64,000 bases of DNA from Bacteroidota bacterium (GTDB lineage: Bacteria; Bacteroidota; Bacteroidia; Bacteroidales; Lentimicrobiaceae), in the NCBI GenBank assembly GCA_009773455.1, contig WSXU01000013.1, positions 62,001 to 126,000 of the forward strand, written 5' to 3'. The notes beneath the pieces were generated by a model. It had not been told where the DNA came from and ran no database searches. It was given only the letters and a program-made list of their open reading frames with translations. Made by a program: the position numbers and the translations under genes. Of this stretch, positions 1 through 64,000 are shown piece after piece (within the stretch, counting starts at the first letter, position 1; each line of letters begins with the position of its first letter).

Positions 1-858
1 TCCGATTCCGATATCCTTAATATTGAGACCCAGCATAACCGCGGCTGTTTCCTGAAAACGGTAGGTCAATCCTCCCCAGAATTTCCTGTTGTATTCGAGG
101 GTGGCATTGAGGTCAACCTGGAATGTGGAACCGTCAAATTTCGCAAAAATACTGGGGATCAGAACATAGGCCGGATTCCTTATCCAGGAGATCTCATACC
201 CTGCAGTTCCATAATAATGCCTGCGTAATTTAAATTCAGCTCCGGAACTGCTGCTCCCGAGTTTGCGGGATCCTTCAAGTAACTGGGTTGAAGAAACCCC
301 AATATACAATCCATTGGGTTCCATGTAAAAAGCACCAATGGCCAGATCGGTAAACATGGTACTTTCATTTCCTCCGGTAAGCAGCGGATCACCTCCGTCA
401 ACCGGCTTAAGCTTACCAATATCAAGCGATTTATTCAAAAATCCTACATTGAAGCCTATTCCCAGTTCTCCGTTCCCCATGGGCCTGTTGTAGGCATATC
501 CAAGTTTTACATAAACATCTTTAAAGTAACCGATTTTATCCTGCATTACCGTCGCCGAAACACCACCCCTGAGTATCCTTATGGGGGAATCACCTGAGAT
601 GATAAAAGTCTGCGGTGACACTTTATTCCCTTCAGCATCGTCAATCCCGATCCATTGCTCCCTGATAAACCCGGTGACACAAATGGCATCACGCAACCCG
701 GCATATCCCGGATTCACAGCCATATGATTAAACCTGTTCAGCGTAATCTGAGGCTCCTGTTGACCCATAACTGCAAAGGGGAACAACAATCCCGCAAGCA
801 GTAACAGCGCAAAATGATGCATACGCCTGACGAATGAACGCGTAGTAATTCCTGTCAT
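1..858 (-). CDS. PorP/SprF-family outer membrane protein (C-terminus beyond window)
   Basis: The reverse strand is open from an ATG at 858 to the window edge, giving about 286 residues of an incomplete protein. A hydrophobic signal peptide follows a second possible start at 822 (MHHFALLLLAG...), which I think equally likely. The mature part begins QQEPQITLNRFNHMAVNPGYAG, and 'NPGYAG' followed by glycine- and aromatic-rich beta-strand sequence is typical of the PorP/SprF family of T9SS-associated outer-membrane barrels. These proteins anchor or support the gliding/secretion apparatus or bind the export partners of large adhesins. The gene faces away from the yitT pair and has a Bacteroidota -7 box at 1033-1040. 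Family assignment is good; the exact role is not determined. Confidence 0.8.
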   Translation of the reverse strand, partial: MTGITTRSFVRRMHHFALLLLAGLLFPFAVMGQQEPQITLNRFNHMAVNPGYAGLRDAICVTGFIREQWIGIDDAEGNKVSPQTFIISGDSPIRILRGGVSATVMQDKIGYFKDVYVKLGYAYNRPMGNGELGIGFNVGFLNKSLDIGKLKPVDGGDPLLTGGNESTMFTDLAIGAFYMEPNGLYIGVSSTQLLEGSRKLGSSSSGAEFKLRRHYYGTAGYEISWIRNPAYVLIPSIFAKFDGSTFQVDLNATLEYNRKFWGGLTYRFQETAAVMLGLNIKDIGIG

Positions 859-1032
859 TTCTCTAAACTGACCGATGTTAAACAGCCTGGTTAAAACCAA
901 AAAACCTTATTCAGAAGTTGTTATCCCCGATATTTCCCCGAAATACCCTGTAATTTGAAGGCAGGTAAATCTATTAACCCCAAAACCCCCGTTTTATTAT
1001 ATTTAAGCTGTTTTATTTATCAAATTAAGTCA

Positions 1033-1040
1033 CAAAGGTA
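1033..1040 (-). promoter_or_regulatory. Candidate -7 box for the PorP-like gene
   Basis: On the minus strand the sequence reads TACCTTTG, an exact match to the Bacteroidota -7 consensus TAnnTTTG. At the expected -33 distance only a partial match to TTTG (TTCG at 20 nt) is present. The implied leader is about 170 nt, long but possible. Confidence 0.45.
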
Positions 1041-1281
1041 ATATTTTACAGATTGCCGGACGAATATGATTTAAAAAAGATAATAAAACATTTTATAAAG
1101 TAAATGGTTTGAATAGACCGGCTGAACATAGCCGCAATTTAAGAACTCCGGAATTGTCAAAATCATAAATCTCTGGCCGTATGAATGTTATATAATCAGA
1201 GAATAGCAACCCTCCTTAAAACAATCAATTCAGGTATTCCAGGATTTCTTACCTTGGCAGATAAAATTACCTGATCATTCC

Positions 1282-1312
1282 TTAGTGTTGTCCTGTTTTC
1301 TGTTTAGCTTTG
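1282..1312 (+). promoter_or_regulatory. Candidate promoter of the yitT pair
   Basis: TAGCTTTG at 1305-1312 matches TAnnTTTG. TTAG at 1282-1285, 19 nt upstream, is a one-mismatch -33 box. The start codon at 1362 would give a leader of roughly 40 nt. Confidence 0.5.
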
Positions 1313-1361
1313 CAGTCCCAATTTAGCTGAAAGCTATTCACCTCATTAACAATACTATAAC

Positions 1362-2288
1362 ATGGCTTTTCTACAAAACGAGCGACTTTTTTCAAAAAAA
1401 TGGTTCATCGCCTATGCCCTGACTATCCTTGGTTCATTTATTCTGGCGGCAGGCTTTGTCTTTTTTATAAATCCATACAACATCGTACCCGGAGGTGTCT
1501 ATGGTATGGGCATTGTGGTTCATCACATGACCAAAGGTCTTTTCTCCTTCTGGCCAACCGGTATACCCATAGGTTTGTTCGGATTGGTGCTCAACATCCC
1601 GCTCACAATCATCGGTGTGAAAATACTCGGACCCCGGTTCGGGGTTAAAACGATCGTCGGGTTTGTGCTGACTTCAGTTTTCATGGATGTGCTGACAATG
1701 TATTTTGGTGAAAAAGACCCGCTGGGACTGGCCAACGACATCCTGATGGCCTGTATTTTCGGCGGTGTGCTGATCGGATTTGGCCTGGGACTGATTTTCA
1801 AGGCAAAGGCGACCTCAGGAGGATCTGACATTGTAGCCATGATTATCGCCAAGTATACCCGTCTGCCCCTAGGCCAGCTGATGATCTATGTTGATTCGGT
1901 TATCGTTTTATTTGGCCTTATCGTTTTCAGGGACTGGCACATCCCGCTTTACTCATGGATCGTGATTTTTGTTACAGGAAAAGTGATCGATATTACCATG
2001 CAGGGCGTGAGTTATGATAAAACCCTTTTTATTGTCTCAAGTCAGTTTGAGCTGATCAGGGATAAGATCATCAATGACCTGAACCGGGGAGGCACCTACA
2101 TTCCCGGAAAAGGTATGTTTAACAATTCGGAGAAGACCATTATCTTTACGGTACTGAACCGGCGTGAGCTGGCCATATTGGAGGAATACATCCACCAGGT
2201 CGATTCAAAAGCATTCGTCACCGTGATGGATGCCAATGAAATCCTTGGTGAAGGTTTCAAGTCGCTGCATGATAAAATAACCGAGTGA
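1362..2288 (+). CDS. YitT family membrane protein, copy 1
   Basis: This is a 308-residue membrane protein of the YitT (DUF161 plus DUF2179) family. The first 200 or so residues contain five or six hydrophobic segments, starting near residues 18-38, with the family-typical 'NPYNIVPGGVYG' loop and 'KATSGGSDIVAMI' motif. The last 90 residues form the soluble DUF2179 domain (around RDKIINDLNRGGTYI). Members sit in the cytoplasmic membrane and the substrate is unknown for most. Its neighbour 47 bp downstream is a clear paralog, so the two look like a tandem duplication transcribed together. Start chosen at the ATG following the candidate promoter. Confidence 0.9.
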   Translation: MAFLQNERLFSKKWFIAYALTILGSFILAAGFVFFINPYNIVPGGVYGMGIVVHHMTKGLFSFWPTGIPIGLFGLVLNIPLTIIGVKILGPRFGVKTIVGFVLTSVFMDVLTMYFGEKDPLGLANDILMACIFGGVLIGFGLGLIFKAKATSGGSDIVAMIIAKYTRLPLGQLMIYVDSVIVLFGLIVFRDWHIPLYSWIVIFVTGKVIDITMQGVSYDKTLFIVSSQFELIRDKIINDLNRGGTYIPGKGMFNNSEKTIIFTVLNRRELAILEEYIHQVDSKAFVTVMDANEILGEGFKSLHDKITE

Positions 2289-2335
2289 AATCCGGTCCAT
2301 CCTTCATCGGGTTGGTCCTGCAAATTTAAGCTGAT

Positions 2336-3229
2336 ATGGCATTCCTTCAGAAAGATAAGCTTTTTACCCGGAAATGGTTTACTTCCTACGCATTGATTCT
2401 TGCCGGAACCTTCCTTGTTTCTGTAGGCTACGTATATTTTATCACACCTTATAAAATTGTCCCTGGTGGGATATATGGCATTTCCATCGTTCTCCATTAC
2501 ATGTTCGGACTCCCGGTCGGTGCGGTGGCCCTTGCCTTCAACATCCCGCTTACCATCATCGGCACCCGGGTACTTGGTCCCAGGTTCGGAACCAAAACAG
2601 TGGTCGGATTTGTGCTGACTTCTGTTTTTGTTGACCTGCTCTCTTATTATTCAGGATATAAGCCTCTGGTCGACAGCGATCCGCTGCTTTCTTCCATATT
2701 CGGAGGAGCACTGGTTGGCGCGGGTGTCGGACTGATTTTTAAATCCAAAGCCACATCCGGTGGCTCAGATGTAATCGCCATGATCATAGCCCGCTATACA
2801 AAACTTCCTCTCGGACAACTGATGATGGGCGTTGATTCAGTGATCGTACTGGTCGGCTTCATCGCTTTTGGCGACTGGCGCATTCCGCTATATTCATGGA
2901 TCACCATATTTGTCATGGGAAAAGTAATTGATGCTGTGCTTTCCGGTATTTCGTATGAAAAAACCATTCTGATCGTTTCGGATCAGCACGAAGCCATCAG
3001 GGACAAGATCATCAATGACCTGAACCGGGGTGGCACTTTCCTTAACGGAGAAGGCATGTACAACGGCAGCAGCAAAAAAGTCATTTTTACCGTGGTCAAC
3101 CGCCGCGAACTGGCAATACTGGAAGAGTTTATCAATAAAACAGACCCAAAGGCTTTTCTCACCGTTATGGATGCCAATGAGATCCTTGGCCAGGGGTTCA
3201 AATCACTCAAAGATAAACTGGAAGATTGA
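2336..3229 (+). CDS. YitT family membrane protein, copy 2
   Basis: This 297-residue YitT protein has the same layout as the upstream copy: an N-terminal membrane domain with 'PYKIVPGGIYG' and 'KATSGGSDVIAMI', then a C-terminal DUF2179 domain. It starts MAFLQKDKLFTRKWF against MAFLQNERLFSKKWF in copy 1, and similarity is high throughout. The main difference is a shorter loop after the second membrane segment. Tandem YitT genes are common in Bacteroidota. Function unknown beyond putative membrane transport or sensing. Confidence 0.9.
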   Translation: MAFLQKDKLFTRKWFTSYALILAGTFLVSVGYVYFITPYKIVPGGIYGISIVLHYMFGLPVGAVALAFNIPLTIIGTRVLGPRFGTKTVVGFVLTSVFVDLLSYYSGYKPLVDSDPLLSSIFGGALVGAGVGLIFKSKATSGGSDVIAMIIARYTKLPLGQLMMGVDSVIVLVGFIAFGDWRIPLYSWITIFVMGKVIDAVLSGISYEKTILIVSDQHEAIRDKIINDLNRGGTFLNGEGMYNGSSKKVIFTVVNRRELAILEEFINKTDPKAFLTVMDANEILGQGFKSLKDKLED

Positions 3230-3583
3230 TTTTAGGAGTCCGGATTGCGCATTGGATCTACCCCAGCACAGGCAGTTGGATTTCGGCACATTATCCCTGA
3301 ACAAAATGCTTCGTTACCAGTACAATCTTCCTGGTTCTGTTTCGGATTATGCATAACTGAAGGAGCAATCTGAAACGAAACAATCCTGCGTTTTCTGAAG
3401 GCACATAGTATTATGGAAGTCAGATGAATAAAAATGACTATGCAGTATGCCAACAGACCAAACCTGCCTGTATACACCGGGAGGGTTTTCACAGCCCGAA
3501 AACCAATCAGAAAAAGGAAATTCTACCCTAAGCCAGGGACCAAAATCCAAAATCCGTAATCAGCAATCCGAAATCTGGAATGT
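3230..3583. other. Convergent intergenic region, no gene seen
   Basis: This 354-base gap separates the ends of yitT copy 2 and rseP. Short frames on both strands have no recognisable protein character. The only structure I see is a short AATCC-type simple repeat near 3541-3578. Confidence 0.55.
3541..3578. repeat. Short AATCC-type simple repeat
   Basis: Imperfect copies of AAATCC / CGAAATC / GTAATC occur back to back just after the end of rseP. The tract is non-coding and of unknown meaning; similar AAATCC tracts can arise by slippage. Confidence 0.5.
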
Positions 3584-4903
3584 TTACCTGAATAGTTTGA
3601 TGATATCGTTGCCATTGGCAAAGATGAGCAAACCGAACAATAGAACCATCCCGACAATCTGTGCATATTCAAGGAATTTGTCGGAAGGCTTGCGACCGGT
3701 AATCATCTCATAAAGCAGGAACATCACATGTCCTCCGTCGAGTGCAGGAATAGGAAGCACATTCAGGATAGCCAGCATGATAGAAAGAAAGGCAGTAAGT
3801 CCCCAGAATGCAGCCCAGTCCCAGTCCGACGGAAAGATACTGCCAATGGTGATAAATCCACCGACAGATTCATAGGCTTTCACTTCCGGAGAGAACAGAA
3901 GTTTAAGCTGTTTCAGGTAATTGCCGACCCCTTTCCATGTTTTGGTAAAGCCTGCAGGAACAGCCGCGATGAGTGAATACTCCTTCTCGCTGAATTTAAA
4001 CTGACTGGCAGGATTGGTAGAGGCGCCAATCAATCCGGTTTCAGGAACTGTCATTTTATACGACAGGGTATCTTCCCCACGAAGTACCTTCAGACTTATT
4101 TCCTTTGATTTGTATTCCGGCAGCAATGCCCTGAACTGGTCGAAATAGAGAACCAGTGAATCGTTGATACCGATCACACGGTCGCCTTTTTCAACACCGG
4201 CAGCTTCAGCAACCGATCCTTTGGAGAATCCCTCTACCACAAAAGGCATCCTGGCATTGATAAAATCAGGAGACTGATGCTTCAGCAGTTTTGCCATGTA
4301 TCCGGCCGGAATTTCAACCGTATAGGGCTGCCCGTCGCGGATTACCTGTATTGTCTTGGCGTTGTCAAGAATAATACGGCCCGGAATTTTAAAGAAATCT
4401 TCAACCTTTTGATTGTCTACGGTGAGTATTTTATCGCCATTCTTCAGGCCCATTTCCTGTGCCACTGAATCAGCAACTATACCATATTTAACCTCTGAAG
4501 TCGGGAGATACTGCTCTCCCCAGATCCAGAGCATTCCTATATAAATGGCAATGGCCAGCAGAATATTCACTGTAACACCACCCAGCATGATAATCAGACG
4601 CTGCCACGAAGGCTTGCTCCTGAATTCCCATGGCTGAGGCGGCAGTTGCATCTGCTCCTTATCCATAGATTCATCAATCATACCTGATATTTTTACATAT
4701 CCACCCAAAGGCAACCAGCCAACGCCATACTCGGTTTCACCCCTTTTAAACTTGAGCAGCGAAAACCATGGGTCAAAGAACAGGTAAAACTTTTCCACAC
4801 GGGTTTTAAAAATTTTGGCTGTTATAAAATGCCCGAATTCATGAAAGATCACGAGAATCGATAAACTTAACAGTAACTGGGCAGCTTTGATCAGAATTTC
4901 CAT
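3584..4903 (-). CDS. rseP: RseP site-2 zinc metalloprotease
   Basis: This is a 439-residue intramembrane protease of the M50/RseP family. It cuts membrane-embedded anti-sigma factors and leftover signal peptides inside the cytoplasmic membrane. The zinc motif HEFGH is at residues 21-25 in the first membrane segment. A central periplasmic part carries two PDZ-like domains (GIVADSVAQEMGLKNGDKIL and GSVAEAAGVEKGDRVIGI). The third zinc-ligand region, NVLPIPALDGGH, starts near residue 381, followed by the last membrane helix. Length is normal. It lies 49 bp downstream of dxr on the same strand, the usual dxr-rseP pairing in Bacteroidota. Confidence 0.95.
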   Translation of the reverse strand: MEILIKAAQLLLSLSILVIFHEFGHFITAKIFKTRVEKFYLFFDPWFSLLKFKRGETEYGVGWLPLGGYVKISGMIDESMDKEQMQLPPQPWEFRSKPSWQRLIIMLGGVTVNILLAIAIYIGMLWIWGEQYLPTSEVKYGIVADSVAQEMGLKNGDKILTVDNQKVEDFFKIPGRIILDNAKTIQVIRDGQPYTVEIPAGYMAKLLKHQSPDFINARMPFVVEGFSKGSVAEAAGVEKGDRVIGINDSLVLYFDQFRALLPEYKSKEISLKVLRGEDTLSYKMTVPETGLIGASTNPASQFKFSEKEYSLIAAVPAGFTKTWKGVGNYLKQLKLLFSPEVKAYESVGGFITIGSIFPSDWDWAAFWGLTAFLSIMLAILNVLPIPALDGGHVMFLLYEMITGRKPSDKFLEYAQIVGMVLLFGLLIFANGNDIIKLFR

Positions 4904-4952
4904 TTTATTATTTTAGTGTTTTTAATTGATCTTACTTAACAACTTTTTGATG

Positions 4953-6005
4953 TTATGGTTTTGATCCTTTGGAGATCATTCCTGTTATTTCGTGGGCAAT
5001 AACCCTTGTAAGTCTGTCAGTTTCAGCATATACCTCAAAATCCGGCTGTTCAGCGAATTTCACTTTTTCCATACATGACTCAATGACAGCAGGTATATCC
5101 AGAAAACCAATTTTATCCTTCAGGAAAGCATTAACAGCAACTTCATTCGATGCATTCAGGATACAGGGCATATTGCCACCGGTTTCCAGGGCCTGGTATG
5201 CAAGCCTGAGGCAACGGAAATTCCCGGTATCGGGCTTTTCAAAGGTAAGCTGAGGATAATCGGTAAAACTAAACCTCGGAGAAACTGTCTTCAACCGCTC
5301 AGGATAGGAAAGTGCATACTGAATAGGTAATTTCATATCAGCCAGGCCCATCTGGGCTTTGATGGATCCATCCTGAAACTGGACCATACTGTGAATGACC
5401 GATTGCGGATGGACCACAACCTCTATCTGCTCTGCTGAAACGTTGAAAAGCCACCTGGCTTCGATCACTTCAAGCCCTTTATTCATTAGTGTTGCAGAAT
5501 CAATGGTTACCTTGCAGCCCATATTCCAGTTGGGATGTTTCAGGGCTTCTGCCCTGGTGGCTGTACTCAGAAATTCCCTGTCTTTTCCCCTGAAAGGCCC
5601 GCCTGAGGCTGTGAGGTATATTTTTTCGACCGGGTTGTGAAATTCCCCGGCAAGGCACTGAAAGATGGCTGAATGCTCTGAATCCACAGGAAAAAGGTTC
5701 ACCCCTTTCTGCATTGCCAGGGCTGTAACCAGTTCTCCTCCTACAACAAAGGTTTCCTTATTGGCAATGGCTATCTGCCGTCCGGCAGCGATGGCACTCA
5801 CGGTGGGTTTTAATCCGGCATAACCAACCAGTGCAATGAGCACCATATCGATGGTTTCCATTTCAAGAATCTGGCACAGGGCAGCTTCACCGGCATATAC
5901 TTTGATATCGCAGGGTTCAAGGGCCATCCTCACTTTGTCGTAAAGGTGTTCTGCACCGATTACAACGGCATTGGGCCTGAACTCTATGGCCTGAGTGATA
6001 AGCAA
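4953..6005 (-). CDS. dxr: 1-deoxy-D-xylulose 5-phosphate reductoisomerase lacking its N-terminus
   Basis: The protein is DXR/IspC, which converts DXP to MEP in isoprenoid synthesis. Visible hallmarks are VGYAGLKPTVSAI, ANKETFVVGGELV, PVDSEHSAIFQC, LTASGGPFRG and SATLMNKGLEVIEA, which cover the metal- and substrate-binding core, and the C-terminal domain is complete. The open frame can only start at a TTG at 6005, and an in-frame stop lies about ten codons further up. Family members begin with roughly 40 more residues carrying the NADPH-binding GxTGxxG motif; here none exists. The frame begins 5 nt after the stop of the M23 peptidase gene. Either a deletion of about 120-150 bp removed the start of dxr, or the assembly is wrong there. 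As written the enzyme should not bind NADPH normally. Confidence 0.9.
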   Translation of the reverse strand: MLITQAIEFRPNAVVIGAEHLYDKVRMALEPCDIKVYAGEAALCQILEMETIDMVLIALVGYAGLKPTVSAIAAGRQIAIANKETFVVGGELVTALAMQKGVNLFPVDSEHSAIFQCLAGEFHNPVEKIYLTASGGPFRGKDREFLSTATRAEALKHPNWNMGCKVTIDSATLMNKGLEVIEARWLFNVSAEQIEVVVHPQSVIHSMVQFQDGSIKAQMGLADMKLPIQYALSYPERLKTVSPRFSFTDYPQLTFEKPDTGNFRCLRLAYQALETGGNMPCILNASNEVAVNAFLKDKIGFLDIPAVIESCMEKVKFAEQPDFEVYAETDRLTRVIAHEITGMISKGSKP

Positions 6006-6010
6006 CCCGA

Positions 6011-6922
6011 TCAGAAAGCAAGGTATTGTTCCGGATCAACGGCCTTACCGCGGATCCACAATTCAAAATGAAGGTGAGGGCCGGTTGAATATTCTCCCGA
6101 AGTCCCAACGATTGTAATGGTTTCTCCTGCCCTCACAAAAGAACCCTGTTTTCTGAGCAGTACCGAATTATGTTTATAAACACTGACCACATTGCCGGTA
6201 TGCTGAATTGCCATGACATAACCTGTTTCGGCAGTCCATTCAGCAAAAATGACCGTCCCGTCATAGGCCGCCTTGATGGCTTCATTTTTCGCAGAGGCAA
6301 TATCAATCCCAAAATGTTGTTGTGAAGGATTAAATCTGTTGGTGACCACACCCTTGAGTGGTGTAAAAAACCTGAGTTGATCCAGTGTAACATCTTTTCC
6401 GGCAGCAGCCTTTTCCCCTACTTTTAGGTTGAACTGGTTCTGTGACTCATAATCGGCCCTCAGCAAGGAATCTTCTTTACTTTTCCTGTTACTTATTCCG
6501 GAATACTTTGCCCTTACTGAAGAGTCGGGTTTAGGTGATGCAGAGGTGGTTACTTCAATATCTTCACCCGATAAGACCTTTTTCATATTTGAGATAAACA
6601 GGTCCTTGCTTCTGACGGCCGCCTCGATGGAATCAGCCTTCAGCTGCAGTTCATACAAATCTTTCTGGATACTTGTATCCTTATATCCCGGAATGTACTC
6701 GCGCAAGGGAGTGAAGGCAATCAGGTAAGTGGTCAGAAAAACCAGGATGATGGCCAGCATGCCGGTTACAATAAACACATTGAGCCTCGACAAGCGGAAC
6801 GACAACTTCTCTTCGAAGGTGTCCTCATTCAGAATGATCAACCGGTACTTGTCCCTTAGTTTATGATACCAGCGCACTCTTTTCTCTGACGCAGGGTCGG
6901 ATCCTGCTTTCCGGAAAGCCAT
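6011..6922 (-). CDS. Membrane-anchored M23 (LytM) peptidase
   Basis: This 303-residue protein has an N-terminal cytoplasmic stretch, one membrane helix at about 49-70, a periplasmic coiled-coil-like linker and a C-terminal M23 peptidase domain. The zinc motifs are HFGID (H203, D207) and HLH (283-285), both intact, so it is probably an active peptidoglycan endopeptidase rather than a degenerate EnvC-like activator. It acts in the periplasm on cross-links during growth or division. The C-terminus (VDPEQYLAF) looks complete. It is directly upstream of the truncated dxr on the same strand. Confidence 0.9.
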   Translation of the reverse strand: MAFRKAGSDPASEKRVRWYHKLRDKYRLIILNEDTFEEKLSFRLSRLNVFIVTGMLAIILVFLTTYLIAFTPLREYIPGYKDTSIQKDLYELQLKADSIEAAVRSKDLFISNMKKVLSGEDIEVTTSASPKPDSSVRAKYSGISNRKSKEDSLLRADYESQNQFNLKVGEKAAAGKDVTLDQLRFFTPLKGVVTNRFNPSQQHFGIDIASAKNEAIKAAYDGTVIFAEWTAETGYVMAIQHTGNVVSVYKHNSVLLRKQGSFVRAGETITIVGTSGEYSTGPHLHFELWIRGKAVDPEQYLAF

Positions 6923-7175
6923 TTTTTATTTTTCAGCATTTTATTCAGCCTGCAAATATCGGAAAAAAAGCGCATAAGCCGGATTTAAAGATTCAATCTG
7001 CGTGGCCTTAACAACTTCCTGCATAGAATAAAGTAATTCTCATATGATGGTTGAATACTGGTAAAGTCAGGACATGACGATAACAGAACACCTGAAAAGC
7101 GATAAAATTGTATCGGGCAGATGACATATAGTGCATATATTTAAGTATAGTCAGGCCCGATTCAAAAAAATAAAA

Positions 7176-7183
7176 TATTTTTG
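7176..7183 (+). promoter_or_regulatory. Candidate -7 box for porW/sprE
   Basis: TATTTTTG fits TAnnTTTG and lies 37 nt before the start codon at 7220. No clear TTTG is found at the -33 distance, so confidence is modest. Confidence 0.4.
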
Positions 7184-7219
7184 CAAATTATCAGTTATTT
7201 AGTGGAACTGTAAACCAGC

Positions 7220-9907
7220 ATGTCCTTGACTACAAAATTTATAAAAAATCGTTCAATACTCTTATGGGGTTTGACAGCACTGTTGATTACTGCAGCCTGT
7301 TCGACCAAAAAGAATACATTTACCCGCCGGGCATACCATAATGTCACCGCCCACTACAATGCTTACTGGAATGGCAACGAAAGCCTGAAAGAGGGGATTG
7401 CCGAACTCAGGAAGAGTGCCCGTGAAAACTACACCTCCGTTTTACCTGTATACAATTACGGCACCCCGAGCAATGCCCAGGCCATCAACCCAAATATGGA
7501 CAGGGCCATTGAGAAAGCCTCCAAGGTGATTCAAAAACATTCGATGTATTTTGATAAAAAAGAATACGTCCGATGGGTCATGCACAGTTACATGCTGATC
7601 GGGAAAGCCAATTTCTACAAGCAGGATTATAATTCAGCCAAGCGTGCTTTTGAGTATGTGAGCAAACAATACAGTGAAAGTCCTGTAAGGTACGAAGCCC
7701 TGCTCTGGATGGGACGCTGTTACAAGCAGCTGAAACAATACGACAAGGCCATTTCGATGTATGAACTGATTCATTCCGAGAAGGCCGAGTTACAGCAGCC
7801 CTGGATTGTCAGAAAAGATCTTCCGCTTGCCTGGGCCGATATGTACATTGCACAGGCTAAATACAAAGAGGCCAAGGAATCGCTGGTAAAAGCCATCCCG
7901 CTGAATTCAAACGGCAAATTACGCACCCGTATCTATTTTATCCTGGGTCAGATAAACCAGCTGGAGAAAAGGGATGTTCAGGCCGGTGAATATTATACCA
8001 AAGTCATCAAAGGCTCTGCTTCGTTCGAAATGGCCTTTAATGCCCGGATAAATCTTGCCAGGGTATACAATGCCAACAGCAGCGACAAGCGGCTGATTGT
8101 AAAGGAACTGGAAAAAATGCTGAAAGACGCCAAAAACAAGGACTTCCAGGATCAGATCTATTATGCCCTCGCTGATATTGCCTTCAAGGATAAGAATGAC
8201 ACACTAGGAGTAAAATACCTTCGCAAATCGGTTGCCAGCAGTGTAAGCAACGATTACCAGAAATCCATTTCCGCATTGCGGCTGGCCGACATTTATTTTA
8301 AACGTCCGGATTACGGGCAGGCCCAGGCTTATTATGACAGTACGATTATGTTCCTGCCGAAGGATTTCCCTGATTATGAGAAAATCTCAACAACAACCGA
8401 CATCCTGACCCGGCTGGTTGGTTTTCTGCAGACTGTGCATGTTCAGGACAGCCTTCAGAATCTTGCCTCGATGCCGGAAAGCGAACGGAACAAGGTGATA
8501 GACAAAGCCATTGCCGAATTTATCAGGAAAGAAGAAGAAGCAAAAAAACGGGAAGAAGAGCAAAGACTTGCCGACATGGCCGGTATAGGACTGGCAGGCC
8601 GTCAGATCGTGGATCAGGATAAAGGCATGTCAACCATTGGCGGTGGTGGCTGGTATTTCTACAATCCTTCGGCCATCAGCATGGGATTTTCCGAATTCAT
8701 CCGTAAATGGGGCAGAAGAAGGCTCGAAGACAACTGGAGACTCAGCAACAAACGGGAAGTCGCCATGGATCCAACTTCTGACCCGGCAGCAGAAGGCAAT
8801 GCGGCCGATACCACCGCCGGAGCAGGTGGTAAGGGTGGCAAAGGCGGACCCGACATGAAAAGCCGTGACACCTACCTGAAAGACCTGCCGTCAACTCCCG
8901 AAAAGCTTGAAGCGAGCAACCTGCTGATCGCCGATGGTTTGTTCAATGCAGGTATGATTTTCCTGGAGGAACTTTTTGACAAGCCCAAAGCCATTGAGAC
9001 TTTTGAAACCCTGCTGACCAGATTTCCGCAGGATACCAATGTACTGCAATCCAGCTACCATCTGTACCGGGCCTTCCGTGACCAGGGGGATTCCCTGAAA
9101 ATGGAATTCTACAAAAACAAAATCATTGCAGAGTTTCCTGAGAGTGATTATGCAAAAATCCTGAAAGACCCCAATTACAAACTCGAGCTTGAAGCAACCA
9201 TGAACAGGGTTAAAACCCTGTATGAAGAAACATACCTGGCTTTCGAACGGGGTCAGTACCGCACCGCCATCATTTACAGCAACGATGCCCTTACCAATTA
9301 TAAAGATCCTGTGCTAACACCTAAATTCGCCTATCTCAGGGCGGTTTCGCGGGGCAAAACGGAAAGTGCCGACACCATGAAAGTTGAGCTTACCAGGCTG
9401 ATTGCACATTATCCGACAAGTGAGGTGGTCCCGTTCGCCAGAAAGCTGCTCGGCCAGGAAGCACCCAAACCTGCCGCACCTGGCGATGCCGTGAAAGATA
9501 CCCTGCCGGCAACGGCAAAACCGCTGGATATCACCATGTATAAATTCAATCCGGCAGCCACGCATTTCTATGCAATCGTTGTTGACGGGACTGCAGTGAA
9601 TGTATATGGAGCAAAAGTGCGTATCACCGATTTTAATACCAAGAATTACAGCGTCGAGAACCTACAGGTAAACAGCGTACTGCTTGACAACAACCGGCAG
9701 ATGATCACGGTAAGCAGTTTCACTGAACTTGAAAAAGCCAAACGTTACTTTGCAGGAATCAGACAGGATACCTATGTATTTTCAGGGATGCGCGAAGGGA
9801 CATTTGATCAGTTTATCATCTCATCGGAGAACTACCCGGTATTTTTCAAAGAAAAGAATACTCAGGCATACCTGAAATTCTTCATGGAAAATTATCAAAA
9901 GGAATAA
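7220..9907 (+). CDS. porW: T9SS lipoprotein PorW/SprE with TPR repeats
   Basis: This is an 895-residue lipoprotein. The signal peptide ends in a lipobox (LITAAC) and is followed by STKKNTFTRRAYHN and HYNAYWNGNESLKEG, the characteristic N-terminus of the PorW/SprE family. The body contains many TPR-like helical pairs (for example around SAKRAFEYVSKQYSESPVR and KAIETFETLLTRFPQD). Near residues 530-550 is a low-complexity Gly/Lys linker. PorW/SprE links the T9SS ring/translocon to the trans-envelope motor and is needed for secretion and gliding. The gene stands alone, followed about 100 bp later by the bactofilin gene. Confidence 0.9.
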   Translation: MSLTTKFIKNRSILLWGLTALLITAACSTKKNTFTRRAYHNVTAHYNAYWNGNESLKEGIAELRKSARENYTSVLPVYNYGTPSNAQAINPNMDRAIEKASKVIQKHSMYFDKKEYVRWVMHSYMLIGKANFYKQDYNSAKRAFEYVSKQYSESPVRYEALLWMGRCYKQLKQYDKAISMYELIHSEKAELQQPWIVRKDLPLAWADMYIAQAKYKEAKESLVKAIPLNSNGKLRTRIYFILGQINQLEKRDVQAGEYYTKVIKGSASFEMAFNARINLARVYNANSSDKRLIVKELEKMLKDAKNKDFQDQIYYALADIAFKDKNDTLGVKYLRKSVASSVSNDYQKSISALRLADIYFKRPDYGQAQAYYDSTIMFLPKDFPDYEKISTTTDILTRLVGFLQTVHVQDSLQNLASMPESERNKVIDKAIAEFIRKEEEAKKREEEQRLADMAGIGLAGRQIVDQDKGMSTIGGGGWYFYNPSAISMGFSEFIRKWGRRRLEDNWRLSNKREVAMDPTSDPAAEGNAADTTAGAGGKGGKGGPDMKSRDTYLKDLPSTPEKLEASNLLIADGLFNAGMIFLEELFDKPKAIETFETLLTRFPQDTNVLQSSYHLYRAFRDQGDSLKMEFYKNKIIAEFPESDYAKILKDPNYKLELEATMNRVKTLYEETYLAFERGQYRTAIIYSNDALTNYKDPVLTPKFAYLRAVSRGKTESADTMKVELTRLIAHYPTSEVVPFARKLLGQEAPKPAAPGDAVKDTLPATAKPLDITMYKFNPAATHFYAIVVDGTAVNVYGAKVRITDFNTKNYSVENLQVNSVLLDNNRQMITVSSFTELEKAKRYFAGIRQDTYVFSGMREGTFDQFIISSENYPVFFKEKNTQAYLKFFMENYQKE

Positions 9908-10009
9908 GGAAAATCCACCCTTACAGGCAATCTGTTTGCTTGCTTCAGGGGGTGATTGAAAATAACAGTTCCGGTTCCCGGATTTGTAATGCATCATAAG
10001 TAACAAAAT

Positions 10010-10408
10010 ATGTCGTTTATGGCAAAAAATACTATTCCAGAAACTCCCTCATCGGCCAATCTGATTCAATCGGGCACCTTCATAACAGGAGATATCCAGT
10101 CGAATGGAAACATAAGGATCGATGGCACCCTGAACGGGACAGTATATGCAGGAGGCAAGGTGATCCTCGGATCGACCGGAACCGTTGATGGTGAGATCAA
10201 ATGCATCAATGCTGACATTGAAGGCAAAGTAACCGGCACCATCCAGGTAAAGGAACTGCTTTCGTTCAAGGCCACTGCTGTGGTCAACGGGGAAATATAC
10301 ACCGGAAAACTTGCCATTGAGCCCGGTGCCCGGTTTACCGGAACCTGCAGGATGGACAGCATGAATGCAGAGATACCGGTGTCCTATGCCGAACAGCAAA
10401 GCGAATAA
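10010..10408 (+). CDS. Bactofilin family cytoskeletal protein
   Basis: This 132-residue protein carries the bactofilin (polymer-forming cytoskeletal) beta-helix: short repeats such as GTFITGDIQSNGNIRIDGTLNG, then GGKVILGSTGTVDGEIK and GELSFKATAVVNGEIY-like turns. Bactofilins polymerise without nucleotides and scaffold envelope enzymes at the membrane. Two in-frame ATGs (10010 and 10019) are possible starts. Its 3' end overlaps the start of the AtpZ/AtpI-like gene, so the two are co-translated. The same pairing of bactofilin with ATP synthase accessory genes is often seen in Bacteroidota. Confidence 0.85.
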   Translation: MSFMAKNTIPETPSSANLIQSGTFITGDIQSNGNIRIDGTLNGTVYAGGKVILGSTGTVDGEIKCINADIEGKVTGTIQVKELLSFKATAVVNGEIYTGKLAIEPGARFTGTCRMDSMNAEIPVSYAEQQSE

Positions 10409-10622
10409 ACCTGATCGTAACCCACTCGCTTCCTATGCCAGGTACTCAGCCATGGCCGTTCAGATGGGTCTGTTGATTGCCGCCGGCGCATACGGAGGAT
10501 ACCTCATCGATGGGTGGCTGAAAATCGGATTTCCTGTTTTTACACTGTTACTCTCTCTCGCGGCTGTTGCAGGGGCAATCTGGCTTTTAATCAGTGAATT
10601 AAGCAATAACGACGGCAAATGA
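10386..10622 (+). CDS. AtpZ/AtpI-type ATP synthase accessory membrane protein
   Basis: A small protein of about 78 residues with two membrane helices, matching the AtpZ/AtpI family (YSAMAVQMGLLIAAGAYGG, then GFPVFTLLLSLAAVAGA). Family members help assemble the F-type ATP synthase c-ring or carry Mg/Ca. The start at 10386 (MPNSKANK) is preferred over an upstream in-frame start at 10365; either way it overlaps the bactofilin gene. The next gene overlaps its stop by 4 bp (ATGA). Confidence 0.8.
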   Translation: MPNSKANKPDRNPLASYARYSAMAVQMGLLIAAGAYGGYLIDGWLKIGFPVFTLLLSLAAVAGAIWLLISELSNNDGK

Positions 10623-10996
10623 ATCAAAAACTCAGCATCTTTTCAAGGCAGTTATTCCTGCTTGCATTGATAACCGGAATCATCATCACAGGAGTTTATT
10701 TTTTTGTTCCTCAGCAATATGTCAGCCCGGCCCTGCCATTCCTGCTGGTATTTTTCACAGCGGCCACCCTCCTCTCCTTCCGGTTCCTGCAAAAGAAACT
10801 GGAAGCCTCACCAACTGGTTTTGTCACTGCTTTCATGGCCAATTCGATGATCCGCCTTATCCTATATCTCGCCGTGATTGTGGTATATGCACTCACCAAC
10901 AGACCCGATTCGGTTAATTTTATCATCAGCTTTTTTATCCTTTACCTGGTATTTACTGCATTTGAAGTTTCATTCTTCCTCCGGAAAAAAGTGTAA
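10619..10996 (+). CDS. Small four-helix membrane protein next to AtpZ/AtpI
   Basis: This 125-residue protein has four hydrophobic segments (around residues 12-32, 38-56, 70-92 and 97-118) and basic ends. In Bacteroidota a protein of this kind usually lies between atpI/atpZ and atpB. I do not recognise a functional motif. Here no atpB follows: after 210 non-coding bases the queD-like gene begins. The gene is translationally coupled to the AtpZ-like gene. Confidence 0.7.
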   Translation: MNQKLSIFSRQLFLLALITGIIITGVYFFVPQQYVSPALPFLLVFFTAATLLSFRFLQKKLEASPTGFVTAFMANSMIRLILYLAVIVVYALTNRPDSVNFIISFFILYLVFTAFEVSFFLRKKV

Positions 10997-11179
10997 TAGC
11001 TTAAGAAAGTATTTGAATAAAGTTGTTTTATGCGCATCCGGGTCCTACCACTATTTCAGGAATACCTGCGTAAACCATCATTTCCATAAACATTTTCAGA
11101 CATCTTCTGTTTAATAGTTGAACGAAAATATTAAACAAATAAAAACCGGTAAACGGGCAACCGTCTCAGGAATAAAGTT

Positions 11180-11187
11180 TAATTTTG
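11180..11187 (+). promoter_or_regulatory. Possible -7 box for the queD-folE pair
   Basis: TAATTTTG fits TAnnTTTG 19 nt before the start at 11207, but no TTTG box is seen upstream at the right distance. Weak. Confidence 0.3.
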
Positions 11188-11206
11188 GTTTACATTTTTT
11201 ACCACC

Positions 11207-11620
11207 ATGATCTATATTACACGAAAGGAACATTTTAATGCAGCCCACAGGCTTTTCAGGGCCGATTACAGCGATGAGAAGAACCTGGAGATATTCGGAA
11301 AATGTTCAAATCCGAACTGGCATGGTCACAATTATGAGTTGTTTGTCACTGTTAAGGGCGAAGTGGATCCGGAAACCGGTTTTCTGATTAACCTGAAAGA
11401 GCTGAGCAGAATAATCAATGAATTTGTACTCGTCAAGCTTGATCACAGGAATGTAAACCTGGAAGTTGACTTTATGTCAGGTAAGCTGGCTTCTGCTGAG
11501 AATCTGGCCACAGGCATCTGGGAGGAACTTGAGAAACCGGTAGCAGAGGCCGGGGCTCTTCTTCACAGTGTGAAACTGTTTGAAACCGAGCGGAACTTTG
11601 TGGAATACTTCGGGGACTGA
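11207..11620 (+). CDS. queD: 6-pyruvoyl-tetrahydropterin synthase / 6-carboxytetrahydropterin synthase (QueD-like)
   Basis: This is a 137-residue PTPS-fold enzyme that acts on dihydroneopterin triphosphate. Zinc ligands are visible as H14 (HFNAAHR), H39 and H41 (NWHGHNY), and the catalytic Cys is C33 in FGKCSNPN. The later motif LDHRNVN holds the catalytic-triad Asp-His. It is 22 bp upstream of folE, which makes its substrate, so the pair supplies either queuosine/preQ0 precursor or a reduced pterin. Which of the two cannot be settled from sequence alone; QueD is the more frequent role. Confidence 0.85.
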   Translation: MIYITRKEHFNAAHRLFRADYSDEKNLEIFGKCSNPNWHGHNYELFVTVKGEVDPETGFLINLKELSRIINEFVLVKLDHRNVNLEVDFMSGKLASAENLATGIWEELEKPVAEAGALLHSVKLFETERNFVEYFGD

Positions 11621-11642
11621 TTAACCTCTAAAAACTTTCATC

Positions 11643-12302
11643 ATGAGCAGTGAAATAGTAAAAGATATGATCATCGAGAATATGATGGATGATTACGAAA
11701 TAAAGGACGGGTACCAGAAAAGGGATTTATACAATGCCAAAACCATTAAAAAGCTGGCGACGCATTACCATGAAATCCTGAAACTGATCGGTGAAGACCC
11801 CAGCCGCGAAGGCCTTGAGAAAACACCTGAGCGAGTAGCAAAAGCCATGCAGTTCCTTACCCACGGGTATGACCTGAAGCCTGAGGAAATCCTTAAATCA
11901 GCCATGTTCAGGGAAGATTACCGGCAGATGGTGCTGGTAAAGGACATCGAAGTATATTCGATGTGTGAACACCATATGATTCCCTTCTTCGGAAGGGCAC
12001 ATGTAGCCTATATCCCAAATGGTCATATCGTAGGGCTCAGTAAAATCCCGCGTATCGTGGACGCTTTCGCCCGGCGACTGCAGGTTCAGGAGCGCCTGAC
12101 AACCCAGATAAAGGAATGCATTCAGAATACCCTGAAGCCGCTTGGAGTAGCCGTGGTAATTGAAGCCCAGCACATGTGCATGAGCATGCGCGGCATCCAG
12201 AAACAGAACTCGGTGACCACTACATCCGATTTTACCGGCGCTTTCCTTGTCGACAAAACCAGGGCCGAGTTTATACACCTGATCGGCTCAAGGTTACACT
12301 GA
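11643..12302 (+). CDS. folE: GTP cyclohydrolase I
   Basis: The protein (219 residues) is FolE, which turns GTP into 7,8-dihydroneopterin triphosphate, the entry step for folate, pterins and queuosine. Zinc-binding residues are C108 and H111 ([12 protein letters not shown]) and C179 ([10 protein letters not shown]); [11 protein letters not shown] and [12 protein letters not shown] are the family signatures. Length is normal. It follows the queD-like gene in an apparent operon and ends before a strong hairpin terminator. Confidence 0.95.
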
Positions 12303-12321
12303 CGAAAAGCAAAGGTTCAGC

Positions 12322-12361
12322 AAAGACAGCATTTCGCTCAAATCAGCGGGATGCTGTCTTT
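12322..12361 (+). terminator. Intrinsic terminator after folE
   Basis: AAAGACAGCAT (12322-12332) pairs perfectly with ATGCTGTCTTT (12351-12361). Inside, CGCT (12335-12338) can pair with AGCG (12345-12348). The descending arm runs into T residues. It lies 20 nt after the folE stop. Confidence 0.85.
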
Positions 12362-12389
12362 TAATTTACACTGTAATCATGTACATTTG
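12359..12389 (+). promoter_or_regulatory. Candidate promoter of the M14 peptidase operon
   Basis: TACATTTG (12382-12389) fits the -7 consensus and TTTT (12359-12362), exactly 19 nt upstream, is a one-mismatch -33 box that overlaps the folE terminator. The start codon is at 12448. Confidence 0.5.
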
Positions 12390-12447
12390 TGTTTCAGACT
12401 GCTATATCTTAACTCACTATCAGACCGGTCTGTTCTAAGATAAAATC

Positions 12448-13947
12448 ATGACTTTCAGGCAATATTATCTGCTTATTCCGGCAATGCTCCTTTCTGCTGT
12501 TGTTTTTTCACAGGAAATACTCACACCAGCCGAAAAACTGAACTTTGAACAGGTATCCTCCTACACTGATCTTTCGGCTTTTATCAGGCAGATTGATGCG
12601 CGATCCGATCTGGTAAGCATTGAGAAAACCGGCTCATCCGTCAAAGGCCGTGAAATCAATGCGCTTCTTTTCTCGACCTCGGGTTTCGGCAGGGATGCCG
12701 CGAAAATCAGGGTGCTGATTTTTGCTCAGCAGCACGGCAACGAACAGAGCGGAAAGGAAGGTGCGCTCCTGCTGGCCCGAGAGTTGATCAAACCCGAAAA
12801 CCGTTACCTTTTCGACAGGGTTGACTTTGCCCTGATCCCCCAGGTAAACCCTGACGGCTCTGAGGTAAACAAACGGCGCAATGCAAATGATGCCGACCTC
12901 AACCGGAATCATCTGATACTGACAGAACCTGAGACCATGGCTTTGCACGATTTCTTCGACAGGTACCGGTTTGAGGTTACCATGGATGTGCATGAGTATT
13001 CACCTTACGGGGATAACTGGGTTAAGGCCGGGTTCCGTAAAAATTCGGAGGTTACGCTGGGTACCACAACCAATCTCAATGTGCCGGAGGAAATCAGGAT
13101 GTTTTCACAGAACAAAGCGCTTCCCTTTCTTTTCAACTTTTTGGGAACCCGTCATTTTTCCTGTTTTACCTATTGCCCGGGAGATCCTCCGGGCAGCGGA
13201 TATATCCGGCACAGCACATTTGATATCAACGACGGGAGGCAGAGTTTCGGGATTCAGAATACCTTGTCCTTTATCCAGGAAGGAATGAACGGAAAAGACG
13301 ATTACACGGATAATCTCAAAAAACGGGCGCAGGGACAAATGACCGGGATGCGAGGCCTGCTTGAATTTGTATATCTCAACAAGAAGGAAATCAATAAAAT
13401 GATCAGCAGGGAAAGGCAACTGCTTATGAGGGGGAAAGCGAACCCGGTTATTTCCGTTCAATCGGAGCACACCGGAAACGGCCAGGTTTTAAAACTACCT
13501 GTGTATTCCTATAAAACCGGAAAGGATTCGGTAGTTGTGTCAAAAGATTACCGGCCGATGGTCAGTTCATTGAAAGATGTTGTAAAGCCTACAGGCTACC
13601 TGATCCCGGTAAAGCTGTATGAAATTCTTGAATGGACAGGCCGTCAGAATTTTGAAACACATGAATATGCTCCCGGCCGGGCCGATGTGATTCAGGAATA
13701 TACAATCCTTAAAACCGACTCCATCGACTTTGAGGGTGATATTGTTCTCAATCCGTTTGTTGAAACCCGGGAGTACCCGGCAGATCAGCTTGCCGGGAGA
13801 TATGTCTGCATACCCACGGCCCAGATGAAAGGAAACCTTATTTCCCTGGGTCTTGAGCCCGCCTCCATGCTTGGCCTGGTGACCTATAAAAGATACCGGC
13901 ACCTTCTGAAAGCCGGGGAAATATATCCTATACTCAGAATAAAATAA
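12448..13947 (+). CDS. Secreted M14 zinc carboxypeptidase
   Basis: This 499-residue protein has a signal peptide (about residues 1-22, ending VVFSQ) and an M14 peptidase domain. Zinc ligands are H96 and E99 in QQHGNEQSG and H182 in MDVHEYSP; the substrate-binding N152-R153 pair is in DADLNRNH. The C-terminal 150 residues form a beta-rich extension without a name I recognise. It should hydrolyse C-terminal residues from peptides in the periplasm or outside. It is the first gene of a run with the racemase-like, GNAT and HD genes (gaps 52, 21 and -4 bp), which suggests the operon handles peptide-derived amino acids. Confidence 0.85.
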   Translation: MTFRQYYLLIPAMLLSAVVFSQEILTPAEKLNFEQVSSYTDLSAFIRQIDARSDLVSIEKTGSSVKGREINALLFSTSGFGRDAAKIRVLIFAQQHGNEQSGKEGALLLARELIKPENRYLFDRVDFALIPQVNPDGSEVNKRRNANDADLNRNHLILTEPETMALHDFFDRYRFEVTMDVHEYSPYGDNWVKAGFRKNSEVTLGTTTNLNVPEEIRMFSQNKALPFLFNFLGTRHFSCFTYCPGDPPGSGYIRHSTFDINDGRQSFGIQNTLSFIQEGMNGKDDYTDNLKKRAQGQMTGMRGLLEFVYLNKKEINKMISRERQLLMRGKANPVISVQSEHTGNGQVLKLPVYSYKTGKDSVVVSKDYRPMVSSLKDVVKPTGYLIPVKLYEILEWTGRQNFETHEYAPGRADVIQEYTILKTDSIDFEGDIVLNPFVETREYPADQLAGRYVCIPTAQMKGNLISLGLEPASMLGLVTYKRYRHLLKAGEIYPILRIK

Positions 13948-13999
13948 ACCGTTCAGGTCGTGCGCCGGCCTGAAGAATGAACACGATAAAAACAAAACT

Positions 14000-15115
14000 A
14001 TGAAGATCGAAAGCATTGAATTACGTCACATTAAAATGGAACTGGTCAGCCCCTTTGTGACCTCCATGGGAACTGAGTATGATGAAGAACACATCATTGT
14101 CAGGGTTGACGGTGATGGTGTTACCGGCTGGGGTGAGAGTGTGGCCGAAGGAACCCCTTTTTACTCTTATGAAACCGTTCAGACCGCGTGGCATATCCTG
14201 AAGGATTTTCTGATTCCGGCCATTCTCGGGAAAGATCTGAAAGATGTAGCAGAATCGAATGCGCTCAATGCAAAAGTACGCGGTCATATGATGGCCAAAG
14301 CCGGGCTGGAAGCAGCTTTATGGGATGCTTTTGCCAAATCACAGAACATCTCCCTTTCAAAAATGCTGGGTGGCATACGCGACAAAGTCGATGTCGGTGT
14401 CAGCATCGGTATACAATCGTCGGTGCCCGAACTGATCCATAAAGTGGAAGGTTACCTTGCCGAAGGCTATAAAAGGATCAAGATCAAGATCTCCCCGGGG
14501 CTCGACATCCAGTTTGTAGAAGCGCTGACGAAAGAATTTCCCGGCCTACTGTTGCAGGTTGATGCCAACTCTGCCTACACCCTTGACGACATCGGGCTGT
14601 TCAGGAAAATGGATGATTACGGGCTGTCGCTGATCGAGCAACCGCTGGGTTACGAAGACATTTTCGATCACTCGAAGTTGCAGCGTGAGCTTAAAACACC
14701 TATTTGCCTTGATGAAAGCATCCACTCGCTGGATGATACCCGTGCCGCCATCGAACTAGAAAGCTGCCGCATCATCAATATCAAGCCGGGGCGGGTGGGA
14801 GGTTTCACCGAATCAAAGCTGATTCACGACTACTGTGCCTCAATGAACATCCCTGTGTGGCACGGGGGCATGCTGGAATCAGGTATCGGCCGTGCAGGAA
14901 ATGTTGCGCTGGCATCACTGCATAACTTTACGCTTCCGGGGGATATTTCAGCCAGCAAGCGGTACTATAAGGAGGACATTGTAGAACCGGAGTTTGTGGT
15001 CAATCCTGACGGAACCATGGATGTTCCTGTGAAGCCGGGCATCGGGGTTGAAGTAAATATGAGAATGCTGGATAAGGTAACCGTCAGAAAAGAAATATTC
15101 AAAGCCATCAGGTAA
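14000..15115 (+). CDS. Enolase-superfamily N-succinylamino acid racemase / OSBS-type enzyme
   Basis: This 371-residue enolase-superfamily protein matches the NSAR/o-succinylbenzoate synthase subgroup: GDGVTGWGES, FYSYETVQTAWHIL, VSIGIQ and PVWHGGMLESGIGRAGN. Catalytic residues are K161 and K163 (KIK), metal ligands D188, E213 and D238, and the second base K262. OSBS makes a menaquinone precursor, while NSAR racemises N-succinyl amino acids. No other men gene is nearby, and an acyltransferase of the GNAT family follows 21 bp later, so the NSAR role is more likely. A dipeptide epimerase activity remains possible. Confidence 0.75.
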   Translation: MKIESIELRHIKMELVSPFVTSMGTEYDEEHIIVRVDGDGVTGWGESVAEGTPFYSYETVQTAWHILKDFLIPAILGKDLKDVAESNALNAKVRGHMMAKAGLEAALWDAFAKSQNISLSKMLGGIRDKVDVGVSIGIQSSVPELIHKVEGYLAEGYKRIKIKISPGLDIQFVEALTKEFPGLLLQVDANSAYTLDDIGLFRKMDDYGLSLIEQPLGYEDIFDHSKLQRELKTPICLDESIHSLDDTRAAIELESCRIINIKPGRVGGFTESKLIHDYCASMNIPVWHGGMLESGIGRAGNVALASLHNFTLPGDISASKRYYKEDIVEPEFVVNPDGTMDVPVKPGIGVEVNMRMLDKVTVRKEIFKAIR

Positions 15116-15136
15116 ACTTCAACAATTTTCATTCCC

Positions 15137-15991
15137 ATGGAGATCAAATCCTTAGATGGAATTGACAAAAAAGTCCTGTATCAGGCTTTTGTCAGCGCAT
15201 TTGCCGGTTATGATGCCCCCACCCCTGATGAAGCCGCACTGCAAACAATGCTGGCCCGGAGGGGATTCAATGCGGCCTTTTCGTTCGGAGCCTTCGAAGG
15301 CGGTGAACTGGTCAGTTTTACATTTAATGGTACAGGGTTGTACAACAAGATTGCAACAGCTTATGATACAGGGACCGGAACCATTCCTGAACACAGGAAA
15401 CAGGGGCTGGCAAAGCGCATATTCATTGAATCAAAACCGGTATTGATTTCAGCCGGGATAAAGCAGTACCTGCTTGAAGTTCTTCAGCAAAATGTTAAAG
15501 CAGTTGCCTTATACCAAAGCCTGGGGTTTGAAACGGTCAGGGAATTTGACTATTACTATGCCCCTGCCTCAGAAATAAAACCGATTCAGGTTACAACCGA
15601 TTCAAGCATTGAATTGCATGAGGTTTCCGATCCGGACGCTGAACTCTTCACCACTTTTCAGGATTTCAGACCCTCCTGGCAAAACAGCTTTGAGGCAGTT
15701 CAGAGAAGACCGAATGATTTTATAATCATCACAGCCACATTTAAGGGAAGGGTGATCGGATATGGCATCCTGGAACCATTTTCGGGAGATATTACCCAGA
15801 TTGCTGTTGAACATTCCTTCCGCCGAAATGGAATAGGTACAGCTTTGCTGAACCGGATGCTCAGTCTCAACAGATTCGGTTCGGTCAAGATGATCAATAT
15901 TGAAAAGACATGTCATTCCTTCAGGGGTTTGGCCGATAGTTTTGACTGGAAACCAGCCGGAAGTCAGTACGAAATGATTTGTAAGCTGTGA
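15137..15991 (+). CDS. Tandem GNAT-domain acyltransferase
   Basis: This 284-residue protein carries two GNAT-like halves. The first has TGTIPEHRKQGLAKRI, the acyl-CoA-binding loop, at about residues 78-93. The second has EHSFRRNGIGTALLNRML near residues 220-237. Between the NSAR-like enzyme and the HD hydrolase, a reasonable guess is N-acylation (succinylation or acetylation) of amino acids, as in known NSAR-succinyltransferase pairs. The substrate cannot be read from the sequence. Its stop overlaps the next start by 4 bp. Confidence 0.75.
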   Translation: MEIKSLDGIDKKVLYQAFVSAFAGYDAPTPDEAALQTMLARRGFNAAFSFGAFEGGELVSFTFNGTGLYNKIATAYDTGTGTIPEHRKQGLAKRIFIESKPVLISAGIKQYLLEVLQQNVKAVALYQSLGFETVREFDYYYAPASEIKPIQVTTDSSIELHEVSDPDAELFTTFQDFRPSWQNSFEAVQRRPNDFIIITATFKGRVIGYGILEPFSGDITQIAVEHSFRRNGIGTALLNRMLSLNRFGSVKMINIEKTCHSFRGLADSFDWKPAGSQYEMICKL

Positions 15992-16683
15992 CAGATTTCC
16001 CATTCCGACCTCAGGAAATCCATTCTCAGGCAGAACAGGATTCCACCATTCAGTTAACCATTGATTACATCCGGAAAACACTTGAAGGTGCTGAAGGTGG
16101 GCATGACTGGTGGCATATTTTCAGGGTATGGAAGATGGCTCAGAGAATAGCAGAAACAGAAGCCGCTGATCCACTGGTTGTTCAACTGGGAGCTTTGTTA
16201 CACGACATTGCTGATGTGAAGTTCAATGACGGGGATGAAAAGGCAGGGCCACGGATGGCCGGAGAGTTTCTGGTTTCTATAGGGGTTGCAGACGAAACAA
16301 TTGAGCATGTTCAGAGAATCATTGAGAACATCTCATTTAAAGGAGGAAAAGAAGTCCGGCAATTCAGGTCAGCAGAACTGGATATTGTGCAGGACGCTGA
16401 TCGCCTGGATGCCCTCGGGGCAATCGGAATTGCAAGGACATTTAACTATGGAGGATACAGGAATCGTGAGATCTACAATCCAGGGATTAAACCTGATCTG
16501 CATATGAATAAGGAAGCTTATTATAGCAGCAAAGCACCAACGCTGAACCATTTCTATGAAAAGCTGCTGTTGCTTAAAGACAGGATGAATACTTCCACCG
16601 GAAGGAAAATGGCTCAACACCGCCATGATTTTATGCTGAAATACCTGGATGAATTTTACAGTGAATGGGAAGGCATCATTTAA
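15988..16683 (+). CDS. HD-domain phosphohydrolase (YedJ/YpgQ-like)
   Basis: This 231-residue HD protein has the metal motif H (HDWWHIFRV), HD (GALLHDIAD) and a later D (VQDADRLDALGAIGIAR). It fits the YedJ/YpgQ type of stand-alone HD hydrolases, some of which act as (deoxy)nucleotide pyrophosphohydrolases. The start is a GTG whose last two bases belong to the preceding stop (GTGA), so it is translationally coupled to the GNAT gene. Its link to amino acid metabolism is by position only. Confidence 0.8.
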   Translation: MTDFPFRPQEIHSQAEQDSTIQLTIDYIRKTLEGAEGGHDWWHIFRVWKMAQRIAETEAADPLVVQLGALLHDIADVKFNDGDEKAGPRMAGEFLVSIGVADETIEHVQRIIENISFKGGKEVRQFRSAELDIVQDADRLDALGAIGIARTFNYGGYRNREIYNPGIKPDLHMNKEAYYSSKAPTLNHFYEKLLLLKDRMNTSTGRKMAQHRHDFMLKYLDEFYSEWEGII

Positions 16684-16811
16684 TTCCGGTCAAACGGTTA
16701 CCTGTTTAGGGATATTTTAATTTTAACGGAAATGCATTAACAGAAACATTTCGGTAAAATAGATGTTACAATTTAACTCAATCAGCCATTAACAGTTAAT
16801 AAAACCCCGAA

Positions 16812-17192
16812 ATGAGTTGGAAGGCTATTCACAATAAGAATCTTGGAATCCTGGAAGTCAGTTTTACCGGGTCACCCGAAATCTCAGAATTAAAAGAAGC
16901 TGTTGCCACTTCTTTAAAGCTCTGTTACGAAAAACAGGTAACCAGGGTCCTTGCCGATTGCACCAAACTGATTACATCCGGTCACGATTCCATCGTCGGC
17001 ACCTATGAACTTGGTTCCTTCTATGAATCGCTGAAAATTGAGGTAGTTATGAAGGAAGCCATTATTCTCCCTGTATCTGAAAAAGCAGCATCAATGATGT
17101 ATTTTTTTGAAACAACTGCAAGAAACCGGGGATTTAATGTTCGCGTTTTCCCTGAACGTAATGATGCCCTTGAATGGCTTCTGAAGGTTTAA
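16812..17192 (+). CDS. STAS/SpoIIAA-like small protein
   Basis: This 126-residue soluble protein has no signal peptide. The pattern of a short beta strand, helix, 'VTRVLADCTKL', helix, 'EAIILPVSE' and a final helix resembles STAS/SpoIIAA-like folds common in Bacteroidota. The usual regulatory phosphorylation Ser is not obvious. It stands alone, about 130 bp after the HD gene. Function unknown. Confidence 0.55.
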   Translation: MSWKAIHNKNLGILEVSFTGSPEISELKEAVATSLKLCYEKQVTRVLADCTKLITSGHDSIVGTYELGSFYESLKIEVVMKEAIILPVSEKAASMMYFFETTARNRGFNVRVFPERNDALEWLLKV

Positions 17193-17283
17193 ACGATTCA
17201 TTAATGCATCCTGCTCCTTAAAATCCACGATGAAGACAGGGCTAATTTTCTACGTAGCCCGACCTTTTTCTTTAGAATCTGTT

Positions 17284-17291
17284 TATATTTG
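17284..17291 (+). promoter_or_regulatory. Possible -7 box for the NadE-like gene
   Basis: TATATTTG fits TAnnTTTG and lies 33 nt before the ATG at 17325; no clear -33 box. If real it excludes an upstream TTG start at 17289. Confidence 0.35.
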
Positions 17292-17324
17292 TTGATATAT
17301 GTAAAACTAACAAGCAAAAAAATT

Positions 17325-18311
17325 ATGAATAAAATCCCTTTTTCAAAAGACATACTGAAAATCAAGGACATCGGAGCATTGGCCGATCATCTTGGGAATA
17401 TGCTGAAAGAAGAAATTTTTTTCAAATACAAAAGAAAAGGAGCTGTAATCGGGATCAGCGGTGGTATTGATTCCTCTGTTTCGATGGCACTGGCTGCAAA
17501 ATATCTTGGACCTGAAAGAGTATTCGGGGTTATGATGCCCGAAAAGGATTCGAGTCCCGACAGCGAAAGTATGGCATCAAGACTTGCAAAGAAATTTGGT
17601 GTTGAGGCGGTAGTTGAAAACATCAGGCCTGCCCTTGAGGGTTTTAAATGTTATGAGAGACGTGATGAAGCGATTAAAAGAGTCTTCCCTGATTTCGATC
17701 CGATAACGGATAAATCAAAGATCGGTATCAACAAAACCGGTCTTGATCAGAAACTGCCGCCGGTATTCCATTTAACTGTAATTGATAAAGCCGGGAACCA
17801 GCGTAGTAAGATTATTCCCGTAAAGGAGTATCTGCAGATCGTTTCCGCCTCCAATCTGAAACAGCGGTGCCGTATGGCAATGGTATATTACTATGCAGAG
17901 AAAATGCATTACGTGGTTATCGGCACTGCCAACAAGCATGAAATAGACCAGGGATTTTTTGTAAAATTCGGCGATGGCGGTGCAGATTTATACCCGCAGG
18001 CCAATCTTTACAAGACACAGGTTTACCAGTTGGCTGCCTACCTGGGTGTTAATCAGGAAATCATCGACCGCACTCCGACCACCGACACGTATAGTGCTGA
18101 ACAAACCCAGGAAGAGTTCTTCTATCAGCTTCCGTTTGATATTATGGATCCGATGTGGTATGGTTATGAGAACGGATATTCTCCGGAAGAGGTGGGTGAA
18201 GTAATGGGTATGTCGGCTGAAGAAACGAAGATCATTTTTGAGAATTTTGCACGCAAAATTAAAACAACCGAATATTTAAGGGCAAATCCGTATTATTTCC
18301 CGCTCATTTAG
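17325..18311 (+). CDS. NadE-like ammonia-dependent ATP-pyrophosphatase ligase
   Basis: This 328-residue protein belongs to the NAD synthase family: the PP-loop SGGIDSS is at residues 45-51, and TANKHEIDQG, KFGDGGADLYP and NLYKTQVYQLAAYLG follow the NadE core. There is no glutaminase domain, so ammonia must come from elsewhere. Two parts differ from housekeeping NadE: an insertion of about 40 residues before LKQRCRMAMVYYYAEK, and PTTDTYSAEQTQEEFFY where NadE normally has a PSAGLxxGQTDE-type segment. It sits 10 bp upstream of an AMP-forming ligase in an acylation cluster. It may therefore form an amide on a pathway intermediate instead of NAD. A plain nadE role is the alternative. Confidence 0.75.
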   Translation: MNKIPFSKDILKIKDIGALADHLGNMLKEEIFFKYKRKGAVIGISGGIDSSVSMALAAKYLGPERVFGVMMPEKDSSPDSESMASRLAKKFGVEAVVENIRPALEGFKCYERRDEAIKRVFPDFDPITDKSKIGINKTGLDQKLPPVFHLTVIDKAGNQRSKIIPVKEYLQIVSASNLKQRCRMAMVYYYAEKMHYVVIGTANKHEIDQGFFVKFGDGGADLYPQANLYKTQVYQLAAYLGVNQEIIDRTPTTDTYSAEQTQEEFFYQLPFDIMDPMWYGYENGYSPEEVGEVMGMSAEETKIIFENFARKIKTTEYLRANPYYFPLI

Positions 18312-18321
18312 CCGGTCTATT

Positions 18322-19785
18322 ATGAATGTATTCGATTACTTTTTCGAAACTTCCGGAGTATTAGAAAAAGAAGCAGTGGTAGGGCGCGAGAGCATCTCCT
18401 ACATAGATTTAAGCAGTAATGCCTTAAAAGCAGCCCGGCAGTTTGGTAAAGCACACGGTGAGAACAATTATGTATTGATTCTGAGTGAAAACTCCGTGTT
18501 CTTTATCACCGCCTATCTTGCCATCATGAAATCGGGGAATATCTGTGTGCCGCTCAATCCGGCCATTGAACCTGAGAACCTTGATAAAGTACTGGCCAAA
18601 ACAGGGTCTACCCTGGCTTTTATCAGTAAACGCTATCAACAAAGATTCGTTTCCTATGGATTTACGGTTTATGACGATGAAACATTTAAAAACTGGATAT
18701 CTGCTGAAGACAACGGATCACCTGAAACAGGAAAAACTCCTTTTGATGAAACCCGGCTTGCCGAGATCATCTTCACGTCCGGATCAACCGGTGAACAGAA
18801 AGGGGTAATGATCACGCATAAAAATATCATTGCCAACACTGCTTCCATTGTTGAATACCTGAACCTTACCACTGCCGATACCATTGAAGTGGTTATGCCA
18901 TTTTATTATTGCTATGGCCTGTCGCTGCTTCATACCCATCTGAGGGTAGGCGGAGCTGTGCATATGAACAATTCCTTCATATTCATCGGAAGTGTGATTG
19001 ATGACCTCAATAAATATAATTGCACCGGTTTTGCAGGTGTTCCAAGCCATTTCCAGATATTGCTGAGGAAAACGAAGGACTTTAAAACGACTAAATTTCA
19101 TTCCCTCCGCTATGTAACACAGGCCGGAGGAAAGTTGCACACGGCATTTATCGAAGAATTCATCAATGCATTCCCTGATATCAGGTTTAATGTTATGTAC
19201 GGGCAGACAGAAGCGACAGCCCGCCTGTCCTACCTCCCTCCCGAAGAGCTTCGCCGGAAACTTGGATCGCTCGGAAGAGGCATTCCCGGTGTTACGCTTA
19301 AAGTAGCAGATGAAAACGGCAACCCTGTAAAACCCGGAGAAACCGGAGAAATTCTGGCCAGGGGAGACAACATTATGGCGGGTTATTTTAAAGACCCCGA
19401 AACGACTGCCATGACGATAAAGGAAGGATGGCTATACACCGGTGACATTGCTACCGTGGATGAAGAAGGGTATATTTTTATGCAGTCGCGCGCCAAAGAG
19501 ATCATCAAGGTAAGGGGAATCAGGATCAGTCCGAAAGAGATTGAAGCAGTGATTGTAACTTACCCGGGTGTTATTGACTGCACCATTTCGGCCGAACACG
19601 ATGATGTAACCGGTGAATCGGTGAAAGCTACAGTATTTGTTAATGAGGCCGATCTTGATAAATTCAACGAAGAAGCCATCCGGCAACATTGCGCGGCCAA
19701 CCTGGCTTCTTATAAGGTGCCGCAGAAAGTAGTCTTCGATACCAAACTCACCTTCAATTCAGCCGGCAAGAAGTCTAAATATTAA
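18322..19785 (+). CDS. AMP-forming acyl/aminoacyl ligase (class I adenylating enzyme)
   Basis: This 487-residue adenylate-forming ligase has the ATP loop FTSGSTGEQKG (151-161), YGQTEATAR, the hinge GWLYTGDIATVDEEGY and RAKEIIKVRGIRISPKEIE, and an invariant-type Lys in the C-terminal FNSAGKKSKY. It should activate a carboxylic acid as acyl-AMP and load it on a thiol. The carrier protein at 23165 is the obvious acceptor, which makes this the DltA-like component of the cluster. The specificity pocket does not let me name the acid. It is 10 bp after the NadE-like gene and convergent with the SGNH gene. Confidence 0.85.
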   Translation: MNVFDYFFETSGVLEKEAVVGRESISYIDLSSNALKAARQFGKAHGENNYVLILSENSVFFITAYLAIMKSGNICVPLNPAIEPENLDKVLAKTGSTLAFISKRYQQRFVSYGFTVYDDETFKNWISAEDNGSPETGKTPFDETRLAEIIFTSGSTGEQKGVMITHKNIIANTASIVEYLNLTTADTIEVVMPFYYCYGLSLLHTHLRVGGAVHMNNSFIFIGSVIDDLNKYNCTGFAGVPSHFQILLRKTKDFKTTKFHSLRYVTQAGGKLHTAFIEEFINAFPDIRFNVMYGQTEATARLSYLPPEELRRKLGSLGRGIPGVTLKVADENGNPVKPGETGEILARGDNIMAGYFKDPETTAMTIKEGWLYTGDIATVDEEGYIFMQSRAKEIIKVRGIRISPKEIEAVIVTYPGVIDCTISAEHDDVTGESVKATVFVNEADLDKFNEEAIRQHCAANLASYKVPQKVVFDTKLTFNSAGKKSKY

Positions 19786-19805
19786 GGAGTCTGTTTGTTT
19801 TTCTC

Positions 19806-20729
19806 CTATCCCCTGATCCAGATTCTCCTGACCAGAGAATCCATCATGGTGTGGTTTGGGTGGAAATAGTCGATGAAATTTCCACGGTTGGACTTGAATT
19901 CAGTCCATAGATCAAGGTCGATGGTTTTCCCGAGCGTATTGATATCAGCTTTAAACCGCATCAACTCATCGGTCAGGCCGACTTTTCCCAGATGCTTGTC
20001 AACGCCTTCATAAACAGGCAGGATGATGAAGCTCAATTCAATATTATTCTGATCACAATACTTTCTGATTTTCTGAAATTCACCGAAATAGGAAAAGGGA
20101 TAGGAATATTCCTTAAAGAACAGGTTCAGCCTGAACTGAGCAAGATCTTCCATTTTATCGGGAGGCAGGAATTCATATGACCGGGAGATGATCCAGGGAT
20201 TACGTGTTGTAGCCCAGGCTGTATTGGCGACAGCATCAAAAAAGATCTCCTTGGTGGTAAAATACTGGTAAGGTCTTTTAAAATAGTCCTGTGCGAAATG
20301 AAAAAGATCGTATTCCCTTTCCGCATTGTAGTTCATAAAGGCCACCTGAAAATAAACCTTCTCGAGCCGGGTGTGTCCGGCTGTAAACCAGAATGTCTCG
20401 AACATCGTTTTGAAACTGGCACCCGGGAAACAGAAATTAAAGTACTCTTCGCCGGTAATCTTCCTGATCATATCCACATTGATGTCCTTACCCTGTGAAT
20501 CGCCGATGATTACTTTGGATACCGGGTTTCTTTTATACCTGATCGTTTTCCACAAAATATTTCCCCGGGGACTGCTTTCGTCTGTGCGTTGAATTACAGT
20601 AAACTTGTCTTTATCTCCGATAACATGAAATACATTGAAGAAATTGTAAGGATCAACAATGAGTATAAAGAGAGCATAAAGAAAAACAGGCACCAGAAAC
20701 AAAATAATTTTCAGAATGTATTTTTTCAT
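19806..20729 (-). CDS. Membrane-anchored SGNH-fold protein (DltD/AlgJ-like)
   Basis: This 307-residue protein has one N-terminal membrane helix (about residues 5-25) and an extracytoplasmic SGNH-like domain. The nucleophile block is VIIGDSQG (S78) and the C-terminal block DYFHPN supplies D287 and H290. This layout, a helix plus a GDS-type domain encoded directly downstream of an MBOAT gene, matches DltD and the AlgJ/AlgX/PatB group. Those proteins complete transfer of an acyl group from the membrane to a surface polymer. It is 23 bp after the MBOAT gene and presumably co-transcribed. Confidence 0.75.
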   Translation of the reverse strand: MKKYILKIILFLVPVFLYALFILIVDPYNFFNVFHVIGDKDKFTVIQRTDESSPRGNILWKTIRYKRNPVSKVIIGDSQGKDINVDMIRKITGEEYFNFCFPGASFKTMFETFWFTAGHTRLEKVYFQVAFMNYNAEREYDLFHFAQDYFKRPYQYFTTKEIFFDAVANTAWATTRNPWIISRSYEFLPPDKMEDLAQFRLNLFFKEYSYPFSYFGEFQKIRKYCDQNNIELSFIILPVYEGVDKHLGKVGLTDELMRFKADINTLGKTIDLDLWTEFKSNRGNFIDYFHPNHTMMDSLVRRIWIRG

Positions 20730-20752
20730 GACTGAGGATGGCTTAACAGAAA

Positions 20753-22192
20753 TTAAAACTTGAGGTATACAAAGGTATCACCGGCACCGCTGTAATAAAA
20801 GACAGAGATTATCAGCAGATAATATCCGATCCACCTGACGGCTGTTGGCATTTTCATGAAATATCCGGCAACATCAACTCCCCTTTCCTGGTATATTTCA
20901 ATCACGAACAACACTGCAAAGGCTGACAGGGCAATAAAGAATCCCGCTGAATCGTAGATTAGTTTATTCCCTGAAAGACTCAGATGAAAATTTGAAAACA
21001 GGTGAGTGATGAAGTAAAAGGCATCACTTATGGTATGGGAATTAAAAAATACCAGGGTTAAGGAAAAGAAAAGATAAGTAAGTGCCCTGCTGAAAAATAC
21101 CACCATCCCGGCAGGAAGTTTTGAGGCGATTTCCAACCGCTTCCTCTTGTAAACAAATTCGTAACTGATGGCTATACCCTGCAGTATACCTACCACGATA
21201 AAAGTCCAGTTTGCACCGTGCCAGATACCGATTACAAAAAATGAGACAAAAATTCCCATTATCGCGGCACGGTTACCAAACCGCCTGTATTTAACAATAA
21301 AGGGAGAAAAGATAAAATCGTTACACCATGACGATAGTGATATATGCCACCGCCGCCAGAATTCACCCACATTTTTCGCGAAAAAAGGGCGGTTGAAATT
21401 ATCAACCAGCCGGATGCCAAATATACGTGCCACCCCAAGGGCCATATCAGTGTAGCCGGAAAAGTCGCAATACAGGTGAATGGCCTGCAGAAAAAAGATC
21501 AGCAGAAGCGGGAGGCCGGAATAATTGCCTATATGTTCATAAACCAATCCAACCGGGGCACCGAGATTGTCACCGATGACCACTTTCTTAAACATTCCCC
21601 AGAGGAAAAGTCTCAGACCGGCAGTAATGTTATCCTGAATGAAATCAATCCGGGTATTGATCTGTGGAAAAAAATGATTGGACCGTTCAACAGGTCCGGC
21701 CAGAAACTTCGGGAAGAATGCGAGGTAATTTGCGAAATTTACAAAATTCCGCTCTGCTTTTTCAGCCCGCCTGTTGATCCGGATAATGTAACCCAGTGCC
21801 TGAAATGTATAATAGGAAATACCAACCGGTACGACAAGAGAAAGGTATGGCAGGCTGTTGTTCACTGAAATAATGTTGAGCAGGGTATTGATATTCTCAA
21901 ACAGGAAATTGATGTACTTATAAAAAGCCAGAATGCCAATATTCACATAAACAGCGAACCAGAAAATCTTTAAACGCCATTTTGTATCTATTTGCTTTTC
22001 AAGTGCTTTGCCTAAAAAATAATTAAGTACGATAAAGGCTATCGTAAAAAGAACTAAATTTGGGGAGAGCATTGCAATGAAATAGATGCTCGCGGCCAAC
22101 AACACCGGTTGTCTGAATTTCTGGCTCACTCCGTAATATAAAAGGAATGAAACAGCTAAAAACACGAAGAAATGGAAAGAGTTGAATAGCAC
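20753..22192 (-). CDS. MBOAT family membrane O-acyltransferase (DltB/AlgI-like)
   Basis: This is a 479-residue polytopic MBOAT protein, with the conserved VGEFWRRWHISLSSW and catalytic-His IGIWHGANWTF regions and an N-terminus (LFNSFHFFVFLAVSF) typical of AlgI/DltB-like members. It would move an acyl chain across the cytoplasmic membrane to an extracytoplasmic acceptor. The start is a GTG at 22192 preceded by an AAGG-type ribosome site; it is only 21-54 bp from the divergent SGNH lipoprotein gene. The downstream gene is the SGNH partner. Confidence 0.9.
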   Translation of the reverse strand: MLFNSFHFFVFLAVSFLLYYGVSQKFRQPVLLAASIYFIAMLSPNLVLFTIAFIVLNYFLGKALEKQIDTKWRLKIFWFAVYVNIGILAFYKYINFLFENINTLLNIISVNNSLPYLSLVVPVGISYYTFQALGYIIRINRRAEKAERNFVNFANYLAFFPKFLAGPVERSNHFFPQINTRIDFIQDNITAGLRLFLWGMFKKVVIGDNLGAPVGLVYEHIGNYSGLPLLLIFFLQAIHLYCDFSGYTDMALGVARIFGIRLVDNFNRPFFAKNVGEFWRRWHISLSSWCNDFIFSPFIVKYRRFGNRAAIMGIFVSFFVIGIWHGANWTFIVVGILQGIAISYEFVYKRKRLEIASKLPAGMVVFFSRALTYLFFSLTLVFFNSHTISDAFYFITHLFSNFHLSLSGNKLIYDSAGFFIALSAFAVLFVIEIYQERGVDVAGYFMKMPTAVRWIGYYLLIISVFYYSGAGDTFVYLKF

Positions 22193-22246
22193 CTTGGATG
22201 AATTTAAATATGAATGAAAAGTATTATTAACCTAATATCTCAGACT

Positions 22247-23113
22247 ATGTTTAAAACAAAAGTATCAATTTTCATGGTCTTTGCTTTTGTATCCTCATTT
22301 TTTTTTATTTCAGGATGTAAAAATGAAAGAAGCATGACCCCTGACAAAAATGCCTATAAAATCATGTTTCTCCATCATAGCACAGGACATGTGATATGGA
22401 AAGGCAAGGCAGAAGGATTAAAAAAAATAACCGCATTCTTCAGTAAAAAGGAATTGGTCCCGGAATGGTTCTCTGCCTACAACAAAGCCAATGGAACCAA
22501 TTATTACATTACTGAACAGAATTTCCCGAAAGCAAAACCTTATGGCTGGCAAAATTACCCTTACGATTACTTTAATATCTGGGTAAAGAATGGTGGAAAC
22601 ACCGCTTATCAGGAAGAGCCGACTCTGGAGATGCTCACCAAAGAGTACAATATGATCATCTTCAAGCATTGTTTTCCGGTAGGTAATATACTTAAAGGTG
22701 TCGATTCTGCTGATATTGGTTCAGATATTAAGACCCTGGAGAATTACAAATTGCAATATCTGGCATTAAAAGAAAAGCTGTTACAGTTTCCGGAAACGAA
22801 ATTCCTGATCTGGACCGCCGCTGCATTGGTTGAGTCACAAACTACGCCGGAAGAAGCCGCCAGAACAAGGGAATTTGTTGATTGGGTTGCCAACGTGTGG
22901 GACACCCAGGGTGATAATATTTACCTTTGGGATTTTTATAACCTTGAAACGGAAGGTGGAGCATTTTTGAAACCGGAAAATGCTGTCGGCAAAGATGATT
23001 CACATCCAAACGGGAAGTTTGCCAACAGGGTTGCCCCATTGTTCTGTCAGCGAATTGTCGATGTTATTGAAACAAATGGTGAGAAAACCGGTTTATCAGG
23101 AGAACCAAAGTAA
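22247..23113 (+). CDS. SGNH-like lipoprotein
   Basis: Counted from the ATG at 22247 this is a 288-residue lipoprotein: signal peptide with lipobox FFISGC (C24), then a globular domain. FLHHSTGHVIW places a candidate nucleophile at S45 and the C-terminal DDSHPNG gives the Asp-x-x-His pair of SGNH hydrolases. An upstream ATG at 22214 is in frame, but the signal peptide fits 22247 better. It is followed 51 bp later by the carrier-protein gene. With the other SGNH protein it gives the cluster two surface esterase/transferase-like domains, resembling alginate acetylation. Confidence 0.65.
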   Translation: MFKTKVSIFMVFAFVSSFFFISGCKNERSMTPDKNAYKIMFLHHSTGHVIWKGKAEGLKKITAFFSKKELVPEWFSAYNKANGTNYYITEQNFPKAKPYGWQNYPYDYFNIWVKNGGNTAYQEEPTLEMLTKEYNMIIFKHCFPVGNILKGVDSADIGSDIKTLENYKLQYLALKEKLLQFPETKFLIWTAAALVESQTTPEEAARTREFVDWVANVWDTQGDNIYLWDFYNLETEGGAFLKPENAVGKDDSHPNGKFANRVAPLFCQRIVDVIETNGEKTGLSGEPK

Positions 23114-23164
23114 AGATTAAAAGAATTTTATTCTGTAATTTATAAAACTTTAAACATTCCGATT

Positions 23165-23416
23165 ATGACTGACATTGCTGCTGTGAAAGAACAGCTTAAA
23201 AAATTTATTGTCGAAACATCCTTTGTACCTGCCGAAAAAGTTAAAGATGATACCTTGATTTTTGTCGAAGGCATCTTCGATTCAATGGGATTCCTTTCAC
23301 TGATCAATTTCATTGAAGATAATTTTAAAATCAAGGCTGCCGATTCAGAACTGCTTGAGGGCAATTTCGAATCCGTGAATGCAATCTCAGGCTTTATCAG
23401 CCGAAAACTCAACTAA
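23165..23416 (+). CDS. Acyl/peptidyl carrier protein (DltC-like)
   Basis: This 83-residue acidic protein has the four-helix carrier fold and a phosphopantetheine Ser at position 40 in GIFDSMGFLSL. Its sequence differs from a housekeeping fatty acid AcpP (no DSLD), as expected for a dedicated carrier. It lies 12 bp before the AsnB-like gene and in the same cluster as a free-standing AMP ligase, so the ligase probably loads it. Confidence 0.85.
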   Translation: MTDIAAVKEQLKKFIVETSFVPAEKVKDDTLIFVEGIFDSMGFLSLINFIEDNFKIKAADSELLEGNFESVNAISGFISRKLN

Positions 23417-23428
23417 GACTTCTTATCT

Positions 23429-25405
23429 ATGTGTGGTATAGCAGGAATTTTCAATTTCTCGGCTACCGAAAATGCACCTTCTGAACAACAGCTGACTTCA
23501 ATGTTGTCGGCCATCCGTTACAGGGGGCCCGATGAAAGTGGCATTTATCTTGGAAACAGGATCGGGTTGGGTAATGTACGATTGAGCATCATCGGCCTGT
23601 CTTCGGGGCAGCAACCCATACATATCAGGGATAAAAGGTACTGGATAGTATACAACGGTGAGTTGTTCAACTACATCGAAATCCGCCGTGACCTTGAAAA
23701 ACTGGGAATTCAGTTTACGACACAAACAGATACTGAAGTGGTAGTGCAGGCTTATGCACAATGGGGTCCCGCTTGTTTGCAGCAATTTGTCGGTCAGTTT
23801 GCCATAGCCATCTGGGATAAGGAAAAGGAAGAACTTTTCATTGCACGCGACAGGGTTGGGATCAGACCTGTGTTTTATACCCGGAGCGGAAACCAATTCA
23901 TTTTCTGTTCCGAGATCAAGGGCATCTTCCAGATCCCAAAGGTCAGAAGGGTGGTCAATCAGAAAGCGCTATCTCAGATATTCACTTTCTGGACAACCAT
24001 CAGTCCTGACACCCCTTTTGAAGACATTTTTGAAGTTTCGCCCGGGCATTACATGCTGATCAATGAAAATGGCATACGGACCGGGCAATACTGGAGCCTG
24101 AAATATCCTGAAGCAAACGGCTATAGTGTAAAAAGCATTGACGAATCTGTGGAAGAGCTCAGGGAACTTTTCAGGGATTCTGTCAGGAAACGTCTGCGGG
24201 CTGATGTAGAAGTGGCTGCTTATCTTAGCGGAGGCATCGATTCAAGTGTTACCACGGCTTTCATCCACGAAGTTGAGCCGGGTGTACTTAACACCTTTTC
24301 GATCGGTTTCAAAGACAAGGCATTTGATGAAACAGCGTTCCAGCTGGAAGCTTCAAAATACTTCAACACCAACCATATGGCCTTCACCTGCAGTTCGGGT
24401 GAAATAGGAAAATACTTCTACGATACCATCAGGCATGCGGAATTTCCAATACTAAGGACAGCTCCGACACCTATGTATATGCTGTCGAAAAAAGTCAGGG
24501 AGCAGAACATTAAGGTAGTAATTACCGGTGAAGGCGCCGACGAGATGCTTTCGGGCTATAATATCTTCAAGGAGGCCAAAATCCGCAGGTTCTGGGCACG
24601 TAACCCACAATCTGATATCAGACCCTTGCTGCTTAAAAAGCTGTACCCCTACCTGCCCATGATGAAAGAGGCAAAAACCTCTGTGCTGAAGATGTTTTTT
24701 GGCTACAAACTTGGCGAAACGGACAATCCATATTACTCACACCTGCTTCGCTGGCATAATACTTCAAGAATACAGAATTATTTTGCTGACCCTGTCATTG
24801 CAGGGCTCAACGGTTATGAGCCCATTGATGAGGTCGGGAAATCTCTTGCTGAAAATTTCAGTAAATGGGGTGATCTTGCCAAATCACAATATCTTGAATC
24901 GACAATTTTCATGTCGGGATACCTGCTTTCGTCGCAGGGAGACCGGATGGCTATGGCCAATTCTGTCGAAGGACGATACCCCTTCCTTGACCACCGGGTG
25001 ATTGAATATGCAGCCACACTTCCGGAGAGTTATAAACTCAATTGCCTGAATGAAAAGTTCATTCTGAAGAAGATGATGAAGGGCAAAATACCTGAATCAA
25101 TCCTCAAAAGGCATAAACAGGCTTACCGCGCTCCCATCCATACCAGCTTTATCGGGCCTGAAGCTCCTGAATATGTGATGGAACTCCTGAAAGAATCAAC
25201 CATCAGATCTTTCGGCTATTTCGATCCGGGAAAAGTTGACAAGCTTGTGGAGAAAATCAGTCAGAACACACAGGTTACCGAAATGGAAAATATGGCGCTG
25301 GCAGGAATCATTTCCACACAGTTGATCCATCATTTCTTCATTCAGGATAACATCTTTGTTTCTCCTGCCGACAGACCTGCCAATCTCATCATCCTCAGGG
25401 ATTAG
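23429..25405 (+). CDS. Asparagine synthetase B-like glutamine amidotransferase
   Basis: This 658-residue protein has an N-terminal class II glutaminase domain with nucleophile C2 (MCGIAGIFN), RGPDESG and YNGELFNY, then a synthetase domain with SGGIDSS (267-273) and GEGADEMLSGY. All key residues are present. It is longer than classical AsnB and resembles the AsnB/AsnO-like proteins of polysaccharide and natural-product clusters. In this setting it may amidate a carboxylate on the carrier protein or on a glycan. Simple asparagine synthesis cannot be excluded. It is the last gene of the ACP run. Confidence 0.85.
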   Translation: MCGIAGIFNFSATENAPSEQQLTSMLSAIRYRGPDESGIYLGNRIGLGNVRLSIIGLSSGQQPIHIRDKRYWIVYNGELFNYIEIRRDLEKLGIQFTTQTDTEVVVQAYAQWGPACLQQFVGQFAIAIWDKEKEELFIARDRVGIRPVFYTRSGNQFIFCSEIKGIFQIPKVRRVVNQKALSQIFTFWTTISPDTPFEDIFEVSPGHYMLINENGIRTGQYWSLKYPEANGYSVKSIDESVEELRELFRDSVRKRLRADVEVAAYLSGGIDSSVTTAFIHEVEPGVLNTFSIGFKDKAFDETAFQLEASKYFNTNHMAFTCSSGEIGKYFYDTIRHAEFPILRTAPTPMYMLSKKVREQNIKVVITGEGADEMLSGYNIFKEAKIRRFWARNPQSDIRPLLLKKLYPYLPMMKEAKTSVLKMFFGYKLGETDNPYYSHLLRWHNTSRIQNYFADPVIAGLNGYEPIDEVGKSLAENFSKWGDLAKSQYLESTIFMSGYLLSSQGDRMAMANSVEGRYPFLDHRVIEYAATLPESYKLNCLNEKFILKKMMKGKIPESILKRHKQAYRAPIHTSFIGPEAPEYVMELLKESTIRSFGYFDPGKVDKLVEKISQNTQVTEMENMALAGIISTQLIHHFFIQDNIFVSPADRPANLIILRD

Positions 25406-25445
25406 TACAACTTTTCTTCCTTTTGTTCATCTACTGAGCACCCGG

Positions 25446-25476
25446 TTTGGGTGATTACGGGTATTTTGTACCTTTG
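25446..25476 (+). promoter_or_regulatory. Consensus Bacteroidota promoter of fabD
   Basis: TTTG (25446-25449 region), a 19-nt spacer, then TACCTTTG (25469-25476) is a full match to TTTG-N19-TAnnTTTG. It sits 27 nt before the start at 25504. Confidence 0.8.
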
Positions 25477-25503
25477 CACCGCATTAATCAAAAACAACCA
25501 GGC

Positions 25504-26379
25504 ATGAAAGCATATGTATTTCCCGGACAGGGCGCCCAGTTCGTGGGTATGGGCAAAGACCTTTATGATGGCAACTCCATGGCAAAAGAGATGTTTGAAA
25601 AAGCCAATGAAATCCTCGGCTTCAGGATAACAGACCTGATGTTTGCAGGTACCGATGAAGATCTGCGTCAGACCAGGGTTACCCAGCCTGCTATTTTCCT
25701 TCACTCCGTGATTCTGGCCAAAACCCTGGGAGGTGAATTCAAACCCGAAATGACAGCCGGGCATTCACTCGGCGAATTTTCAGCTTTGGTGGCTGCAGGG
25801 GCACTTTCTTTTGAGGATGGCCTGAAGCTGGTGTATGCCCGTGCCATGGCCATGCAGAAAGCCTGTGAAGCTGAACCTTCGACCATGGCTGCCATTCTTG
25901 GTCTTGAAGATTCAAAGGTCGAAGAAGTCCTTGCAGGAATTGAAGAAGTTGTGGTACCTGCCAATTACAACAGTCCGGGCCAGCTCGTCATCAGCGGGTC
26001 AATGAGAGGAATAGAAGTAGCCTGCGAACTGCTGAAAGCTGCCGGGGCAAAACGTGCACTGCCATTAAAAGTTGGTGGAGCATTTCATTCACCGTTGATG
26101 GAACCGGCACGGGTTGAACTTGCAGCTGCCATCAATGCCACCACTTTCAGCAAACCGGTATGTCCGGTATACCAGAATGTTTCAGGAAAGCCGGTAACCG
26201 AACCGGCCCAGATCCGCGAAAACCTTGTGGCACAACTAACCGCCCCTGTCCGCTGGACACAAAGCGTTCAGAATATGGTTGCCGATGGTGGAAAGATGTT
26301 TATCGAAGTCGGTCCCGGCACTGTTTTACAGGGACTGGTGAAAAAGATTGCCCCCGAGGTCGAGGCAGCAAGTGCCTGA
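25504..26379 (+). CDS. fabD: Malonyl-CoA:ACP transacylase
   Basis: FabD loads malonyl groups on acyl carrier protein for fatty acid synthesis. The protein (291 residues from the ATG at 25504) starts KAYVFPGQGAQFVGMG, has the nucleophile S88 in AGHSLGEFSAL and the later VGGAFHSPLM with the catalytic His. The frame is open upstream to 25447, but the promoter lies inside that stretch, which fixes the start at 25504. It follows the carrier-protein cluster but has its own strong promoter and looks like the housekeeping gene. Confidence 0.95.
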   Translation: MKAYVFPGQGAQFVGMGKDLYDGNSMAKEMFEKANEILGFRITDLMFAGTDEDLRQTRVTQPAIFLHSVILAKTLGGEFKPEMTAGHSLGEFSALVAAGALSFEDGLKLVYARAMAMQKACEAEPSTMAAILGLEDSKVEEVLAGIEEVVVPANYNSPGQLVISGSMRGIEVACELLKAAGAKRALPLKVGGAFHSPLMEPARVELAAAINATTFSKPVCPVYQNVSGKPVTEPAQIRENLVAQLTAPVRWTQSVQNMVADGGKMFIEVGPGTVLQGLVKKIAPEVEAASA

Positions 26380-26402
26380 AACCAAAAAGCAAGATGAATC
26401 AC

Positions 26403-26428
26403 AAAGCCGGTTTTCCGGCTTTTTTTTA
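26403..26428 (+). terminator. Intrinsic terminator of fabD
   Basis: AAAGCCGG, a TTTT loop, then CCGGCTTT followed by a T run. It lies 25 nt after the fabD stop, and the end of the convergent TOBE gene at 26426 falls in its T tract. Confidence 0.9.
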
Positions 26429-26635
26429 TTCTTTCCCGATCATCACTTCGGTCGACTTAATGATGGCCACCACTTCATCACCGGGTTTCAGACCGAGTTC
26501 TTCCACACTGTCCATAGTGATCACCGAACTCAGGTGGTTACCTCCTCCGATGTCGATGGTCACTTTTGCGGTGACCACTCCCGGTTTTATTTCCGTAATG
26601 GTACCTTTGATCTGATTGCGTGCGCTGATTTTCAT
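26426..26635 (-). CDS. Small TOBE-domain (Mop-like) protein
   Basis: A 69-residue protein starting MKISARNQIKGTITEI, made of a single TOBE/Mop domain (ending VIKSTEVMIGKE-like strand). Such free-standing domains bind molybdate or tungstate in the cytoplasm. The frame is open 24 codons further up, but the family start is the ATG at 26635. No mod transporter genes are nearby. Confidence 0.85.
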   Translation of the reverse strand: MKISARNQIKGTITEIKPGVVTAKVTIDIGGGNHLSSVITMDSVEELGLKPGDEVVAIIKSTEVMIGKE

Positions 26636-26743
26636 AAGCCCTGGATTATACCCAATAAACACAAATTCACGACTCTTGTTGGGAACAGGATAATTTTTGT
26701 GTACCATTCCTCAATCCGACCGGGTGAATGCATCATGGTTCTG

Positions 26744-28714
26744 CTACAACCGTGAAATTACAATTTTATCGTTCAAAGCATTGATGATGGTGTCATGATA
26801 TGTCTTCAGTGTTTTGTAAAGAGTTGCCGGGTAGATCACCTTCTTTATAACATAATGAGCTTTTGCCGTTATTAAACTACCTTCGGTTGAGCAAGTATAG
26901 GAAATAGAAATATTCTCATTCTCGACCTTTATTTCCGGTGGCATATATTTAACTGAAAATCCTTCCGGAATGCTTATTTTACTTTCGAAAGACTTTTTAT
27001 ACGGGTAAATAAAATCAACCGGAATTGTTCTGACAATGTTTTTGATGGGATTCTCAGAAATTGGCTCGTTTAGGAAAGGAGAAATGAAAATTTTGTTTCC
27101 TGAATAGTTGTTTTCTACAGATGCAGCAAAACTAACTATATATGGGCCGGAATAGCTCTTATAATTATTGCATCTCAGATCGCTTTCATTAAGTATATAG
27201 TTTTTCGATCTCAGATCACGGAGAATCACTTTAAAATCATCGCCGTACTTACCCTTCAGGTTCCTGGCTTCATAGCCATCTGCATTAATTACCACAACTG
27301 ACTTCGATTCCAGTCCATCAGCAGAAACTTCAATGTTGAACATGGTCCGGAATTCCGAGATTTCATTTTGAGATAAATCCAGCCAGGTCACCTCGTCCTC
27401 CTTCACAACCAAACCTTTGTCATTAATACACCTTGACGGTAACTTGTTAGATGCCAGCAGAGGATCAGTCCCGTCAACCATGTATATTTTCCCTTTTGAT
27501 CTGATGCCAATGACGCTATAATTGAAAAAATGGCTGAAGGGATAATCATATCTGATCTTACCATTCTCCCGTGTACTCATGACCACAGGGAATGCCTCCA
27601 GTCCGGCAGCTCTGAGCAATCCTACTCCTAGCAAATTCAAGTCACCCGAGGTCCCGCTCTTGTGTTTGATCAGATCCTGAACTGATCCTGAAGCATACCT
27701 GCTTGTGATCCCATTCCATTGATACTTTTCCTTAATGGTAGCAATAACTGCATTGATTTTTCCCATATCATCCATCAAAGCGAGCGAATCGAGATTAATT
27801 ATTTTCTTTGCCTGTGATTCCGCACGTTTTACAAATTTACCGAAAGACTCATCTGTAAGAAGTTCCTTTATCAGCTTAGGCCAGGTTGTCAGAATTTCAA
27901 CAGATCCACCATAAAGGATTGTGTATTTCGAAAGCTGAAAATCAATCTTGGATATGTAGTCCTCCTCTGAGGCTATGAAATCAACTTCCCTGAATGCCGG
28001 CACGTTTTTTAAGGTAAACTGATACACCATATCCCGGAATTTGGTTTGTTGTATTTGCCTTTCAAGCCCGGAGGAGATGAATTCTTTCTTTTGGACAGAA
28101 CTGACATTACCCTGAAGGAGGTACATATATTCATAAAAAGGTATCATTCTTGCTTCAAAGCTGCTGAATAATGTAGGAATATTGGTCTGAAATTTCCAGT
28201 CTCTGAAATTCAAAAGGTAGTTAGAACGTATGGTATAATGATATTCTATGATAGTTCCGGGTTTAACATCAGGTATGGCTATTCGGTAATTCATCCAGTA
28301 TTTATTTTCCCTGGCCTCATATTGATTGGATTTCCCAAGAGCTGTTTGAATCAGTTCTCCATCCTTCATGTTCCATGAGTTGGCTTCCAGTTCAATTATT
28401 ATTTCTTCAATGTCGTTATAACGATAAAGTGGAATTTCGATATTGGCATTGTCAACACCGGATTCTTTAAGAATTTTTATTCTTGCTTTTTTTTCATATA
28501 TCAGTTCAAAACCCTTTTCGGTCAGGTCGAACCATGCCTTCCCTATATCAAAAAATACAACTGCATCGGCATCCTTGTCGAATTCGCAGGATTTGTACAG
28601 GATTTCCTCCGACGAAATTTTACCAAAATGGTATAAATCTTCCTGGGCAAATAAAGAAATGTTTATTTGGATCAGAGAGGTGAATAGTAATAAATAAATG
28701 AGTTTCAAATTCAT
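26744..28714 (-). CDS. DUF3857/transglutaminase-like secreted protein with Cys-to-Ser change
   Basis: This 656-residue protein has a signal peptide (ends ISLFAQ), an N-terminal DUF3857 beta domain (to about residue 250), a transglutaminase-like core and a C-terminal beta-rich domain. In the core the usual GxCxD-type nucleophile segment reads SGTSGDLN (codon TCG), so the catalytic Cys is Ser; the His (FSHFFNY) and Asp (VDGTDP) positions are kept. It is therefore probably not a transglutaminase or protease. Loss of this Cys is, as far as I recall, frequent in this Bacteroidota subgroup. It is directly downstream of a related gene (6 bp). Confidence 0.8.
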   Translation of the reverse strand: MNLKLIYLLLFTSLIQINISLFAQEDLYHFGKISSEEILYKSCEFDKDADAVVFFDIGKAWFDLTEKGFELIYEKKARIKILKESGVDNANIEIPLYRYNDIEEIIIELEANSWNMKDGELIQTALGKSNQYEARENKYWMNYRIAIPDVKPGTIIEYHYTIRSNYLLNFRDWKFQTNIPTLFSSFEARMIPFYEYMYLLQGNVSSVQKKEFISSGLERQIQQTKFRDMVYQFTLKNVPAFREVDFIASEEDYISKIDFQLSKYTILYGGSVEILTTWPKLIKELLTDESFGKFVKRAESQAKKIINLDSLALMDDMGKINAVIATIKEKYQWNGITSRYASGSVQDLIKHKSGTSGDLNLLGVGLLRAAGLEAFPVVMSTRENGKIRYDYPFSHFFNYSVIGIRSKGKIYMVDGTDPLLASNKLPSRCINDKGLVVKEDEVTWLDLSQNEISEFRTMFNIEVSADGLESKSVVVINADGYEARNLKGKYGDDFKVILRDLRSKNYILNESDLRCNNYKSYSGPYIVSFAASVENNYSGNKIFISPFLNEPISENPIKNIVRTIPVDFIYPYKKSFESKISIPEGFSVKYMPPEIKVENENISISYTCSTEGSLITAKAHYVIKKVIYPATLYKTLKTYHDTIINALNDKIVISRL

Positions 28715-28720
28715 AGTAAT

Positions 28721-30595
28721 CTAAATTTTGGAAAATGATATAAAGCCTGAAGCTTCAATTTTACGTATTTGCTTTATAAAAGAATAAAAAGCGGTATAGT
28801 TCTCCACCGGTATTTTTCCCGGATTCAGAGTAAAATTCCTTTTAAAAAGAATTCCCTTTTCGAAATATGAGTATTTAAAATCATAATTACCATATTCCGA
28901 TATGATTTCTTCACCAGCCGGCAGTTCCATGATTCTATACCCGGGTGGGATATTGAGCAGGATAGAATCAGAAACACAAGTCGGGTAAGGTATACCAAGA
29001 CTTGTAACTCTTGTATCCGGTGATTCAAAATTTGGCAGATCAACGGGGATGAGTTTACATACCAGTTCATTCCCGAATAATTTCAGCATGCTGTTTGAAG
29101 TTCCGGTGTATTTAAGTCTCATTCTCTGATTGTGCCTTCCATATGGTAAAAGATTGATACTGTCCACCGAAAAGGAGGAAACCCTGACAATTTCCCCGAT
29201 GATATCCAGTTGCTCAACACCATCCAGCATTGAAGTGACAGTTCTGAGATTTTCGGCAAGTTCACCACTGGCCTCAATTTCCAACTCAACCAAAGCAGGC
29301 AAATTGGCTAACAATCTTATGGTTCCTTTTCTGTCAAGAGCAACCTGATCTGTTGTCAGGGCAGGGATTTTGACTATCGAACCACCTCTCTCCCCAATAA
29401 CCAGTGCATGCCTACCCTGGATAAAAGTACCAGTATAACCAAATGGATTATCAGAGGTGCAATCAAGCCATACCGAATCATTTTTAGCGGGCACCAGAAC
29501 AATGGCATGGTTAAACTGATTGGAAACAAAGGATGTATTTATATCTTCCTCGTCATTTCCTGCTTTCAGAAGAACATAATCTGAATGGATGCCAGCTTCC
29601 GTCAGAAGTGCCATCAAGTAAACTGAAAGTGCTTTGCAATCACCATATGCATTTGTCGAAACATATGTCGCCGGGTATGGCTTCAACCCTCCTGTTTTTA
29701 AGGTGACATTTACATACCTTGTCCTGTCCTGTACGTAATTGTAGATTTTTCTGACGAGGTCTAACTCCGCAAGACCCTCACCTTTAAGTACTCTGATATA
29801 CTCCTTTTCGTTCTTAGGCAGTACATTCAACCCTTTGTTGAGGTGATAAATCCACAATCCGAATTCCTTCCAGGAGTAAGCCAGGCCATCAGTCTCAAAG
29901 TGAAACCGGAGTGGCATAATTCTGACAAACGGGAAGTGCTCAGTCCCACTGGCCTGAAAAACCTCTTCATCATAATAGTCTGAAAATTCACACTCATATT
30001 CACGTAAAAGAAAGTCCTTGTTTTTCCGGTAGGTAGTACTAAGCAATCCAGCGGAATCAATTCTGACAGGAAAAAATTCGGATGAAATAAAAGTGAGGGT
30101 AGCCCTTCGGGTCGGAATTTCAGTCATGAGTACAGGAGTCCAGTCACAAATGTTCACGAAAGCACTACTCTCGATGGTGTATGTCCACTTAATTCTGTAA
30201 GGATATACTGAATTCCGTAAAGTAAATATCTTGACGAACTGGTCCTCATAAAGGGAATAATCATCAATATTATGCTGGCTGGTGATTTCATTTCGTGATA
30301 ATTTACGTACAAGAGAACCATCTGCATTATGAAGAGAAGCATCGAGAGAAACAAGTTTATCAATTCCGGAATAAGGTATCCTGATTTTACACAGGAAGTC
30401 GGCCGACCTGTCATTAATCAAGAGGTCAAAGACACTTTTAGTCACCATTTTCCCATTGTTTACCGATATTTCAGTGGAAGTAAAAATCAATTCGGCACTG
30501 CTCGGCTTCGCTTTTGCATTCAGGTTTTGAATTAATAACATTAATAAAAATGAGAACCAGAAAACCCTGGTTCCTGAGCTAACCTGATCTTTCAT
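28721..30595 (-). CDS. DUF3857/transglutaminase-like secreted protein with intact triad
   Basis: Read from the ATG at 30595 this is a 624-residue protein with a signal peptide (about 1-29, ending NLNAKA), a DUF3857 domain and a transglutaminase-like core. Here the triad looks intact: Cys in NAYGDCKALSVYL, His in SNQFNHAIVL and Asp in VWLDCTSD. The frame is open further up to 30754, but that part is AT-rich and a possible promoter (TAGTTTTG, minus, 30739-30746) lies in it. It forms an operon with the Cys-lacking paralog. Substrate unknown; surface or periplasmic location is expected. Confidence 0.8.
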   Translation of the reverse strand: MKDQVSSGTRVFWFSFLLMLLIQNLNAKAKPSSAELIFTSTEISVNNGKMVTKSVFDLLINDRSADFLCKIRIPYSGIDKLVSLDASLHNADGSLVRKLSRNEITSQHNIDDYSLYEDQFVKIFTLRNSVYPYRIKWTYTIESSAFVNICDWTPVLMTEIPTRRATLTFISSEFFPVRIDSAGLLSTTYRKNKDFLLREYECEFSDYYDEEVFQASGTEHFPFVRIMPLRFHFETDGLAYSWKEFGLWIYHLNKGLNVLPKNEKEYIRVLKGEGLAELDLVRKIYNYVQDRTRYVNVTLKTGGLKPYPATYVSTNAYGDCKALSVYLMALLTEAGIHSDYVLLKAGNDEEDINTSFVSNQFNHAIVLVPAKNDSVWLDCTSDNPFGYTGTFIQGRHALVIGERGGSIVKIPALTTDQVALDRKGTIRLLANLPALVELEIEASGELAENLRTVTSMLDGVEQLDIIGEIVRVSSFSVDSINLLPYGRHNQRMRLKYTGTSNSMLKLFGNELVCKLIPVDLPNFESPDTRVTSLGIPYPTCVSDSILLNIPPGYRIMELPAGEEIISEYGNYDFKYSYFEKGILFKRNFTLNPGKIPVENYTAFYSFIKQIRKIEASGFISFSKI

Positions 30596-30856
30596 TATTA
30601 TATATATATATCTGTTGGTAATAAATGATTCTGAAAATAAATCCGTAAACCTCAAAAAATACATAAATAAATATAATATCCAGCCATTCAATTTGTAAAA
30701 GGAGATGAAAGCAATGATCGAGAATACAACAATTTGTGCCAAAACTAATAACAATAATCTTCTTTAACAATCAAATTACAGAATTTTCAAATAATAAATA
30801 ATCCAAATCCTGTTTGAATCATTGTTTTTGTAAATTTATTGCAGCAAGACCGTTTT

Positions 30857-32416
30857 ATGTCTTTACCAGGAAACATAGATTATATCATCATCGGCTCCGG
30901 ATTTGGCGGGAGTGTGGCTGCGCTGCGCCTGGCCGAGAAAGGATATAAGGTTGCGGTTCTTGAACAGGGGAAGAGATTTTCAACAGAAGATTTCCCTGAA
31001 TCAGACTGGAACCTGAAAAAATTCCTCTGGGCTCCGGTTCTCGGATGGCATGGTATTCTCAGATGCCACTTTTTTAAGGAGGTCTTCGTACTTACCGGCA
31101 CAGGAGTCGGGGGTGGCAGCCTGGTCTATGCCAACACACTGATGAAGCCCGGTGATGATTTCTTCGGTAATCCGGCCTGGCAAACCGGCATCAACTGGAA
31201 GGGACAACTGGAAGATCATTATGAAACCGCCCGGAAAATGCTCGGTGCAAACCGGTTTCCTGTTCCTGACAATGCCGAAGATCTGGTATTGAAAGAAATT
31301 GCCGTTGAAATGGACAGGGAGGAATCATTCAGCCTGGTTGATACCGCCGTGTATTATGGCGATCGTGAGAAAGAAACCGATCCCTATTTTGGTGGTGCAG
31401 GCCCCCTCAGGAAGGGCTGCTCCGGCTGTGCAGGTTGCATGACCGGGTGCCGTGAAAACGCCAAGAACACCCTGGATAAGAATTACCTCTGGTTCGCCGA
31501 AAAGCTTGGAGTACAGATATTTCCTGAAACCAAAGCTTACAAAATTGAAAACACGGAAGGAAAATACAGGGTTTCCACGAAAAAATCAGGCCGAAAAGGG
31601 GTTAGCGGTCTTTTTGAAGCCCGTGGTCTCATCGTAAGTGCGGGTACAACGGGGACCCTGGAATTGTTGTTAAAACAAAAATACAGGTACAAGTCCCTGA
31701 CGAACCTTTCCGATTCAATAGGCAACAATGTCCGAACCAATTCCCAGAGCATCAGCGGGTTGGTTGAAGCCAACCGGAAACTGAACAACGGGGTAGCCAT
31801 CACTTCAATTTTCAGTCCTGAACCCGGCACCCACATCGAAATGGTAAAATTCAATGACCGGAGCGGAGCCATTACCCACATCGGTGGTTTCAGTGCCGAT
31901 CATCCAAGCCCCGGTAAAAGGGCTGGCCATGTGATAACCAGCTCATTGCGTCACCCGTTTAAATTACTTAAACTGCTTTTCTCCTTCAGATGGGGGAAAC
32001 GGAGTATTGTGATGCTTGTAATGCAGACGCACGACAGTGCAATGAGGATGGAGTTGAAAAGAGGATTGTCCGGCACCAGGCTCCGGTTTGACCGGAATAG
32101 CGGGAAAGTACCGGCATTCATCCCAACCGGTCAGAAAGTGCTTCACAAATACGCCCAAAAGGTGAATGGGACTCCTCTCAACAGTTTGACTGAGTCACTT
32201 TTTAATATGTCGACCACCGCGCACATCATCGGTGGATGTCCGATGGGTAAAAATGGTTCAGAAGGTACGGTTGATGCTGATTTCAGGGTTCATGGATATG
32301 AAAACATGTATATTCTTGACAGTTCCATCATTCCCTGTAACCCGGGGGTAAATCCGAGTTTGACAATCCTGGCGCTGAGTGAATATGCGATGGGGAAAAT
32401 AAATCCGAAAGCTTAA
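30857..32416 (+). CDS. GMC-type FAD oxidoreductase with a Cys cluster
   Basis: This 519-residue flavoprotein starts with a Rossmann FAD motif (YIIIGSGFGGSVAALRLAEKG) and ends with the GMC signature (GGCPMG and, near the C-terminus, NPSLTILALSEYAM). In the middle, CSGCAGCMTGCRENAKNT holds four closely spaced Cys residues, seen in the cholesterol-oxidase/long-chain-alcohol-oxidase branch. It oxidises an alcohol or similar substrate that I cannot name. The frame also allows a TTG start at 30839; the ATG at 30857 is better placed before SLPGNIDYIIIG. Confidence 0.85.
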   Translation: MSLPGNIDYIIIGSGFGGSVAALRLAEKGYKVAVLEQGKRFSTEDFPESDWNLKKFLWAPVLGWHGILRCHFFKEVFVLTGTGVGGGSLVYANTLMKPGDDFFGNPAWQTGINWKGQLEDHYETARKMLGANRFPVPDNAEDLVLKEIAVEMDREESFSLVDTAVYYGDREKETDPYFGGAGPLRKGCSGCAGCMTGCRENAKNTLDKNYLWFAEKLGVQIFPETKAYKIENTEGKYRVSTKKSGRKGVSGLFEARGLIVSAGTTGTLELLLKQKYRYKSLTNLSDSIGNNVRTNSQSISGLVEANRKLNNGVAITSIFSPEPGTHIEMVKFNDRSGAITHIGGFSADHPSPGKRAGHVITSSLRHPFKLLKLLFSFRWGKRSIVMLVMQTHDSAMRMELKRGLSGTRLRFDRNSGKVPAFIPTGQKVLHKYAQKVNGTPLNSLTESLFNMSTTAHIIGGCPMGKNGSEGTVDADFRVHGYENMYILDSSIIPCNPGVNPSLTILALSEYAMGKINPKA

Positions 32417-32457
32417 ACCGGGCTGATCGCCAATATACGCGACTGGCTTACTTTTAC

Positions 32458-32489
32458 AGTGTTTCTCAATTGGGGTTAAGAAAAACACT
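32458..32489 (+). terminator. Candidate terminator after the GMC gene
   Basis: AGTGTTT (32458-32464) pairs with AAACACT (32483-32489), with partial pairing of the inner bases around a G-rich loop, followed by a T-containing stretch. Located about 40 nt after the stop. Confidence 0.4.
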
Positions 32490-32504
32490 TCTTCACTACT
32501 ATAA

Positions 32505-32588
32505 ATCCGGCGCCTGAGTTCCGGATTTTTTGCAGAAATACGAAGTGCCCTGATGGCGTACCGGAGGCTCTGGTAATGGTGGCTTCGA
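32505..32588. repeat. Solo copy of the palindromic repeat
   Basis: CCGGCGCCTGAGTTCCGG, a T-rich centre with GCAGAAATA, GTGCCCTGATGGCG, then CCGGAGGCTCTGGTAATGGTGGCTT. The same blocks, in the same order, recur in the tandem array at 33243-33786 (GGYGCCTGAG, GAAATA, ACCCTG, GGCG, TAATGGTGGCTT). Confidence 0.75.
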
Positions 32589-32591
32589 TAC

Positions 32592-32640
32592 GTTTTGCTT
32601 CAATGCCTCAGGGGTATTTTCATGAATTTTGAAGCAAAAC
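32592..32640. repeat. Perfect 12-bp inverted repeat
   Basis: GTTTTGCTTCAA (32592-32603) is perfectly inverted as TTGAAGCAAAAC (32629-32640), with a 25-nt loop that contains CCTCAGGGG. It directly follows the solo palindromic repeat and could be part of the same element. Confidence 0.75.
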
Positions 32641-32739
32641 ACTCAGCCACCTATAATTCCGGAGGTCTTCCGGCATACTAATTTTATATGTCTGGATTTG
32701 TGATAGTTATCAAGTAATTTGATTAATAATATGCCATTA

Positions 32740-33045
32740 TTAATCATTGTTAGTTGAACAATGCTTAATAAATACTTTCTTAGCTAATACCGGTAATAAT
32801 GATAGATCCCCATTGATCAATGCTTCCTTCTTTTCTCTTCTCCATTTTTGAACTTGTTTTTCACGTTTAAATGCATCTGAAACTTTGATATATTCTTCAA
32901 AATATACCAGTTCTATTGGAAGATGTTTCTTTGTGTGATTAGCCCCTTTACCCAATTCATGTTCTTTAATACGATTCTGCAGATCTATTGTACTTCCGGT
33001 ATAATATGTTCCATTGGAACATAATAAAATATACATATACGGCAT
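32740..33045 (-). CDS. Single-domain GIY-YIG nuclease
   Basis: This 101-residue protein is a stand-alone GIY-YIG domain: YMYILLCSNGTYYTGST provides the two tyrosines and Gly, R25 (LQNRIKEH) and E48-type residue (LVYFEEY) follow, and FKREKQVQKW is the helix typical of the UPF0213/YhbQ group. Biochemical roles of such small proteins are mostly unknown; a DNA nicking function is possible. The gene and its flanks are more AT-rich than the neighbours and are bracketed by copies of a palindromic repeat, which suggests mobility or a link between nuclease and repeats. Confidence 0.85.
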   Translation of the reverse strand: MPYMYILLCSNGTYYTGSTIDLQNRIKEHELGKGANHTKKHLPIELVYFEEYIKVSDAFKREKQVQKWRREKKEALINGDLSLLPVLAKKVFIKHCSTNND

Positions 33046-33786
33046 AGCAATCAGATAAAAATCATATCATAAAATTAGATAGAAATTAAATTTAAGCTGC
33101 ATCAGGAACTTAAAAATCAAATTCAAAAAATGGAATAGGCTTATAAAGAAATTCAATTTATAGGCCATTTTTCAGGAAGGGTGTCATTTGTTCAAGCGCC
33201 ACTACTGAAATACAGGATTCATAAATACTAAATAATTAGCCGTATAACTCTCCTGGTCTCGGTTTGTGGCAATTTCTATTTCGCAAATTGAAATACCCTG
33301 ATGGTGGTGCATCGAAGTCTCCGGGAGTAATGAATTTGAAACCTAATGCCTTTAGACCACAATTTCTTTGAAAGTCTCTGAAATTTCACAGACGTAATCA
33401 AAAACTCTCTCCAGGTGCCTGAGTACCGCATTTTTTTCAAGGAAATAGAATTACCCTGTTGGCGGCGTATCGAAGGCACCGATATTGGTGGCTTTGATAT
33501 CTACTGCATTCAAATCACTATATCCTTAAAACATTATGAGATATAACAGACTTACTCATCAACAACTCCCCGGTGCCTGAGTGCCGCATTTTTTTCCAGG
33601 AAATAGAATTACCCTGTTGGCGGCGTATCGAAGGCACCGGTAATGGTGGCTTTGAAACCTACTACCTTTAAACCACTACATCCTTGAAACCTAATGAGAT
33701 TTAAAAGATTGACTCAGCAACAATTCCCCGGCGCCTGAGTACCACATTTTTTTGCAGAAATAAAAGTACCCTGAAGGCGCTGGGAG
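33046..33786. other. Non-coding region dominated by a tandem palindromic array
   Basis: After about 200 AT-rich bases with no feature (33046-33242), the rest up to the end of rfbB is the tandem repeat array. No protein-coding frame is convincing here. Confidence 0.65.
33243..33786. repeat. Tandem palindromic repeat array, 158-bp period, about 3.5 copies
   Basis: Anchor points of the left arm lie at 33255 (degenerate, GGTCTCG), 33414 (GGTGCCT), 33572 (GGTGCCT) and 33730 (GGCGCCT), i.e. spacings of 159, 158 and 158. Each unit has a left arm (GGTGCCTGAGTGCCGC), a T-run, CAGGAAATAGAATTACCCTG, and a right arm (GGCGGCGTATCGAAGGCACC) that can fold into a long hairpin of about 70 nt. An 88-nt AT-rich spacer (TGGTGGCTTTGAAACCTACT...) is also conserved between units. 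The last unit is cut off by the end of rfbB, where its hairpin may act as the operon terminator. Confidence 0.85.
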
Positions 33787-34839
33787 TTACCTTTTCACAT
33801 ACTGATTTTCGTAATACTTCTGATAGTCACCGGATGTTACATTATTCAGCCAGGTTTCGTTACTCAGATACCAATCTACTGTTGATTCAAAGCCTTCGGT
33901 AAATTTAATGGTCGGTTCCCAGCCAAGTTCATTCTTAATCTTCGTGGCATCTATGGCATAACGGAGATCATGACCGGCGCGGTCCTTCACATAGGTAATC
34001 AGTTTTGCCGATTCTCCCGGCACACGGCCAAACTTATTGTCCATAATTTCACAAAGCTTCTTAATGAGTTGGATATTCTGCCATTCGTTGTTTCCGCCGA
34101 TGTTATAGGTTTCGCCTTCCTTTCCTTTATGAAAAATCAGGTCGATGGCCTTGGCATGATCTTCAACATAGAGCCAGTCCCTTACATTTTCGCCTTTACC
34201 ATATACCGGCAATGGTTTGTTGTTGCGGATATTGTGAATAAAGAGAGGAATAAGTTTTTCAGGAAACTGGTAAGGCCCGTAGTTGTTTGAACAGTTCGAC
34301 AATACTACCGGCAGGTGATAGGTATGGAAATAAGCCCTGACCAGGTGATCGCTGCTGGCTTTACTGGCTGAGTAAGGGCTCCTGGGGTCATAGGGTGTTG
34401 TTTCAAGAAACTTACCCTCCTCGCCCAGCGAACCATAAACTTCATCCGTGGAAATATGATAAAACCTTTTGCCTTCAGATCCATCCTTCCATGCTGCTCT
34501 GGCTGAATTTAACAGATTGACCGTCCCAACGATATTGGTCATGATAAACTCCATTGGATTGGCAATGGAACGGTCAACGTGTGATTCGGCAGCAAGGTGG
34601 ACAACACCGTCGAACTGATATTTATCAAACAGGCCCTGAATCCATGGGCCATTGGTAATGTCGCCCTTCTCGAAAATATAATTGGGCATTTTCTCAATAT
34701 CGGTCAGATTTGCCAGGTTTCCCGCATAGGTGAGCATATCCAGGTTAACTATCCGGTAATCCGGATACTTGTTTACGAACAACCGGACTACATGTGAGCC
34801 GATAAAACCGGCGCCTCCGGTTATCAGGATGGTTTTCAT
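33787..34839 (-). CDS. rfbB: dTDP-glucose 4,6-dehydratase
   Basis: This 350-residue short-chain dehydrogenase has TGGAGFIGSHVV (NAD binding), HLAAESHVDRSI, STDEVYGSLGE with the catalytic Asp-Glu, and YSASKASSDHLV with the Tyr-x-x-x-Lys pair. It converts dTDP-glucose to the 4-keto-6-deoxy sugar, the branch point for deoxysugars of surface glycans. It is the last gene of a minus-strand operon (acetyltransferase, galE, rfbB); rmlA, rmlC and rmlD are not in the window. Confidence 0.95.
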   Translation of the reverse strand: MKTILITGGAGFIGSHVVRLFVNKYPDYRIVNLDMLTYAGNLANLTDIEKMPNYIFEKGDITNGPWIQGLFDKYQFDGVVHLAAESHVDRSIANPMEFIMTNIVGTVNLLNSARAAWKDGSEGKRFYHISTDEVYGSLGEEGKFLETTPYDPRSPYSASKASSDHLVRAYFHTYHLPVVLSNCSNNYGPYQFPEKLIPLFIHNIRNNKPLPVYGKGENVRDWLYVEDHAKAIDLIFHKGKEGETYNIGGNNEWQNIQLIKKLCEIMDNKFGRVPGESAKLITYVKDRAGHDLRYAIDATKIKNELGWEPTIKFTEGFESTVDWYLSNETWLNNVTSGDYQKYYENQYVKR

Positions 34840-34866
34840 ATTGCTGATTTATTGTTAATATCTCTT

Positions 34867-35886
34867 TTACTTTTTCTTTGCAAGCACAAGCTCCCATTTC
34901 CAGGCGGAGTCCATCATCTCATCCAGACTTTTGGCAGCTTTCCAGCCAAGTTCTGTATTGGCATAAGAGGTATCGGCCCATACTTTCTCCACATCCCCGG
35001 GGCGCCGGCCAACGATCTTATAGTTCAGTTTCTGACCTGTCACTTTTTCAAATGACTGAATGACTTCAAGCACACTGAAACCATTTCCGGTTCCGAGGTT
35101 GAAAATCTCAAAATCAGATTTTCCCTTACCTCCGATCATCCGGTTAACGGCCACCACATGTGCCTGGGCCAGGTCAACCACATGAATGTAGTCGCGCACT
35201 GCTGTTCCATCTTTAGTATCATAGTCTGAACCAAATACATTAAGGGATTGTCGCAACCCAACTGCTGTCTGGGTAATGAAAGGAACCAGGTTATTCGGGA
35301 CTCCGAGTGGCAATTCACCGATCAGGGCAGAATCGTGGGCACCGATCGGATTAAAGTATCTTAGAGCGATGGTTTTTAAACCATAGGCTTCCACTGCAAA
35401 ACGGATGATCTGTTCCGACATCTGCTTGGTATTGCCATAAGGCGACCAGGCTTCCTTAACCGGGGAAGTCTCCTTTACGGGAAGTTCGTCGGGCTGTCCA
35501 TAAACGGTACAGGAGGAGGAAAACACCAGATTTTTGATATCATTGTCCTTCATCCCCTGAAGGATATTGATCAGAGATTCGAGATTGTTACGATAATACA
35601 TCAGGGGATCAGCCATTGATTCACCGACAGCCTTAAAGGCCGCAAAATGAATAATGCCGTCAATATCTTTATGATTGCTGAAGAATTCGCTGGTCTTATC
35701 ACGGTCTATCAGATCGAACCGGTGAAACTCAGGCCGGATTCCCGTAATTTCAGTAATCCTGTCGATCACATCAATGTGGGAATTTGACAGGTTATCAATA
35801 ATGACCACCTCTACACCCTGCATCTGCAGTTCAACAGCCGTATGTGAGCCGATGTATCCGGTTCCTCCGGTAACAAGTATTTTCAT
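34867..35886 (-). CDS. galE: UDP-glucose 4-epimerase
   Basis: This 339-residue epimerase has TGGTGYIGSHTAVEL, the Ser-containing SSSCTVYG, YGNTKQMSEQ (Tyr/Lys) and GRRPGDVEKVWAD, all typical of GalE. It interconverts UDP-Glc/UDP-Gal (or the GlcNAc forms). It starts 16 bp after the hexapeptide acetyltransferase and ends 27 bp before rfbB, so the three genes form one operon. Confidence 0.95.
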   Translation of the reverse strand: MKILVTGGTGYIGSHTAVELQMQGVEVVIIDNLSNSHIDVIDRITEITGIRPEFHRFDLIDRDKTSEFFSNHKDIDGIIHFAAFKAVGESMADPLMYYRNNLESLINILQGMKDNDIKNLVFSSSCTVYGQPDELPVKETSPVKEAWSPYGNTKQMSEQIIRFAVEAYGLKTIALRYFNPIGAHDSALIGELPLGVPNNLVPFITQTAVGLRQSLNVFGSDYDTKDGTAVRDYIHVVDLAQAHVVAVNRMIGGKGKSDFEIFNLGTGNGFSVLEVIQSFEKVTGQKLNYKIVGRRPGDVEKVWADTSYANTELGWKAAKSLDEMMDSAWKWELVLAKKK

Positions 35887-35902
35887 ATTTCTGGTTTATA
35901 AT

Positions 35903-36484
35903 TTAATCCGTTTGTTTTCTGACCATCCCATCCAGAATCCTGTATCTTTCATGGCTTTCGGGACACACTGCGATTCCTGCTTCATCAAAGTTAAGCCGAT
36001 GACCGAACTCGCTCATCCATCCGATCTGCCGGGCAGGATTACCGACGACCAGCGCGTATGGCGGAACTGTTCGGGTCACCACAGCCCCTGCCCCGATAAA
36101 GGCAAATTCACCGATATCGTGACCACAGACTATGGTTGCATTGGCCCCGATAGAAGCCCCCCTGCGTACAACCGTCTGAGAATATTGTCCCCGTCTGACC
36201 ACGGCACTCCGCGGGTTCACCACATTGGTAAACACCATGGATGGCCCGAGAAACACATCGTCTTCGCAGATAACGCCGGTATAGAGTGAAACATTATTCT
36301 GAACCTTAACATTATTGCCAAGAATTACGCCGGGGGATACCACTACATTCTGTCCCAGATTGCAGTTATTACCAAGTTTACATCCGCTCATCAGGTGTGA
36401 GAAATGCCATATTTTACTCCCATTCCCTATTTCACAACCTTCATCTACAATGGCTGTCTCGTGCACAAAGTACTCGCTGCTCAT
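35903..36484 (-). CDS. Hexapeptide-repeat sugar N-acetyltransferase (WbpD/WlbB or FdtC-like)
   Basis: This is a left-handed beta-helix acyltransferase of 193 residues from the ATG at 36484. Repeats of the form (I/V)GxGxx run through [31 protein letters not shown] and [13 protein letters not shown]. It resembles the N-acetyltransferases that act on 3-amino sugars (UDP-GlcNAc3N-uronate or dTDP-Fuc3N). With the DegT aminotransferase it would finish such a sugar. The frame extends to 36574, but the promoter lies in the extension. Confidence 0.85.
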
Positions 36485-36571
36485 AATATATGGTTTAATG
36501 AACAAGCAATTCGCCAAACTGATCAGAGGATCAGGGATGTCAAATTGTTTGTCATGGTTTATATTAATATT

Positions 36572-36601
36572 CAAATATAAGGTTTCGTCACTTTATTCAA
36601 A
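36572..36601 (-). promoter_or_regulatory. Promoter of the acetyltransferase-galE-rfbB operon
   Basis: On the minus strand TTTG (36598-36601) is followed after 18 nt by TATATTTG (36572-36579), close to the consensus. It lies between the degT terminator and the start at 36484 and excludes the longer reading frame. Confidence 0.65.
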
Positions 36602-36602
36602 A

Positions 36603-36636
36603 AAAAAGAGGCTTGAAGAATATTCAGCCTCTTTTT
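36603..36636 (-). terminator. Strong terminator after degT
   Basis: AAAAAGAGGC (36603-36612) pairs perfectly with GCCTCTTTTT (36627-36636), with TGAA/TTCA pairing further in. In the minus direction it is followed by a T run. It ends degT transcription before the next operon. Confidence 0.9.
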
Positions 36637-36654
36637 AACTTAGGGAATATGTCT

Positions 36655-37785
36655 TTATGCATTGACGAATTCAAGAACAGAAGCAGTGATATGAGCCAGT
36701 TGGTCCTCATCGAGTTCGGTGTGCATAGGAAGTGAAATTACAGTCCTGCAAAGATGTTCCGTTACCGGGAAATCCCCTTCCCGGTATCTTGGATCAAGGT
36801 ATGCCTTTTGCATATGCAGGGGTACCGGATAATAGATCATGGCCGGAACCTCTTTTGATGCCAGAAATTCCTGAAGCGCATTGCGGTCTATGTCTTTAGT
36901 AACCAGGGTATACTGATGAAATACATGATTCGATCTTTCAAACCTGACAGGTATCCTGAGCTTAGGATGATTTCTGAAAGCATTGTCGTAATATTCGGCT
37001 GCCCTGTTTCTGGATGCTGCATAATCGTCGAGGCGGGCAAGCTTTACTTTCAGGACTGCGGCCTGGATGCTGTCGAGGCGGCTGTTTACCCCGATAAAAT
37101 CATGATAATACCTGACCGTCATTCCATGATTAACCACAACCCTCAGTTGCCTGGCCAGTTCATCATCATTGGTAAAAATAGCACCCCCGTCACCATAGCA
37201 TCCCAGGTTTTTACTGGGAAAGAATGACGTACATCCAACGTGACCAATGGTCCCGGCCTTTTTGCGGGACCCGTTTTTGAAAATATAATCGGCTCCGATT
37301 GCCTGACAGGCATCCTCAATAACAAACAGGTTGTGCTGTGATGCAATCTCCATCATGGCTTCCATATCAGCGCACTGTCCAAACAAGTGAACGGGAACAA
37401 TGGCGCGGGTTTTGGGTGTGATGGCCCTGCGAACGGACTCCGGATCAATGTTAAACGTATCAGGGTCAACATCTACCACCACCGGCGTATAACCCAGCAG
37501 AGCAATAACCTCTGCAGTAGCAATAAAAGTAAAATTGGTGGTTATTACCTCATCTCCCGGTTTTATTCCCAATGCCATCATGGCCACCTGCAATGCATCG
37601 GTTCCATTGGCACACGGAATCACATGACTGATGCCGAGATACTTCTCGAGATCATCCTGAAACCCTTTGACGGCAGGTCCGTTAATGAAAGCAGTTGAAT
37701 TTATGACATCACTGATGGCCTGATCGATTTCGGGCTTGATTTTTTCATATTGACGTTTCAGGTCAACCATTGAAATTTTATTCAT
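36655..37785 (-). CDS. DegT/DnrJ/EryC1/StrS sugar aminotransferase (WlbC/WbpE-like)
   Basis: This 376-residue PLP enzyme belongs to the nucleotide-sugar aminotransferases. CANGTDALQVAMMALG, VHLFGQCADM, FVIEDACQAIGA and the PLP lysine in FPSKNLGCYGDGG are intact, and GVNSRLDSIQAAVL is the usual dimer motif. Sequence resembles the 3-aminotransferases WbpE/WlbC. The neighbouring hexapeptide acetyltransferase would acetylate the product. A dehydrogenase that makes the 3-keto substrate is not in the window. Confidence 0.9.
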   Translation of the reverse strand: MNKISMVDLKRQYEKIKPEIDQAISDVINSTAFINGPAVKGFQDDLEKYLGISHVIPCANGTDALQVAMMALGIKPGDEVITTNFTFIATAEVIALLGYTPVVVDVDPDTFNIDPESVRRAITPKTRAIVPVHLFGQCADMEAMMEIASQHNLFVIEDACQAIGADYIFKNGSRKKAGTIGHVGCTSFFPSKNLGCYGDGGAIFTNDDELARQLRVVVNHGMTVRYYHDFIGVNSRLDSIQAAVLKVKLARLDDYAASRNRAAEYYDNAFRNHPKLRIPVRFERSNHVFHQYTLVTKDIDRNALQEFLASKEVPAMIYYPVPLHMQKAYLDPRYREGDFPVTEHLCRTVISLPMHTELDEDQLAHITASVLEFVNA

Positions 37786-37872
37786 CTGTAGAAGTTTTTA
37801 TAGTCAATCTATTGATATAATGTATCTTAACAGCCGATCTGTTTATTCATTAACAATCAGAGTCAGGGTGCG

Positions 37873-37880
37873 CAAAGATA
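37873..37880 (-). promoter_or_regulatory. Candidate -7 box for degT
   Basis: TATCTTTG on the minus strand, exact TAnnTTTG match, 87 nt before the start at 37785. No good -33 box seen. Confidence 0.45.
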
Positions 37881-37997
37881 CAATTAATCGTTTTTGCAGG
37901 TTGAATTATTGCATGGGAACTGAAAATTTAACAAATGTTGGAAAAATTCTCCTGTAAATACCTCTGCAAGATAAGACCGCCCGACTGCATAATAATA

Positions 37998-38005
37998 TAT
38001 CTTTG
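37998..38005 (+). promoter_or_regulatory. Candidate -7 box for the outer-membrane protein gene
   Basis: TATCTTTG fits TAnnTTTG exactly. It lies inside the longest open frame and so argues for the downstream start at 38076. Confidence 0.45.
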
Positions 38006-38075
38006 CTTTAATTATAAGGGTTGTGATTGTGAATACATGTTACAGCCGTTAATGGTGGTTTCAGGAACCTATCCT

Positions 38076-38834
38076 ATGAAAATCCGGCTCAGACTTCTCA
38101 TTTTACTGATGTTTTCGTGCACCTTTACGCAAGCACAAAAAAGCATTCAGGATTCCGTAATTTTCACAAATCTTGTTTATGCGAGTTACACCCTTCAGTT
38201 CCCTGGTGGTGACATGGCCGACAGGTTTGGGACAAATTCGTGCATAGGCCCCGGTTATTTAATCAAAACCTCCTCAAACTGGGTATTCGGTATTGAAGGA
38301 AACTTTATGTTTGGCAAAGAAGTGAAAAATACTGGGAATATCCTTAGCCTCATTGAAACTTCCGACGGGAATATCATCGATATGGAAGGGATATATGCTG
38401 ATTACAATTTCAATGAACGTGGGTTCTCTGCAATTGCCCGGGTCGGAAAACTTATTCCTGGCTGGGGCCCGAACAGGAATTCAGGTATTATCTTCGCCCT
38501 GGGTGGAGGATATTTGCAGCACAAGATTTACATTGAGCACAAAGACAAAACCGCACCAACAATTACCGGCGATTACCTGAAAGGTTATGACGAGCTTAAA
38601 AGGGGATTTGCTTCAAATATTTTTCTGGGTTATCTTTATCTTGGGAATCGCAATAAAGTAAACTTTTTTGCCGGAATCGACTGCACGGTTGGTTTTACCG
38701 GGCATGTAAGGCCGTATTCGTTCAATAATATGAAGTTCAATTCTGGAAAATTCAATGATGTACTTACGGGGGTGAGGGTTGGCTGGATTATACCCATCTT
38801 CAGCAGAGCGCCAAAAGATTATTATTACTATTGA
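38076..38834 (+). CDS. Secreted outer-membrane beta-barrel-like protein
   Basis: From the ATG at 38076 the protein has 252 residues: a signal peptide (MKIRLRLLILLMFSC..., ending FTQAQ) and about eight amphipathic strands rich in Gly, Tyr and Phe (for instance NWVFGIEGNFMFG, FASNIFLGYLYLG). This suggests an eight-stranded outer-membrane barrel. No named family recognised. It is 47 bp upstream of kdtA, so the two may share a transcript and an envelope-related role. Confidence 0.65.
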   Translation: MKIRLRLLILLMFSCTFTQAQKSIQDSVIFTNLVYASYTLQFPGGDMADRFGTNSCIGPGYLIKTSSNWVFGIEGNFMFGKEVKNTGNILSLIETSDGNIIDMEGIYADYNFNERGFSAIARVGKLIPGWGPNRNSGIIFALGGGYLQHKIYIEHKDKTAPTITGDYLKGYDELKRGFASNIFLGYLYLGNRNKVNFFAGIDCTVGFTGHVRPYSFNNMKFNSGKFNDVLTGVRVGWIIPIFSRAPKDYYYY

Positions 38835-38881
38835 TTTTTTTAATAATTTCGAAACTCATAAAGACCTTCAAAACCAATTGC

Positions 38882-40153
38882 ATGAGGCTTATTTACAGTG
38901 CCGGTATTACTTTTTACTACCTGTTCCTTCGAATAGCGGGGGTTTTTAGTGAAAAGGCCAGAGCCTGGCACTACGGACGGAAAGAACTTTTCGATAAACT
39001 TGAAGAGGTTTTTACTGCCCATTACTCCAATTCCCAGCCCGCCCCTGTTGCCTGGTTCCATTGTGCCTCACTCGGCGAATTTGAACAAGGACGACCTGTT
39101 ATTGAAGCATTCAGGAATAAATTCCCCGGATATACCATCTTACTTACTTTCTTTTCACCTTCAGGCTATGATCACAAAAAACAGTATAAAGGGGCTGATC
39201 ATGTTTTTTATCTTCCGATAGACACCCGATATAATGCGAGGAAATTTGTGGCTATTACGAAACCTGAGTTCGCAGTTTTCGTTAAATACGAATTCTGGTT
39301 TAATTATCTGCACGAACTTTTCAATAATCAGGTACCTGTTTTTACTGTTTCAGCCATTTTCAGGCCCAACCAGCATTTCTTCAAATGGTATGGGGGATGG
39401 TTCAGAACACATCTTCGGAAGATAAACCGCGTATTCGTCCAGGACGAAGAATCGGCTGAACTTCTCAAAATGATTGATGTTGAAAATGTATGTATCAGCG
39501 GCGACACCCGGTTCGACAGGGTAAAATCCATTAAAGCCATTCAACAGCCCTATCCGCTCATCGACAGTTTTACAGGCGGAAAACACATTATTGTAGCCGG
39601 AAGCACCTGGCCTCCTGATGATGAACTCCTGCTGGCATTGCATGAAAAAACCGGCGATCAGGTCAAATTTATCATTGCCCCCCATGAAATTGATATGTCA
39701 TACATCCATGATCTGTCAAAGAGACTCGGGGATAAGGCGGTTTTATGGAGTGAAGCACCCGGTACCGACCTGAAAAAAAAGCAGTTTCTGATTATTGATT
39801 CGATCGGAATGCTTTCACAACTTTACAGGTATGCCAGCATTGCCTATATTGGTGGTGGCTTCGGGGCAGGGATCCACAACACCCTGGAAGCTGCTGCTTA
39901 CGGCGTACCGGTTTTTTTCGGCCCAAATTATCACAGGTTCAGGGAAGCCCGCGAAATGACTGATGCAGGTGTGGCTTTCAGTGTTCAAAACAGCAGTGAA
40001 CTGACGATGGGAGTTATTGGCCTGTTGTCAGATCAGTCACACCTGGAAGAAGTTTCACATAAGGCCGGCGAATATGTATCCTCGAAAACCGGGGCCACTG
40101 ACATCATCATTGAAGAACTCACAAATATGATTGCCTCAGGACAGATCAGATAA
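38882..40153 (+). CDS. kdtA: 3-deoxy-D-manno-octulosonic acid (Kdo) transferase
   Basis: This 423-residue GT30 transferase attaches Kdo to lipid A precursor at the inner membrane. An N-terminal membrane anchor (MRLIYSAGITFYYLFLRI) precedes FHCASLGEFEQGRPVIE, whose Glu is catalytic. The C-terminal Rossmann half carries VAGSTWPPDDELLL, YIGGGFGAGIHNTLEAAAYG and PVFFGPNYHRF. The start at 38882 matches the family N-terminus; a TTG at 38831 is less likely. It shows the cell makes Kdo-containing lipopolysaccharide. Confidence 0.95.
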   Translation: MRLIYSAGITFYYLFLRIAGVFSEKARAWHYGRKELFDKLEEVFTAHYSNSQPAPVAWFHCASLGEFEQGRPVIEAFRNKFPGYTILLTFFSPSGYDHKKQYKGADHVFYLPIDTRYNARKFVAITKPEFAVFVKYEFWFNYLHELFNNQVPVFTVSAIFRPNQHFFKWYGGWFRTHLRKINRVFVQDEESAELLKMIDVENVCISGDTRFDRVKSIKAIQQPYPLIDSFTGGKHIIVAGSTWPPDDELLLALHEKTGDQVKFIIAPHEIDMSYIHDLSKRLGDKAVLWSEAPGTDLKKKQFLIIDSIGMLSQLYRYASIAYIGGGFGAGIHNTLEAAAYGVPVFFGPNYHRFREAREMTDAGVAFSVQNSSELTMGVIGLLSDQSHLEEVSHKAGEYVSSKTGATDIIIEELTNMIASGQIR

Positions 40154-40202
40154 CCCTTCTGTTCCGGGTTCCTACCCATTATTCTGGTTCTTTTGCCGAA
40201 AT

Positions 40203-41072
40203 TCATTCAGGATGAATCAAAATCCTTTCTGCCTTCGATGGATCATCGAGCTTAAAAATTACAAGCGATAACTCCGGGCCATCATGAGCGGCAGAGAAAG
40301 ATATGGTACGGCCAAACTGTTGTTTCCACTTCCCCGTGATCGCTGCAGACTCATGCACATGACCATGAAGTGTGATGTAAGGCTGCTTCTCCTCAATAAA
40401 ACGTTGAATCGCTATACTCCCTACATGCACATCAAGAGGCACATGATCAACCATCTTACCATCCAATGCGGCCCGATCCAGATCAGACTGATACGGTGGA
40501 GAATGAAACAGGAAAACTGCTTTTTCCATCGTGGCATCTTTGGTCAGCAATTCCAGGTCGTTCAGGATGGTTGAATATGCCGGATCATAATCCGGGGTCA
40601 TACTTCTGTAACCTTCGTCAGGTGAAATACAACCAGGGTCAGTGTAGCGTGAGACATCGTATTTTTCCCAGTCTTTCAGTTGAAATGGCGTGGGCGGCAC
40701 AAAGGGATATCCGTAAAACATATAGGGACCGAACTTAAACCTTGAATTGTTCAGGTACCGCCATAGCTCCATACTTTCACCAATCCGGAATTTCTCTTCT
40801 TCGGCCCGGTGGTCATCATTACCCATAATCAGGAAAATCTCAGGGTAGTTGCAGCCAAGATGCTTTTGAACCTTCCGGAAACCGGGAATCATATAATCCG
40901 AAACGAAATCTTCAATTTGCTTGTCTTTCAGCCATGTCGATTTTCTGACGTGCGGAAGCAGATCACCCCCGAGAAATACGAAAGAAGGTTTCTTATTTAG
41001 AATTTCCTTAAAAAGGGATTCATACCGGCTAACCTGCCCATGAAGGTCCGAAACGAAATAACTGGTTGTCAT
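40203..41072 (-). CDS. Calcineurin-like metallophosphoesterase
   Basis: This 289-residue protein has the metallophosphoesterase metal motifs in order: SDLHGQ (Asp-x-His), FLGGDLLPH, IMGNDDHR, LFHSPPY and LHGHVHES. All ligands are present, so it should be active on a phosphate ester. The substrate is unknown. It follows a nucleotidyltransferase fusion gene by 23 bp on the same strand, and the pair may control a nucleotide or protein modification. Confidence 0.85.
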   Translation of the reverse strand: MTTSYFVSDLHGQVSRYESLFKEILNKKPSFVFLGGDLLPHVRKSTWLKDKQIEDFVSDYMIPGFRKVQKHLGCNYPEIFLIMGNDDHRAEEEKFRIGESMELWRYLNNSRFKFGPYMFYGYPFVPPTPFQLKDWEKYDVSRYTDPGCISPDEGYRSMTPDYDPAYSTILNDLELLTKDATMEKAVFLFHSPPYQSDLDRAALDGKMVDHVPLDVHVGSIAIQRFIEEKQPYITLHGHVHESAAITGKWKQQFGRTISFSAAHDGPELSLVIFKLDDPSKAERILIHPE

Positions 41073-41095
41073 AATCTGATTAAGGTTAGGCCATT

Positions 41096-41929
41096 TTATC
41101 TGAGAAGCCTGGCTCCATCTGTAATTGAACCTATCATAACTGCATAGCTTGTTCTGGCTTCGATATCACTGTCTGTGATCAGATGCAGATCTATCAATCC
41201 GTCAGACTGATAGCCGGTTCGCTGAAAATTATCTTCTGCCAGGCATAAACTCCATCCTTCGAGCCATGAGTTCAGGTTTTCAAGCTGGTTGATGTTGGAC
41301 CGATGATGAATCATCAGGTCCAGGTCGCTGGCTGGGCCGGCAGTTGCATTTTTTGTGCTGCCGATAAGATAGACTGCAACCACGCCAAACTTCTCCATAT
41401 TCATCTTCCGGCAAATGTGCTCTGCCATCTTTAAACGCCATTTCCAGTGCTGATCAGAATTCGTCTGCGACAGAACCTCCCCGCTACCATTTGTTGAACC
41501 GCTGCCAGAGCCCAGAGCTTTGAATGAATTCCGCAGTCGCTGCTGAAAGAGGTAATTGCCAACCCTGTCGGCAATCGTATTGAGTAGTTTCTGCTCTTCG
41601 GGCAGAAACTGGCTTCCGTTAAACTCCCTGATCAGCTGAAGGTACACCACACTTATTTCCCCGCTGACATTGTTATCAATTACTATCTCCGCCTTCTGAA
41701 TCCAGCCGGTTTCCCTGAAATCTTCACTGTGCCATTCTTTACCCTCAAAGTTTACCCGTATTTCACAGATGGTGCTGTACTGCCAGCCATGCGGCATCAA
41801 TCTGACCAATTCCCCGAAGAGCCGGTCGTTATCCAGATCATCAGCTGAAAGCAATTCATCAAGATTGTAAAGCGTGTTCAACTCCTTCTCACGCTCTTTT
41901 AACCTTTGAAGAACAATATTATTTATCAT
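41096..41929 (-). CDS. Sensor-like domain fused to a Pol-beta-type nucleotidyltransferase
   Basis: This 277-residue protein has two parts. Residues 1-145 look like a GAF-type sensory module (LNTLYNLDELLSADD, HGWQYSTICEIRV, LLNTIADRVGNYL). After a Ser/Gly-rich linker, residues 165-277 carry a minimal nucleotidyltransferase: LIGSTKNATAGPASDLDLMIHH (GSx..DxD) and a third Asp in LIDLHLI. This could be a ligand-controlled nucleotidyl transfer enzyme. Its target is unknown; the next gene is a phosphoesterase. Confidence 0.75.
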   Translation of the reverse strand: MINNIVLQRLKEREKELNTLYNLDELLSADDLDNDRLFGELVRLMPHGWQYSTICEIRVNFEGKEWHSEDFRETGWIQKAEIVIDNNVSGEISVVYLQLIREFNGSQFLPEEQKLLNTIADRVGNYLFQQRLRNSFKALGSGSGSTNGSGEVLSQTNSDQHWKWRLKMAEHICRKMNMEKFGVVAVYLIGSTKNATAGPASDLDLMIHHRSNINQLENLNSWLEGWSLCLAEDNFQRTGYQSDGLIDLHLITDSDIEARTSYAVMIGSITDGARLLR

Positions 41930-42036
41930 AAATGCTCCTTTTATTCAGTGCCGCGAATGCCAAACCTACCTCTTTCCTGAAGCAATATTGGCGGAAAAAT
42001 GATTTTAGATATCCGGGCGATTGATGAAATCCAAAC

Positions 42037-42068
42037 TTTCCTGCTAAATTAGCAAAATCTTATCTTTG
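42037..42068 (+). promoter_or_regulatory. Candidate promoter of pdxA
   Basis: TATCTTTG (42061-42068) is an exact -7 match; TTTC (42037-42040), 20 nt upstream, is a near -33 match. The start at 42089 is about 20 nt downstream. Confidence 0.5.
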
Positions 42069-42088
42069 CCATCAAATAATCTCGAAGG

Positions 42089-43159
42089 ATGAACAGAACA
42101 ACCGATCACGATACAAGGCCGATTGTTGGCATCACACACGGTGATATCAACAGCATTAGCTACGAAATAATTATCAAGGCATTTGTCGATAACCGCATAT
42201 TTGAACTACTGACCCCTGTGGTTTATGGCTCATCAAAAATTGCATCCTATCATCGTAAAACTCTTAATGTCAGCGATTTCAGTTTTAATCTGATAAAACG
42301 AGCCGATACTGCAAACCCAAAACGTGCCAATATTGTAAACATTCACGATCAGGAAGTTAAAATTGACCTTGGAAAATCAACGGGAATTGCCGGAGAACTT
42401 GCTTTACTGGCATTGGAGGCTGCAACCGAAGATCTGAAGAAAAACTACATTGATGTTTTGGTAACAGCTCCCATCAACAAAAAGAACATCCAGTCAAAAG
42501 ACTTTCATTTTCCGGGTCATACCGAATACCTTGCCGATAAATTCGGGGTTACCGACTATCTGATGCTGATGGTCAGCAATAAACTCAGGATAGGGGTGAT
42601 AACCGGGCATATTCCGCTTAAAGAAGTTCTGAACCAATTGAATGAAGAGCTCATTCTCAGAAAAATAAAAATACTGAACCAGTCATTACTCCAGGATTTT
42701 GGAATCAGGAGTCCGCGAATAGCTATCCTGGGTCTGAATCCTCATGCAGGAGATGAAGGACTGATCGGAGAGGAAGAGGCCCGGATCATCAAACCTGCGA
42801 TTGACAAAGCCACTGAACTTGGCATGAGAGTCTTCGGCCCCTTCCCTGCCGATGGGTTTTTCGGATCCTCTACCTTCACCCAGTTTGATGGCATTCTTGC
42901 CATGTATCATGATCAGGGTATGCTGCCCTTTAAAGCCCTCTCTTTTGATTCCGGAGTCAATTTTACAGCAGGACTGCCCATCGTCAGAACATCACCTGCA
43001 CATGGAACAGCCTATGAAATTGCCGGCAAGGATCTGGCCTCACCCGATTCTTTCAGGGCCGCACTTTATCTTGCCTGCGATATCTTCTACAATCGTCAGG
43101 AATACAGGGCAATGGTTGAGAATCCGTTGCAGGCTGCAAAACAGGAAGCCGAGCATTAA
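42089..43159 (+). CDS. pdxA: 4-hydroxythreonine-4-phosphate dehydrogenase (PdxA)
   Basis: This 356-residue enzyme of pyridoxal-phosphate synthesis shows the PdxA signatures PGHTEYLADKF, TGHIPLKEV, GLNPHAGDEGLIGEEE, GPFPADGFFG, MYHDQGMLPFKAL and RTSPAHGTAYEIAG. The N-terminal loop reads THGDINSISYE rather than GDPAGIGPE, as I recall for Bacteroidota PdxA. It is 14 bp upstream of murF-alr, whose racemase half needs PLP. Confidence 0.9.
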   Translation: MNRTTDHDTRPIVGITHGDINSISYEIIIKAFVDNRIFELLTPVVYGSSKIASYHRKTLNVSDFSFNLIKRADTANPKRANIVNIHDQEVKIDLGKSTGIAGELALLALEAATEDLKKNYIDVLVTAPINKKNIQSKDFHFPGHTEYLADKFGVTDYLMLMVSNKLRIGVITGHIPLKEVLNQLNEELILRKIKILNQSLLQDFGIRSPRIAILGLNPHAGDEGLIGEEEARIIKPAIDKATELGMRVFGPFPADGFFGSSTFTQFDGILAMYHDQGMLPFKALSFDSGVNFTAGLPIVRTSPAHGTAYEIAGKDLASPDSFRAALYLACDIFYNRQEYRAMVENPLQAAKQEAEH

Positions 43160-43173
43160 ATTGAATCCGGATT

Positions 43174-45654
43174 ATGCAAAAGCAGGGGTATGCACTTGTA
43201 GAGATAGCACACATGACCGGTGGAACACTGGTTGGCAACCCCGGCAATACCCTGATTGAAGAATTGCTTACGGATAGCCGTAAACTTTCTTCTCCTGACC
43301 GGACTCTCTTCTTTGCAATAGTCACTGCCAGGGACAATGGCCACAAATACATCGGTGAGCTTTACAGAAAAGGAATCCGTTCTTTCTGTGTTTCTGAACC
43401 ACCTGAACGTATTATGCCTGATGCTGTATATATCCGGGTAAACAATACACTGGAAGCGCTTCAGAAACTGGCTTCGGCGCACCGTAGCTCATACAGCTAC
43501 CCGGTTATCGGGATCACCGGAAGTAATGGAAAGACCATAGTGAAAGAGTGGTTATTTCAACTGCTCTCACCTGAAAAAACCATCGTCAGAAGTCCGAAGA
43601 GTTATAATTCACAGATCGGCGTTCCCCTCTCGGTCTGGCAAATGAAAGAACTTCATAACCTCGGCCTGTTTGAAGCCGGCATTTCGCAGCCCGGCGAAAT
43701 GGACTATCTTGAAAAAATCATCAGGCCAACCATTGGCGTTTTTACCAATATCGGACATGCCCATGATCAGTATTTCAGTTCAACCGTTGAAAAGACACTT
43801 GAAAAGCTTAAACTATTCAGGGAATGTGAACTTCTCATATATTGTTCTGATCATCCTCTGATAAATGATTGTATTAAAGAATCAGGGTTCAGTAAATCCA
43901 AACTTTTCAGCTGGGGATTCCGGAATGATGCAGATTTCAGGATTACCTCAAAAACAGTGGTAAAGAACGGGACAATCATTCACGGTATATATCATGAAAA
44001 AGAATTGACTATTGAAATTCCGTTTACCGATGAAGCTTCAGTAGAAAACGCCATTCATTGCTGGGCCGTTATGTTGTCGTTTGGCTATGGCCCGGATGTT
44101 ACGGCCAGCCGTATGCACCGATTGACCCGGGTAGCCATGCGCCTGGAGATGAAAGAAGGCATTAACGGATGTTCTGTGATCAACGATGCCTATAGTTCTG
44201 ATCCTGATTCACTGGCCATAGCCCTCGATTTTCTGGTGCAGCAGAATCAGCATTCAAAAAGAACAGTAGTCCTGAGCGATATGCTCCAGAGTTCCACCGA
44301 TGAAGCCTCATTATATCATAACATTGCCGGATTGCTTTCCGACAAAGGCGTGAACAGGCTCATCGGCATAGGTCCGGTGATTACACGAAACAGTGGGTTC
44401 TTCAGAATGGAAAGCACTTTTTATAATTCGACCGGGGATTTTTTATCCTCATTCAGGTCCGCCTCTTTCAGAAACGAAAGCATACTTATAAAAGGAGCCC
44501 GCATTTTTGAATTTGAAAAGATCAACGATCTGCTGCAGCAGAAATCGCATGAAACTGTGCTTGAAGTGAACCTTAATGCCCTGGTGCATAATCTGAATTA
44601 TTACAGGTCCCTACTTAATCCCGGGACAAAACTGATGGCCATGGTTAAGGCCTTTTCTTACGGAAGCGGAAGTTTTGAAATAGCGAATGCACTTCAGTTT
44701 CACAGAGCGGATTACCTTGCTGTAGCTTATGCAGACGAAGGTGTGGAACTTCGGAAAGCCGGTATCAGTCTGCCGGTGATGGTCATGAATCCTGAAGAAA
44801 GCGGCATGGAAGCAATGCTGCAATATAACCTTGAACCTGAGATCTATAACTTCAGGACACTTCAGATGCTTGAAAAGGCCATTAAATCCTATAAGTCAGA
44901 TAACGACAGGCAGATACCTGTACATCTGAAGGTTGATACCGGAATGCACCGTCTTGGTTTTGAGCCGGCCGACATTGACAGTCTGTGTGAACGCATTAAA
45001 GCTACGCCCGGATTAATCATCCAATCTGTTTTCTCTCATCTGGTTGGAAGTGACGATCCTTCACTGGATGAATTTACCAGGCATCAGATAGAAATATTCA
45101 CTCAGATGGCTGAAAAACTGGAGAAAAATCTCGGATATGAGGTTTTATGGCATATTTTGAATTCTGCCGGGATTTCAAGGTTTCCCGAAGCCAGGTTCAG
45201 CATGGTCAGGTTGGGGATTTCCCTGTATGGCATTGCAGCGAATGAGCAGGAGCAGAAAATGCTTGAAACAGTCACCAGCTTAAAAACCAATATATCACAG
45301 ATAAAAACCATTGAAACCGGAGAAACTGTTGGCTACAGCAGAGCATGGCGGGCTTCCGGGGTCTCCACCATTGCCACCATTCCCATCGGATATGCCGATG
45401 GATTAAACAGAAGGCTTGGAAACGGCAATGGTAAAATGCTTGTGAACGGGCATCTGGTTCCTGTTGCCGGAAATATATGTATGGATATGACCATGCTCAA
45501 CATCACAGGAATAGAAGCATCAGAGGGTGATGAAGTTATCGTGTTCGGTGAAGGATTACCGATAACCGATCTGGCAGCAGCCATGGATACCATTCCCTAT
45601 GAAATTCTTACCGGAATATCACGACGGGTAAAAAGGGTCTACTTCCAGGAATAA
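43174..45654 (+). CDS. murF-alr: MurF-alanine racemase fusion
   Basis: This 826-residue protein fuses UDP-MurNAc-tripeptide:D-Ala-D-Ala ligase (about 1-450) with alanine racemase (about 460-826). MurF shows the ATP loop ITGSNGKT (114-121 region) and GLFEAGISQPGEM. Alr shows the PLP lysine in MAMVKAFSYGSG (near 490), HLKVDTGMHRLGF, and the second base region GYSRAWRA and GYADGLNRR. It makes D-Ala and adds the dipeptide to the peptidoglycan precursor. The fusion is known in Bacteroidota. Confidence 0.95.
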   Translation: MQKQGYALVEIAHMTGGTLVGNPGNTLIEELLTDSRKLSSPDRTLFFAIVTARDNGHKYIGELYRKGIRSFCVSEPPERIMPDAVYIRVNNTLEALQKLASAHRSSYSYPVIGITGSNGKTIVKEWLFQLLSPEKTIVRSPKSYNSQIGVPLSVWQMKELHNLGLFEAGISQPGEMDYLEKIIRPTIGVFTNIGHAHDQYFSSTVEKTLEKLKLFRECELLIYCSDHPLINDCIKESGFSKSKLFSWGFRNDADFRITSKTVVKNGTIIHGIYHEKELTIEIPFTDEASVENAIHCWAVMLSFGYGPDVTASRMHRLTRVAMRLEMKEGINGCSVINDAYSSDPDSLAIALDFLVQQNQHSKRTVVLSDMLQSSTDEASLYHNIAGLLSDKGVNRLIGIGPVITRNSGFFRMESTFYNSTGDFLSSFRSASFRNESILIKGARIFEFEKINDLLQQKSHETVLEVNLNALVHNLNYYRSLLNPGTKLMAMVKAFSYGSGSFEIANALQFHRADYLAVAYADEGVELRKAGISLPVMVMNPEESGMEAMLQYNLEPEIYNFRTLQMLEKAIKSYKSDNDRQIPVHLKVDTGMHRLGFEPADIDSLCERIKATPGLIIQSVFSHLVGSDDPSLDEFTRHQIEIFTQMAEKLEKNLGYEVLWHILNSAGISRFPEARFSMVRLGISLYGIAANEQEQKMLETVTSLKTNISQIKTIETGETVGYSRAWRASGVSTIATIPIGYADGLNRRLGNGNGKMLVNGHLVPVAGNICMDMTMLNITGIEASEGDEVIVFGEGLPITDLAAAMDTIPYEILTGISRRVKRVYFQE

Positions 45655-45720
45655 TTATACTCTATAGCAAACACCAAGGGCATTTCTTAATAAAATTACC
45701 TGATACTACAGAACGGTTGC

Positions 45721-46449
45721 ATGAAAAAGTTATCTATCATCATTCCCGCCTACAATGAAGCAGCTACCATTCACCTGATACTGAACAGGATTCTTGAGGT
45801 TGAATTCAAATATGATATCGGATTCGAGATTATTGTGGTGAATGATTGTTCAAAGGATGGCACTGCGGAAGCACTGGTGGCTTATAAAAACGATCACCCC
45901 GGATTGAAAATGATCATACATAACCAGGAAACAAACCAGGGCAAAGGAGCAGCACTGCACAAAGGCATTGAACTTGCCACAGGAGATTTGCTGGTGATTC
46001 AGGATGCTGATCTGGAGTACGATCCCAAAGAATATAATCTTCTTTTAAAGCCTTTTATTGAAGGGGTAGCTGATGTTGTTTACGGATCGAGATTTAAGGG
46101 CATTGGCCCGCACCGGATACTTTTCTTCTGGCATTCAATCGGGAACCAATTCCTTACATTTCTGTCAAACATGTTCACTAACCTGAACCTGACCGATATG
46201 GAGACTTGTTATAAGATGTTCCGTGCTGATATTATTAAGAATGTGAGGCTTACTGAAACAAGGTTCGGTTTTGAGCCTGAAGTAACAGCACGTATTTCAC
46301 GGGTACCCGGCATACGGCTTTATGAAGTCGGTATATCCTATTACGGTCGCACCTACGAGGAAGGCAAGAAAATAGGTGCCCGTGACGGTTTCAGGGCCAT
46401 ATACTGTATACTCAAATATAACCTATTCGACAGGAGAACGTTCAAGTAG
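45721..46449 (+). CDS. GT2 glycosyltransferase (polyprenyl-phosphate sugar transferase type)
   Basis: This 242-residue cytoplasmic GT-A enzyme starts SIIPAYNEAATIHLIL, has VVNDCSKDGTAEAL, QGKGAALHKGIE, and the metal motif QDADLEYDP. It looks like DPM1-type dolichyl/polyprenyl-phosphate mannosyltransferases without membrane helices. Its product, a lipid-phosphate sugar, would be the donor for the GT-C membrane proteins encoded next to it. Confidence 0.85.
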   Translation: MKKLSIIIPAYNEAATIHLILNRILEVEFKYDIGFEIIVVNDCSKDGTAEALVAYKNDHPGLKMIIHNQETNQGKGAALHKGIELATGDLLVIQDADLEYDPKEYNLLLKPFIEGVADVVYGSRFKGIGPHRILFFWHSIGNQFLTFLSNMFTNLNLTDMETCYKMFRADIIKNVRLTETRFGFEPEVTARISRVPGIRLYEVGISYYGRTYEEGKKIGARDGFRAIYCILKYNLFDRRTFK

Positions 46450-46477
46450 TCTTCGCAAAATAAATAAACCTGACAGG

Positions 46478-48283
46478 ATGAAAAATGATTCAAAATGGTC
46501 GCTGTATACCTTCATTCTTCTTGCAAGTGCCATCGTTGCAATCAGATTTATATCTACCCCTTCAAGGGTATTAACCTGGGATGTTTTCGGTTATTATCTT
46601 TATCTGCCTGCGACTTTTATTTATGACGACCCTGGTCTGGCCAATACAGCATGGCTGGACAAAATTGTTGAAAAATACGAACCCTCCCCAACCCTCTACC
46701 AGCTCGTACCTGCAGCCGATGGTAACAGGGTGATAAAATACACTGCGGGTATGGCATTACTGTATTCCCCGTTTTTCTTCATCGCACACTGGATTGCCCC
46801 GCTATCAGGGTATCCTGCGGATGGATTCTCTCTTCCCTACCAGTTGATCGTCAGCTTGGGTGGTTTATTCTGGATTGTGCTCGGGATTTATGCTTTCCGG
46901 AAATTATTGCTGAAATTTTTTAACGATCAAACCACTTCAGTTATTCTGATCCTGATCATTGCGGGAACAAATTTCCTTCATCTGGCTGCTCTGGATGGTA
47001 CGTTACTGACGCATAATATCCTTTTCACCCTATACGCTTTTCTTCTGCTGTCAACCATTGAATGGCACGATAAGCCTTCTTTACGGGCAGCCCTCTTTAC
47101 CGGATTTCTGTGCGGCCTGATTGCACTGATCAGACCTTCCGAAGCAATCTGCTTCCTGATCCCGTTATTGTGGAACACAGGTACCAGAAAAGCAATAACT
47201 GATAAAATATCATTGTTGCGGAGCCATCCTCTTCATCCCCTTCTTGCGCTTTTCGGAGCATTGATAATAGGATCTGTTCAGCTTTTCTACTGGAAGAAAT
47301 TCACCGGAGAATGGTTTTTTTATTCATACGGAAATCCGGGAGAAGGCTTCAGGTTCTTTCCGCCTTACCTGGGTGAATTTCTTTTCAGCTTCAGGAAAGG
47401 CTGGCTCGTTTACACTCCTGTGATGATCGCCGTCCTGGCAGGTTTTATCAGTCTATATCGCCGGCACAGGGAAATCATGCCGGCCGTTGCAATTTTCTTT
47501 GTTCTTGATCTCTGGATTGTTTCCTCCTGGAGTTGCTGGTGGTATGCCGGGGGAAGTTTCAGCGCCAGGGCCATAGTCCCGGCTTACCTTGTGCTTGCTT
47601 TTCCTCTGGCATATCTTACACAAGCCATTACAGTTCATTGGCGCAGGATAGCACTGATCGTTGCCGGGTTACTGGTGTTGCTCAATTTATTTCAATCCTG
47701 GCAGTTTTATTCCGGGATCATCGACAAGGAACGCATGACCCGGGCTTATTATTCAGCAATCTTCGGAAAAACAAAGATTGACAACGAGAAACTTGACAAA
47801 CTCCTGCTGGTCGAGCGCAGCACCGGGAGCAGCGAAACCATCATACACCCTGAGAGATATTCAGGTCTGGTAGTTTTTGAAAACGACTCCACTTCTTTTG
47901 CCGATACCACAGGCGCTTTAAAATTAAGTCGGGAAAATCCTTTTGCACCCGGACCTGATATCCCATACAAGACCCTGACCAGTTCAGATCATGTCTGGAT
48001 CAGATCCGGTGTTGAAGTATTTCTTCCGGAAGGGTATTCGGGACCTCCCCCACTGCTTGTAACGGCATTCCATTTTCACGGACAGGCCTATAAATACAGG
48101 GCTGAAGCCATTCCGGAACCTGACCCGGCCAGAGGCATGTGGCACAAAATTGAGTATTGGTACCTTAGTCCGGAGGTCAGAACAAACCAGGATAATCTCA
48201 AAGTGTATGTTTGGCATAGTGGGGAAACCCCCGTGTTTGTAAGGAATCTCAGGGTAGAGAAGTTTGAATTGAAAAGTGAATAA
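46478..48283 (+). CDS. GT-C-like membrane glycosyltransferase with C-terminal module (copy 1)
   Basis: This 601-residue protein has about 10-12 membrane helices and then a soluble C-terminal part. An acidic motif in the first loop (TWDVFGYYLYLPATFIY) is placed like the catalytic Asp of GT-C/PMT-family enzymes. The C-terminal 130 residues end LKVYVWHSGETPVFVRN, a strand pattern shared with three other membrane proteins here. It is a paralog of the 52537 gene. The start at 46478 follows AGG; the longer frame overlaps the previous gene. Probably uses a lipid-phosphate sugar outside the membrane. Confidence 0.75.
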   Translation: MKNDSKWSLYTFILLASAIVAIRFISTPSRVLTWDVFGYYLYLPATFIYDDPGLANTAWLDKIVEKYEPSPTLYQLVPAADGNRVIKYTAGMALLYSPFFFIAHWIAPLSGYPADGFSLPYQLIVSLGGLFWIVLGIYAFRKLLLKFFNDQTTSVILILIIAGTNFLHLAALDGTLLTHNILFTLYAFLLLSTIEWHDKPSLRAALFTGFLCGLIALIRPSEAICFLIPLLWNTGTRKAITDKISLLRSHPLHPLLALFGALIIGSVQLFYWKKFTGEWFFYSYGNPGEGFRFFPPYLGEFLFSFRKGWLVYTPVMIAVLAGFISLYRRHREIMPAVAIFFVLDLWIVSSWSCWWYAGGSFSARAIVPAYLVLAFPLAYLTQAITVHWRRIALIVAGLLVLLNLFQSWQFYSGIIDKERMTRAYYSAIFGKTKIDNEKLDKLLLVERSTGSSETIIHPERYSGLVVFENDSTSFADTTGALKLSRENPFAPGPDIPYKTLTSSDHVWIRSGVEVFLPEGYSGPPPLLVTAFHFHGQAYKYRAEAIPEPDPARGMWHKIEYWYLSPEVRTNQDNLKVYVWHSGETPVFVRNLRVEKFELKSE

Positions 48284-48302
48284 AACCCGAAATGACTTAA
48301 TG

Positions 48303-51300
48303 TCAGGGGAACCTTACAGATACATAAAAATCGTCCACATAAAATACCGACCGGCTGTTCCCCCAGAAAAACACCCTGACCTCGTCATTCTCTATGACAC
48401 CTTCCGGAAAATAACCATAACAGGCAATATCCGACCATTTATCCGGTGTAACCTGCCAGGTGCCTGAACTTACAGAGGCAGCCTGTATGGGTTTTCCATC
48501 ACGTTGTTGCTGGATAAAAAGGGATGCTCCGGTGTAATCTCCGCAAACCTTTGCTTTTACATATACTTCAAAAGGTTTACCTGTCTGCATTGAGTGGGGG
48601 AGCCATTTATAGGAGTAACTGCCATGATTCAGGCTGTCGATGCGGTCAGAAAACCTTCCGCTTCGTGAATGGAGGCTGTCTATCGCCGTTGCATTACCAT
48701 TCCATCCAAAAACAGGTTTTTCAAAATCATTGAAGGATGAAAATCCATTGATGTCTGTACCTTCTGAAAAAATCATCAGACTACCGGATGCCCTATTTTG
48801 TTTTTCGATCAGTTCCGGCCAGCTGTTCCTGAAAGAGGCAACAGCCACATCAGGCAGCGGAGCATACAAACTGAGCAGGGCTATTTTTTCTGATTTAAGT
48901 TGTTCGATACATCCGATAAGATCACTCAGCCCTTTCTGATAAGTAAGGTTATGCAGAAAATAACTTCCTTTGAAACCCGCTTCCTTCAGTGATTCTACCA
49001 TTAATTGCCTGTCATCGGTATTACAAACCACCTGCGAGATGTGTGAATTGACCACATCCCGGGCAGCTGAACGGTACTTCTCCACCTTTTCCTGCCCGTA
49101 AGAAGAGTTAGGATCGAACTTGCTGAAAATCAGCAGGGCAAGCAACAGCCAAAAGACACAAACCATTATAATTCTGAATACTAAATGTTTATGTCTGAAA
49201 TGAAAAACAATCAGTATCGTGATCAGGATCAGTAAAACAAGGTACGAAATCAGGAATCCGATGAAAACAGACCTGTTGAAATAGGAAAAAGTGATCCTGT
49301 GTTTACCGGGATCGCAAATCACACTGACAAACATTTTATTGGAAACAAACGCAGGCGCTTCTTTGCCATCAATGGTTACTTTCCATCCCGGGTAGGAAGC
49401 CTGGAGCAGGGTTACAGCGACCTTGCCGCGGCAAGTCACGATGGCTTCTGCAAAGCCGGGATGAAACCCGGTTATCCGCACCGAATCATCCGGAGAGACT
49501 TGTAAAGAGCTGAAATCCTTCCTGAAATCATGCTTTTCAACAAAAAGGGCGGTTTGGTTGCCCATGGACGAAGCCAGACTGCCTTCACTAAAAGGCAGAA
49601 CCTGGTCCGACAAATAAACTATCTCGCTCTTGAGAACTGAACCGGCGAGTTCAGGTAGAGAATCGGCAAGCTGATCGTATCCGTTCAACCTGAATGAATT
49701 GTACCCTTCGAATGAAACCGTCTTGTTGAAAATATTGGTATTCTGCCAGATAACCGAGCTGGAGGCGTTTTTTTCCGTGTTGATTGAAACGGGCATCCCG
49801 CGAACCGGAAGCGGAAATCCGTCAGCCTTCTGCTTCAGAATATGATTGATTTCAAAAGGATCGATTCCGGCGGAAACAACGGTGTAATATGTATTAAACT
49901 GAACTGCAGCCAACATTTCAACCACAATCAGCACTGGTATATACCTGTACCCGGAACCGGACTTCCGGATAACAAGCAGCAGAAAGGCCAGAATGACAAC
50001 CATTTGTATTACCGCCTGAATTACAATGTGCTCATGCCGCGAAGGCTGCCGGAGCCAGTCGGCAAAGTCGCCGGCCGGTTTGAGAAATGAAAAACCCACA
50101 TGGTTCATAGCGACCAGCGAATTGGCCATCAGAGCAATTATTACTACTGAAAAAGCGCTGGCAATGATGATCAGCCGCTTTCTGTATAGCAACGGGTCCG
50201 ACAGATAAGATCCCAGCCCGGATGCAGCCGCCGGTATGATGGCAATGACTGCAAAAAAGACAAAGAAACTTGAATGCCTGAACAGGTTGAATAAGGGAAC
50301 GAAGTGATAGAGTATACCCCTGATAGGTGTGTATTTACCAAAGGATGCAAGCAGTGCAACCAGTCCGAAAACCAGAAAAATATTCAGCAGGAACTTTCTT
50401 CTCGAAAACAACACCAGTAAGAAAAAGAACAATACGATGAGTCCCGTATAAGCATTGTTCATTGAAATATCCGTATCATACCATCCAACATCTTTAACAG
50501 TAGCAAAAGGGAGCAGAAAGGAGATTGCTGAGCGGGGGGAAAAAGGCATAAACCAGGCATCTTCAATGCTCACACCACTCAGCCTGCCGACCTGCCCTGA
50601 GACCTGGAAAAAAGCTACGGTTATGACCAGAAGTGACAAAGCGGTTATAAGCAAAAGGATACCGTTGAGTTTCAGCAACTGCCACAATTCCCCTTTTTCT
50701 CCGGCTGAAAAATATCTGATGAAGTATACCACAAACACGGCAATCAGCAGGTAAATCAATATTGCCCATATGGCCTGATATCCACCGGTAACGAGCAGAA
50801 ATGTAAAAATGGCCGTACGGATCACATCCTGAAACTTACGTTCTTTCTGCAACCTGATAAAATAATACAGAACAAAAGGAGTCCAGGTTGCCGCTATGAT
50901 TCCGAACATCTCCTGCCCATGCCCGACGAAGAAACCTGACATCAGGTAGGCTGCCCCGGCGACAAACTGCGCTCTCCGGTCATCGGTAAAATGCCGCGAA
51001 AGTAAAAACATGCCCCATCCCGACAGGGAAATGTGGAGGATAAACAGCAAATGCAGGGTAAGATAGGAATAACCTGTGGTCAGTCCGATAATGAATGTTT
51101 CAGGATACCAGACCGAACGCAGATCGGCATGAATCGGATAACCACAATGTGTATATGGGTTCCAGAAGGGGAAAACTCCGTTTTGCAGACATTCACCCAC
51201 ATGGTAACGCCAGGGCAGATAACAGCCCAGCATATCCCACTTAAAGCCATTCTGAAGAAAAGCAACCTGCCAGTATGCCAGAATGGCCAGGGCAATAAAT

Positions 51301-51341
51301 GCCGGAAAAATAAAATTTACAGCCTGTTTTTTCTGAAGCAT
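48303..51341 (-). CDS. YfhO-like large membrane protein with C-terminal module
   Basis: This 1012-residue protein has roughly 14 membrane helices in total. Its first loop (GFKWDMLGCYLPWRY) and FWNPYTHCGYPIHAD place it in the YfhO/GT-C-like family linked to transfer of sugars to surface polymers. A periplasmic part follows after residue 550, then a last helix pair, and after residue 770 a soluble C-terminal region. It ends with VRVFFWGNSRSVFYVDDF, the same module as its neighbours. It is encoded opposite to both flanking paralogs. Confidence 0.8.
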   Translation of the reverse strand: MLQKKQAVNFIFPAFIALAILAYWQVAFLQNGFKWDMLGCYLPWRYHVGECLQNGVFPFWNPYTHCGYPIHADLRSVWYPETFIIGLTTGYSYLTLHLLFILHISLSGWGMFLLSRHFTDDRRAQFVAGAAYLMSGFFVGHGQEMFGIIAATWTPFVLYYFIRLQKERKFQDVIRTAIFTFLLVTGGYQAIWAILIYLLIAVFVVYFIRYFSAGEKGELWQLLKLNGILLLITALSLLVITVAFFQVSGQVGRLSGVSIEDAWFMPFSPRSAISFLLPFATVKDVGWYDTDISMNNAYTGLIVLFFFLLVLFSRRKFLLNIFLVFGLVALLASFGKYTPIRGILYHFVPLFNLFRHSSFFVFFAVIAIIPAAASGLGSYLSDPLLYRKRLIIIASAFSVVIIALMANSLVAMNHVGFSFLKPAGDFADWLRQPSRHEHIVIQAVIQMVVILAFLLLVIRKSGSGYRYIPVLIVVEMLAAVQFNTYYTVVSAGIDPFEINHILKQKADGFPLPVRGMPVSINTEKNASSSVIWQNTNIFNKTVSFEGYNSFRLNGYDQLADSLPELAGSVLKSEIVYLSDQVLPFSEGSLASSMGNQTALFVEKHDFRKDFSSLQVSPDDSVRITGFHPGFAEAIVTCRGKVAVTLLQASYPGWKVTIDGKEAPAFVSNKMFVSVICDPGKHRITFSYFNRSVFIGFLISYLVLLILITILIVFHFRHKHLVFRIIMVCVFWLLLALLIFSKFDPNSSYGQEKVEKYRSAARDVVNSHISQVVCNTDDRQLMVESLKEAGFKGSYFLHNLTYQKGLSDLIGCIEQLKSEKIALLSLYAPLPDVAVASFRNSWPELIEKQNRASGSLMIFSEGTDINGFSSFNDFEKPVFGWNGNATAIDSLHSRSGRFSDRIDSLNHGSYSYKWLPHSMQTGKPFEVYVKAKVCGDYTGASLFIQQQRDGKPIQAASVSSGTWQVTPDKWSDIACYGYFPEGVIENDEVRVFFWGNSRSVFYVDDFYVSVRFP

Positions 51342-51443
51342 ACTGCCTGAAAAGGATTGGTGAAGCGAATGTAAGGAGAAATTCGTGAATCATCCAGGGT
51401 AAAATATAGCTATCTTAGCCACTGCCAATGCAAAGTAACAGCT

Positions 51444-52367
51444 ATGAATTTTTCAGTTTCAGTGGTCATCCCTTGCTTCAACGAAAAAGATAATATTGAG
51501 ATCCTTTACCGGCATCTTTCTATGATACTTGAGATTTACCCTGAGCTTGAACTGATTTTTGTGGATGACGGAAGTACAGATGCTACGCTTGAAACCATCC
51601 GTTCTGTCGCGGAAAAAGACCCCGGCGTCAGGTATATCTCTCTTTCGAGAAATTTCGGGCACCAGTATGCACTGAAAGCAGGGCTGGACCATGCCGGGGG
51701 TGATTGTGTCATCAGTATGGATGCCGATATGCAGCATCCACCCGAACTGATCCCTGTGATGATCGAAAAATGGCGTGAAGGTTATGAGGTAGTAAATACC
51801 ATCAGGGGAGATCAGAAATCGCTATCAGTCTCCAAAAAGTTCTCATCAGGTCTCTTTTATTTTATCATTAACAGGCTTTCATCGGTAGAAATCAAACCCG
51901 GGATCGCAGATTTCCGTCTGCTTGACCGAAAAGTAGTTGATGCCCTGAAACAGTTCAGCGAAAATCATATTTTTTTACGGGGACTGATACCATGGATGGG
52001 ATTCAGGCAGACATCCGTTCACTTTGAACCAGCTGAAAGACATAAAGGAACAACGAAATATACTTTTACCCGGATGCTGCGCCTCGCGCTGGATGGAATC
52101 ACTTCATTCAGCAGCAGACCTCTGTACCTCTCGATTGCTTTAGGATCAATCATAGCAGGTATTGCTTTCCTGTATGGGATTTATGCTGTTTATGTGCATC
52201 TTTTTACCGATGATGCCTTGCCGGGATGGACTTCCATTACTGCAAGCGTTCTGTTTATCGGTGGCATACAACTGATCATGCTTGGTATTATAGGTATTTA
52301 TCTCGGGAAGCTTTTTATTGAAAACAAAAAGAGACCTAATTATATCATCAGAGCAAAGAATTTCTGA
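51444..52367 (+). CDS. GT2 glycosyltransferase with two C-terminal helices (GtrB/ArnC type)
   Basis: This 307-residue enzyme has VVIPCFNEKDNIE, VDDGSTDATL, SRNFGHQYALKAG and MDADMQHPPEL in the GT-A domain, then two membrane helices (about 232-255 and 265-290). It belongs to the GtrB/DPM/ArnC branch that makes undecaprenyl-phosphate sugars. It is placed just before the second GT-C-like gene, mirroring the 45721/46478 pair. Confidence 0.9.
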   Translation: MNFSVSVVIPCFNEKDNIEILYRHLSMILEIYPELELIFVDDGSTDATLETIRSVAEKDPGVRYISLSRNFGHQYALKAGLDHAGGDCVISMDADMQHPPELIPVMIEKWREGYEVVNTIRGDQKSLSVSKKFSSGLFYFIINRLSSVEIKPGIADFRLLDRKVVDALKQFSENHIFLRGLIPWMGFRQTSVHFEPAERHKGTTKYTFTRMLRLALDGITSFSSRPLYLSIALGSIIAGIAFLYGIYAVYVHLFTDDALPGWTSITASVLFIGGIQLIMLGIIGIYLGKLFIENKKRPNYIIRAKNF

Positions 52368-52536
52368 AACGTTGAATGGCCATAGCATATAAGCAGAATT
52401 GCCGCGGAGCAGTGTTTCCGATGCCGTAGATTCAGGTTAATCAATGAAAATTCCGGAGGATAGGAACCAATGACTGATCTCCGGATCATATTTTTTATCA
52501 GGAATTTTCGTTATTTCGTAATTAAAACAATGTCCG

Positions 52537-54387
52537 ATGAAAATTAAGCTTCCAGACCCGAAATACCGGTATTCCTTTTTCACTTTAACCCTTCTGGTCC
52601 TGATCATTGCCATTGTCAGGGTCATGACACTGTCGGATAATGAACTGAGCTGGGATGTCTTCGGGTATTATATTCATCTGCCGGCGGCTTTTATCTATCA
52701 CGATCATGCCCTGCAAAACATCGGGTGGATTCAGGATATCATGTCAAAATACCCGGTGACCGGAACCCTTTACCAGTTAAGTACCGGGCCCGATGGAAAT
52801 CCGATCTTCTTTTTCCTGATGGGCATGTCATTCTTTTATGCTCCCTGGTTTTTTGCCGGTCATTTACTGGCTATGAATTCCGGTTATCCTGCCGATGGTT
52901 TCAGCCTTCCATACCAGTATTCCATTGCCCTCGGAGCCATCTTTTATACCATCATAGGCCTGGTTTACCTTCGGAAAATTCTGCTCGGACTGTTCAACGA
53001 TAAAACCTCTTCACTGATCCTCGTTATAATTGTGCTTGGGACCAATTACCTGCATTTTATGACGGTAAAGAACCTTGAAACAGCCAATGTCCTGTTTATG
53101 ATGGTGGCCCTCATTACCTGGAATACCATCCGGTGGATACAGGATCATAAACCACTCAATATGATTGCCCTGGCTGCCCTGGTTGTGCTTACCGCCCTGG
53201 TAAAACCCAGTGAAGTCATGGTGCTGCTGATTCCGCTGCTCTGGGGGGTGTATAACCGCGAATCACTGGCTGTTAAACTGAAAGAATTCTGGCAATACAG
53301 ATCGCAGGTGCTGCTTGCCGTTGGCGTTGGTTTGATCCTTGCCCTCCCCCAGATGATCTATTGGAAAGCTGAAACCGGTCACTTCCTGTTCGACAGCTAC
53401 AAAAATCCAGGTGTCGGACTGGATCTGAATTCACCGCACATTCTGCAGGTTTTGTTCAGCTTTAAAAAGGGATGGCTGGTGTATACCCCTGTCATGATTT
53501 TTGCCATCCTTGGGTTCTCCTCACTTTATAAAAGGAACAGGGGAATCTTCACCCCGGTTCTAATCTACTCTTTCATCGCTTTCTATATCCTTGCCAGCTG
53601 GACCGAATGGTGGTATGGCGCTTCCTGGAGCATACGGCCGATGATCACCCTCTACCCGCTACTGGCAATTCCACTCGGGTACATGGTTGAAGCCGTCTAT
53701 AAAAGGAAAATTGCCACCAAGGTGCTTTTTACCACTGCTGTCGCAGGCTTTGTGGTATTGAACCTGTTCCAGACATGGCAGCTGAACAATTACATTATTG
53801 ATCCTTACCGGATGACGAAGGACTACTATTTCGCTATTTTCGGAAAAACAACCATCAGTCCCGAAACCCGCAACCTGCTTGCCATTGATCGGCCTTTGAC
53901 AGAGACCGGAACTTTTACAAAGGAAACAGAATACAACCGGAGAAATATCGGGTATTACGATTTTGAACAACCGGATACCAACAGATATCAGAATTATGTG
54001 GCAGACTCGTTGCATGGAAAGGCATTCCGTCTTGATGAAAGCATGGGTTTTTCACCTGAAATCAGAACCACTTACAGTGGTCTTACCAATAAAGACCATG
54101 CCTGGATAAGGGCGGGTGTGGATATTTTTATTCCTGAAGGCTACAGGGAGGAACTGCCGTTGCTGGTGCTCACCTTTGAAAGGAAGGAAGGTGCCTATGG
54201 CTACCGCTCCTACGGAATCGATACTTCAATCTATAAACCCGGCCAATGGGGTAAAATACAGGTGGATTACCTTACACCAAACATCCGGAGCAACGATGAC
54301 TTTTTCAAGATCTACATCTGGCACCGGGGGAAAAGTCCGGTGTTCATCGATAACCTGAAAGCGGATGTATTTGAGCCGCGCTATTAA
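52537..54387 (+). CDS. GT-C-like membrane glycosyltransferase with C-terminal module (copy 2)
   Basis: This 616-residue polytopic protein is a paralog of the 46478 protein: SWDVFGYYIHLPAAFIY, SGYPADGFSLPYQY and KKGWLVYTPVMI have close counterparts there. Membrane helices occupy about residues 10-430, followed by a soluble part of some 185 residues. It opens near YDFEQPDTNRYQN and ends FKIYIWHRGKSPVFIDN, the shared C-terminal module. Acceptor and sugar are unknown. Confidence 0.75.
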   Translation: MKIKLPDPKYRYSFFTLTLLVLIIAIVRVMTLSDNELSWDVFGYYIHLPAAFIYHDHALQNIGWIQDIMSKYPVTGTLYQLSTGPDGNPIFFFLMGMSFFYAPWFFAGHLLAMNSGYPADGFSLPYQYSIALGAIFYTIIGLVYLRKILLGLFNDKTSSLILVIIVLGTNYLHFMTVKNLETANVLFMMVALITWNTIRWIQDHKPLNMIALAALVVLTALVKPSEVMVLLIPLLWGVYNRESLAVKLKEFWQYRSQVLLAVGVGLILALPQMIYWKAETGHFLFDSYKNPGVGLDLNSPHILQVLFSFKKGWLVYTPVMIFAILGFSSLYKRNRGIFTPVLIYSFIAFYILASWTEWWYGASWSIRPMITLYPLLAIPLGYMVEAVYKRKIATKVLFTTAVAGFVVLNLFQTWQLNNYIIDPYRMTKDYYFAIFGKTTISPETRNLLAIDRPLTETGTFTKETEYNRRNIGYYDFEQPDTNRYQNYVADSLHGKAFRLDESMGFSPEIRTTYSGLTNKDHAWIRAGVDIFIPEGYREELPLLVLTFERKEGAYGYRSYGIDTSIYKPGQWGKIQVDYLTPNIRSNDDFFKIYIWHRGKSPVFIDNLKADVFEPRY

Positions 54388-54424
54388 ACGCACTTTCAAT
54401 GAATTATTAGCAGATGATGGTTGC

Positions 54425-55858
54425 TCAATCAATGAATTTGATCTTATTCAGGGCATAGGCCACCATCCTGATCAGCAACCATCCATGCCGGAAGCGTGAG
54501 ATGTTGGTGTCGCCGTATTTTCTGGCCCTGTAACGGATGGGCACCTCCAGCAGTTTCAGGTTGAGTTTTGAAGAGCCGAAAATAAGATCAAAATCGCCAA
54601 ACGGATCAAAATTTCCAAAGTAGGAACGGTTGGCCGCCAGTTTCCGGTAATTCTCAGCCGTCATCACTTTGGTCCCGCAAAGGGTATCTTTGATGCGCTG
54701 ACCCAGCAACCAGGAAAACATCACAGAGAAAAATTTATTTCCCATCATGTTGAGTGTACGCATGGCCTCCTCCTCCATAGGGTAAACCAGGCGTGTTCCG
54801 TTGATGAATTCTCCACGTCCTGTTGCCAGGGCGTTGTAGAACTTCGGAAGATCTTCGGGTGGAACCGTCAGGTCAGCATCGAGGATCATCAGGATATCTC
54901 CCTTTGCATGGTCATATCCCTTACGAACGGCATCCCCCTTTCCTTTGCCCTCCTGAACAAGAAATTTAACATCTCTTTTCCCATTATAAGCCTCACAAAC
55001 GCGTTTGATTTCATCCAGTGTTCCATCGGTCGAGTTCCCCTCAACGAAAATAATCTCGGTGTGACTGCCCATTTCCGGGGTCCGGATAACAGCCTCTTCA
55101 ATGTTGCCTTTTTCATTTCTGGCAGGAATAATCACCGACACAGAAAAGTCGCTGTTGTTGTGCGGGCGGAGTTGTGGCAGCCTGGCCACGATGTATCCGG
55201 TAAGACAGAGGCTGTTGAATAACGGCAGGTAAGCGATGTATTTATTGAAGAACCATGAGATCAGCGGGATATACACAGGAAACAGAAACCGCTTACCTGA
55301 TTTCACCACGTCAAATCCCTCAACCTGCAAGAGGTTGATCACATCACCCCGGTTGAGCCAGTTGAGACGTGGATGAGGCATTTTCAACCCGATTTTCTGT
55401 GCAAACCACATCAGGGGTTCCCATAAAAAGCTGTGGTAAGAAATCAAAATACGCGAACCCGGATGAACCACCTTTTTCAGTTCACTGAACGCTGTCTGGA
55501 TGTCCTCCAGATAACCCAGTGTATCAGAAATAACCACAAAATCATAGGTTTCCCGTATACTCAGCTGCTCGGCATCCATTACTTCAAAATTCAGGCGGGG
55601 ATATTTCTCCCCGGCAATCCTGATCATTGAAGGGGAAAGATCGATACCCATTCCCGCTGATGGTTTCAGGGCATTAAGTACATAACCGGTTCCGCATCCG
55701 ATTTCAAGCACCCTGGATCCCTCCGGGATATTGAACCTGAAAAAGCGAACGAGGTTTTTATAGTAGTATAAATTCCTTCGAATATACCTGTCGCGCTTTT
55801 CAGCAATACGCTCCATGGATTCAGTTACCCTTTGCTTATTTTCCGTTAACAGGCTCAT
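54425..55858 (-). CDS. SAM methyltransferase-GT2 glycosyltransferase fusion
   Basis: This 477-residue protein has an N-terminal class I methyltransferase (VLEIGCGTGYVLNALK at about 50-65, GIDLSPSMIRIA, VVISDTLGYLED) and, after about residue 235, a GT2 domain (VIIPARNEKGNIEEAV, GNSTDGTLDEI, DADLTVPPEDL). The start overlaps the end of the 708-residue membrane protein gene by 23 bp, so the two are co-translated. A two-headed enzyme that both methylates and transfers a sugar would fit formation of a capped or methylated lipid-linked sugar. Confidence 0.8.
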   Translation of the reverse strand: MSLLTENKQRVTESMERIAEKRDRYIRRNLYYYKNLVRFFRFNIPEGSRVLEIGCGTGYVLNALKPSAGMGIDLSPSMIRIAGEKYPRLNFEVMDAEQLSIRETYDFVVISDTLGYLEDIQTAFSELKKVVHPGSRILISYHSFLWEPLMWFAQKIGLKMPHPRLNWLNRGDVINLLQVEGFDVVKSGKRFLFPVYIPLISWFFNKYIAYLPLFNSLCLTGYIVARLPQLRPHNNSDFSVSVIIPARNEKGNIEEAVIRTPEMGSHTEIIFVEGNSTDGTLDEIKRVCEAYNGKRDVKFLVQEGKGKGDAVRKGYDHAKGDILMILDADLTVPPEDLPKFYNALATGRGEFINGTRLVYPMEEEAMRTLNMMGNKFFSVMFSWLLGQRIKDTLCGTKVMTAENYRKLAANRSYFGNFDPFGDFDLIFGSSKLNLKLLEVPIRYRARKYGDTNISRFRHGWLLIRMVAYALNKIKFID

Positions 55859-57962
55859 CAGTTGTACATAATGTTTTTAATGGTCGGTAAATCTCCAGTC
55901 TGAAATTATCGAAATAGACAGGGTTTTTGCCCTTGTTCCATGCATATAGCTTTATTTTCTTCCCTGCCATGAATGATGGGATAACCGTTTTCAGTCTGAC
56001 CTGGTACCACTCCGACTCCTTTAATCCCGTATCCGGAGAAGCAGTTTCATAAAGAAGGGAGGAATCCTCACCTGAAAGTACCAGCCTGATATCACCTGGA
56101 TTCCCGGATGCCTTTACTAAAACATCAATCTGATCTCCATCTCTGAGCACTTCCGGGTCAATGCTGAAAGCATAGGGATTCAGGTCATTTGTAACAATGC
56201 TGCTGCGGCCTGAGAAGCTTTTATCGTAACTAATTATCCCCGGAAATGACAATCCATCTGATTTCAGGGGCACCTCAGGGTTGGGTGGGGATGCTTCTGC
56301 CCCGTTAAAAATCAATTTCCTGTCAGCAACATTACCTTCGCCATCAATTTCAACAGGAGACATAAGCACCTGGTATCCATCAGAATACACTGTTCTGAAA
56401 CGATAACCATGCGTTTTCAGATCAAGCAGATCAATGATTCCCTGATCATGAACCGGAGGACCGATATATATCATTTTCCCCTTATAGGCATTGAAAAGCG
56501 AATCGATGCTGACACGGTTATTCCCCCAATGAGAAATCATACCGGTAAAGCCATCCAGAATATAATAATCAGGATAGATTTTTTGTAAATCAGGAACATA
56601 CCGTTTTATACTATAGGCATTTCCAAAATATAAGCCTGTAGCAGGAGATGAACCAGGGTTGGCACAAATGACGGCATGTTTCCCGGATGCACCGGTGGCT
56701 GCCTGCCACGCATTCTCCCATACCGGATTTCTTTCAGTGGTATATATGGCTTTCTTCCGGGCAATCCCATAAGGTATAATCAATAGGATGCAACTAAGGG
56801 TAACCGCTCCTGCAATTATATTTCCAAGGGTTTTTGAAGAAAAAAGTGAAACGGCAAGATGCAGGATCAGCACAGCATTGATAGCCGCAATGCTTTCGTA
56901 GGGAAGCAGATATACCTCCTTGGGCTGCTTTGCAACAAGCAGATATCCTGCGGCCTGAGCTAAAGAAACGGCCAGCAGCAACCTTGCAGCTAAAGCATCC
57001 GGCCAATGCTTCTTTACCATTCTGAAACCAACGAAAATCAGTAAAACCAGAATCGTTAATCCAAAGATAACAGCCAGGACAGGACTCACCACAAAAAGAT
57101 TGACCAGATCTCCGAAATACCTGGAAGTATCAATGATTCCTTTTGTACCGGTGCCATATTGCCCGGTATGAAAGAACAGCCTGTAAATCCAGTAAATCAT
57201 GTTCGGATATAATCTGATTACCGGCAGGGTGAATACAATAAAAGAAATCCCGCTGGTTACCAGAAACCTTATTTTTTCCTTTACAGGATTAAAAAGAACC
57301 AGGGGTATGATCAATAAAGGGGCAAACAATATTTTGGAGGCCATTCCAAACCCGCAGATAATGCCAAAAAGCAATACAAATTTCCCGGAGCCGGAGGTAT
57401 TTTTTCTGAAATACCAGACGATAGAAACAGCAGCCATAGCAATGGCAGCAAGCATCTGCATCAATTCCTGCGTAATTCTGGTATAACCATTAAAAAGGAT
57501 AAATCCTGAAATAAACGGGGTAAGCTGAAGAAGCAAGGCATACCAGAGATTACCCGTTTTTCTGAAAAGAAAGAATGCAAGTAATAACAAAGCCAGAGAA
57601 CCAATAAAGGCTGTTGCAACATTCAGTATTCTGATGTAGTGCTCCGGTTCTGACAATACTGCTTTGGTCAGGGACTCACCACGGCGGTCAGCCATCCATG
57701 CACCCTGCAAAACCAAACCACCGGTTACCTGCATGGTAGTTCCCGGATGATCCACATGACCGGCCAGCCTGAACCGGGCCATGTTCAAAGCATTAAAAAG
57801 ATAGGCATACTCCGGGTCATACCCGCCTCCGTACCACGCTTTATCGCGTGCCTTAATGGTAGTGATTGATGTAAGCAAAAGAATAACCGGAACAACGAGC
57901 AGAATGGCAATAATCAATAGCTGCCTGAGATATTTAACGGTTGTCGATGTGGTTTTGCCCAT
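55836..57962 (-). CDS. GT-C (PMT-like) membrane protein with C-terminal module
   Basis: This 708-residue protein has about 12 membrane helices. Its first loop is long and contains YGGYDPEYAYLFNALNMAR and HVDHPGTTMQ, with acidic residues at the position of the catalytic Asp in PMT-like enzymes. The last 200 residues are soluble and end IKLYAWNKGKNPVYFDNF, the module seen in three neighbouring membrane proteins. It is the first gene of a two-gene operon with the methyltransferase-GT2 fusion. Confidence 0.75.
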   Translation of the reverse strand: MGKTTSTTVKYLRQLLIIAILLVVPVILLLTSITTIKARDKAWYGGGYDPEYAYLFNALNMARFRLAGHVDHPGTTMQVTGGLVLQGAWMADRRGESLTKAVLSEPEHYIRILNVATAFIGSLALLLLAFFLFRKTGNLWYALLLQLTPFISGFILFNGYTRITQELMQMLAAIAMAAVSIVWYFRKNTSGSGKFVLLFGIICGFGMASKILFAPLLIIPLVLFNPVKEKIRFLVTSGISFIVFTLPVIRLYPNMIYWIYRLFFHTGQYGTGTKGIIDTSRYFGDLVNLFVVSPVLAVIFGLTILVLLIFVGFRMVKKHWPDALAARLLLAVSLAQAAGYLLVAKQPKEVYLLPYESIAAINAVLILHLAVSLFSSKTLGNIIAGAVTLSCILLIIPYGIARKKAIYTTERNPVWENAWQAATGASGKHAVICANPGSSPATGLYFGNAYSIKRYVPDLQKIYPDYYILDGFTGMISHWGNNRVSIDSLFNAYKGKMIYIGPPVHDQGIIDLLDLKTHGYRFRTVYSDGYQVLMSPVEIDGEGNVADRKLIFNGAEASPPNPEVPLKSDGLSFPGIISYDKSFSGRSSIVTNDLNPYAFSIDPEVLRDGDQIDVLVKASGNPGDIRLVLSGEDSSLLYETASPDTGLKESEWYQVRLKTVIPSFMAGKKIKLYAWNKGKNPVYFDNFRLEIYRPLKTLCTTDEPVNGK

Positions 57963-57983
57963 ACGGTTTTACCAATGATTGCT

Positions 57984-57991
57984 CAAAGATA
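57984..57991 (-). promoter_or_regulatory. Candidate -7 box for the PMT-like operon
   Basis: TATCTTTG on the minus strand, 22 nt before the start at 57962. No clear -33 box. Confidence 0.5.
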
Positions 57992-58056
57992 CAAATTAGA
58001 ATGTGCATCTCCTGACATCAGGGAGGCAAAGGCAGTTATCAGATCCAAACCCTGAA

Positions 58057-59049
58057 CTAAGCTGCAAGTATCTTCTCAATGGCTTCAAGCTCGTCGTCTG
58101 TAAACGCATGATTATCTATGGCTTGCAGATTATCGTCAAGCTGTGCAATGCTGCTGGCTCCCACCAGAACCGATGTGATGCCTTCATTCCTGAGAATCCA
58201 GGCCAGGGCCATCTGTGAAAGCTTCTGACCTCTCCGGGCAGCCAGGGCATTCAATTTCCCGGCCTTCTGAACTTTTTCAGTTGTTACCTGACTTTCCTGC
58301 AAAAAGCCATGCTCACTGGCAGCCCTGGAACCGGGTGGAATACCATGCAGGTATTTATCGGTTAACAATCCCTGTGCAAGTGGGGAATAAGCGATACATC
58401 CCATGTTTTCTTCTCTCAGCAGGTCAAGCAAGCCGTTCTCAACCCAGCGGTCAAACATTGAATACCGGGGCTGATGGATCAGGCAGTGAATACCAAGGCT
58501 TTTCAGGATTTCAACTGCCATGCGGGTTTGGGTAGCAGAATAATTAGAAAGGCCGATATAAAGAGCCTTTCCCTGCCTGACTATCTGTTCAAGAGCCCCC
58601 ATTGTCTCTTCAAACGGTGTATCAGGATCTGGCCGGTGAGAATAAAAAATATCAACATAATCAACACCCAGGCGCTTGAGGCTCTGATCCAGGCTGGCTA
58701 CGAGGTATTTTTTTGAGCCCATCTCACCATAAGGTCCCGGCCACATAAAATAACCGGCTTTTGTTGAAATAATGAGTTCATCCCTGTATTTATGTAAATC
58801 ATCCTTCAGAATTCGTCCGAATGTTTCCTCGGCAGAACCTGCAGGGGGCCCATAATTGTTGGCCAGGTCAAAATGAGTGATGCCCCGGTCAAAACCGTGC
58901 AACACCAGGCTCCTGCTTAACTGGTAAATATCAACGCCGCCAAAGTTATGCCAGAGACCGAGTGAGACTCCGGGAAGTTTCAGTCCGCTTCTGCCACAAC
59001 GATTGTACGGCATGGTTTCGTAACGTGCATTATCAGCTGTATAAGACAT
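58057..59049 (-). CDS. Aldo/keto reductase (YghZ/GPR-like)
   Basis: This 330-residue AKR has the Asp/Tyr region HFDLANNYGPPAGSAEE, the Lys in ISTKAGYFMWPG and the His in FYSHRPDPDTP. GLSNYSATQ and the C-terminal LVGASSIAQLDDNLQ NADPH-binding region are intact. It is closest to YghZ, the L-glyceraldehyde-3-phosphate reductase type. It probably detoxifies small aldehydes; its position in the glycan locus is likely fortuitous. Confidence 0.9.
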   Translation of the reverse strand: MSYTADNARYETMPYNRCGRSGLKLPGVSLGLWHNFGGVDIYQLSRSLVLHGFDRGITHFDLANNYGPPAGSAEETFGRILKDDLHKYRDELIISTKAGYFMWPGPYGEMGSKKYLVASLDQSLKRLGVDYVDIFYSHRPDPDTPFEETMGALEQIVRQGKALYIGLSNYSATQTRMAVEILKSLGIHCLIHQPRYSMFDRWVENGLLDLLREENMGCIAYSPLAQGLLTDKYLHGIPPGSRAASEHGFLQESQVTTEKVQKAGKLNALAARRGQKLSQMALAWILRNEGITSVLVGASSIAQLDDNLQAIDNHAFTDDELEAIEKILAA

Positions 59050-59093
59050 AAAGATCGGTCTAGGTTAAACGGTATTTAGAAAGAAATTCCATT

Positions 59094-60074
59094 TCATGGT
59101 TTAGGCCCTTTCAGGTATCTGATAAAAGACTTGTAATCCTCCATTATCAGATTGATGCTTACCGGTTTATAAAACCAGATCAACAAGCCAATGATCCCTC
59201 CCCACAGGAAAAAGGCTGTAAACTGAAGAAGCGAGAAAACAATGGCCGTTTCAGGCGAAACCAGATAAAAGGAAAGCAGATAAACAAGACTTGCTTCACG
59301 GGTACCAAAGCCCGCCAGTGTAATCGGAATAATAGTCACCAGGCTCATAAGACTCAGAATGAAACTGATATCTATGATGTTGAGCTCAATGCCAACCGCC
59401 TTGAGTATCATCTGATTGGCAAGATAAAAAAGGAAATAAGCAAGCAGTGTAAGCACCCAGGGCAGAAACATCTCCGGTTTAAACATTCCGTTCCAGGTTT
59501 CCATAATAAATCTGAAGCTGATGGGAGCAGTTTCAGGTTTGACCAGAATTTTAAGAACCCAATAACCAGCGCCCCAAACAACCAGCATGGCAAAAGCAGT
59601 TACCAGCAGGTAAACGAATCCGTTGAAATTACCAAGGAGTTTATAAAAATAAAGCATTCCAGTTCCGCCAAACCAAATGAGTAGTGCAAAATCAAAAATC
59701 CTGTCTGCCACCAGTGTTTTGAAAGAACGATAAAAGGTAATACCTGTATCTTCCCGAACATAATACAAACGGGCTATTTCTCCAACCCTTCCGGGTGTAA
59801 CAAGGCCGATGGTAAATGAAGACATGTAGGCAATAAAACTGCGCCACCGTGAATAGTTGCAATCTTCTTGTTTTAACAGGATATTCCAGCGAATGCTTTT
59901 AATTCCCAGAACAATGACTACCCCAAACAAAGAGAACAAAAACCATGAGATATCCAGGCCCGCCAGTATCCTTGTGAACTCCTTGAGGTTCCATTGGATC
60001 CTGCTCACCAACAACCAGATAATCAGCGCTGAACCGGCTACTTTAAACAGCGTTTTTAACCAGCTTTTCTTCAT
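59094..60074 (-). CDS. Flippase-like membrane protein (LPG-synthase TM / YbhN family)
   Basis: This 326-residue protein has about eight membrane helices and the family motifs RSIRWNILLKQE-like, SFTIGLVTPGRVGEIAR, VADRIFDFALL and PITLAGFGTREASLVYLL. It belongs to the AglD/YbhN (UPF0104) group of lipid flippase-like proteins, often found with polyprenyl-linked glycosylation genes. That fits the surrounding GT2/GT-C genes. Confidence 0.85.
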   Translation of the reverse strand: MKKSWLKTLFKVAGSALIIWLLVSRIQWNLKEFTRILAGLDISWFLFSLFGVVIVLGIKSIRWNILLKQEDCNYSRWRSFIAYMSSFTIGLVTPGRVGEIARLYYVREDTGITFYRSFKTLVADRIFDFALLIWFGGTGMLYFYKLLGNFNGFVYLLVTAFAMLVVWGAGYWVLKILVKPETAPISFRFIMETWNGMFKPEMFLPWVLTLLAYFLFYLANQMILKAVGIELNIIDISFILSLMSLVTIIPITLAGFGTREASLVYLLSFYLVSPETAIVFSLLQFTAFFLWGGIIGLLIWFYKPVSINLIMEDYKSFIRYLKGPKP

Positions 60075-60099
60075 TGGTTCAGATTATCACATTTTATAT

Positions 60100-60107
60100 C
60101 AAAGGTA
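60100..60107 (-). promoter_or_regulatory. Candidate -7 box for the flippase-like gene
   Basis: TACCTTTG on the minus strand, 26 nt before the start at 60074; -33 box poor. Confidence 0.45.
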
Positions 60108-60311
60108 GCCATTTTCGGTTGTGTGAGTAATGTTTCAATCAAACACCAACCCGGTTTCAGAGCATTAAACCGGTGATCTGTCGTCAGATATATCAACAAA
60201 TGAAACATGCTATTGGTTATCAATCCTCTGAAATATAATATTAAAAGAATAGGGATTTAAAATCCGGGCATCAGGAAATGAATCAACGGGCACTACCTGC
60301 AGTAAGGACCA

Positions 60312-61088
60312 TTATGTTTCCTTCTCCGCAATAACCAGCCAATACCTGGCATTATTACCAAAAAGCCTTATCAGACCAGGTTCTGTTTCAAGTTTGAACA
60401 GTTCTTCGCTTTCCTCCGGATTCAGTCTTTTGGGGTTTGAAATACAGGAGAAGGTATCTTTGCCGAATCCGGAAAACATTCCGATGGGTATAATCTTCTG
60501 AATCCGGAGTCCTGAATTCCGGTACAATTCATCAAGTTCCTCCGGGGTCTGGGCATTATAGTAAGGATGTGTTCCATTAAGGACTTCACTTACTGCCTTA
60601 AAATTCCTCTCTTTGATAAACCGGTATACATAGTAGCCAACAGAACGGTGTGAGGCAATCACCACGCCACCGGGTTTTGCCAGCATTGCAAGCTTCTCTA
60701 TATTTCCTGCTGTATCCGGCAGATTGTAAAGTAATTCGATGCACATCACCACATCAAAAGAGCCAGGAGTCAGCACTTTACAGGTTTGATCAAGGCCTTC
60801 CTTTCTGAAAATCACCTGATCCCCGGTGTGGAGTTTACCCTTTATGTATCTGAAGAATGATGCTCTGATATCGGTAGCGGTCACCTCCATCCCGGCCCTG
60901 ATCGCTGGAATGGTAAAACGGCCATTCTGACATCCGATATCTAGCAACGACTTCCCTTTGGCAAAAAAAGTACTGAGATGCAGCATATATTCACCAAAAT
61001 AAAACCGTTCAGCCGCATGGGTATGCATGTTGTGCGGCGGGACAATCCGGTAACGGATAAAATTAACACCACGTTGAAAAATTGTCAT
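60312..61088 (-). CDS. SAM-dependent methyltransferase
   Basis: This 258-residue class I methyltransferase has SLLDIGCQNGRFTIPA (motif I), EVTATDIRASF and FDVVMCIELLYNLPD. The substrate is unknown. It is monocistronic with its own promoter-like sequence just upstream. A role in sugar or lipid methylation is suggested only by its neighbours. Confidence 0.8.
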   Translation of the reverse strand: MTIFQRGVNFIRYRIVPPHNMHTHAAERFYFGEYMLHLSTFFAKGKSLLDIGCQNGRFTIPAIRAGMEVTATDIRASFFRYIKGKLHTGDQVIFRKEGLDQTCKVLTPGSFDVVMCIELLYNLPDTAGNIEKLAMLAKPGGVVIASHRSVGYYVYRFIKERNFKAVSEVLNGTHPYYNAQTPEELDELYRNSGLRIQKIIPIGMFSGFGKDTFSCISNPKRLNPEESEELFKLETEPGLIRLFGNNARYWLVIAEKET

Positions 61089-61111
61089 GACACGTATAAC
61101 TTGAATATTTT

Positions 61112-61142
61112 CAAAGATAAGTTAATTATAACAGTCCTTAAA
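61112..61142 (-). promoter_or_regulatory. Candidate promoter of the methyltransferase gene
   Basis: TATCTTTG (61112-61119, minus strand) with TTTA (61139-61142) exactly 19 nt upstream. Start codon at 61088. Confidence 0.55.
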
Positions 61143-61231
61143 GGTATTGTGAATCCTTTCAGTAGTTCGCTGACTCAGTTTCAGATACTCAAAGGATTCT
61201 GCGCTATAAAACATGGTTTCCTGAAACATAC

Positions 61232-61264
61232 AGGCCGGAGGATTCAGAATAAATCCTCCGGCCT
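61232..61264. terminator. Perfect 13-bp hairpin after the HIT gene
   Basis: AGGCCGGAGGATT (61232-61244) pairs with AATCCTCCGGCCT (61252-61264) around a 7-nt loop. It lies 15 nt beyond the stop of the HIT gene. There is no long T run on either side, so it may be a weak or factor-assisted terminator. Confidence 0.65.
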
Positions 61265-61278
61265 GACTATTAAGTGTC

Positions 61279-61674
61279 TTACTTTACTTCAGCTGCGATC
61301 GATGACGCTATAGCTTTCAACCGATCAGGGCTCAATTTAAGCTTGGGCTTGCTAAAATCAATGTCATATACAGTGTTGATGGGGATCAGGTGAATATGCG
61401 CATGAGCAACTTCCAGCCCGATCACAGCAACACCTATCCGGGAGCAGGGTATAACGCTTTTTACTGCTTTTGCAACTTTCTTGGCAAAAACCATATAGTC
61501 AGAATACAATGAATCTTCTATATCAAAGATATAGTCCACTTCCTTTTTGGGGATTACAAGCGTATGTCCTTCAGCCAATGGGTTAATGTCAAGAAATGCT
61601 AGAAAGCGATCGTCCTCGGCTACTTTATATGCCGGGATCTCCCCACTCACAATGCGTGAAAAAATGCTGGCCAT
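61279..61674 (-). CDS. HIT family hydrolase
   Basis: This 131-residue protein has the histidine triad in AHAHIHLIPI and the start SIFSRIVSGEIPAYKVAED, typical of HIT/HinT enzymes that split adenosine phosphoramidates and related nucleotides. It lies 16 bp downstream of greA on the same strand, an arrangement common in Bacteroidota. Confidence 0.95.
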   Translation of the reverse strand: MASIFSRIVSGEIPAYKVAEDDRFLAFLDINPLAEGHTLVIPKKEVDYIFDIEDSLYSDYMVFAKKVAKAVKSVIPCSRIGVAVIGLEVAHAHIHLIPINTVYDIDFSKPKLKLSPDRLKAIASSIAAEVK

Positions 61675-61690
61675 AGATTTGGTTTTATGA

Positions 61691-62158
61691 TTATCGGATT
61701 ATTTCAACGATTTCAAATGTCATTTTACCTGCAGGCACCTGTATGTCAACACTGTCACCTACCGATTTACCTAGCAGTCCTTTTGCAATGGGTGAATTCA
61801 CCGAAATCTTGCCATGCTTCAGATCTGCTTCGTTCTCAGGAACCAATGCATAGGTCATGGTAGCATTGTTTTTGGTGTTCCTGATCTTAACCGTAGTAAG
61901 AATAAGTACCTTTGATATGTCGAGCTTGGTCTCATCAATGATTTTAGCATTCCTGATGGTCTCCTGAAGCTTTGATATCTTCAATTCAAGCATACCCTGG
62001 GCATTCTTGGCAGCGTCATATTCAGCGTTCTCTGAGAGATCACCCTTATCACGCGCTTCGGCAATCTGCTGGGAAATGGACGGACGTTCAACACTGACCA
62101 ACTGATCAAGTTCAGCTTTCAGCTTATTCAATCCTTCTAAGGTGTAGTACATATTCAT
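61691..62158 (-). CDS. greA: Transcription elongation factor GreA
   Basis: GreA (155 residues from the ATG at 62158) rescues stalled RNA polymerase. The N-terminal coiled coil includes RDKGDLSENAEYDAAKNAQG with the acidic tip D-x-x-E, and the C-terminal domain has SPIAKGLLGKSVGDSVDIQVP. Several in-frame starts exist (62161, 62158, 62152 and an unlikely one at 62224 inside a hairpin); MNMYYTLEGL or MYYTLEGL fits the family. Confidence 0.95.
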   Translation of the reverse strand: MNMYYTLEGLNKLKAELDQLVSVERPSISQQIAEARDKGDLSENAEYDAAKNAQGMLELKISKLQETIRNAKIIDETKLDISKVLILTTVKIRNTKNNATMTYALVPENEADLKHGKISVNSPIAKGLLGKSVGDSVDIQVPAGKMTFEIVEIIR

Positions 62159-62195
62159 CATACTTTTTGTTATTCGTAACAGGATAATAAGAAGA

Positions 62196-62221
62196 AAAGA
62201 CCCTTGATAAAAGGGCCCTTT
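62196..62221 (-). terminator. Candidate terminator of the porV-like gene
   Basis: In the minus direction AAAGGGCCCTT, a 5-nt loop, then AAGGGTCTTT (one bulge, one G-T pair) is followed by a T-rich tract (CTTTTCTTCTT). It lies about 45 nt after the porV-like stop, before greA. Confidence 0.55.
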
Positions 62222-62267
62222 CATAAAACAGGATTATTACAGGATTAACCTGATAAAAAGCTTAGGC

Positions 62268-63326
62268 TTACAGGTTAATTCTTGCGCCGATGCTGTGGGT
62301 TCCGCTAAACGGATCAGTTGCTCTGTAGGAGTAATCTATAGCAATGGATGAGCCTTTTTCCTTATCAAGAGGCAAAGCAACAGTAAATCCAGCACTTGGC
62401 CCGGTAAGGGCAGTGGTACGGTCTGTATCGCTGGTTATTCCTTCTTCATAAGCATAGCCACCTCTGAGCATCAGGTATGATTTTAACTCATATTCAGCAC
62501 CAAAAATAAACTGATCTTTTGTGAATGAATTCGAGATAAAGTTACCGGCGAGAGTCAGACGATGCATTTCACCCATTTTAAAGTCATAGGCAGCGCCAAT
62601 GGCAAGCTGTGTCGGTAATTCAAAGTCAGCAGACCGCTGTTCAAGGGTGAAATAACTCTCCTGACCCGGCAACAGGCTGCGAATGGAAAGTCCATCACCG
62701 TTAAAACGCATGGTAGGTCCTACATTGCGGAGGGTAATCCCGAATTTGATATTCTCCCGGGGTCCCGTAATGTACTGAATTCCTGCATCGATGGCAATAC
62801 CCTGTGCGCTTACGTCAGAAATTACTTCCGATACGATCTTGATGTTGATACCTCCATAGATGCTGTTTGAAAAAGCCTTTGCATAGGAGATATTGATGTT
62901 CATATAATTTGGCGAGAAGTTACCGATTCCACCGTCAGGAAGTTCCTCTGTGGTAATCGGAATATCACCGAATCGCATGGCCATAATGCCAAGGCCGATA
63001 ACCCCGGATTGCCCGACTTTCTGGGTAAGTCCGAAAGTGTTGATATCTATTTCACTTCCCTTCAGCCACTGGGTATGCGAGAAAATCAACTCGGTACCTT
63101 TGGTATGGGCTGTTCCGGCCACGTTGGTAAACATGCCTTCAAGTCCCTTGATACCGGCAACATTAACGCCTCCCCAACCGGAACTCCTGGCCCAGGGATT
63201 AATCAGCAATTCTGATGCACCTGCCTGACCGGTCCTGTCTTTGTTACCAGCTGTCACCCGATTGAATGGCATAATCAGAACCCCGGTGAGTAATAAGGCA
63301 GCGAAGTATTTAAAGATCTTGTTCAT
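62268..63326 (-). CDS. PorV/PorQ-family T9SS outer-membrane protein
   Basis: This 352-residue protein (ATG at 63326) has a signal peptide (MNKIFKYFAALLLTG...) and a barrel like that of FadL/PorV: NPWARSSGWGGVNVAG, then repeated strands ending GARINL. PorV shuttles T9SS cargo from the translocon to the attachment complex. It follows the gene of a T9SS-type cargo, so it may be a dedicated partner rather than the housekeeping PorV. The upstream in-frame start at 63377 lies at the cargo stop. Confidence 0.85.
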   Translation of the reverse strand: MNKIFKYFAALLLTGVLIMPFNRVTAGNKDRTGQAGASELLINPWARSSGWGGVNVAGIKGLEGMFTNVAGTAHTKGTELIFSHTQWLKGSEIDINTFGLTQKVGQSGVIGLGIMAMRFGDIPITTEELPDGGIGNFSPNYMNINISYAKAFSNSIYGGINIKIVSEVISDVSAQGIAIDAGIQYITGPRENIKFGITLRNVGPTMRFNGDGLSIRSLLPGQESYFTLEQRSADFELPTQLAIGAAYDFKMGEMHRLTLAGNFISNSFTKDQFIFGAEYELKSYLMLRGGYAYEEGITSDTDRTTALTGPSAGFTVALPLDKEKGSSIAIDYSYRATDPFSGTHSIGARINL

Positions 63327-63376
63327 ATGCACTTGTTTGAATGTTTTTAATTTTTCAGATTCTTTACTTCTATGCA

Positions 63377-64000
63377 TCAGAATGCGTTCAGGTCAATCGG
63401 CCTGAGTGATCCAAACCACTTCACAACCTTTTCGCCGATACCCTCTGATTTAACATGGATCAGGTAAACGCCGCCTGCAATGGGTATTCCTGCATAATTC
63501 TTCAGATCCCATTCAATGGCGGTTGTTTCATCATCCTTGGTAAACTGCCTGATCATTGCACCATTGGTTGAATAAATAGTCACGGTACATTTCACAGGAA
63601 GGTTGGTGATCTTAACCCTGTTGTCCAGCTGGTTCGTTTCATAATTTGAATAGGCGTAATACGGATTTGGAACCACGGTAATCAGATCCAGTTCGGTTTT
63701 GGCCTTCTCTATATTATTGTATGTGGTAGCAACATTCTTTGTAGAAAACTTATACATCGGGTAATTCCGGTTTTCGGTATCCGTAAGTTTGAGAATGCTG
63801 TCGTGCTCGGCACTGTAATAGCGGTTGTATGGTTTTGAAATCCTGATGCTGACTTTTGCATCATTGGATAACCATTCCTGACCCTGCGCAGCAATAGGAA
63901 TACTGACCCACATGGCACTTGAGTATACCAGTGCCCTGAAAGTTCCGTTTGCAAGAGGAACAGGGATATTGGTTCTCAGGAATTTACCCGCATCATAAGC
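63377..64000 (-). CDS. C-terminal part of a T9SS-type secreted protein (N-terminus beyond window)
   Basis: The frame is open through the window edge (in-frame codons AYDAGKFLRTNIPV... precede an internal ATG at 63913), so the gene is incomplete. The end is a T9SS-type sorting domain: VVPNPYYAYSNYETNQ, VKITNLPVKCTVTIYSTNGAMIR and GIPIAGGVYLIHVKSEG. Such domains send proteins through the T9SS. It is located directly upstream of the PorV-like gene, 50 bp apart. Confidence 0.85.
   Translation of the reverse strand, partial: AYDAGKFLRTNIPVPLANGTFRALVYSSAMWVSIPIAAQGQEWLSNDAKVSIRISKPYNRYYSAEHDSILKLTDTENRNYPMYKFSTKNVATTYNNIEKAKTELDLITVVPNPYYAYSNYETNQLDNRVKITNLPVKCTVTIYSTNGAMIRQFTKDDETTAIEWDLKNYAGIPIAGGVYLIHVKSEGIGEKVVKWFGSLRPIDLNAF

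Follow-up and report, generated by a model that had tools for sequence, protein, structure and literature searches.

The conserved unit at these loci is a quartet of genes encoding a NadE-like enzyme, an AMP-forming ligase, an acyl carrier protein, and an AsnB-like amidotransferase. MBOAT and SGNH genes form an optional delivery module, and the quartet core mostly occurs without them. Our starting point was a 64,000-nucleotide stretch of a Bacteroidota bacterium (Lentimicrobiaceae; GCA_009773455.1, WSXU01000013.1:62,001-126,000, forward strand), hereafter the window, and the coordinates in Table 1 are positions within it, counted from its first letter as 1. A first-pass annotation had described a Dlt/Alg-like acylation cluster of seven genes here. 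All seven open reading frames (ORFs) were found in place, as was the modification serine of the carrier at position 40. The gene set is therefore present, but the quartet is its core and the Dlt/Alg-like part is an add-on.

Table 1. Features of the cluster and the gene downstream of it.
Feature	Position in the window	Strand	Basis
NadE-like (PRK00876-type) putative ATP-dependent amide synthetase	17325..18311	+	NF002048/PRK00876, 412.5 bits (cut-off 313)
AMP-forming ligase	18322..19785	+	PF00501, 231.5 bits
Membrane-anchored SGNH protein (DltD/AlgJ-like role proposed)	19806..20729	-	N-terminal helix, predicted SGNH fold
MBOAT acyltransferase	20753..22192	-	PF03062, 72 bits (cut-off 27)
SGNH-fold lipoprotein, PatB-like	22214..23113	+	Alignment of relatives, predicted fold
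Dedicated acyl carrier protein, Ser40	23165..23416	+	PF00550, 20.7 bits (cut-off 20.8; borderline)
AsnB-like glutamine-dependent amidotransferase	23429..25405	+	TIGR01536, 504.7 bits (cut-off 267.1)
FabD, ordinary, downstream of the cluster	~25504-26379		TIGR00128, 339.6 bits (cut-off 260.9)

We kept 589 stretches from a scan for relatives and confirmed 63, which gave 62 loci among the matches listed; further relatives exist. The quartet was whole in 39 of these 62 listed loci, from several phyla, and at least three members were present in 51. Many of the loci are short; among the listed loci of at least 17 kb, the quartet was whole in 26 of 31 and incomplete even in the other 5. An independent draw of 12 Bacteroidota loci contained the whole quartet in 9 cases, an incomplete one in 3, and at least three members in all 12. 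No quartet member was found, at the thresholds used, in any of 20 control neighborhoods of housekeeping NadE, so the clustering is not due to chance. The locus-count thresholds were fixed after the case matches had been viewed and before the controls were. It is important to note that the 62 loci are partly nonindependent (L049 and L050 repeat L036 and L039, and L053 and L054 come from the same assembly, on separate contigs) and that taxon labels may err, as L048 is labeled Eubacteriaceae yet encodes a NadE-like protein 92% identical to that of the window. Scattered homologs in relatives had been named beforehand as the observation that would count against a real cluster; what we found was strong and wide colocalization of the quartet.

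Among 392 sampled Bacteroidota genomes, with the best few candidates scored per genome, PRK00876 exceeded its cut-off in 13 genomes, and a ligase matching that of the window at an E value of ≤1e-75 occurred in 7, all among those 13. Within the genus, 10 of 18 genomes held the NadE-like, ligase, AsnB-like, and MBOAT genes, 6 held none of them, and 2 badly fragmented genomes held the AsnB-like and MBOAT genes only, at the cut-offs used. The presence or absence of the MBOAT gene in the genus tracks that of the tested quartet genes. In one genome (G007), the NadE-ligase pair is on a different contig from the MBOAT and AsnB genes. The block precedes FabD in five genus loci, and these loci and that of the window are outside polysaccharide operons.

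The NadE-like protein, a paralog of NAD synthetase, carries extra segments (approximately residues 108 to 113 and 128 to 172) with gaps opposite them in most of the 21 housekeeping NadE proteins aligned, and it keeps the PP-loop ATP site (Gly43, Ser45-Gly47, Asp49, Ser50, and other columns) found in both groups. Its gene adjoins the ligase gene in relatives. The PRK00876 family, named NAD(+) synthase, looks like a dedicated amide synthetase. The AsnB-like protein of the window has the glutaminase site (Cys2, Arg51, Asn76, Gly77, Glu78, and Asp101). In contrast, the stretch corresponding to residues 317 to 327 of Escherichia coli AsnB (with Cys as 1), which we take to bind aspartate, is replaced; all 53 AsnB-like sequences compared, out of 58 ORFs, are two residues shorter there. 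With this acid-site stretch altered, a plain asparagine synthetase was set aside. Both enzymes may act on the carrier-bound acid itself.

The window ligase has Cys197 at the aligned position of the specificity aspartate of NRPS/DltA-type ligases, a column that we take to be that of GrsA Asp235 and the DltA aspartate, in line with an LgrA alignment. Because this aspartate grips amino acids and is absent here, D-alanylation is unlikely. The acid used by ligases of this Cys type is probably not an alpha-amino acid, while that of Asp-type ligases probably is. The two ligase searches of the relatives' loci (the Lig and LigB queries) cross-match, and ligase subtypes were counted from residue comparison instead, for which 60 of 67 ORFs were kept (430 residues or more; one is a second, different ligase in L058). 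Of 13 Asp-type ligases, 10 had a PrmC-like gene at their locus, versus 0 of 47 other ligases; three further PrmC loci (L095, L099, and L107) have no ligase in this comparison. The NPPY motif is missing from 1 of 12 PrmC-like ORFs, and this NPPY methyltransferase may N-methylate the amide in Asp-type loci.

All 46 related carriers that we compared have a DS pair at the modification serine. In the genus loci, carrier relatives are located between the SGNH lipoprotein and AsnB genes, and in other loci they lie close to the quartet; the window carrier itself is absent from the ORF clustering of loci because an antisense ORF was picked over it. The first-pass annotation had named, as a second observation that would count against it, a ligase that charges CoA with a common fatty acid and does not have the carrier as its acceptor. 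A published experimental case is from Sinorhizobium meliloti, where the ligase SMb20650 puts an acyl group on holo-SMb20651 in E. coli and shows no long-chain fatty acyl-CoA function, according to the excerpt consulted, which concerns this ligase and carrier only (PMC7232532). An S. meliloti pSymB locus contains the same quartet, with no MBOAT match within 24 kb; we infer that its ligase-carrier pair is SMb20650/SMb20651, since the pSymB record has no annotation there. Through this pair, which has an Asp-type ligase, unlike the Cys-type one of the window, the fatty acyl-CoA alternative finds no support.

MBOAT genes stood beside 9 of 38 complete quartets among the matches listed; in the independent loci, MBOAT occurred in 1 of 12 and SGNH in 0 of 12. 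The window MBOAT ends in FVYLKF, an instance of the FxYxxF acyl-shuttle motif of PatA/DltX, and contains WHG, whose histidine we take to be catalytic. The terminal FxYxxF is present in 25 of 26 MBOAT-group ORFs, that of the window included (the single exception is a fragment), and WHG in 22 of 26; the full-length MBOAT of L073 lacks the latter. The general MBOAT family model was exceeded, but the DltB model TIGR04091 gave 176.2 bits against a cut-off of 375, although the only two PDB sequence matches are both DltB-type structures. Of the features of PatAB/Alg-type systems, the window has an MBOAT with a conserved histidine and a C-terminal FxYxxF, and an SGNH partner as judged by predicted folds and motifs. 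In the part of the literature consulted, FxYxxF is the demonstrated acyl-Tyr shuttle of PatA and a motif of DltX (PMC12148441).

The two proteins annotated as SGNH have SGNH folds in AlphaFold models, but neither falls in a Pfam or NCBIfam family or has a PDB sequence match. For the lipoprotein (pLDDT, 81), the best PDB match of the model is PatB (E value, 2.3e-4; low TM score, 0.40 on the query); it has FLHHSTG at the SGNH GDS position and an SHP block, and its true start, judged from some relatives, is likely to be residue 12, near base 22247. The model of the membrane-anchored protein matches SGNH proteins, including DltD (E values, 5.8e-4 and 6.5e-4; low TM scores, 0.43 to 0.44), and the protein has a GDS motif and invariant Asp287/His290.

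We consider it about an even call that these genes form a two-part surface-decoration module that would build an amidated acyl group on the carrier, destined for surface polymers, and, here, export it Dlt/Pat-style. In the first part, the ligase would adenylate a carboxylic acid and load it on Ser40 of the carrier. The AsnB-like enzyme, with glutamine as its ammonia source, and the NadE-like enzyme, using ammonia or another amine, would each spend ATP to form an amide on that acid or on its partner, leaving an amide-bearing acyl group on the carrier. In the second part, optional but present here, the MBOAT would move the acyl group from the carrier to the tyrosine within its C-terminal FVYLKF. 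From there it would pass to a periplasmic SGNH serine (of the membrane-anchored protein, the lipoprotein, or both), and the SGNH protein would transfer it to a glycan or lipid of the cell surface. We infer the substrates, the acceptor, the amidation steps with their order, and that the MBOAT is served by the carrier; the direct basis here is the gene set, its conservation, the predicted folds, the motifs, and the residue differences. The carrier stands beside the MBOAT in the window and in five genus loci, but most quartets have no MBOAT nearby, and the donor of the MBOAT may therefore be a different one, for example, acyl-CoA. Also weighing against the module reading, the genus blocks stand outside polysaccharide operons, most of the listed loci (many of them short) lack the export-type genes sought, some quartets are incomplete even at long loci, and the genes are split between contigs in G007.

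The cluster resembles several known systems in part. As in DltABCDX, a ligase, a dedicated carrier, an MBOAT, and an SGNH protein occur together; unlike DltABCDX, the window adds two putative amide synthetases, its ligase lacks the amino acid-binding aspartate, and the shuttle motif is on the end of the MBOAT itself. An MBOAT with a C-terminal FxYxxF and SGNH partners recalls O-acetylation of peptidoglycan by PatAB and of alginate by AlgIJX, and PatB is the best predicted-fold match of the lipoprotein. However, the window has a carrier, a ligase, and putative amide synthetases beside its MBOAT and SGNH proteins; for other MBOAT-SGNH pathways, acyl-CoA is the stated donor, with no carrier involved (PMC12148441). 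The S. meliloti locus shares the quartet, with the tag assignment noted above. The XrtA/PEP-CTERM system is a further partial match: TIGR03098, its ligase model, is the best or second-best curated model for the scanned ligases and TIGR03108, the XrtA/PEP-CTERM amidotransferase, the second best for the AsnB-like proteins, but the window scores (270.6 and 424.4 bits) are below the cut-offs (592.35 and 816.9). WbpS of the Wbp/Vim pathway is likewise an AsnB-like amidotransferase that makes a carboxamide on a surface molecule, and its description, in the excerpt used, does not include a carrier, a ligase, or a NadE-like partner (PMC7468200).

Two more conventional readings fit poorly. Standard D-alanylation would account for the ligase, carrier, MBOAT, and SGNH protein, yet Cys197 replaces the specificity aspartate, the DltB model is far under its cut-off, and so are the DltC models with the carrier (24.8 and 20.9 bits; cut-offs, 68 and 52.35); on the ligase residue and these scores we ruled against it and give it hardly any credence, the least of all the readings. 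Scarcely more credible is that the NadE-like gene is the organism's NAD synthetase and its neighbors are coincidental. The NCBIfam name of the family agrees with this, and we found no other NAD synthetase in the organism's own assembly (95.4% complete), where the only other PF02540 match is GuaA by inspection of its sequence. Nevertheless, all 10 genus genomes with the NadE-like gene also have a longer NadE (open frames of ∼550 to 573 amino acids in nine of them and pieces in G006), other genomes do without the NadE-like gene, its extra segments are missing from housekeeping NadE, and two or more quartet partners lie alongside it in 12 of 12 independent loci. The longer NadE and the rarity of the family in the Bacteroidota sample speak against a housekeeping role, although the own assembly shows no second copy.

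Two other readings were considered. Under the first, the AsnB-like enzyme would amidate a uronic acid sugar of the polysaccharide, the other three quartet members would produce an acyl group independently of it, and the amides would end up on two different molecules. There is precedent in Porphyromonas gingivalis, where WbpS (PGN_1234) is required for a uronamide linking sugar, according to the excerpt consulted (PMC7468200); the XrtA/PEP-CTERM score of the window AsnB points the same way, and an ORF in L084 resembles a UDP-sugar dehydrogenase, by eye alone. However, the AsnB gene accompanies the carrier, ligase, and NadE-like genes across phyla, and no sugar gene group in the ORF clustering reaches as many loci among the matches listed, and we judge this reading rather unlikely, at perhaps one chance in four. 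More doubtful again is a role in making a membrane lipid or a small secreted molecule, with no polysaccharide decorated. Pairs of a carrier and a ligase are also used to make lipids and natural products, and the carrier weakly matches cispentacin AmcB and ornithine-lipid models, below their cut-offs. None of the three polysaccharide-export-type genes sought (Wza, Wzc, and WcaJ types) was found in 43 of the 62 loci among the matches listed, but such genes were near the other 19 and in 4 of 12 independent loci, versus 0 of 20 controls. In addition, the window encodes an MBOAT and SGNH proteins, and the known examples of these have envelope polymers as their targets (PMC12148441).

A description of the quartet was not found in the literature searched, although Ramos-Vega 2009 (on SMb20651) may already describe the neighboring genes. 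Somewhat short of an even chance, the quartet could be an unrecognized and widespread four-enzyme pathway to carrier-bound carboxamides for surface polymers, with two different amide synthetases of which one is misnamed NAD synthase; in this genus it would feed a carrier-to-MBOAT export route, with the shuttle built into the MBOAT, that bridges Dlt and Pat/Alg. Should the carrier prove to be where the MBOAT gets its acyl group, this would tie together the two known kinds of acyl transfer by MBOAT-SGNH proteins. A family named NAD(+) synthase appears to be dedicated to surface chemistry, from Bacteroidota to nodule-forming rhizobia. If this is true, its annotation would be corrected in many genomes, amide-bearing groups would be predicted on surface glycans, and the question would become testable in S. 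meliloti.

All seven ORFs that the first-pass annotation had claimed between 17325 and 25405 are present where it had placed them. Family models bore out the calls for the NadE-like enzyme, the AMP-forming ligase, the MBOAT protein and the AsnB-like amidotransferase; the carrier call held at the margin, the window protein being borderline in its Pfam model. Because family searches left the two SGNH claims unsettled, both proteins were modelled from alignments of their relatives. The lipoprotein model (pLDDT 81) had PatB, a peptidoglycan O-acetyltransferase, as its best structural match, and the model of the membrane-anchored protein (pLDDT 89) matched SGNH proteins including DltD. These matches speak for the SGNH assignments, at low TM-scores (∼0.4 on the query in both cases). 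In the lipoprotein, the GDS of SGNH proteins is replaced by FLHHSTG, which is invariant (11/11 aligned sequences).

The window is part of contig 65 of its assembly (4.8 Mb, 159 contigs). Genome-wide counts in the genus cover the NadE-like, ligase, AsnB-like, and MBOAT genes. The NadE-like gene was found in 10 of 18 same-genus genomes (83 to 94% identity) and the ligase gene in the same 10; the AsnB-like and MBOAT genes occurred in those 10 and also in G004 and G015, whose assemblies are both badly fragmented. At the cutoffs used, none of the four was detected in the other 6 genomes, 2 of which are <85% complete. At five fetched genus loci the whole block has the identical order, with FabD after it, and another genome (G007) retains both parts on separate contigs, the NadE-ligase pair on one and the MBOAT-AsnB part on the other.

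To look beyond the genus, an alignment of the NadE-like family was scanned against a collection of 84,980 species, giving at least 62 loci. By their record titles, the loci among the matches listed belong to Bacteroidota, Chlorobiota, Ignavibacterium, Zixibacteriota, Acidobacteria, Alphaproteobacteria, Fibrobacter, and others. Among these listed matches, a complete quartet (NadE-like enzyme, ligase, carrier, and AsnB-like amidotransferase) was present at 39 of 62 loci and at least three members at 51; short contigs account for many of the incomplete quartets, and all four are present at 26 of the 31 loci that span 17 kb or more. Quartet members were absent from all 20 control neighborhoods of housekeeping NadE in related genomes. 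Of 392 Bacteroidota genomes sampled, 13 (the window's included) scored above the cutoff of PRK00876, the model to which the NadE-like enzyme belongs, as did Methanosarcina acetivorans alone among 14 named control genomes. The other 12 Bacteroidota matches, taken as independent loci, all hold at least three quartet members, and 9 hold all four. In the reverse search, ligases at E ≤ 1e-75 to the window's occurred in 7 of the 392 genomes, all among the 13. Among the matches listed, just 9 of 38 complete quartets have an MBOAT gene nearby, and the independent set has one at a single locus out of 12; MBOAT is therefore an add-on to the quartet. One Zixibacteriota locus (L090) has a single carrier and ligase flanked by two NadE-like genes. 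A contig titled Methanosarcina (L093) carries an AsnB-NadE-ligase set with 55 to 63% identity to Bacteroidota queries; mis-binning is a possible explanation, though the M. acetivorans control genome also scores above the PRK00876 cutoff.

The NadE-like family (79 sequences) retains the ATP site and differs from 21 housekeeping NadE sequences in segments at ∼108 to 113 and 128 to 172 and in motifs such as PTTDT. The AsnB-like family retains the glutaminase and synthetase residues, and the stretch beside its acid site is altered in 53/53 sequences. A longer NadE is also present in all 10 genus genomes with the NadE-like gene (in pieces in G006). No NAD synthetase besides the cluster gene was found in the window's own assembly, which probably reflects an assembly gap or incompleteness; judged from its sequence, a PF02540 match on contig 135 is GMP synthase.

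The ligases fall into subtypes at the amino-acid specificity aspartate column, where the window protein has Cys197 and 60 aligned ligases have Cys (43), Asp (13), Val (2), or Ile (2). A clustering of ORFs from 75 sources brings neighbors of the quartet into view. A PrmC/HemK-like methyltransferase gene was found at 13 of the 62 listed loci and at none of the 12 independent or 20 control loci, and NPPY is present in 11 of 12 clustered ORFs of this type. The gene occurs in the loci of 10/13 Asp-type ligases versus 0/47 others; wherever its locus has an aligned ligase, that ligase is Asp-type. Enzymes bearing NPPY act as methyltransferases on planar amide or amino nitrogens. Such a methyltransferase would suit an amide product, as the aspartate would an amino-acid substrate. 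Genes read from their sequences as Wza and Wzc (polysaccharide export and chain length) and WcaJ-like transferases also lie near the quartet, with at least one at 19/62 listed, 4/12 independent, and 0/20 control loci; among neighbors tested, PF02397 was matched by a sugar transferase (L108) that belongs to a different ORF group. The window has sugar-nucleotide genes of its own ∼8 kb from the cluster, and a cholesterol oxidase-like oxidoreductase at 30839 to 32416 (478.6 bits against a cutoff of 850).

Locations of neighboring genes and of the rhizobial quartet
Feature	Location	Remark
dTDP-glucose 4,6-dehydratase; GalE	window 33787-37785	both over cutoff
Hexapeptide acetyltransferase-like; DegT-type aminotransferase-like	window 33787-37785	both below cutoffs
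PrmC/HemK-like methyltransferase genes	loci L060, L067, L070, L073, L078, L080, L085, L087, L095, L098, L099, L100, L107	
S. meliloti 1021 pSymB quartet (L158)	NC_003078.1, about 1450615-1455388	

How the MBOAT protein would be charged can be considered against known systems. According to PMC12148441, PatA acetylates the tyrosine of its own C-terminal FxYxxF, DltX bears the same motif, and DltB is supplied by the carrier DltC. FVYLKF forms the C terminus of the window MBOAT; thus, whereas Dlt has the motif on DltX, here it lies at the protein's own end, and the system would not need a separate DltX. The donor could be the carrier or an acyl-CoA; the position of the MBOAT gene in this genus, after the ligase gene and before the carrier gene, favors the carrier.

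The quartet also resides on plasmids. Among 72,556 plasmid records, protein searches detected the NadE-like gene in 117 (Sinorhizobium query) or 116 (window query), mostly from Sinorhizobium, Azospirillum, Ensifer, Mesorhizobium, and Shinella. On M. ciceri pMc1284, asnB, carrier, adenylate-forming enzyme, and nadE genes are consecutive, with a HemK/PrmC-family methyltransferase nearby. On S. meliloti 1021 pSymB, the AsnB-like, carrier, Asp-type ligase, and NadE-like genes are consecutive. The database record is unannotated at this locus; its ligase and carrier fit SMb20650 and SMb20651, since replicon, ligase-carrier adjacency, and 33% ligase identity to E. coli FadD agree. PMC7232532 describes SMb20650 and SMb20651 as co-transcribed, the carrier as acylated ligase-dependently in E. 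coli (with reference to previous work), and SMb20650 as lacking a long-chain fatty acyl-CoA function; PMC10315480 lists smb20650 among genes down-regulated during predation. The quartet was not described in the literature titles and abstract openings searched, though Ramos-Vega 2009, on SMb20651, may already treat its gene neighbors.

The cluster is thus a real, conserved system. The first-pass proposal, an acid activated, carrier-loaded, amidated, and placed on a surface glycan or lipid by Dlt/Alg-like machinery, is partly supported, with the weight moving from that machinery to the amide-making quartet. The quartet is the heart of the system and the Dlt/Alg-like machinery one delivery route for its product, and the S. 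meliloti 1021 pSymB quartet offers a laboratory model for the question.
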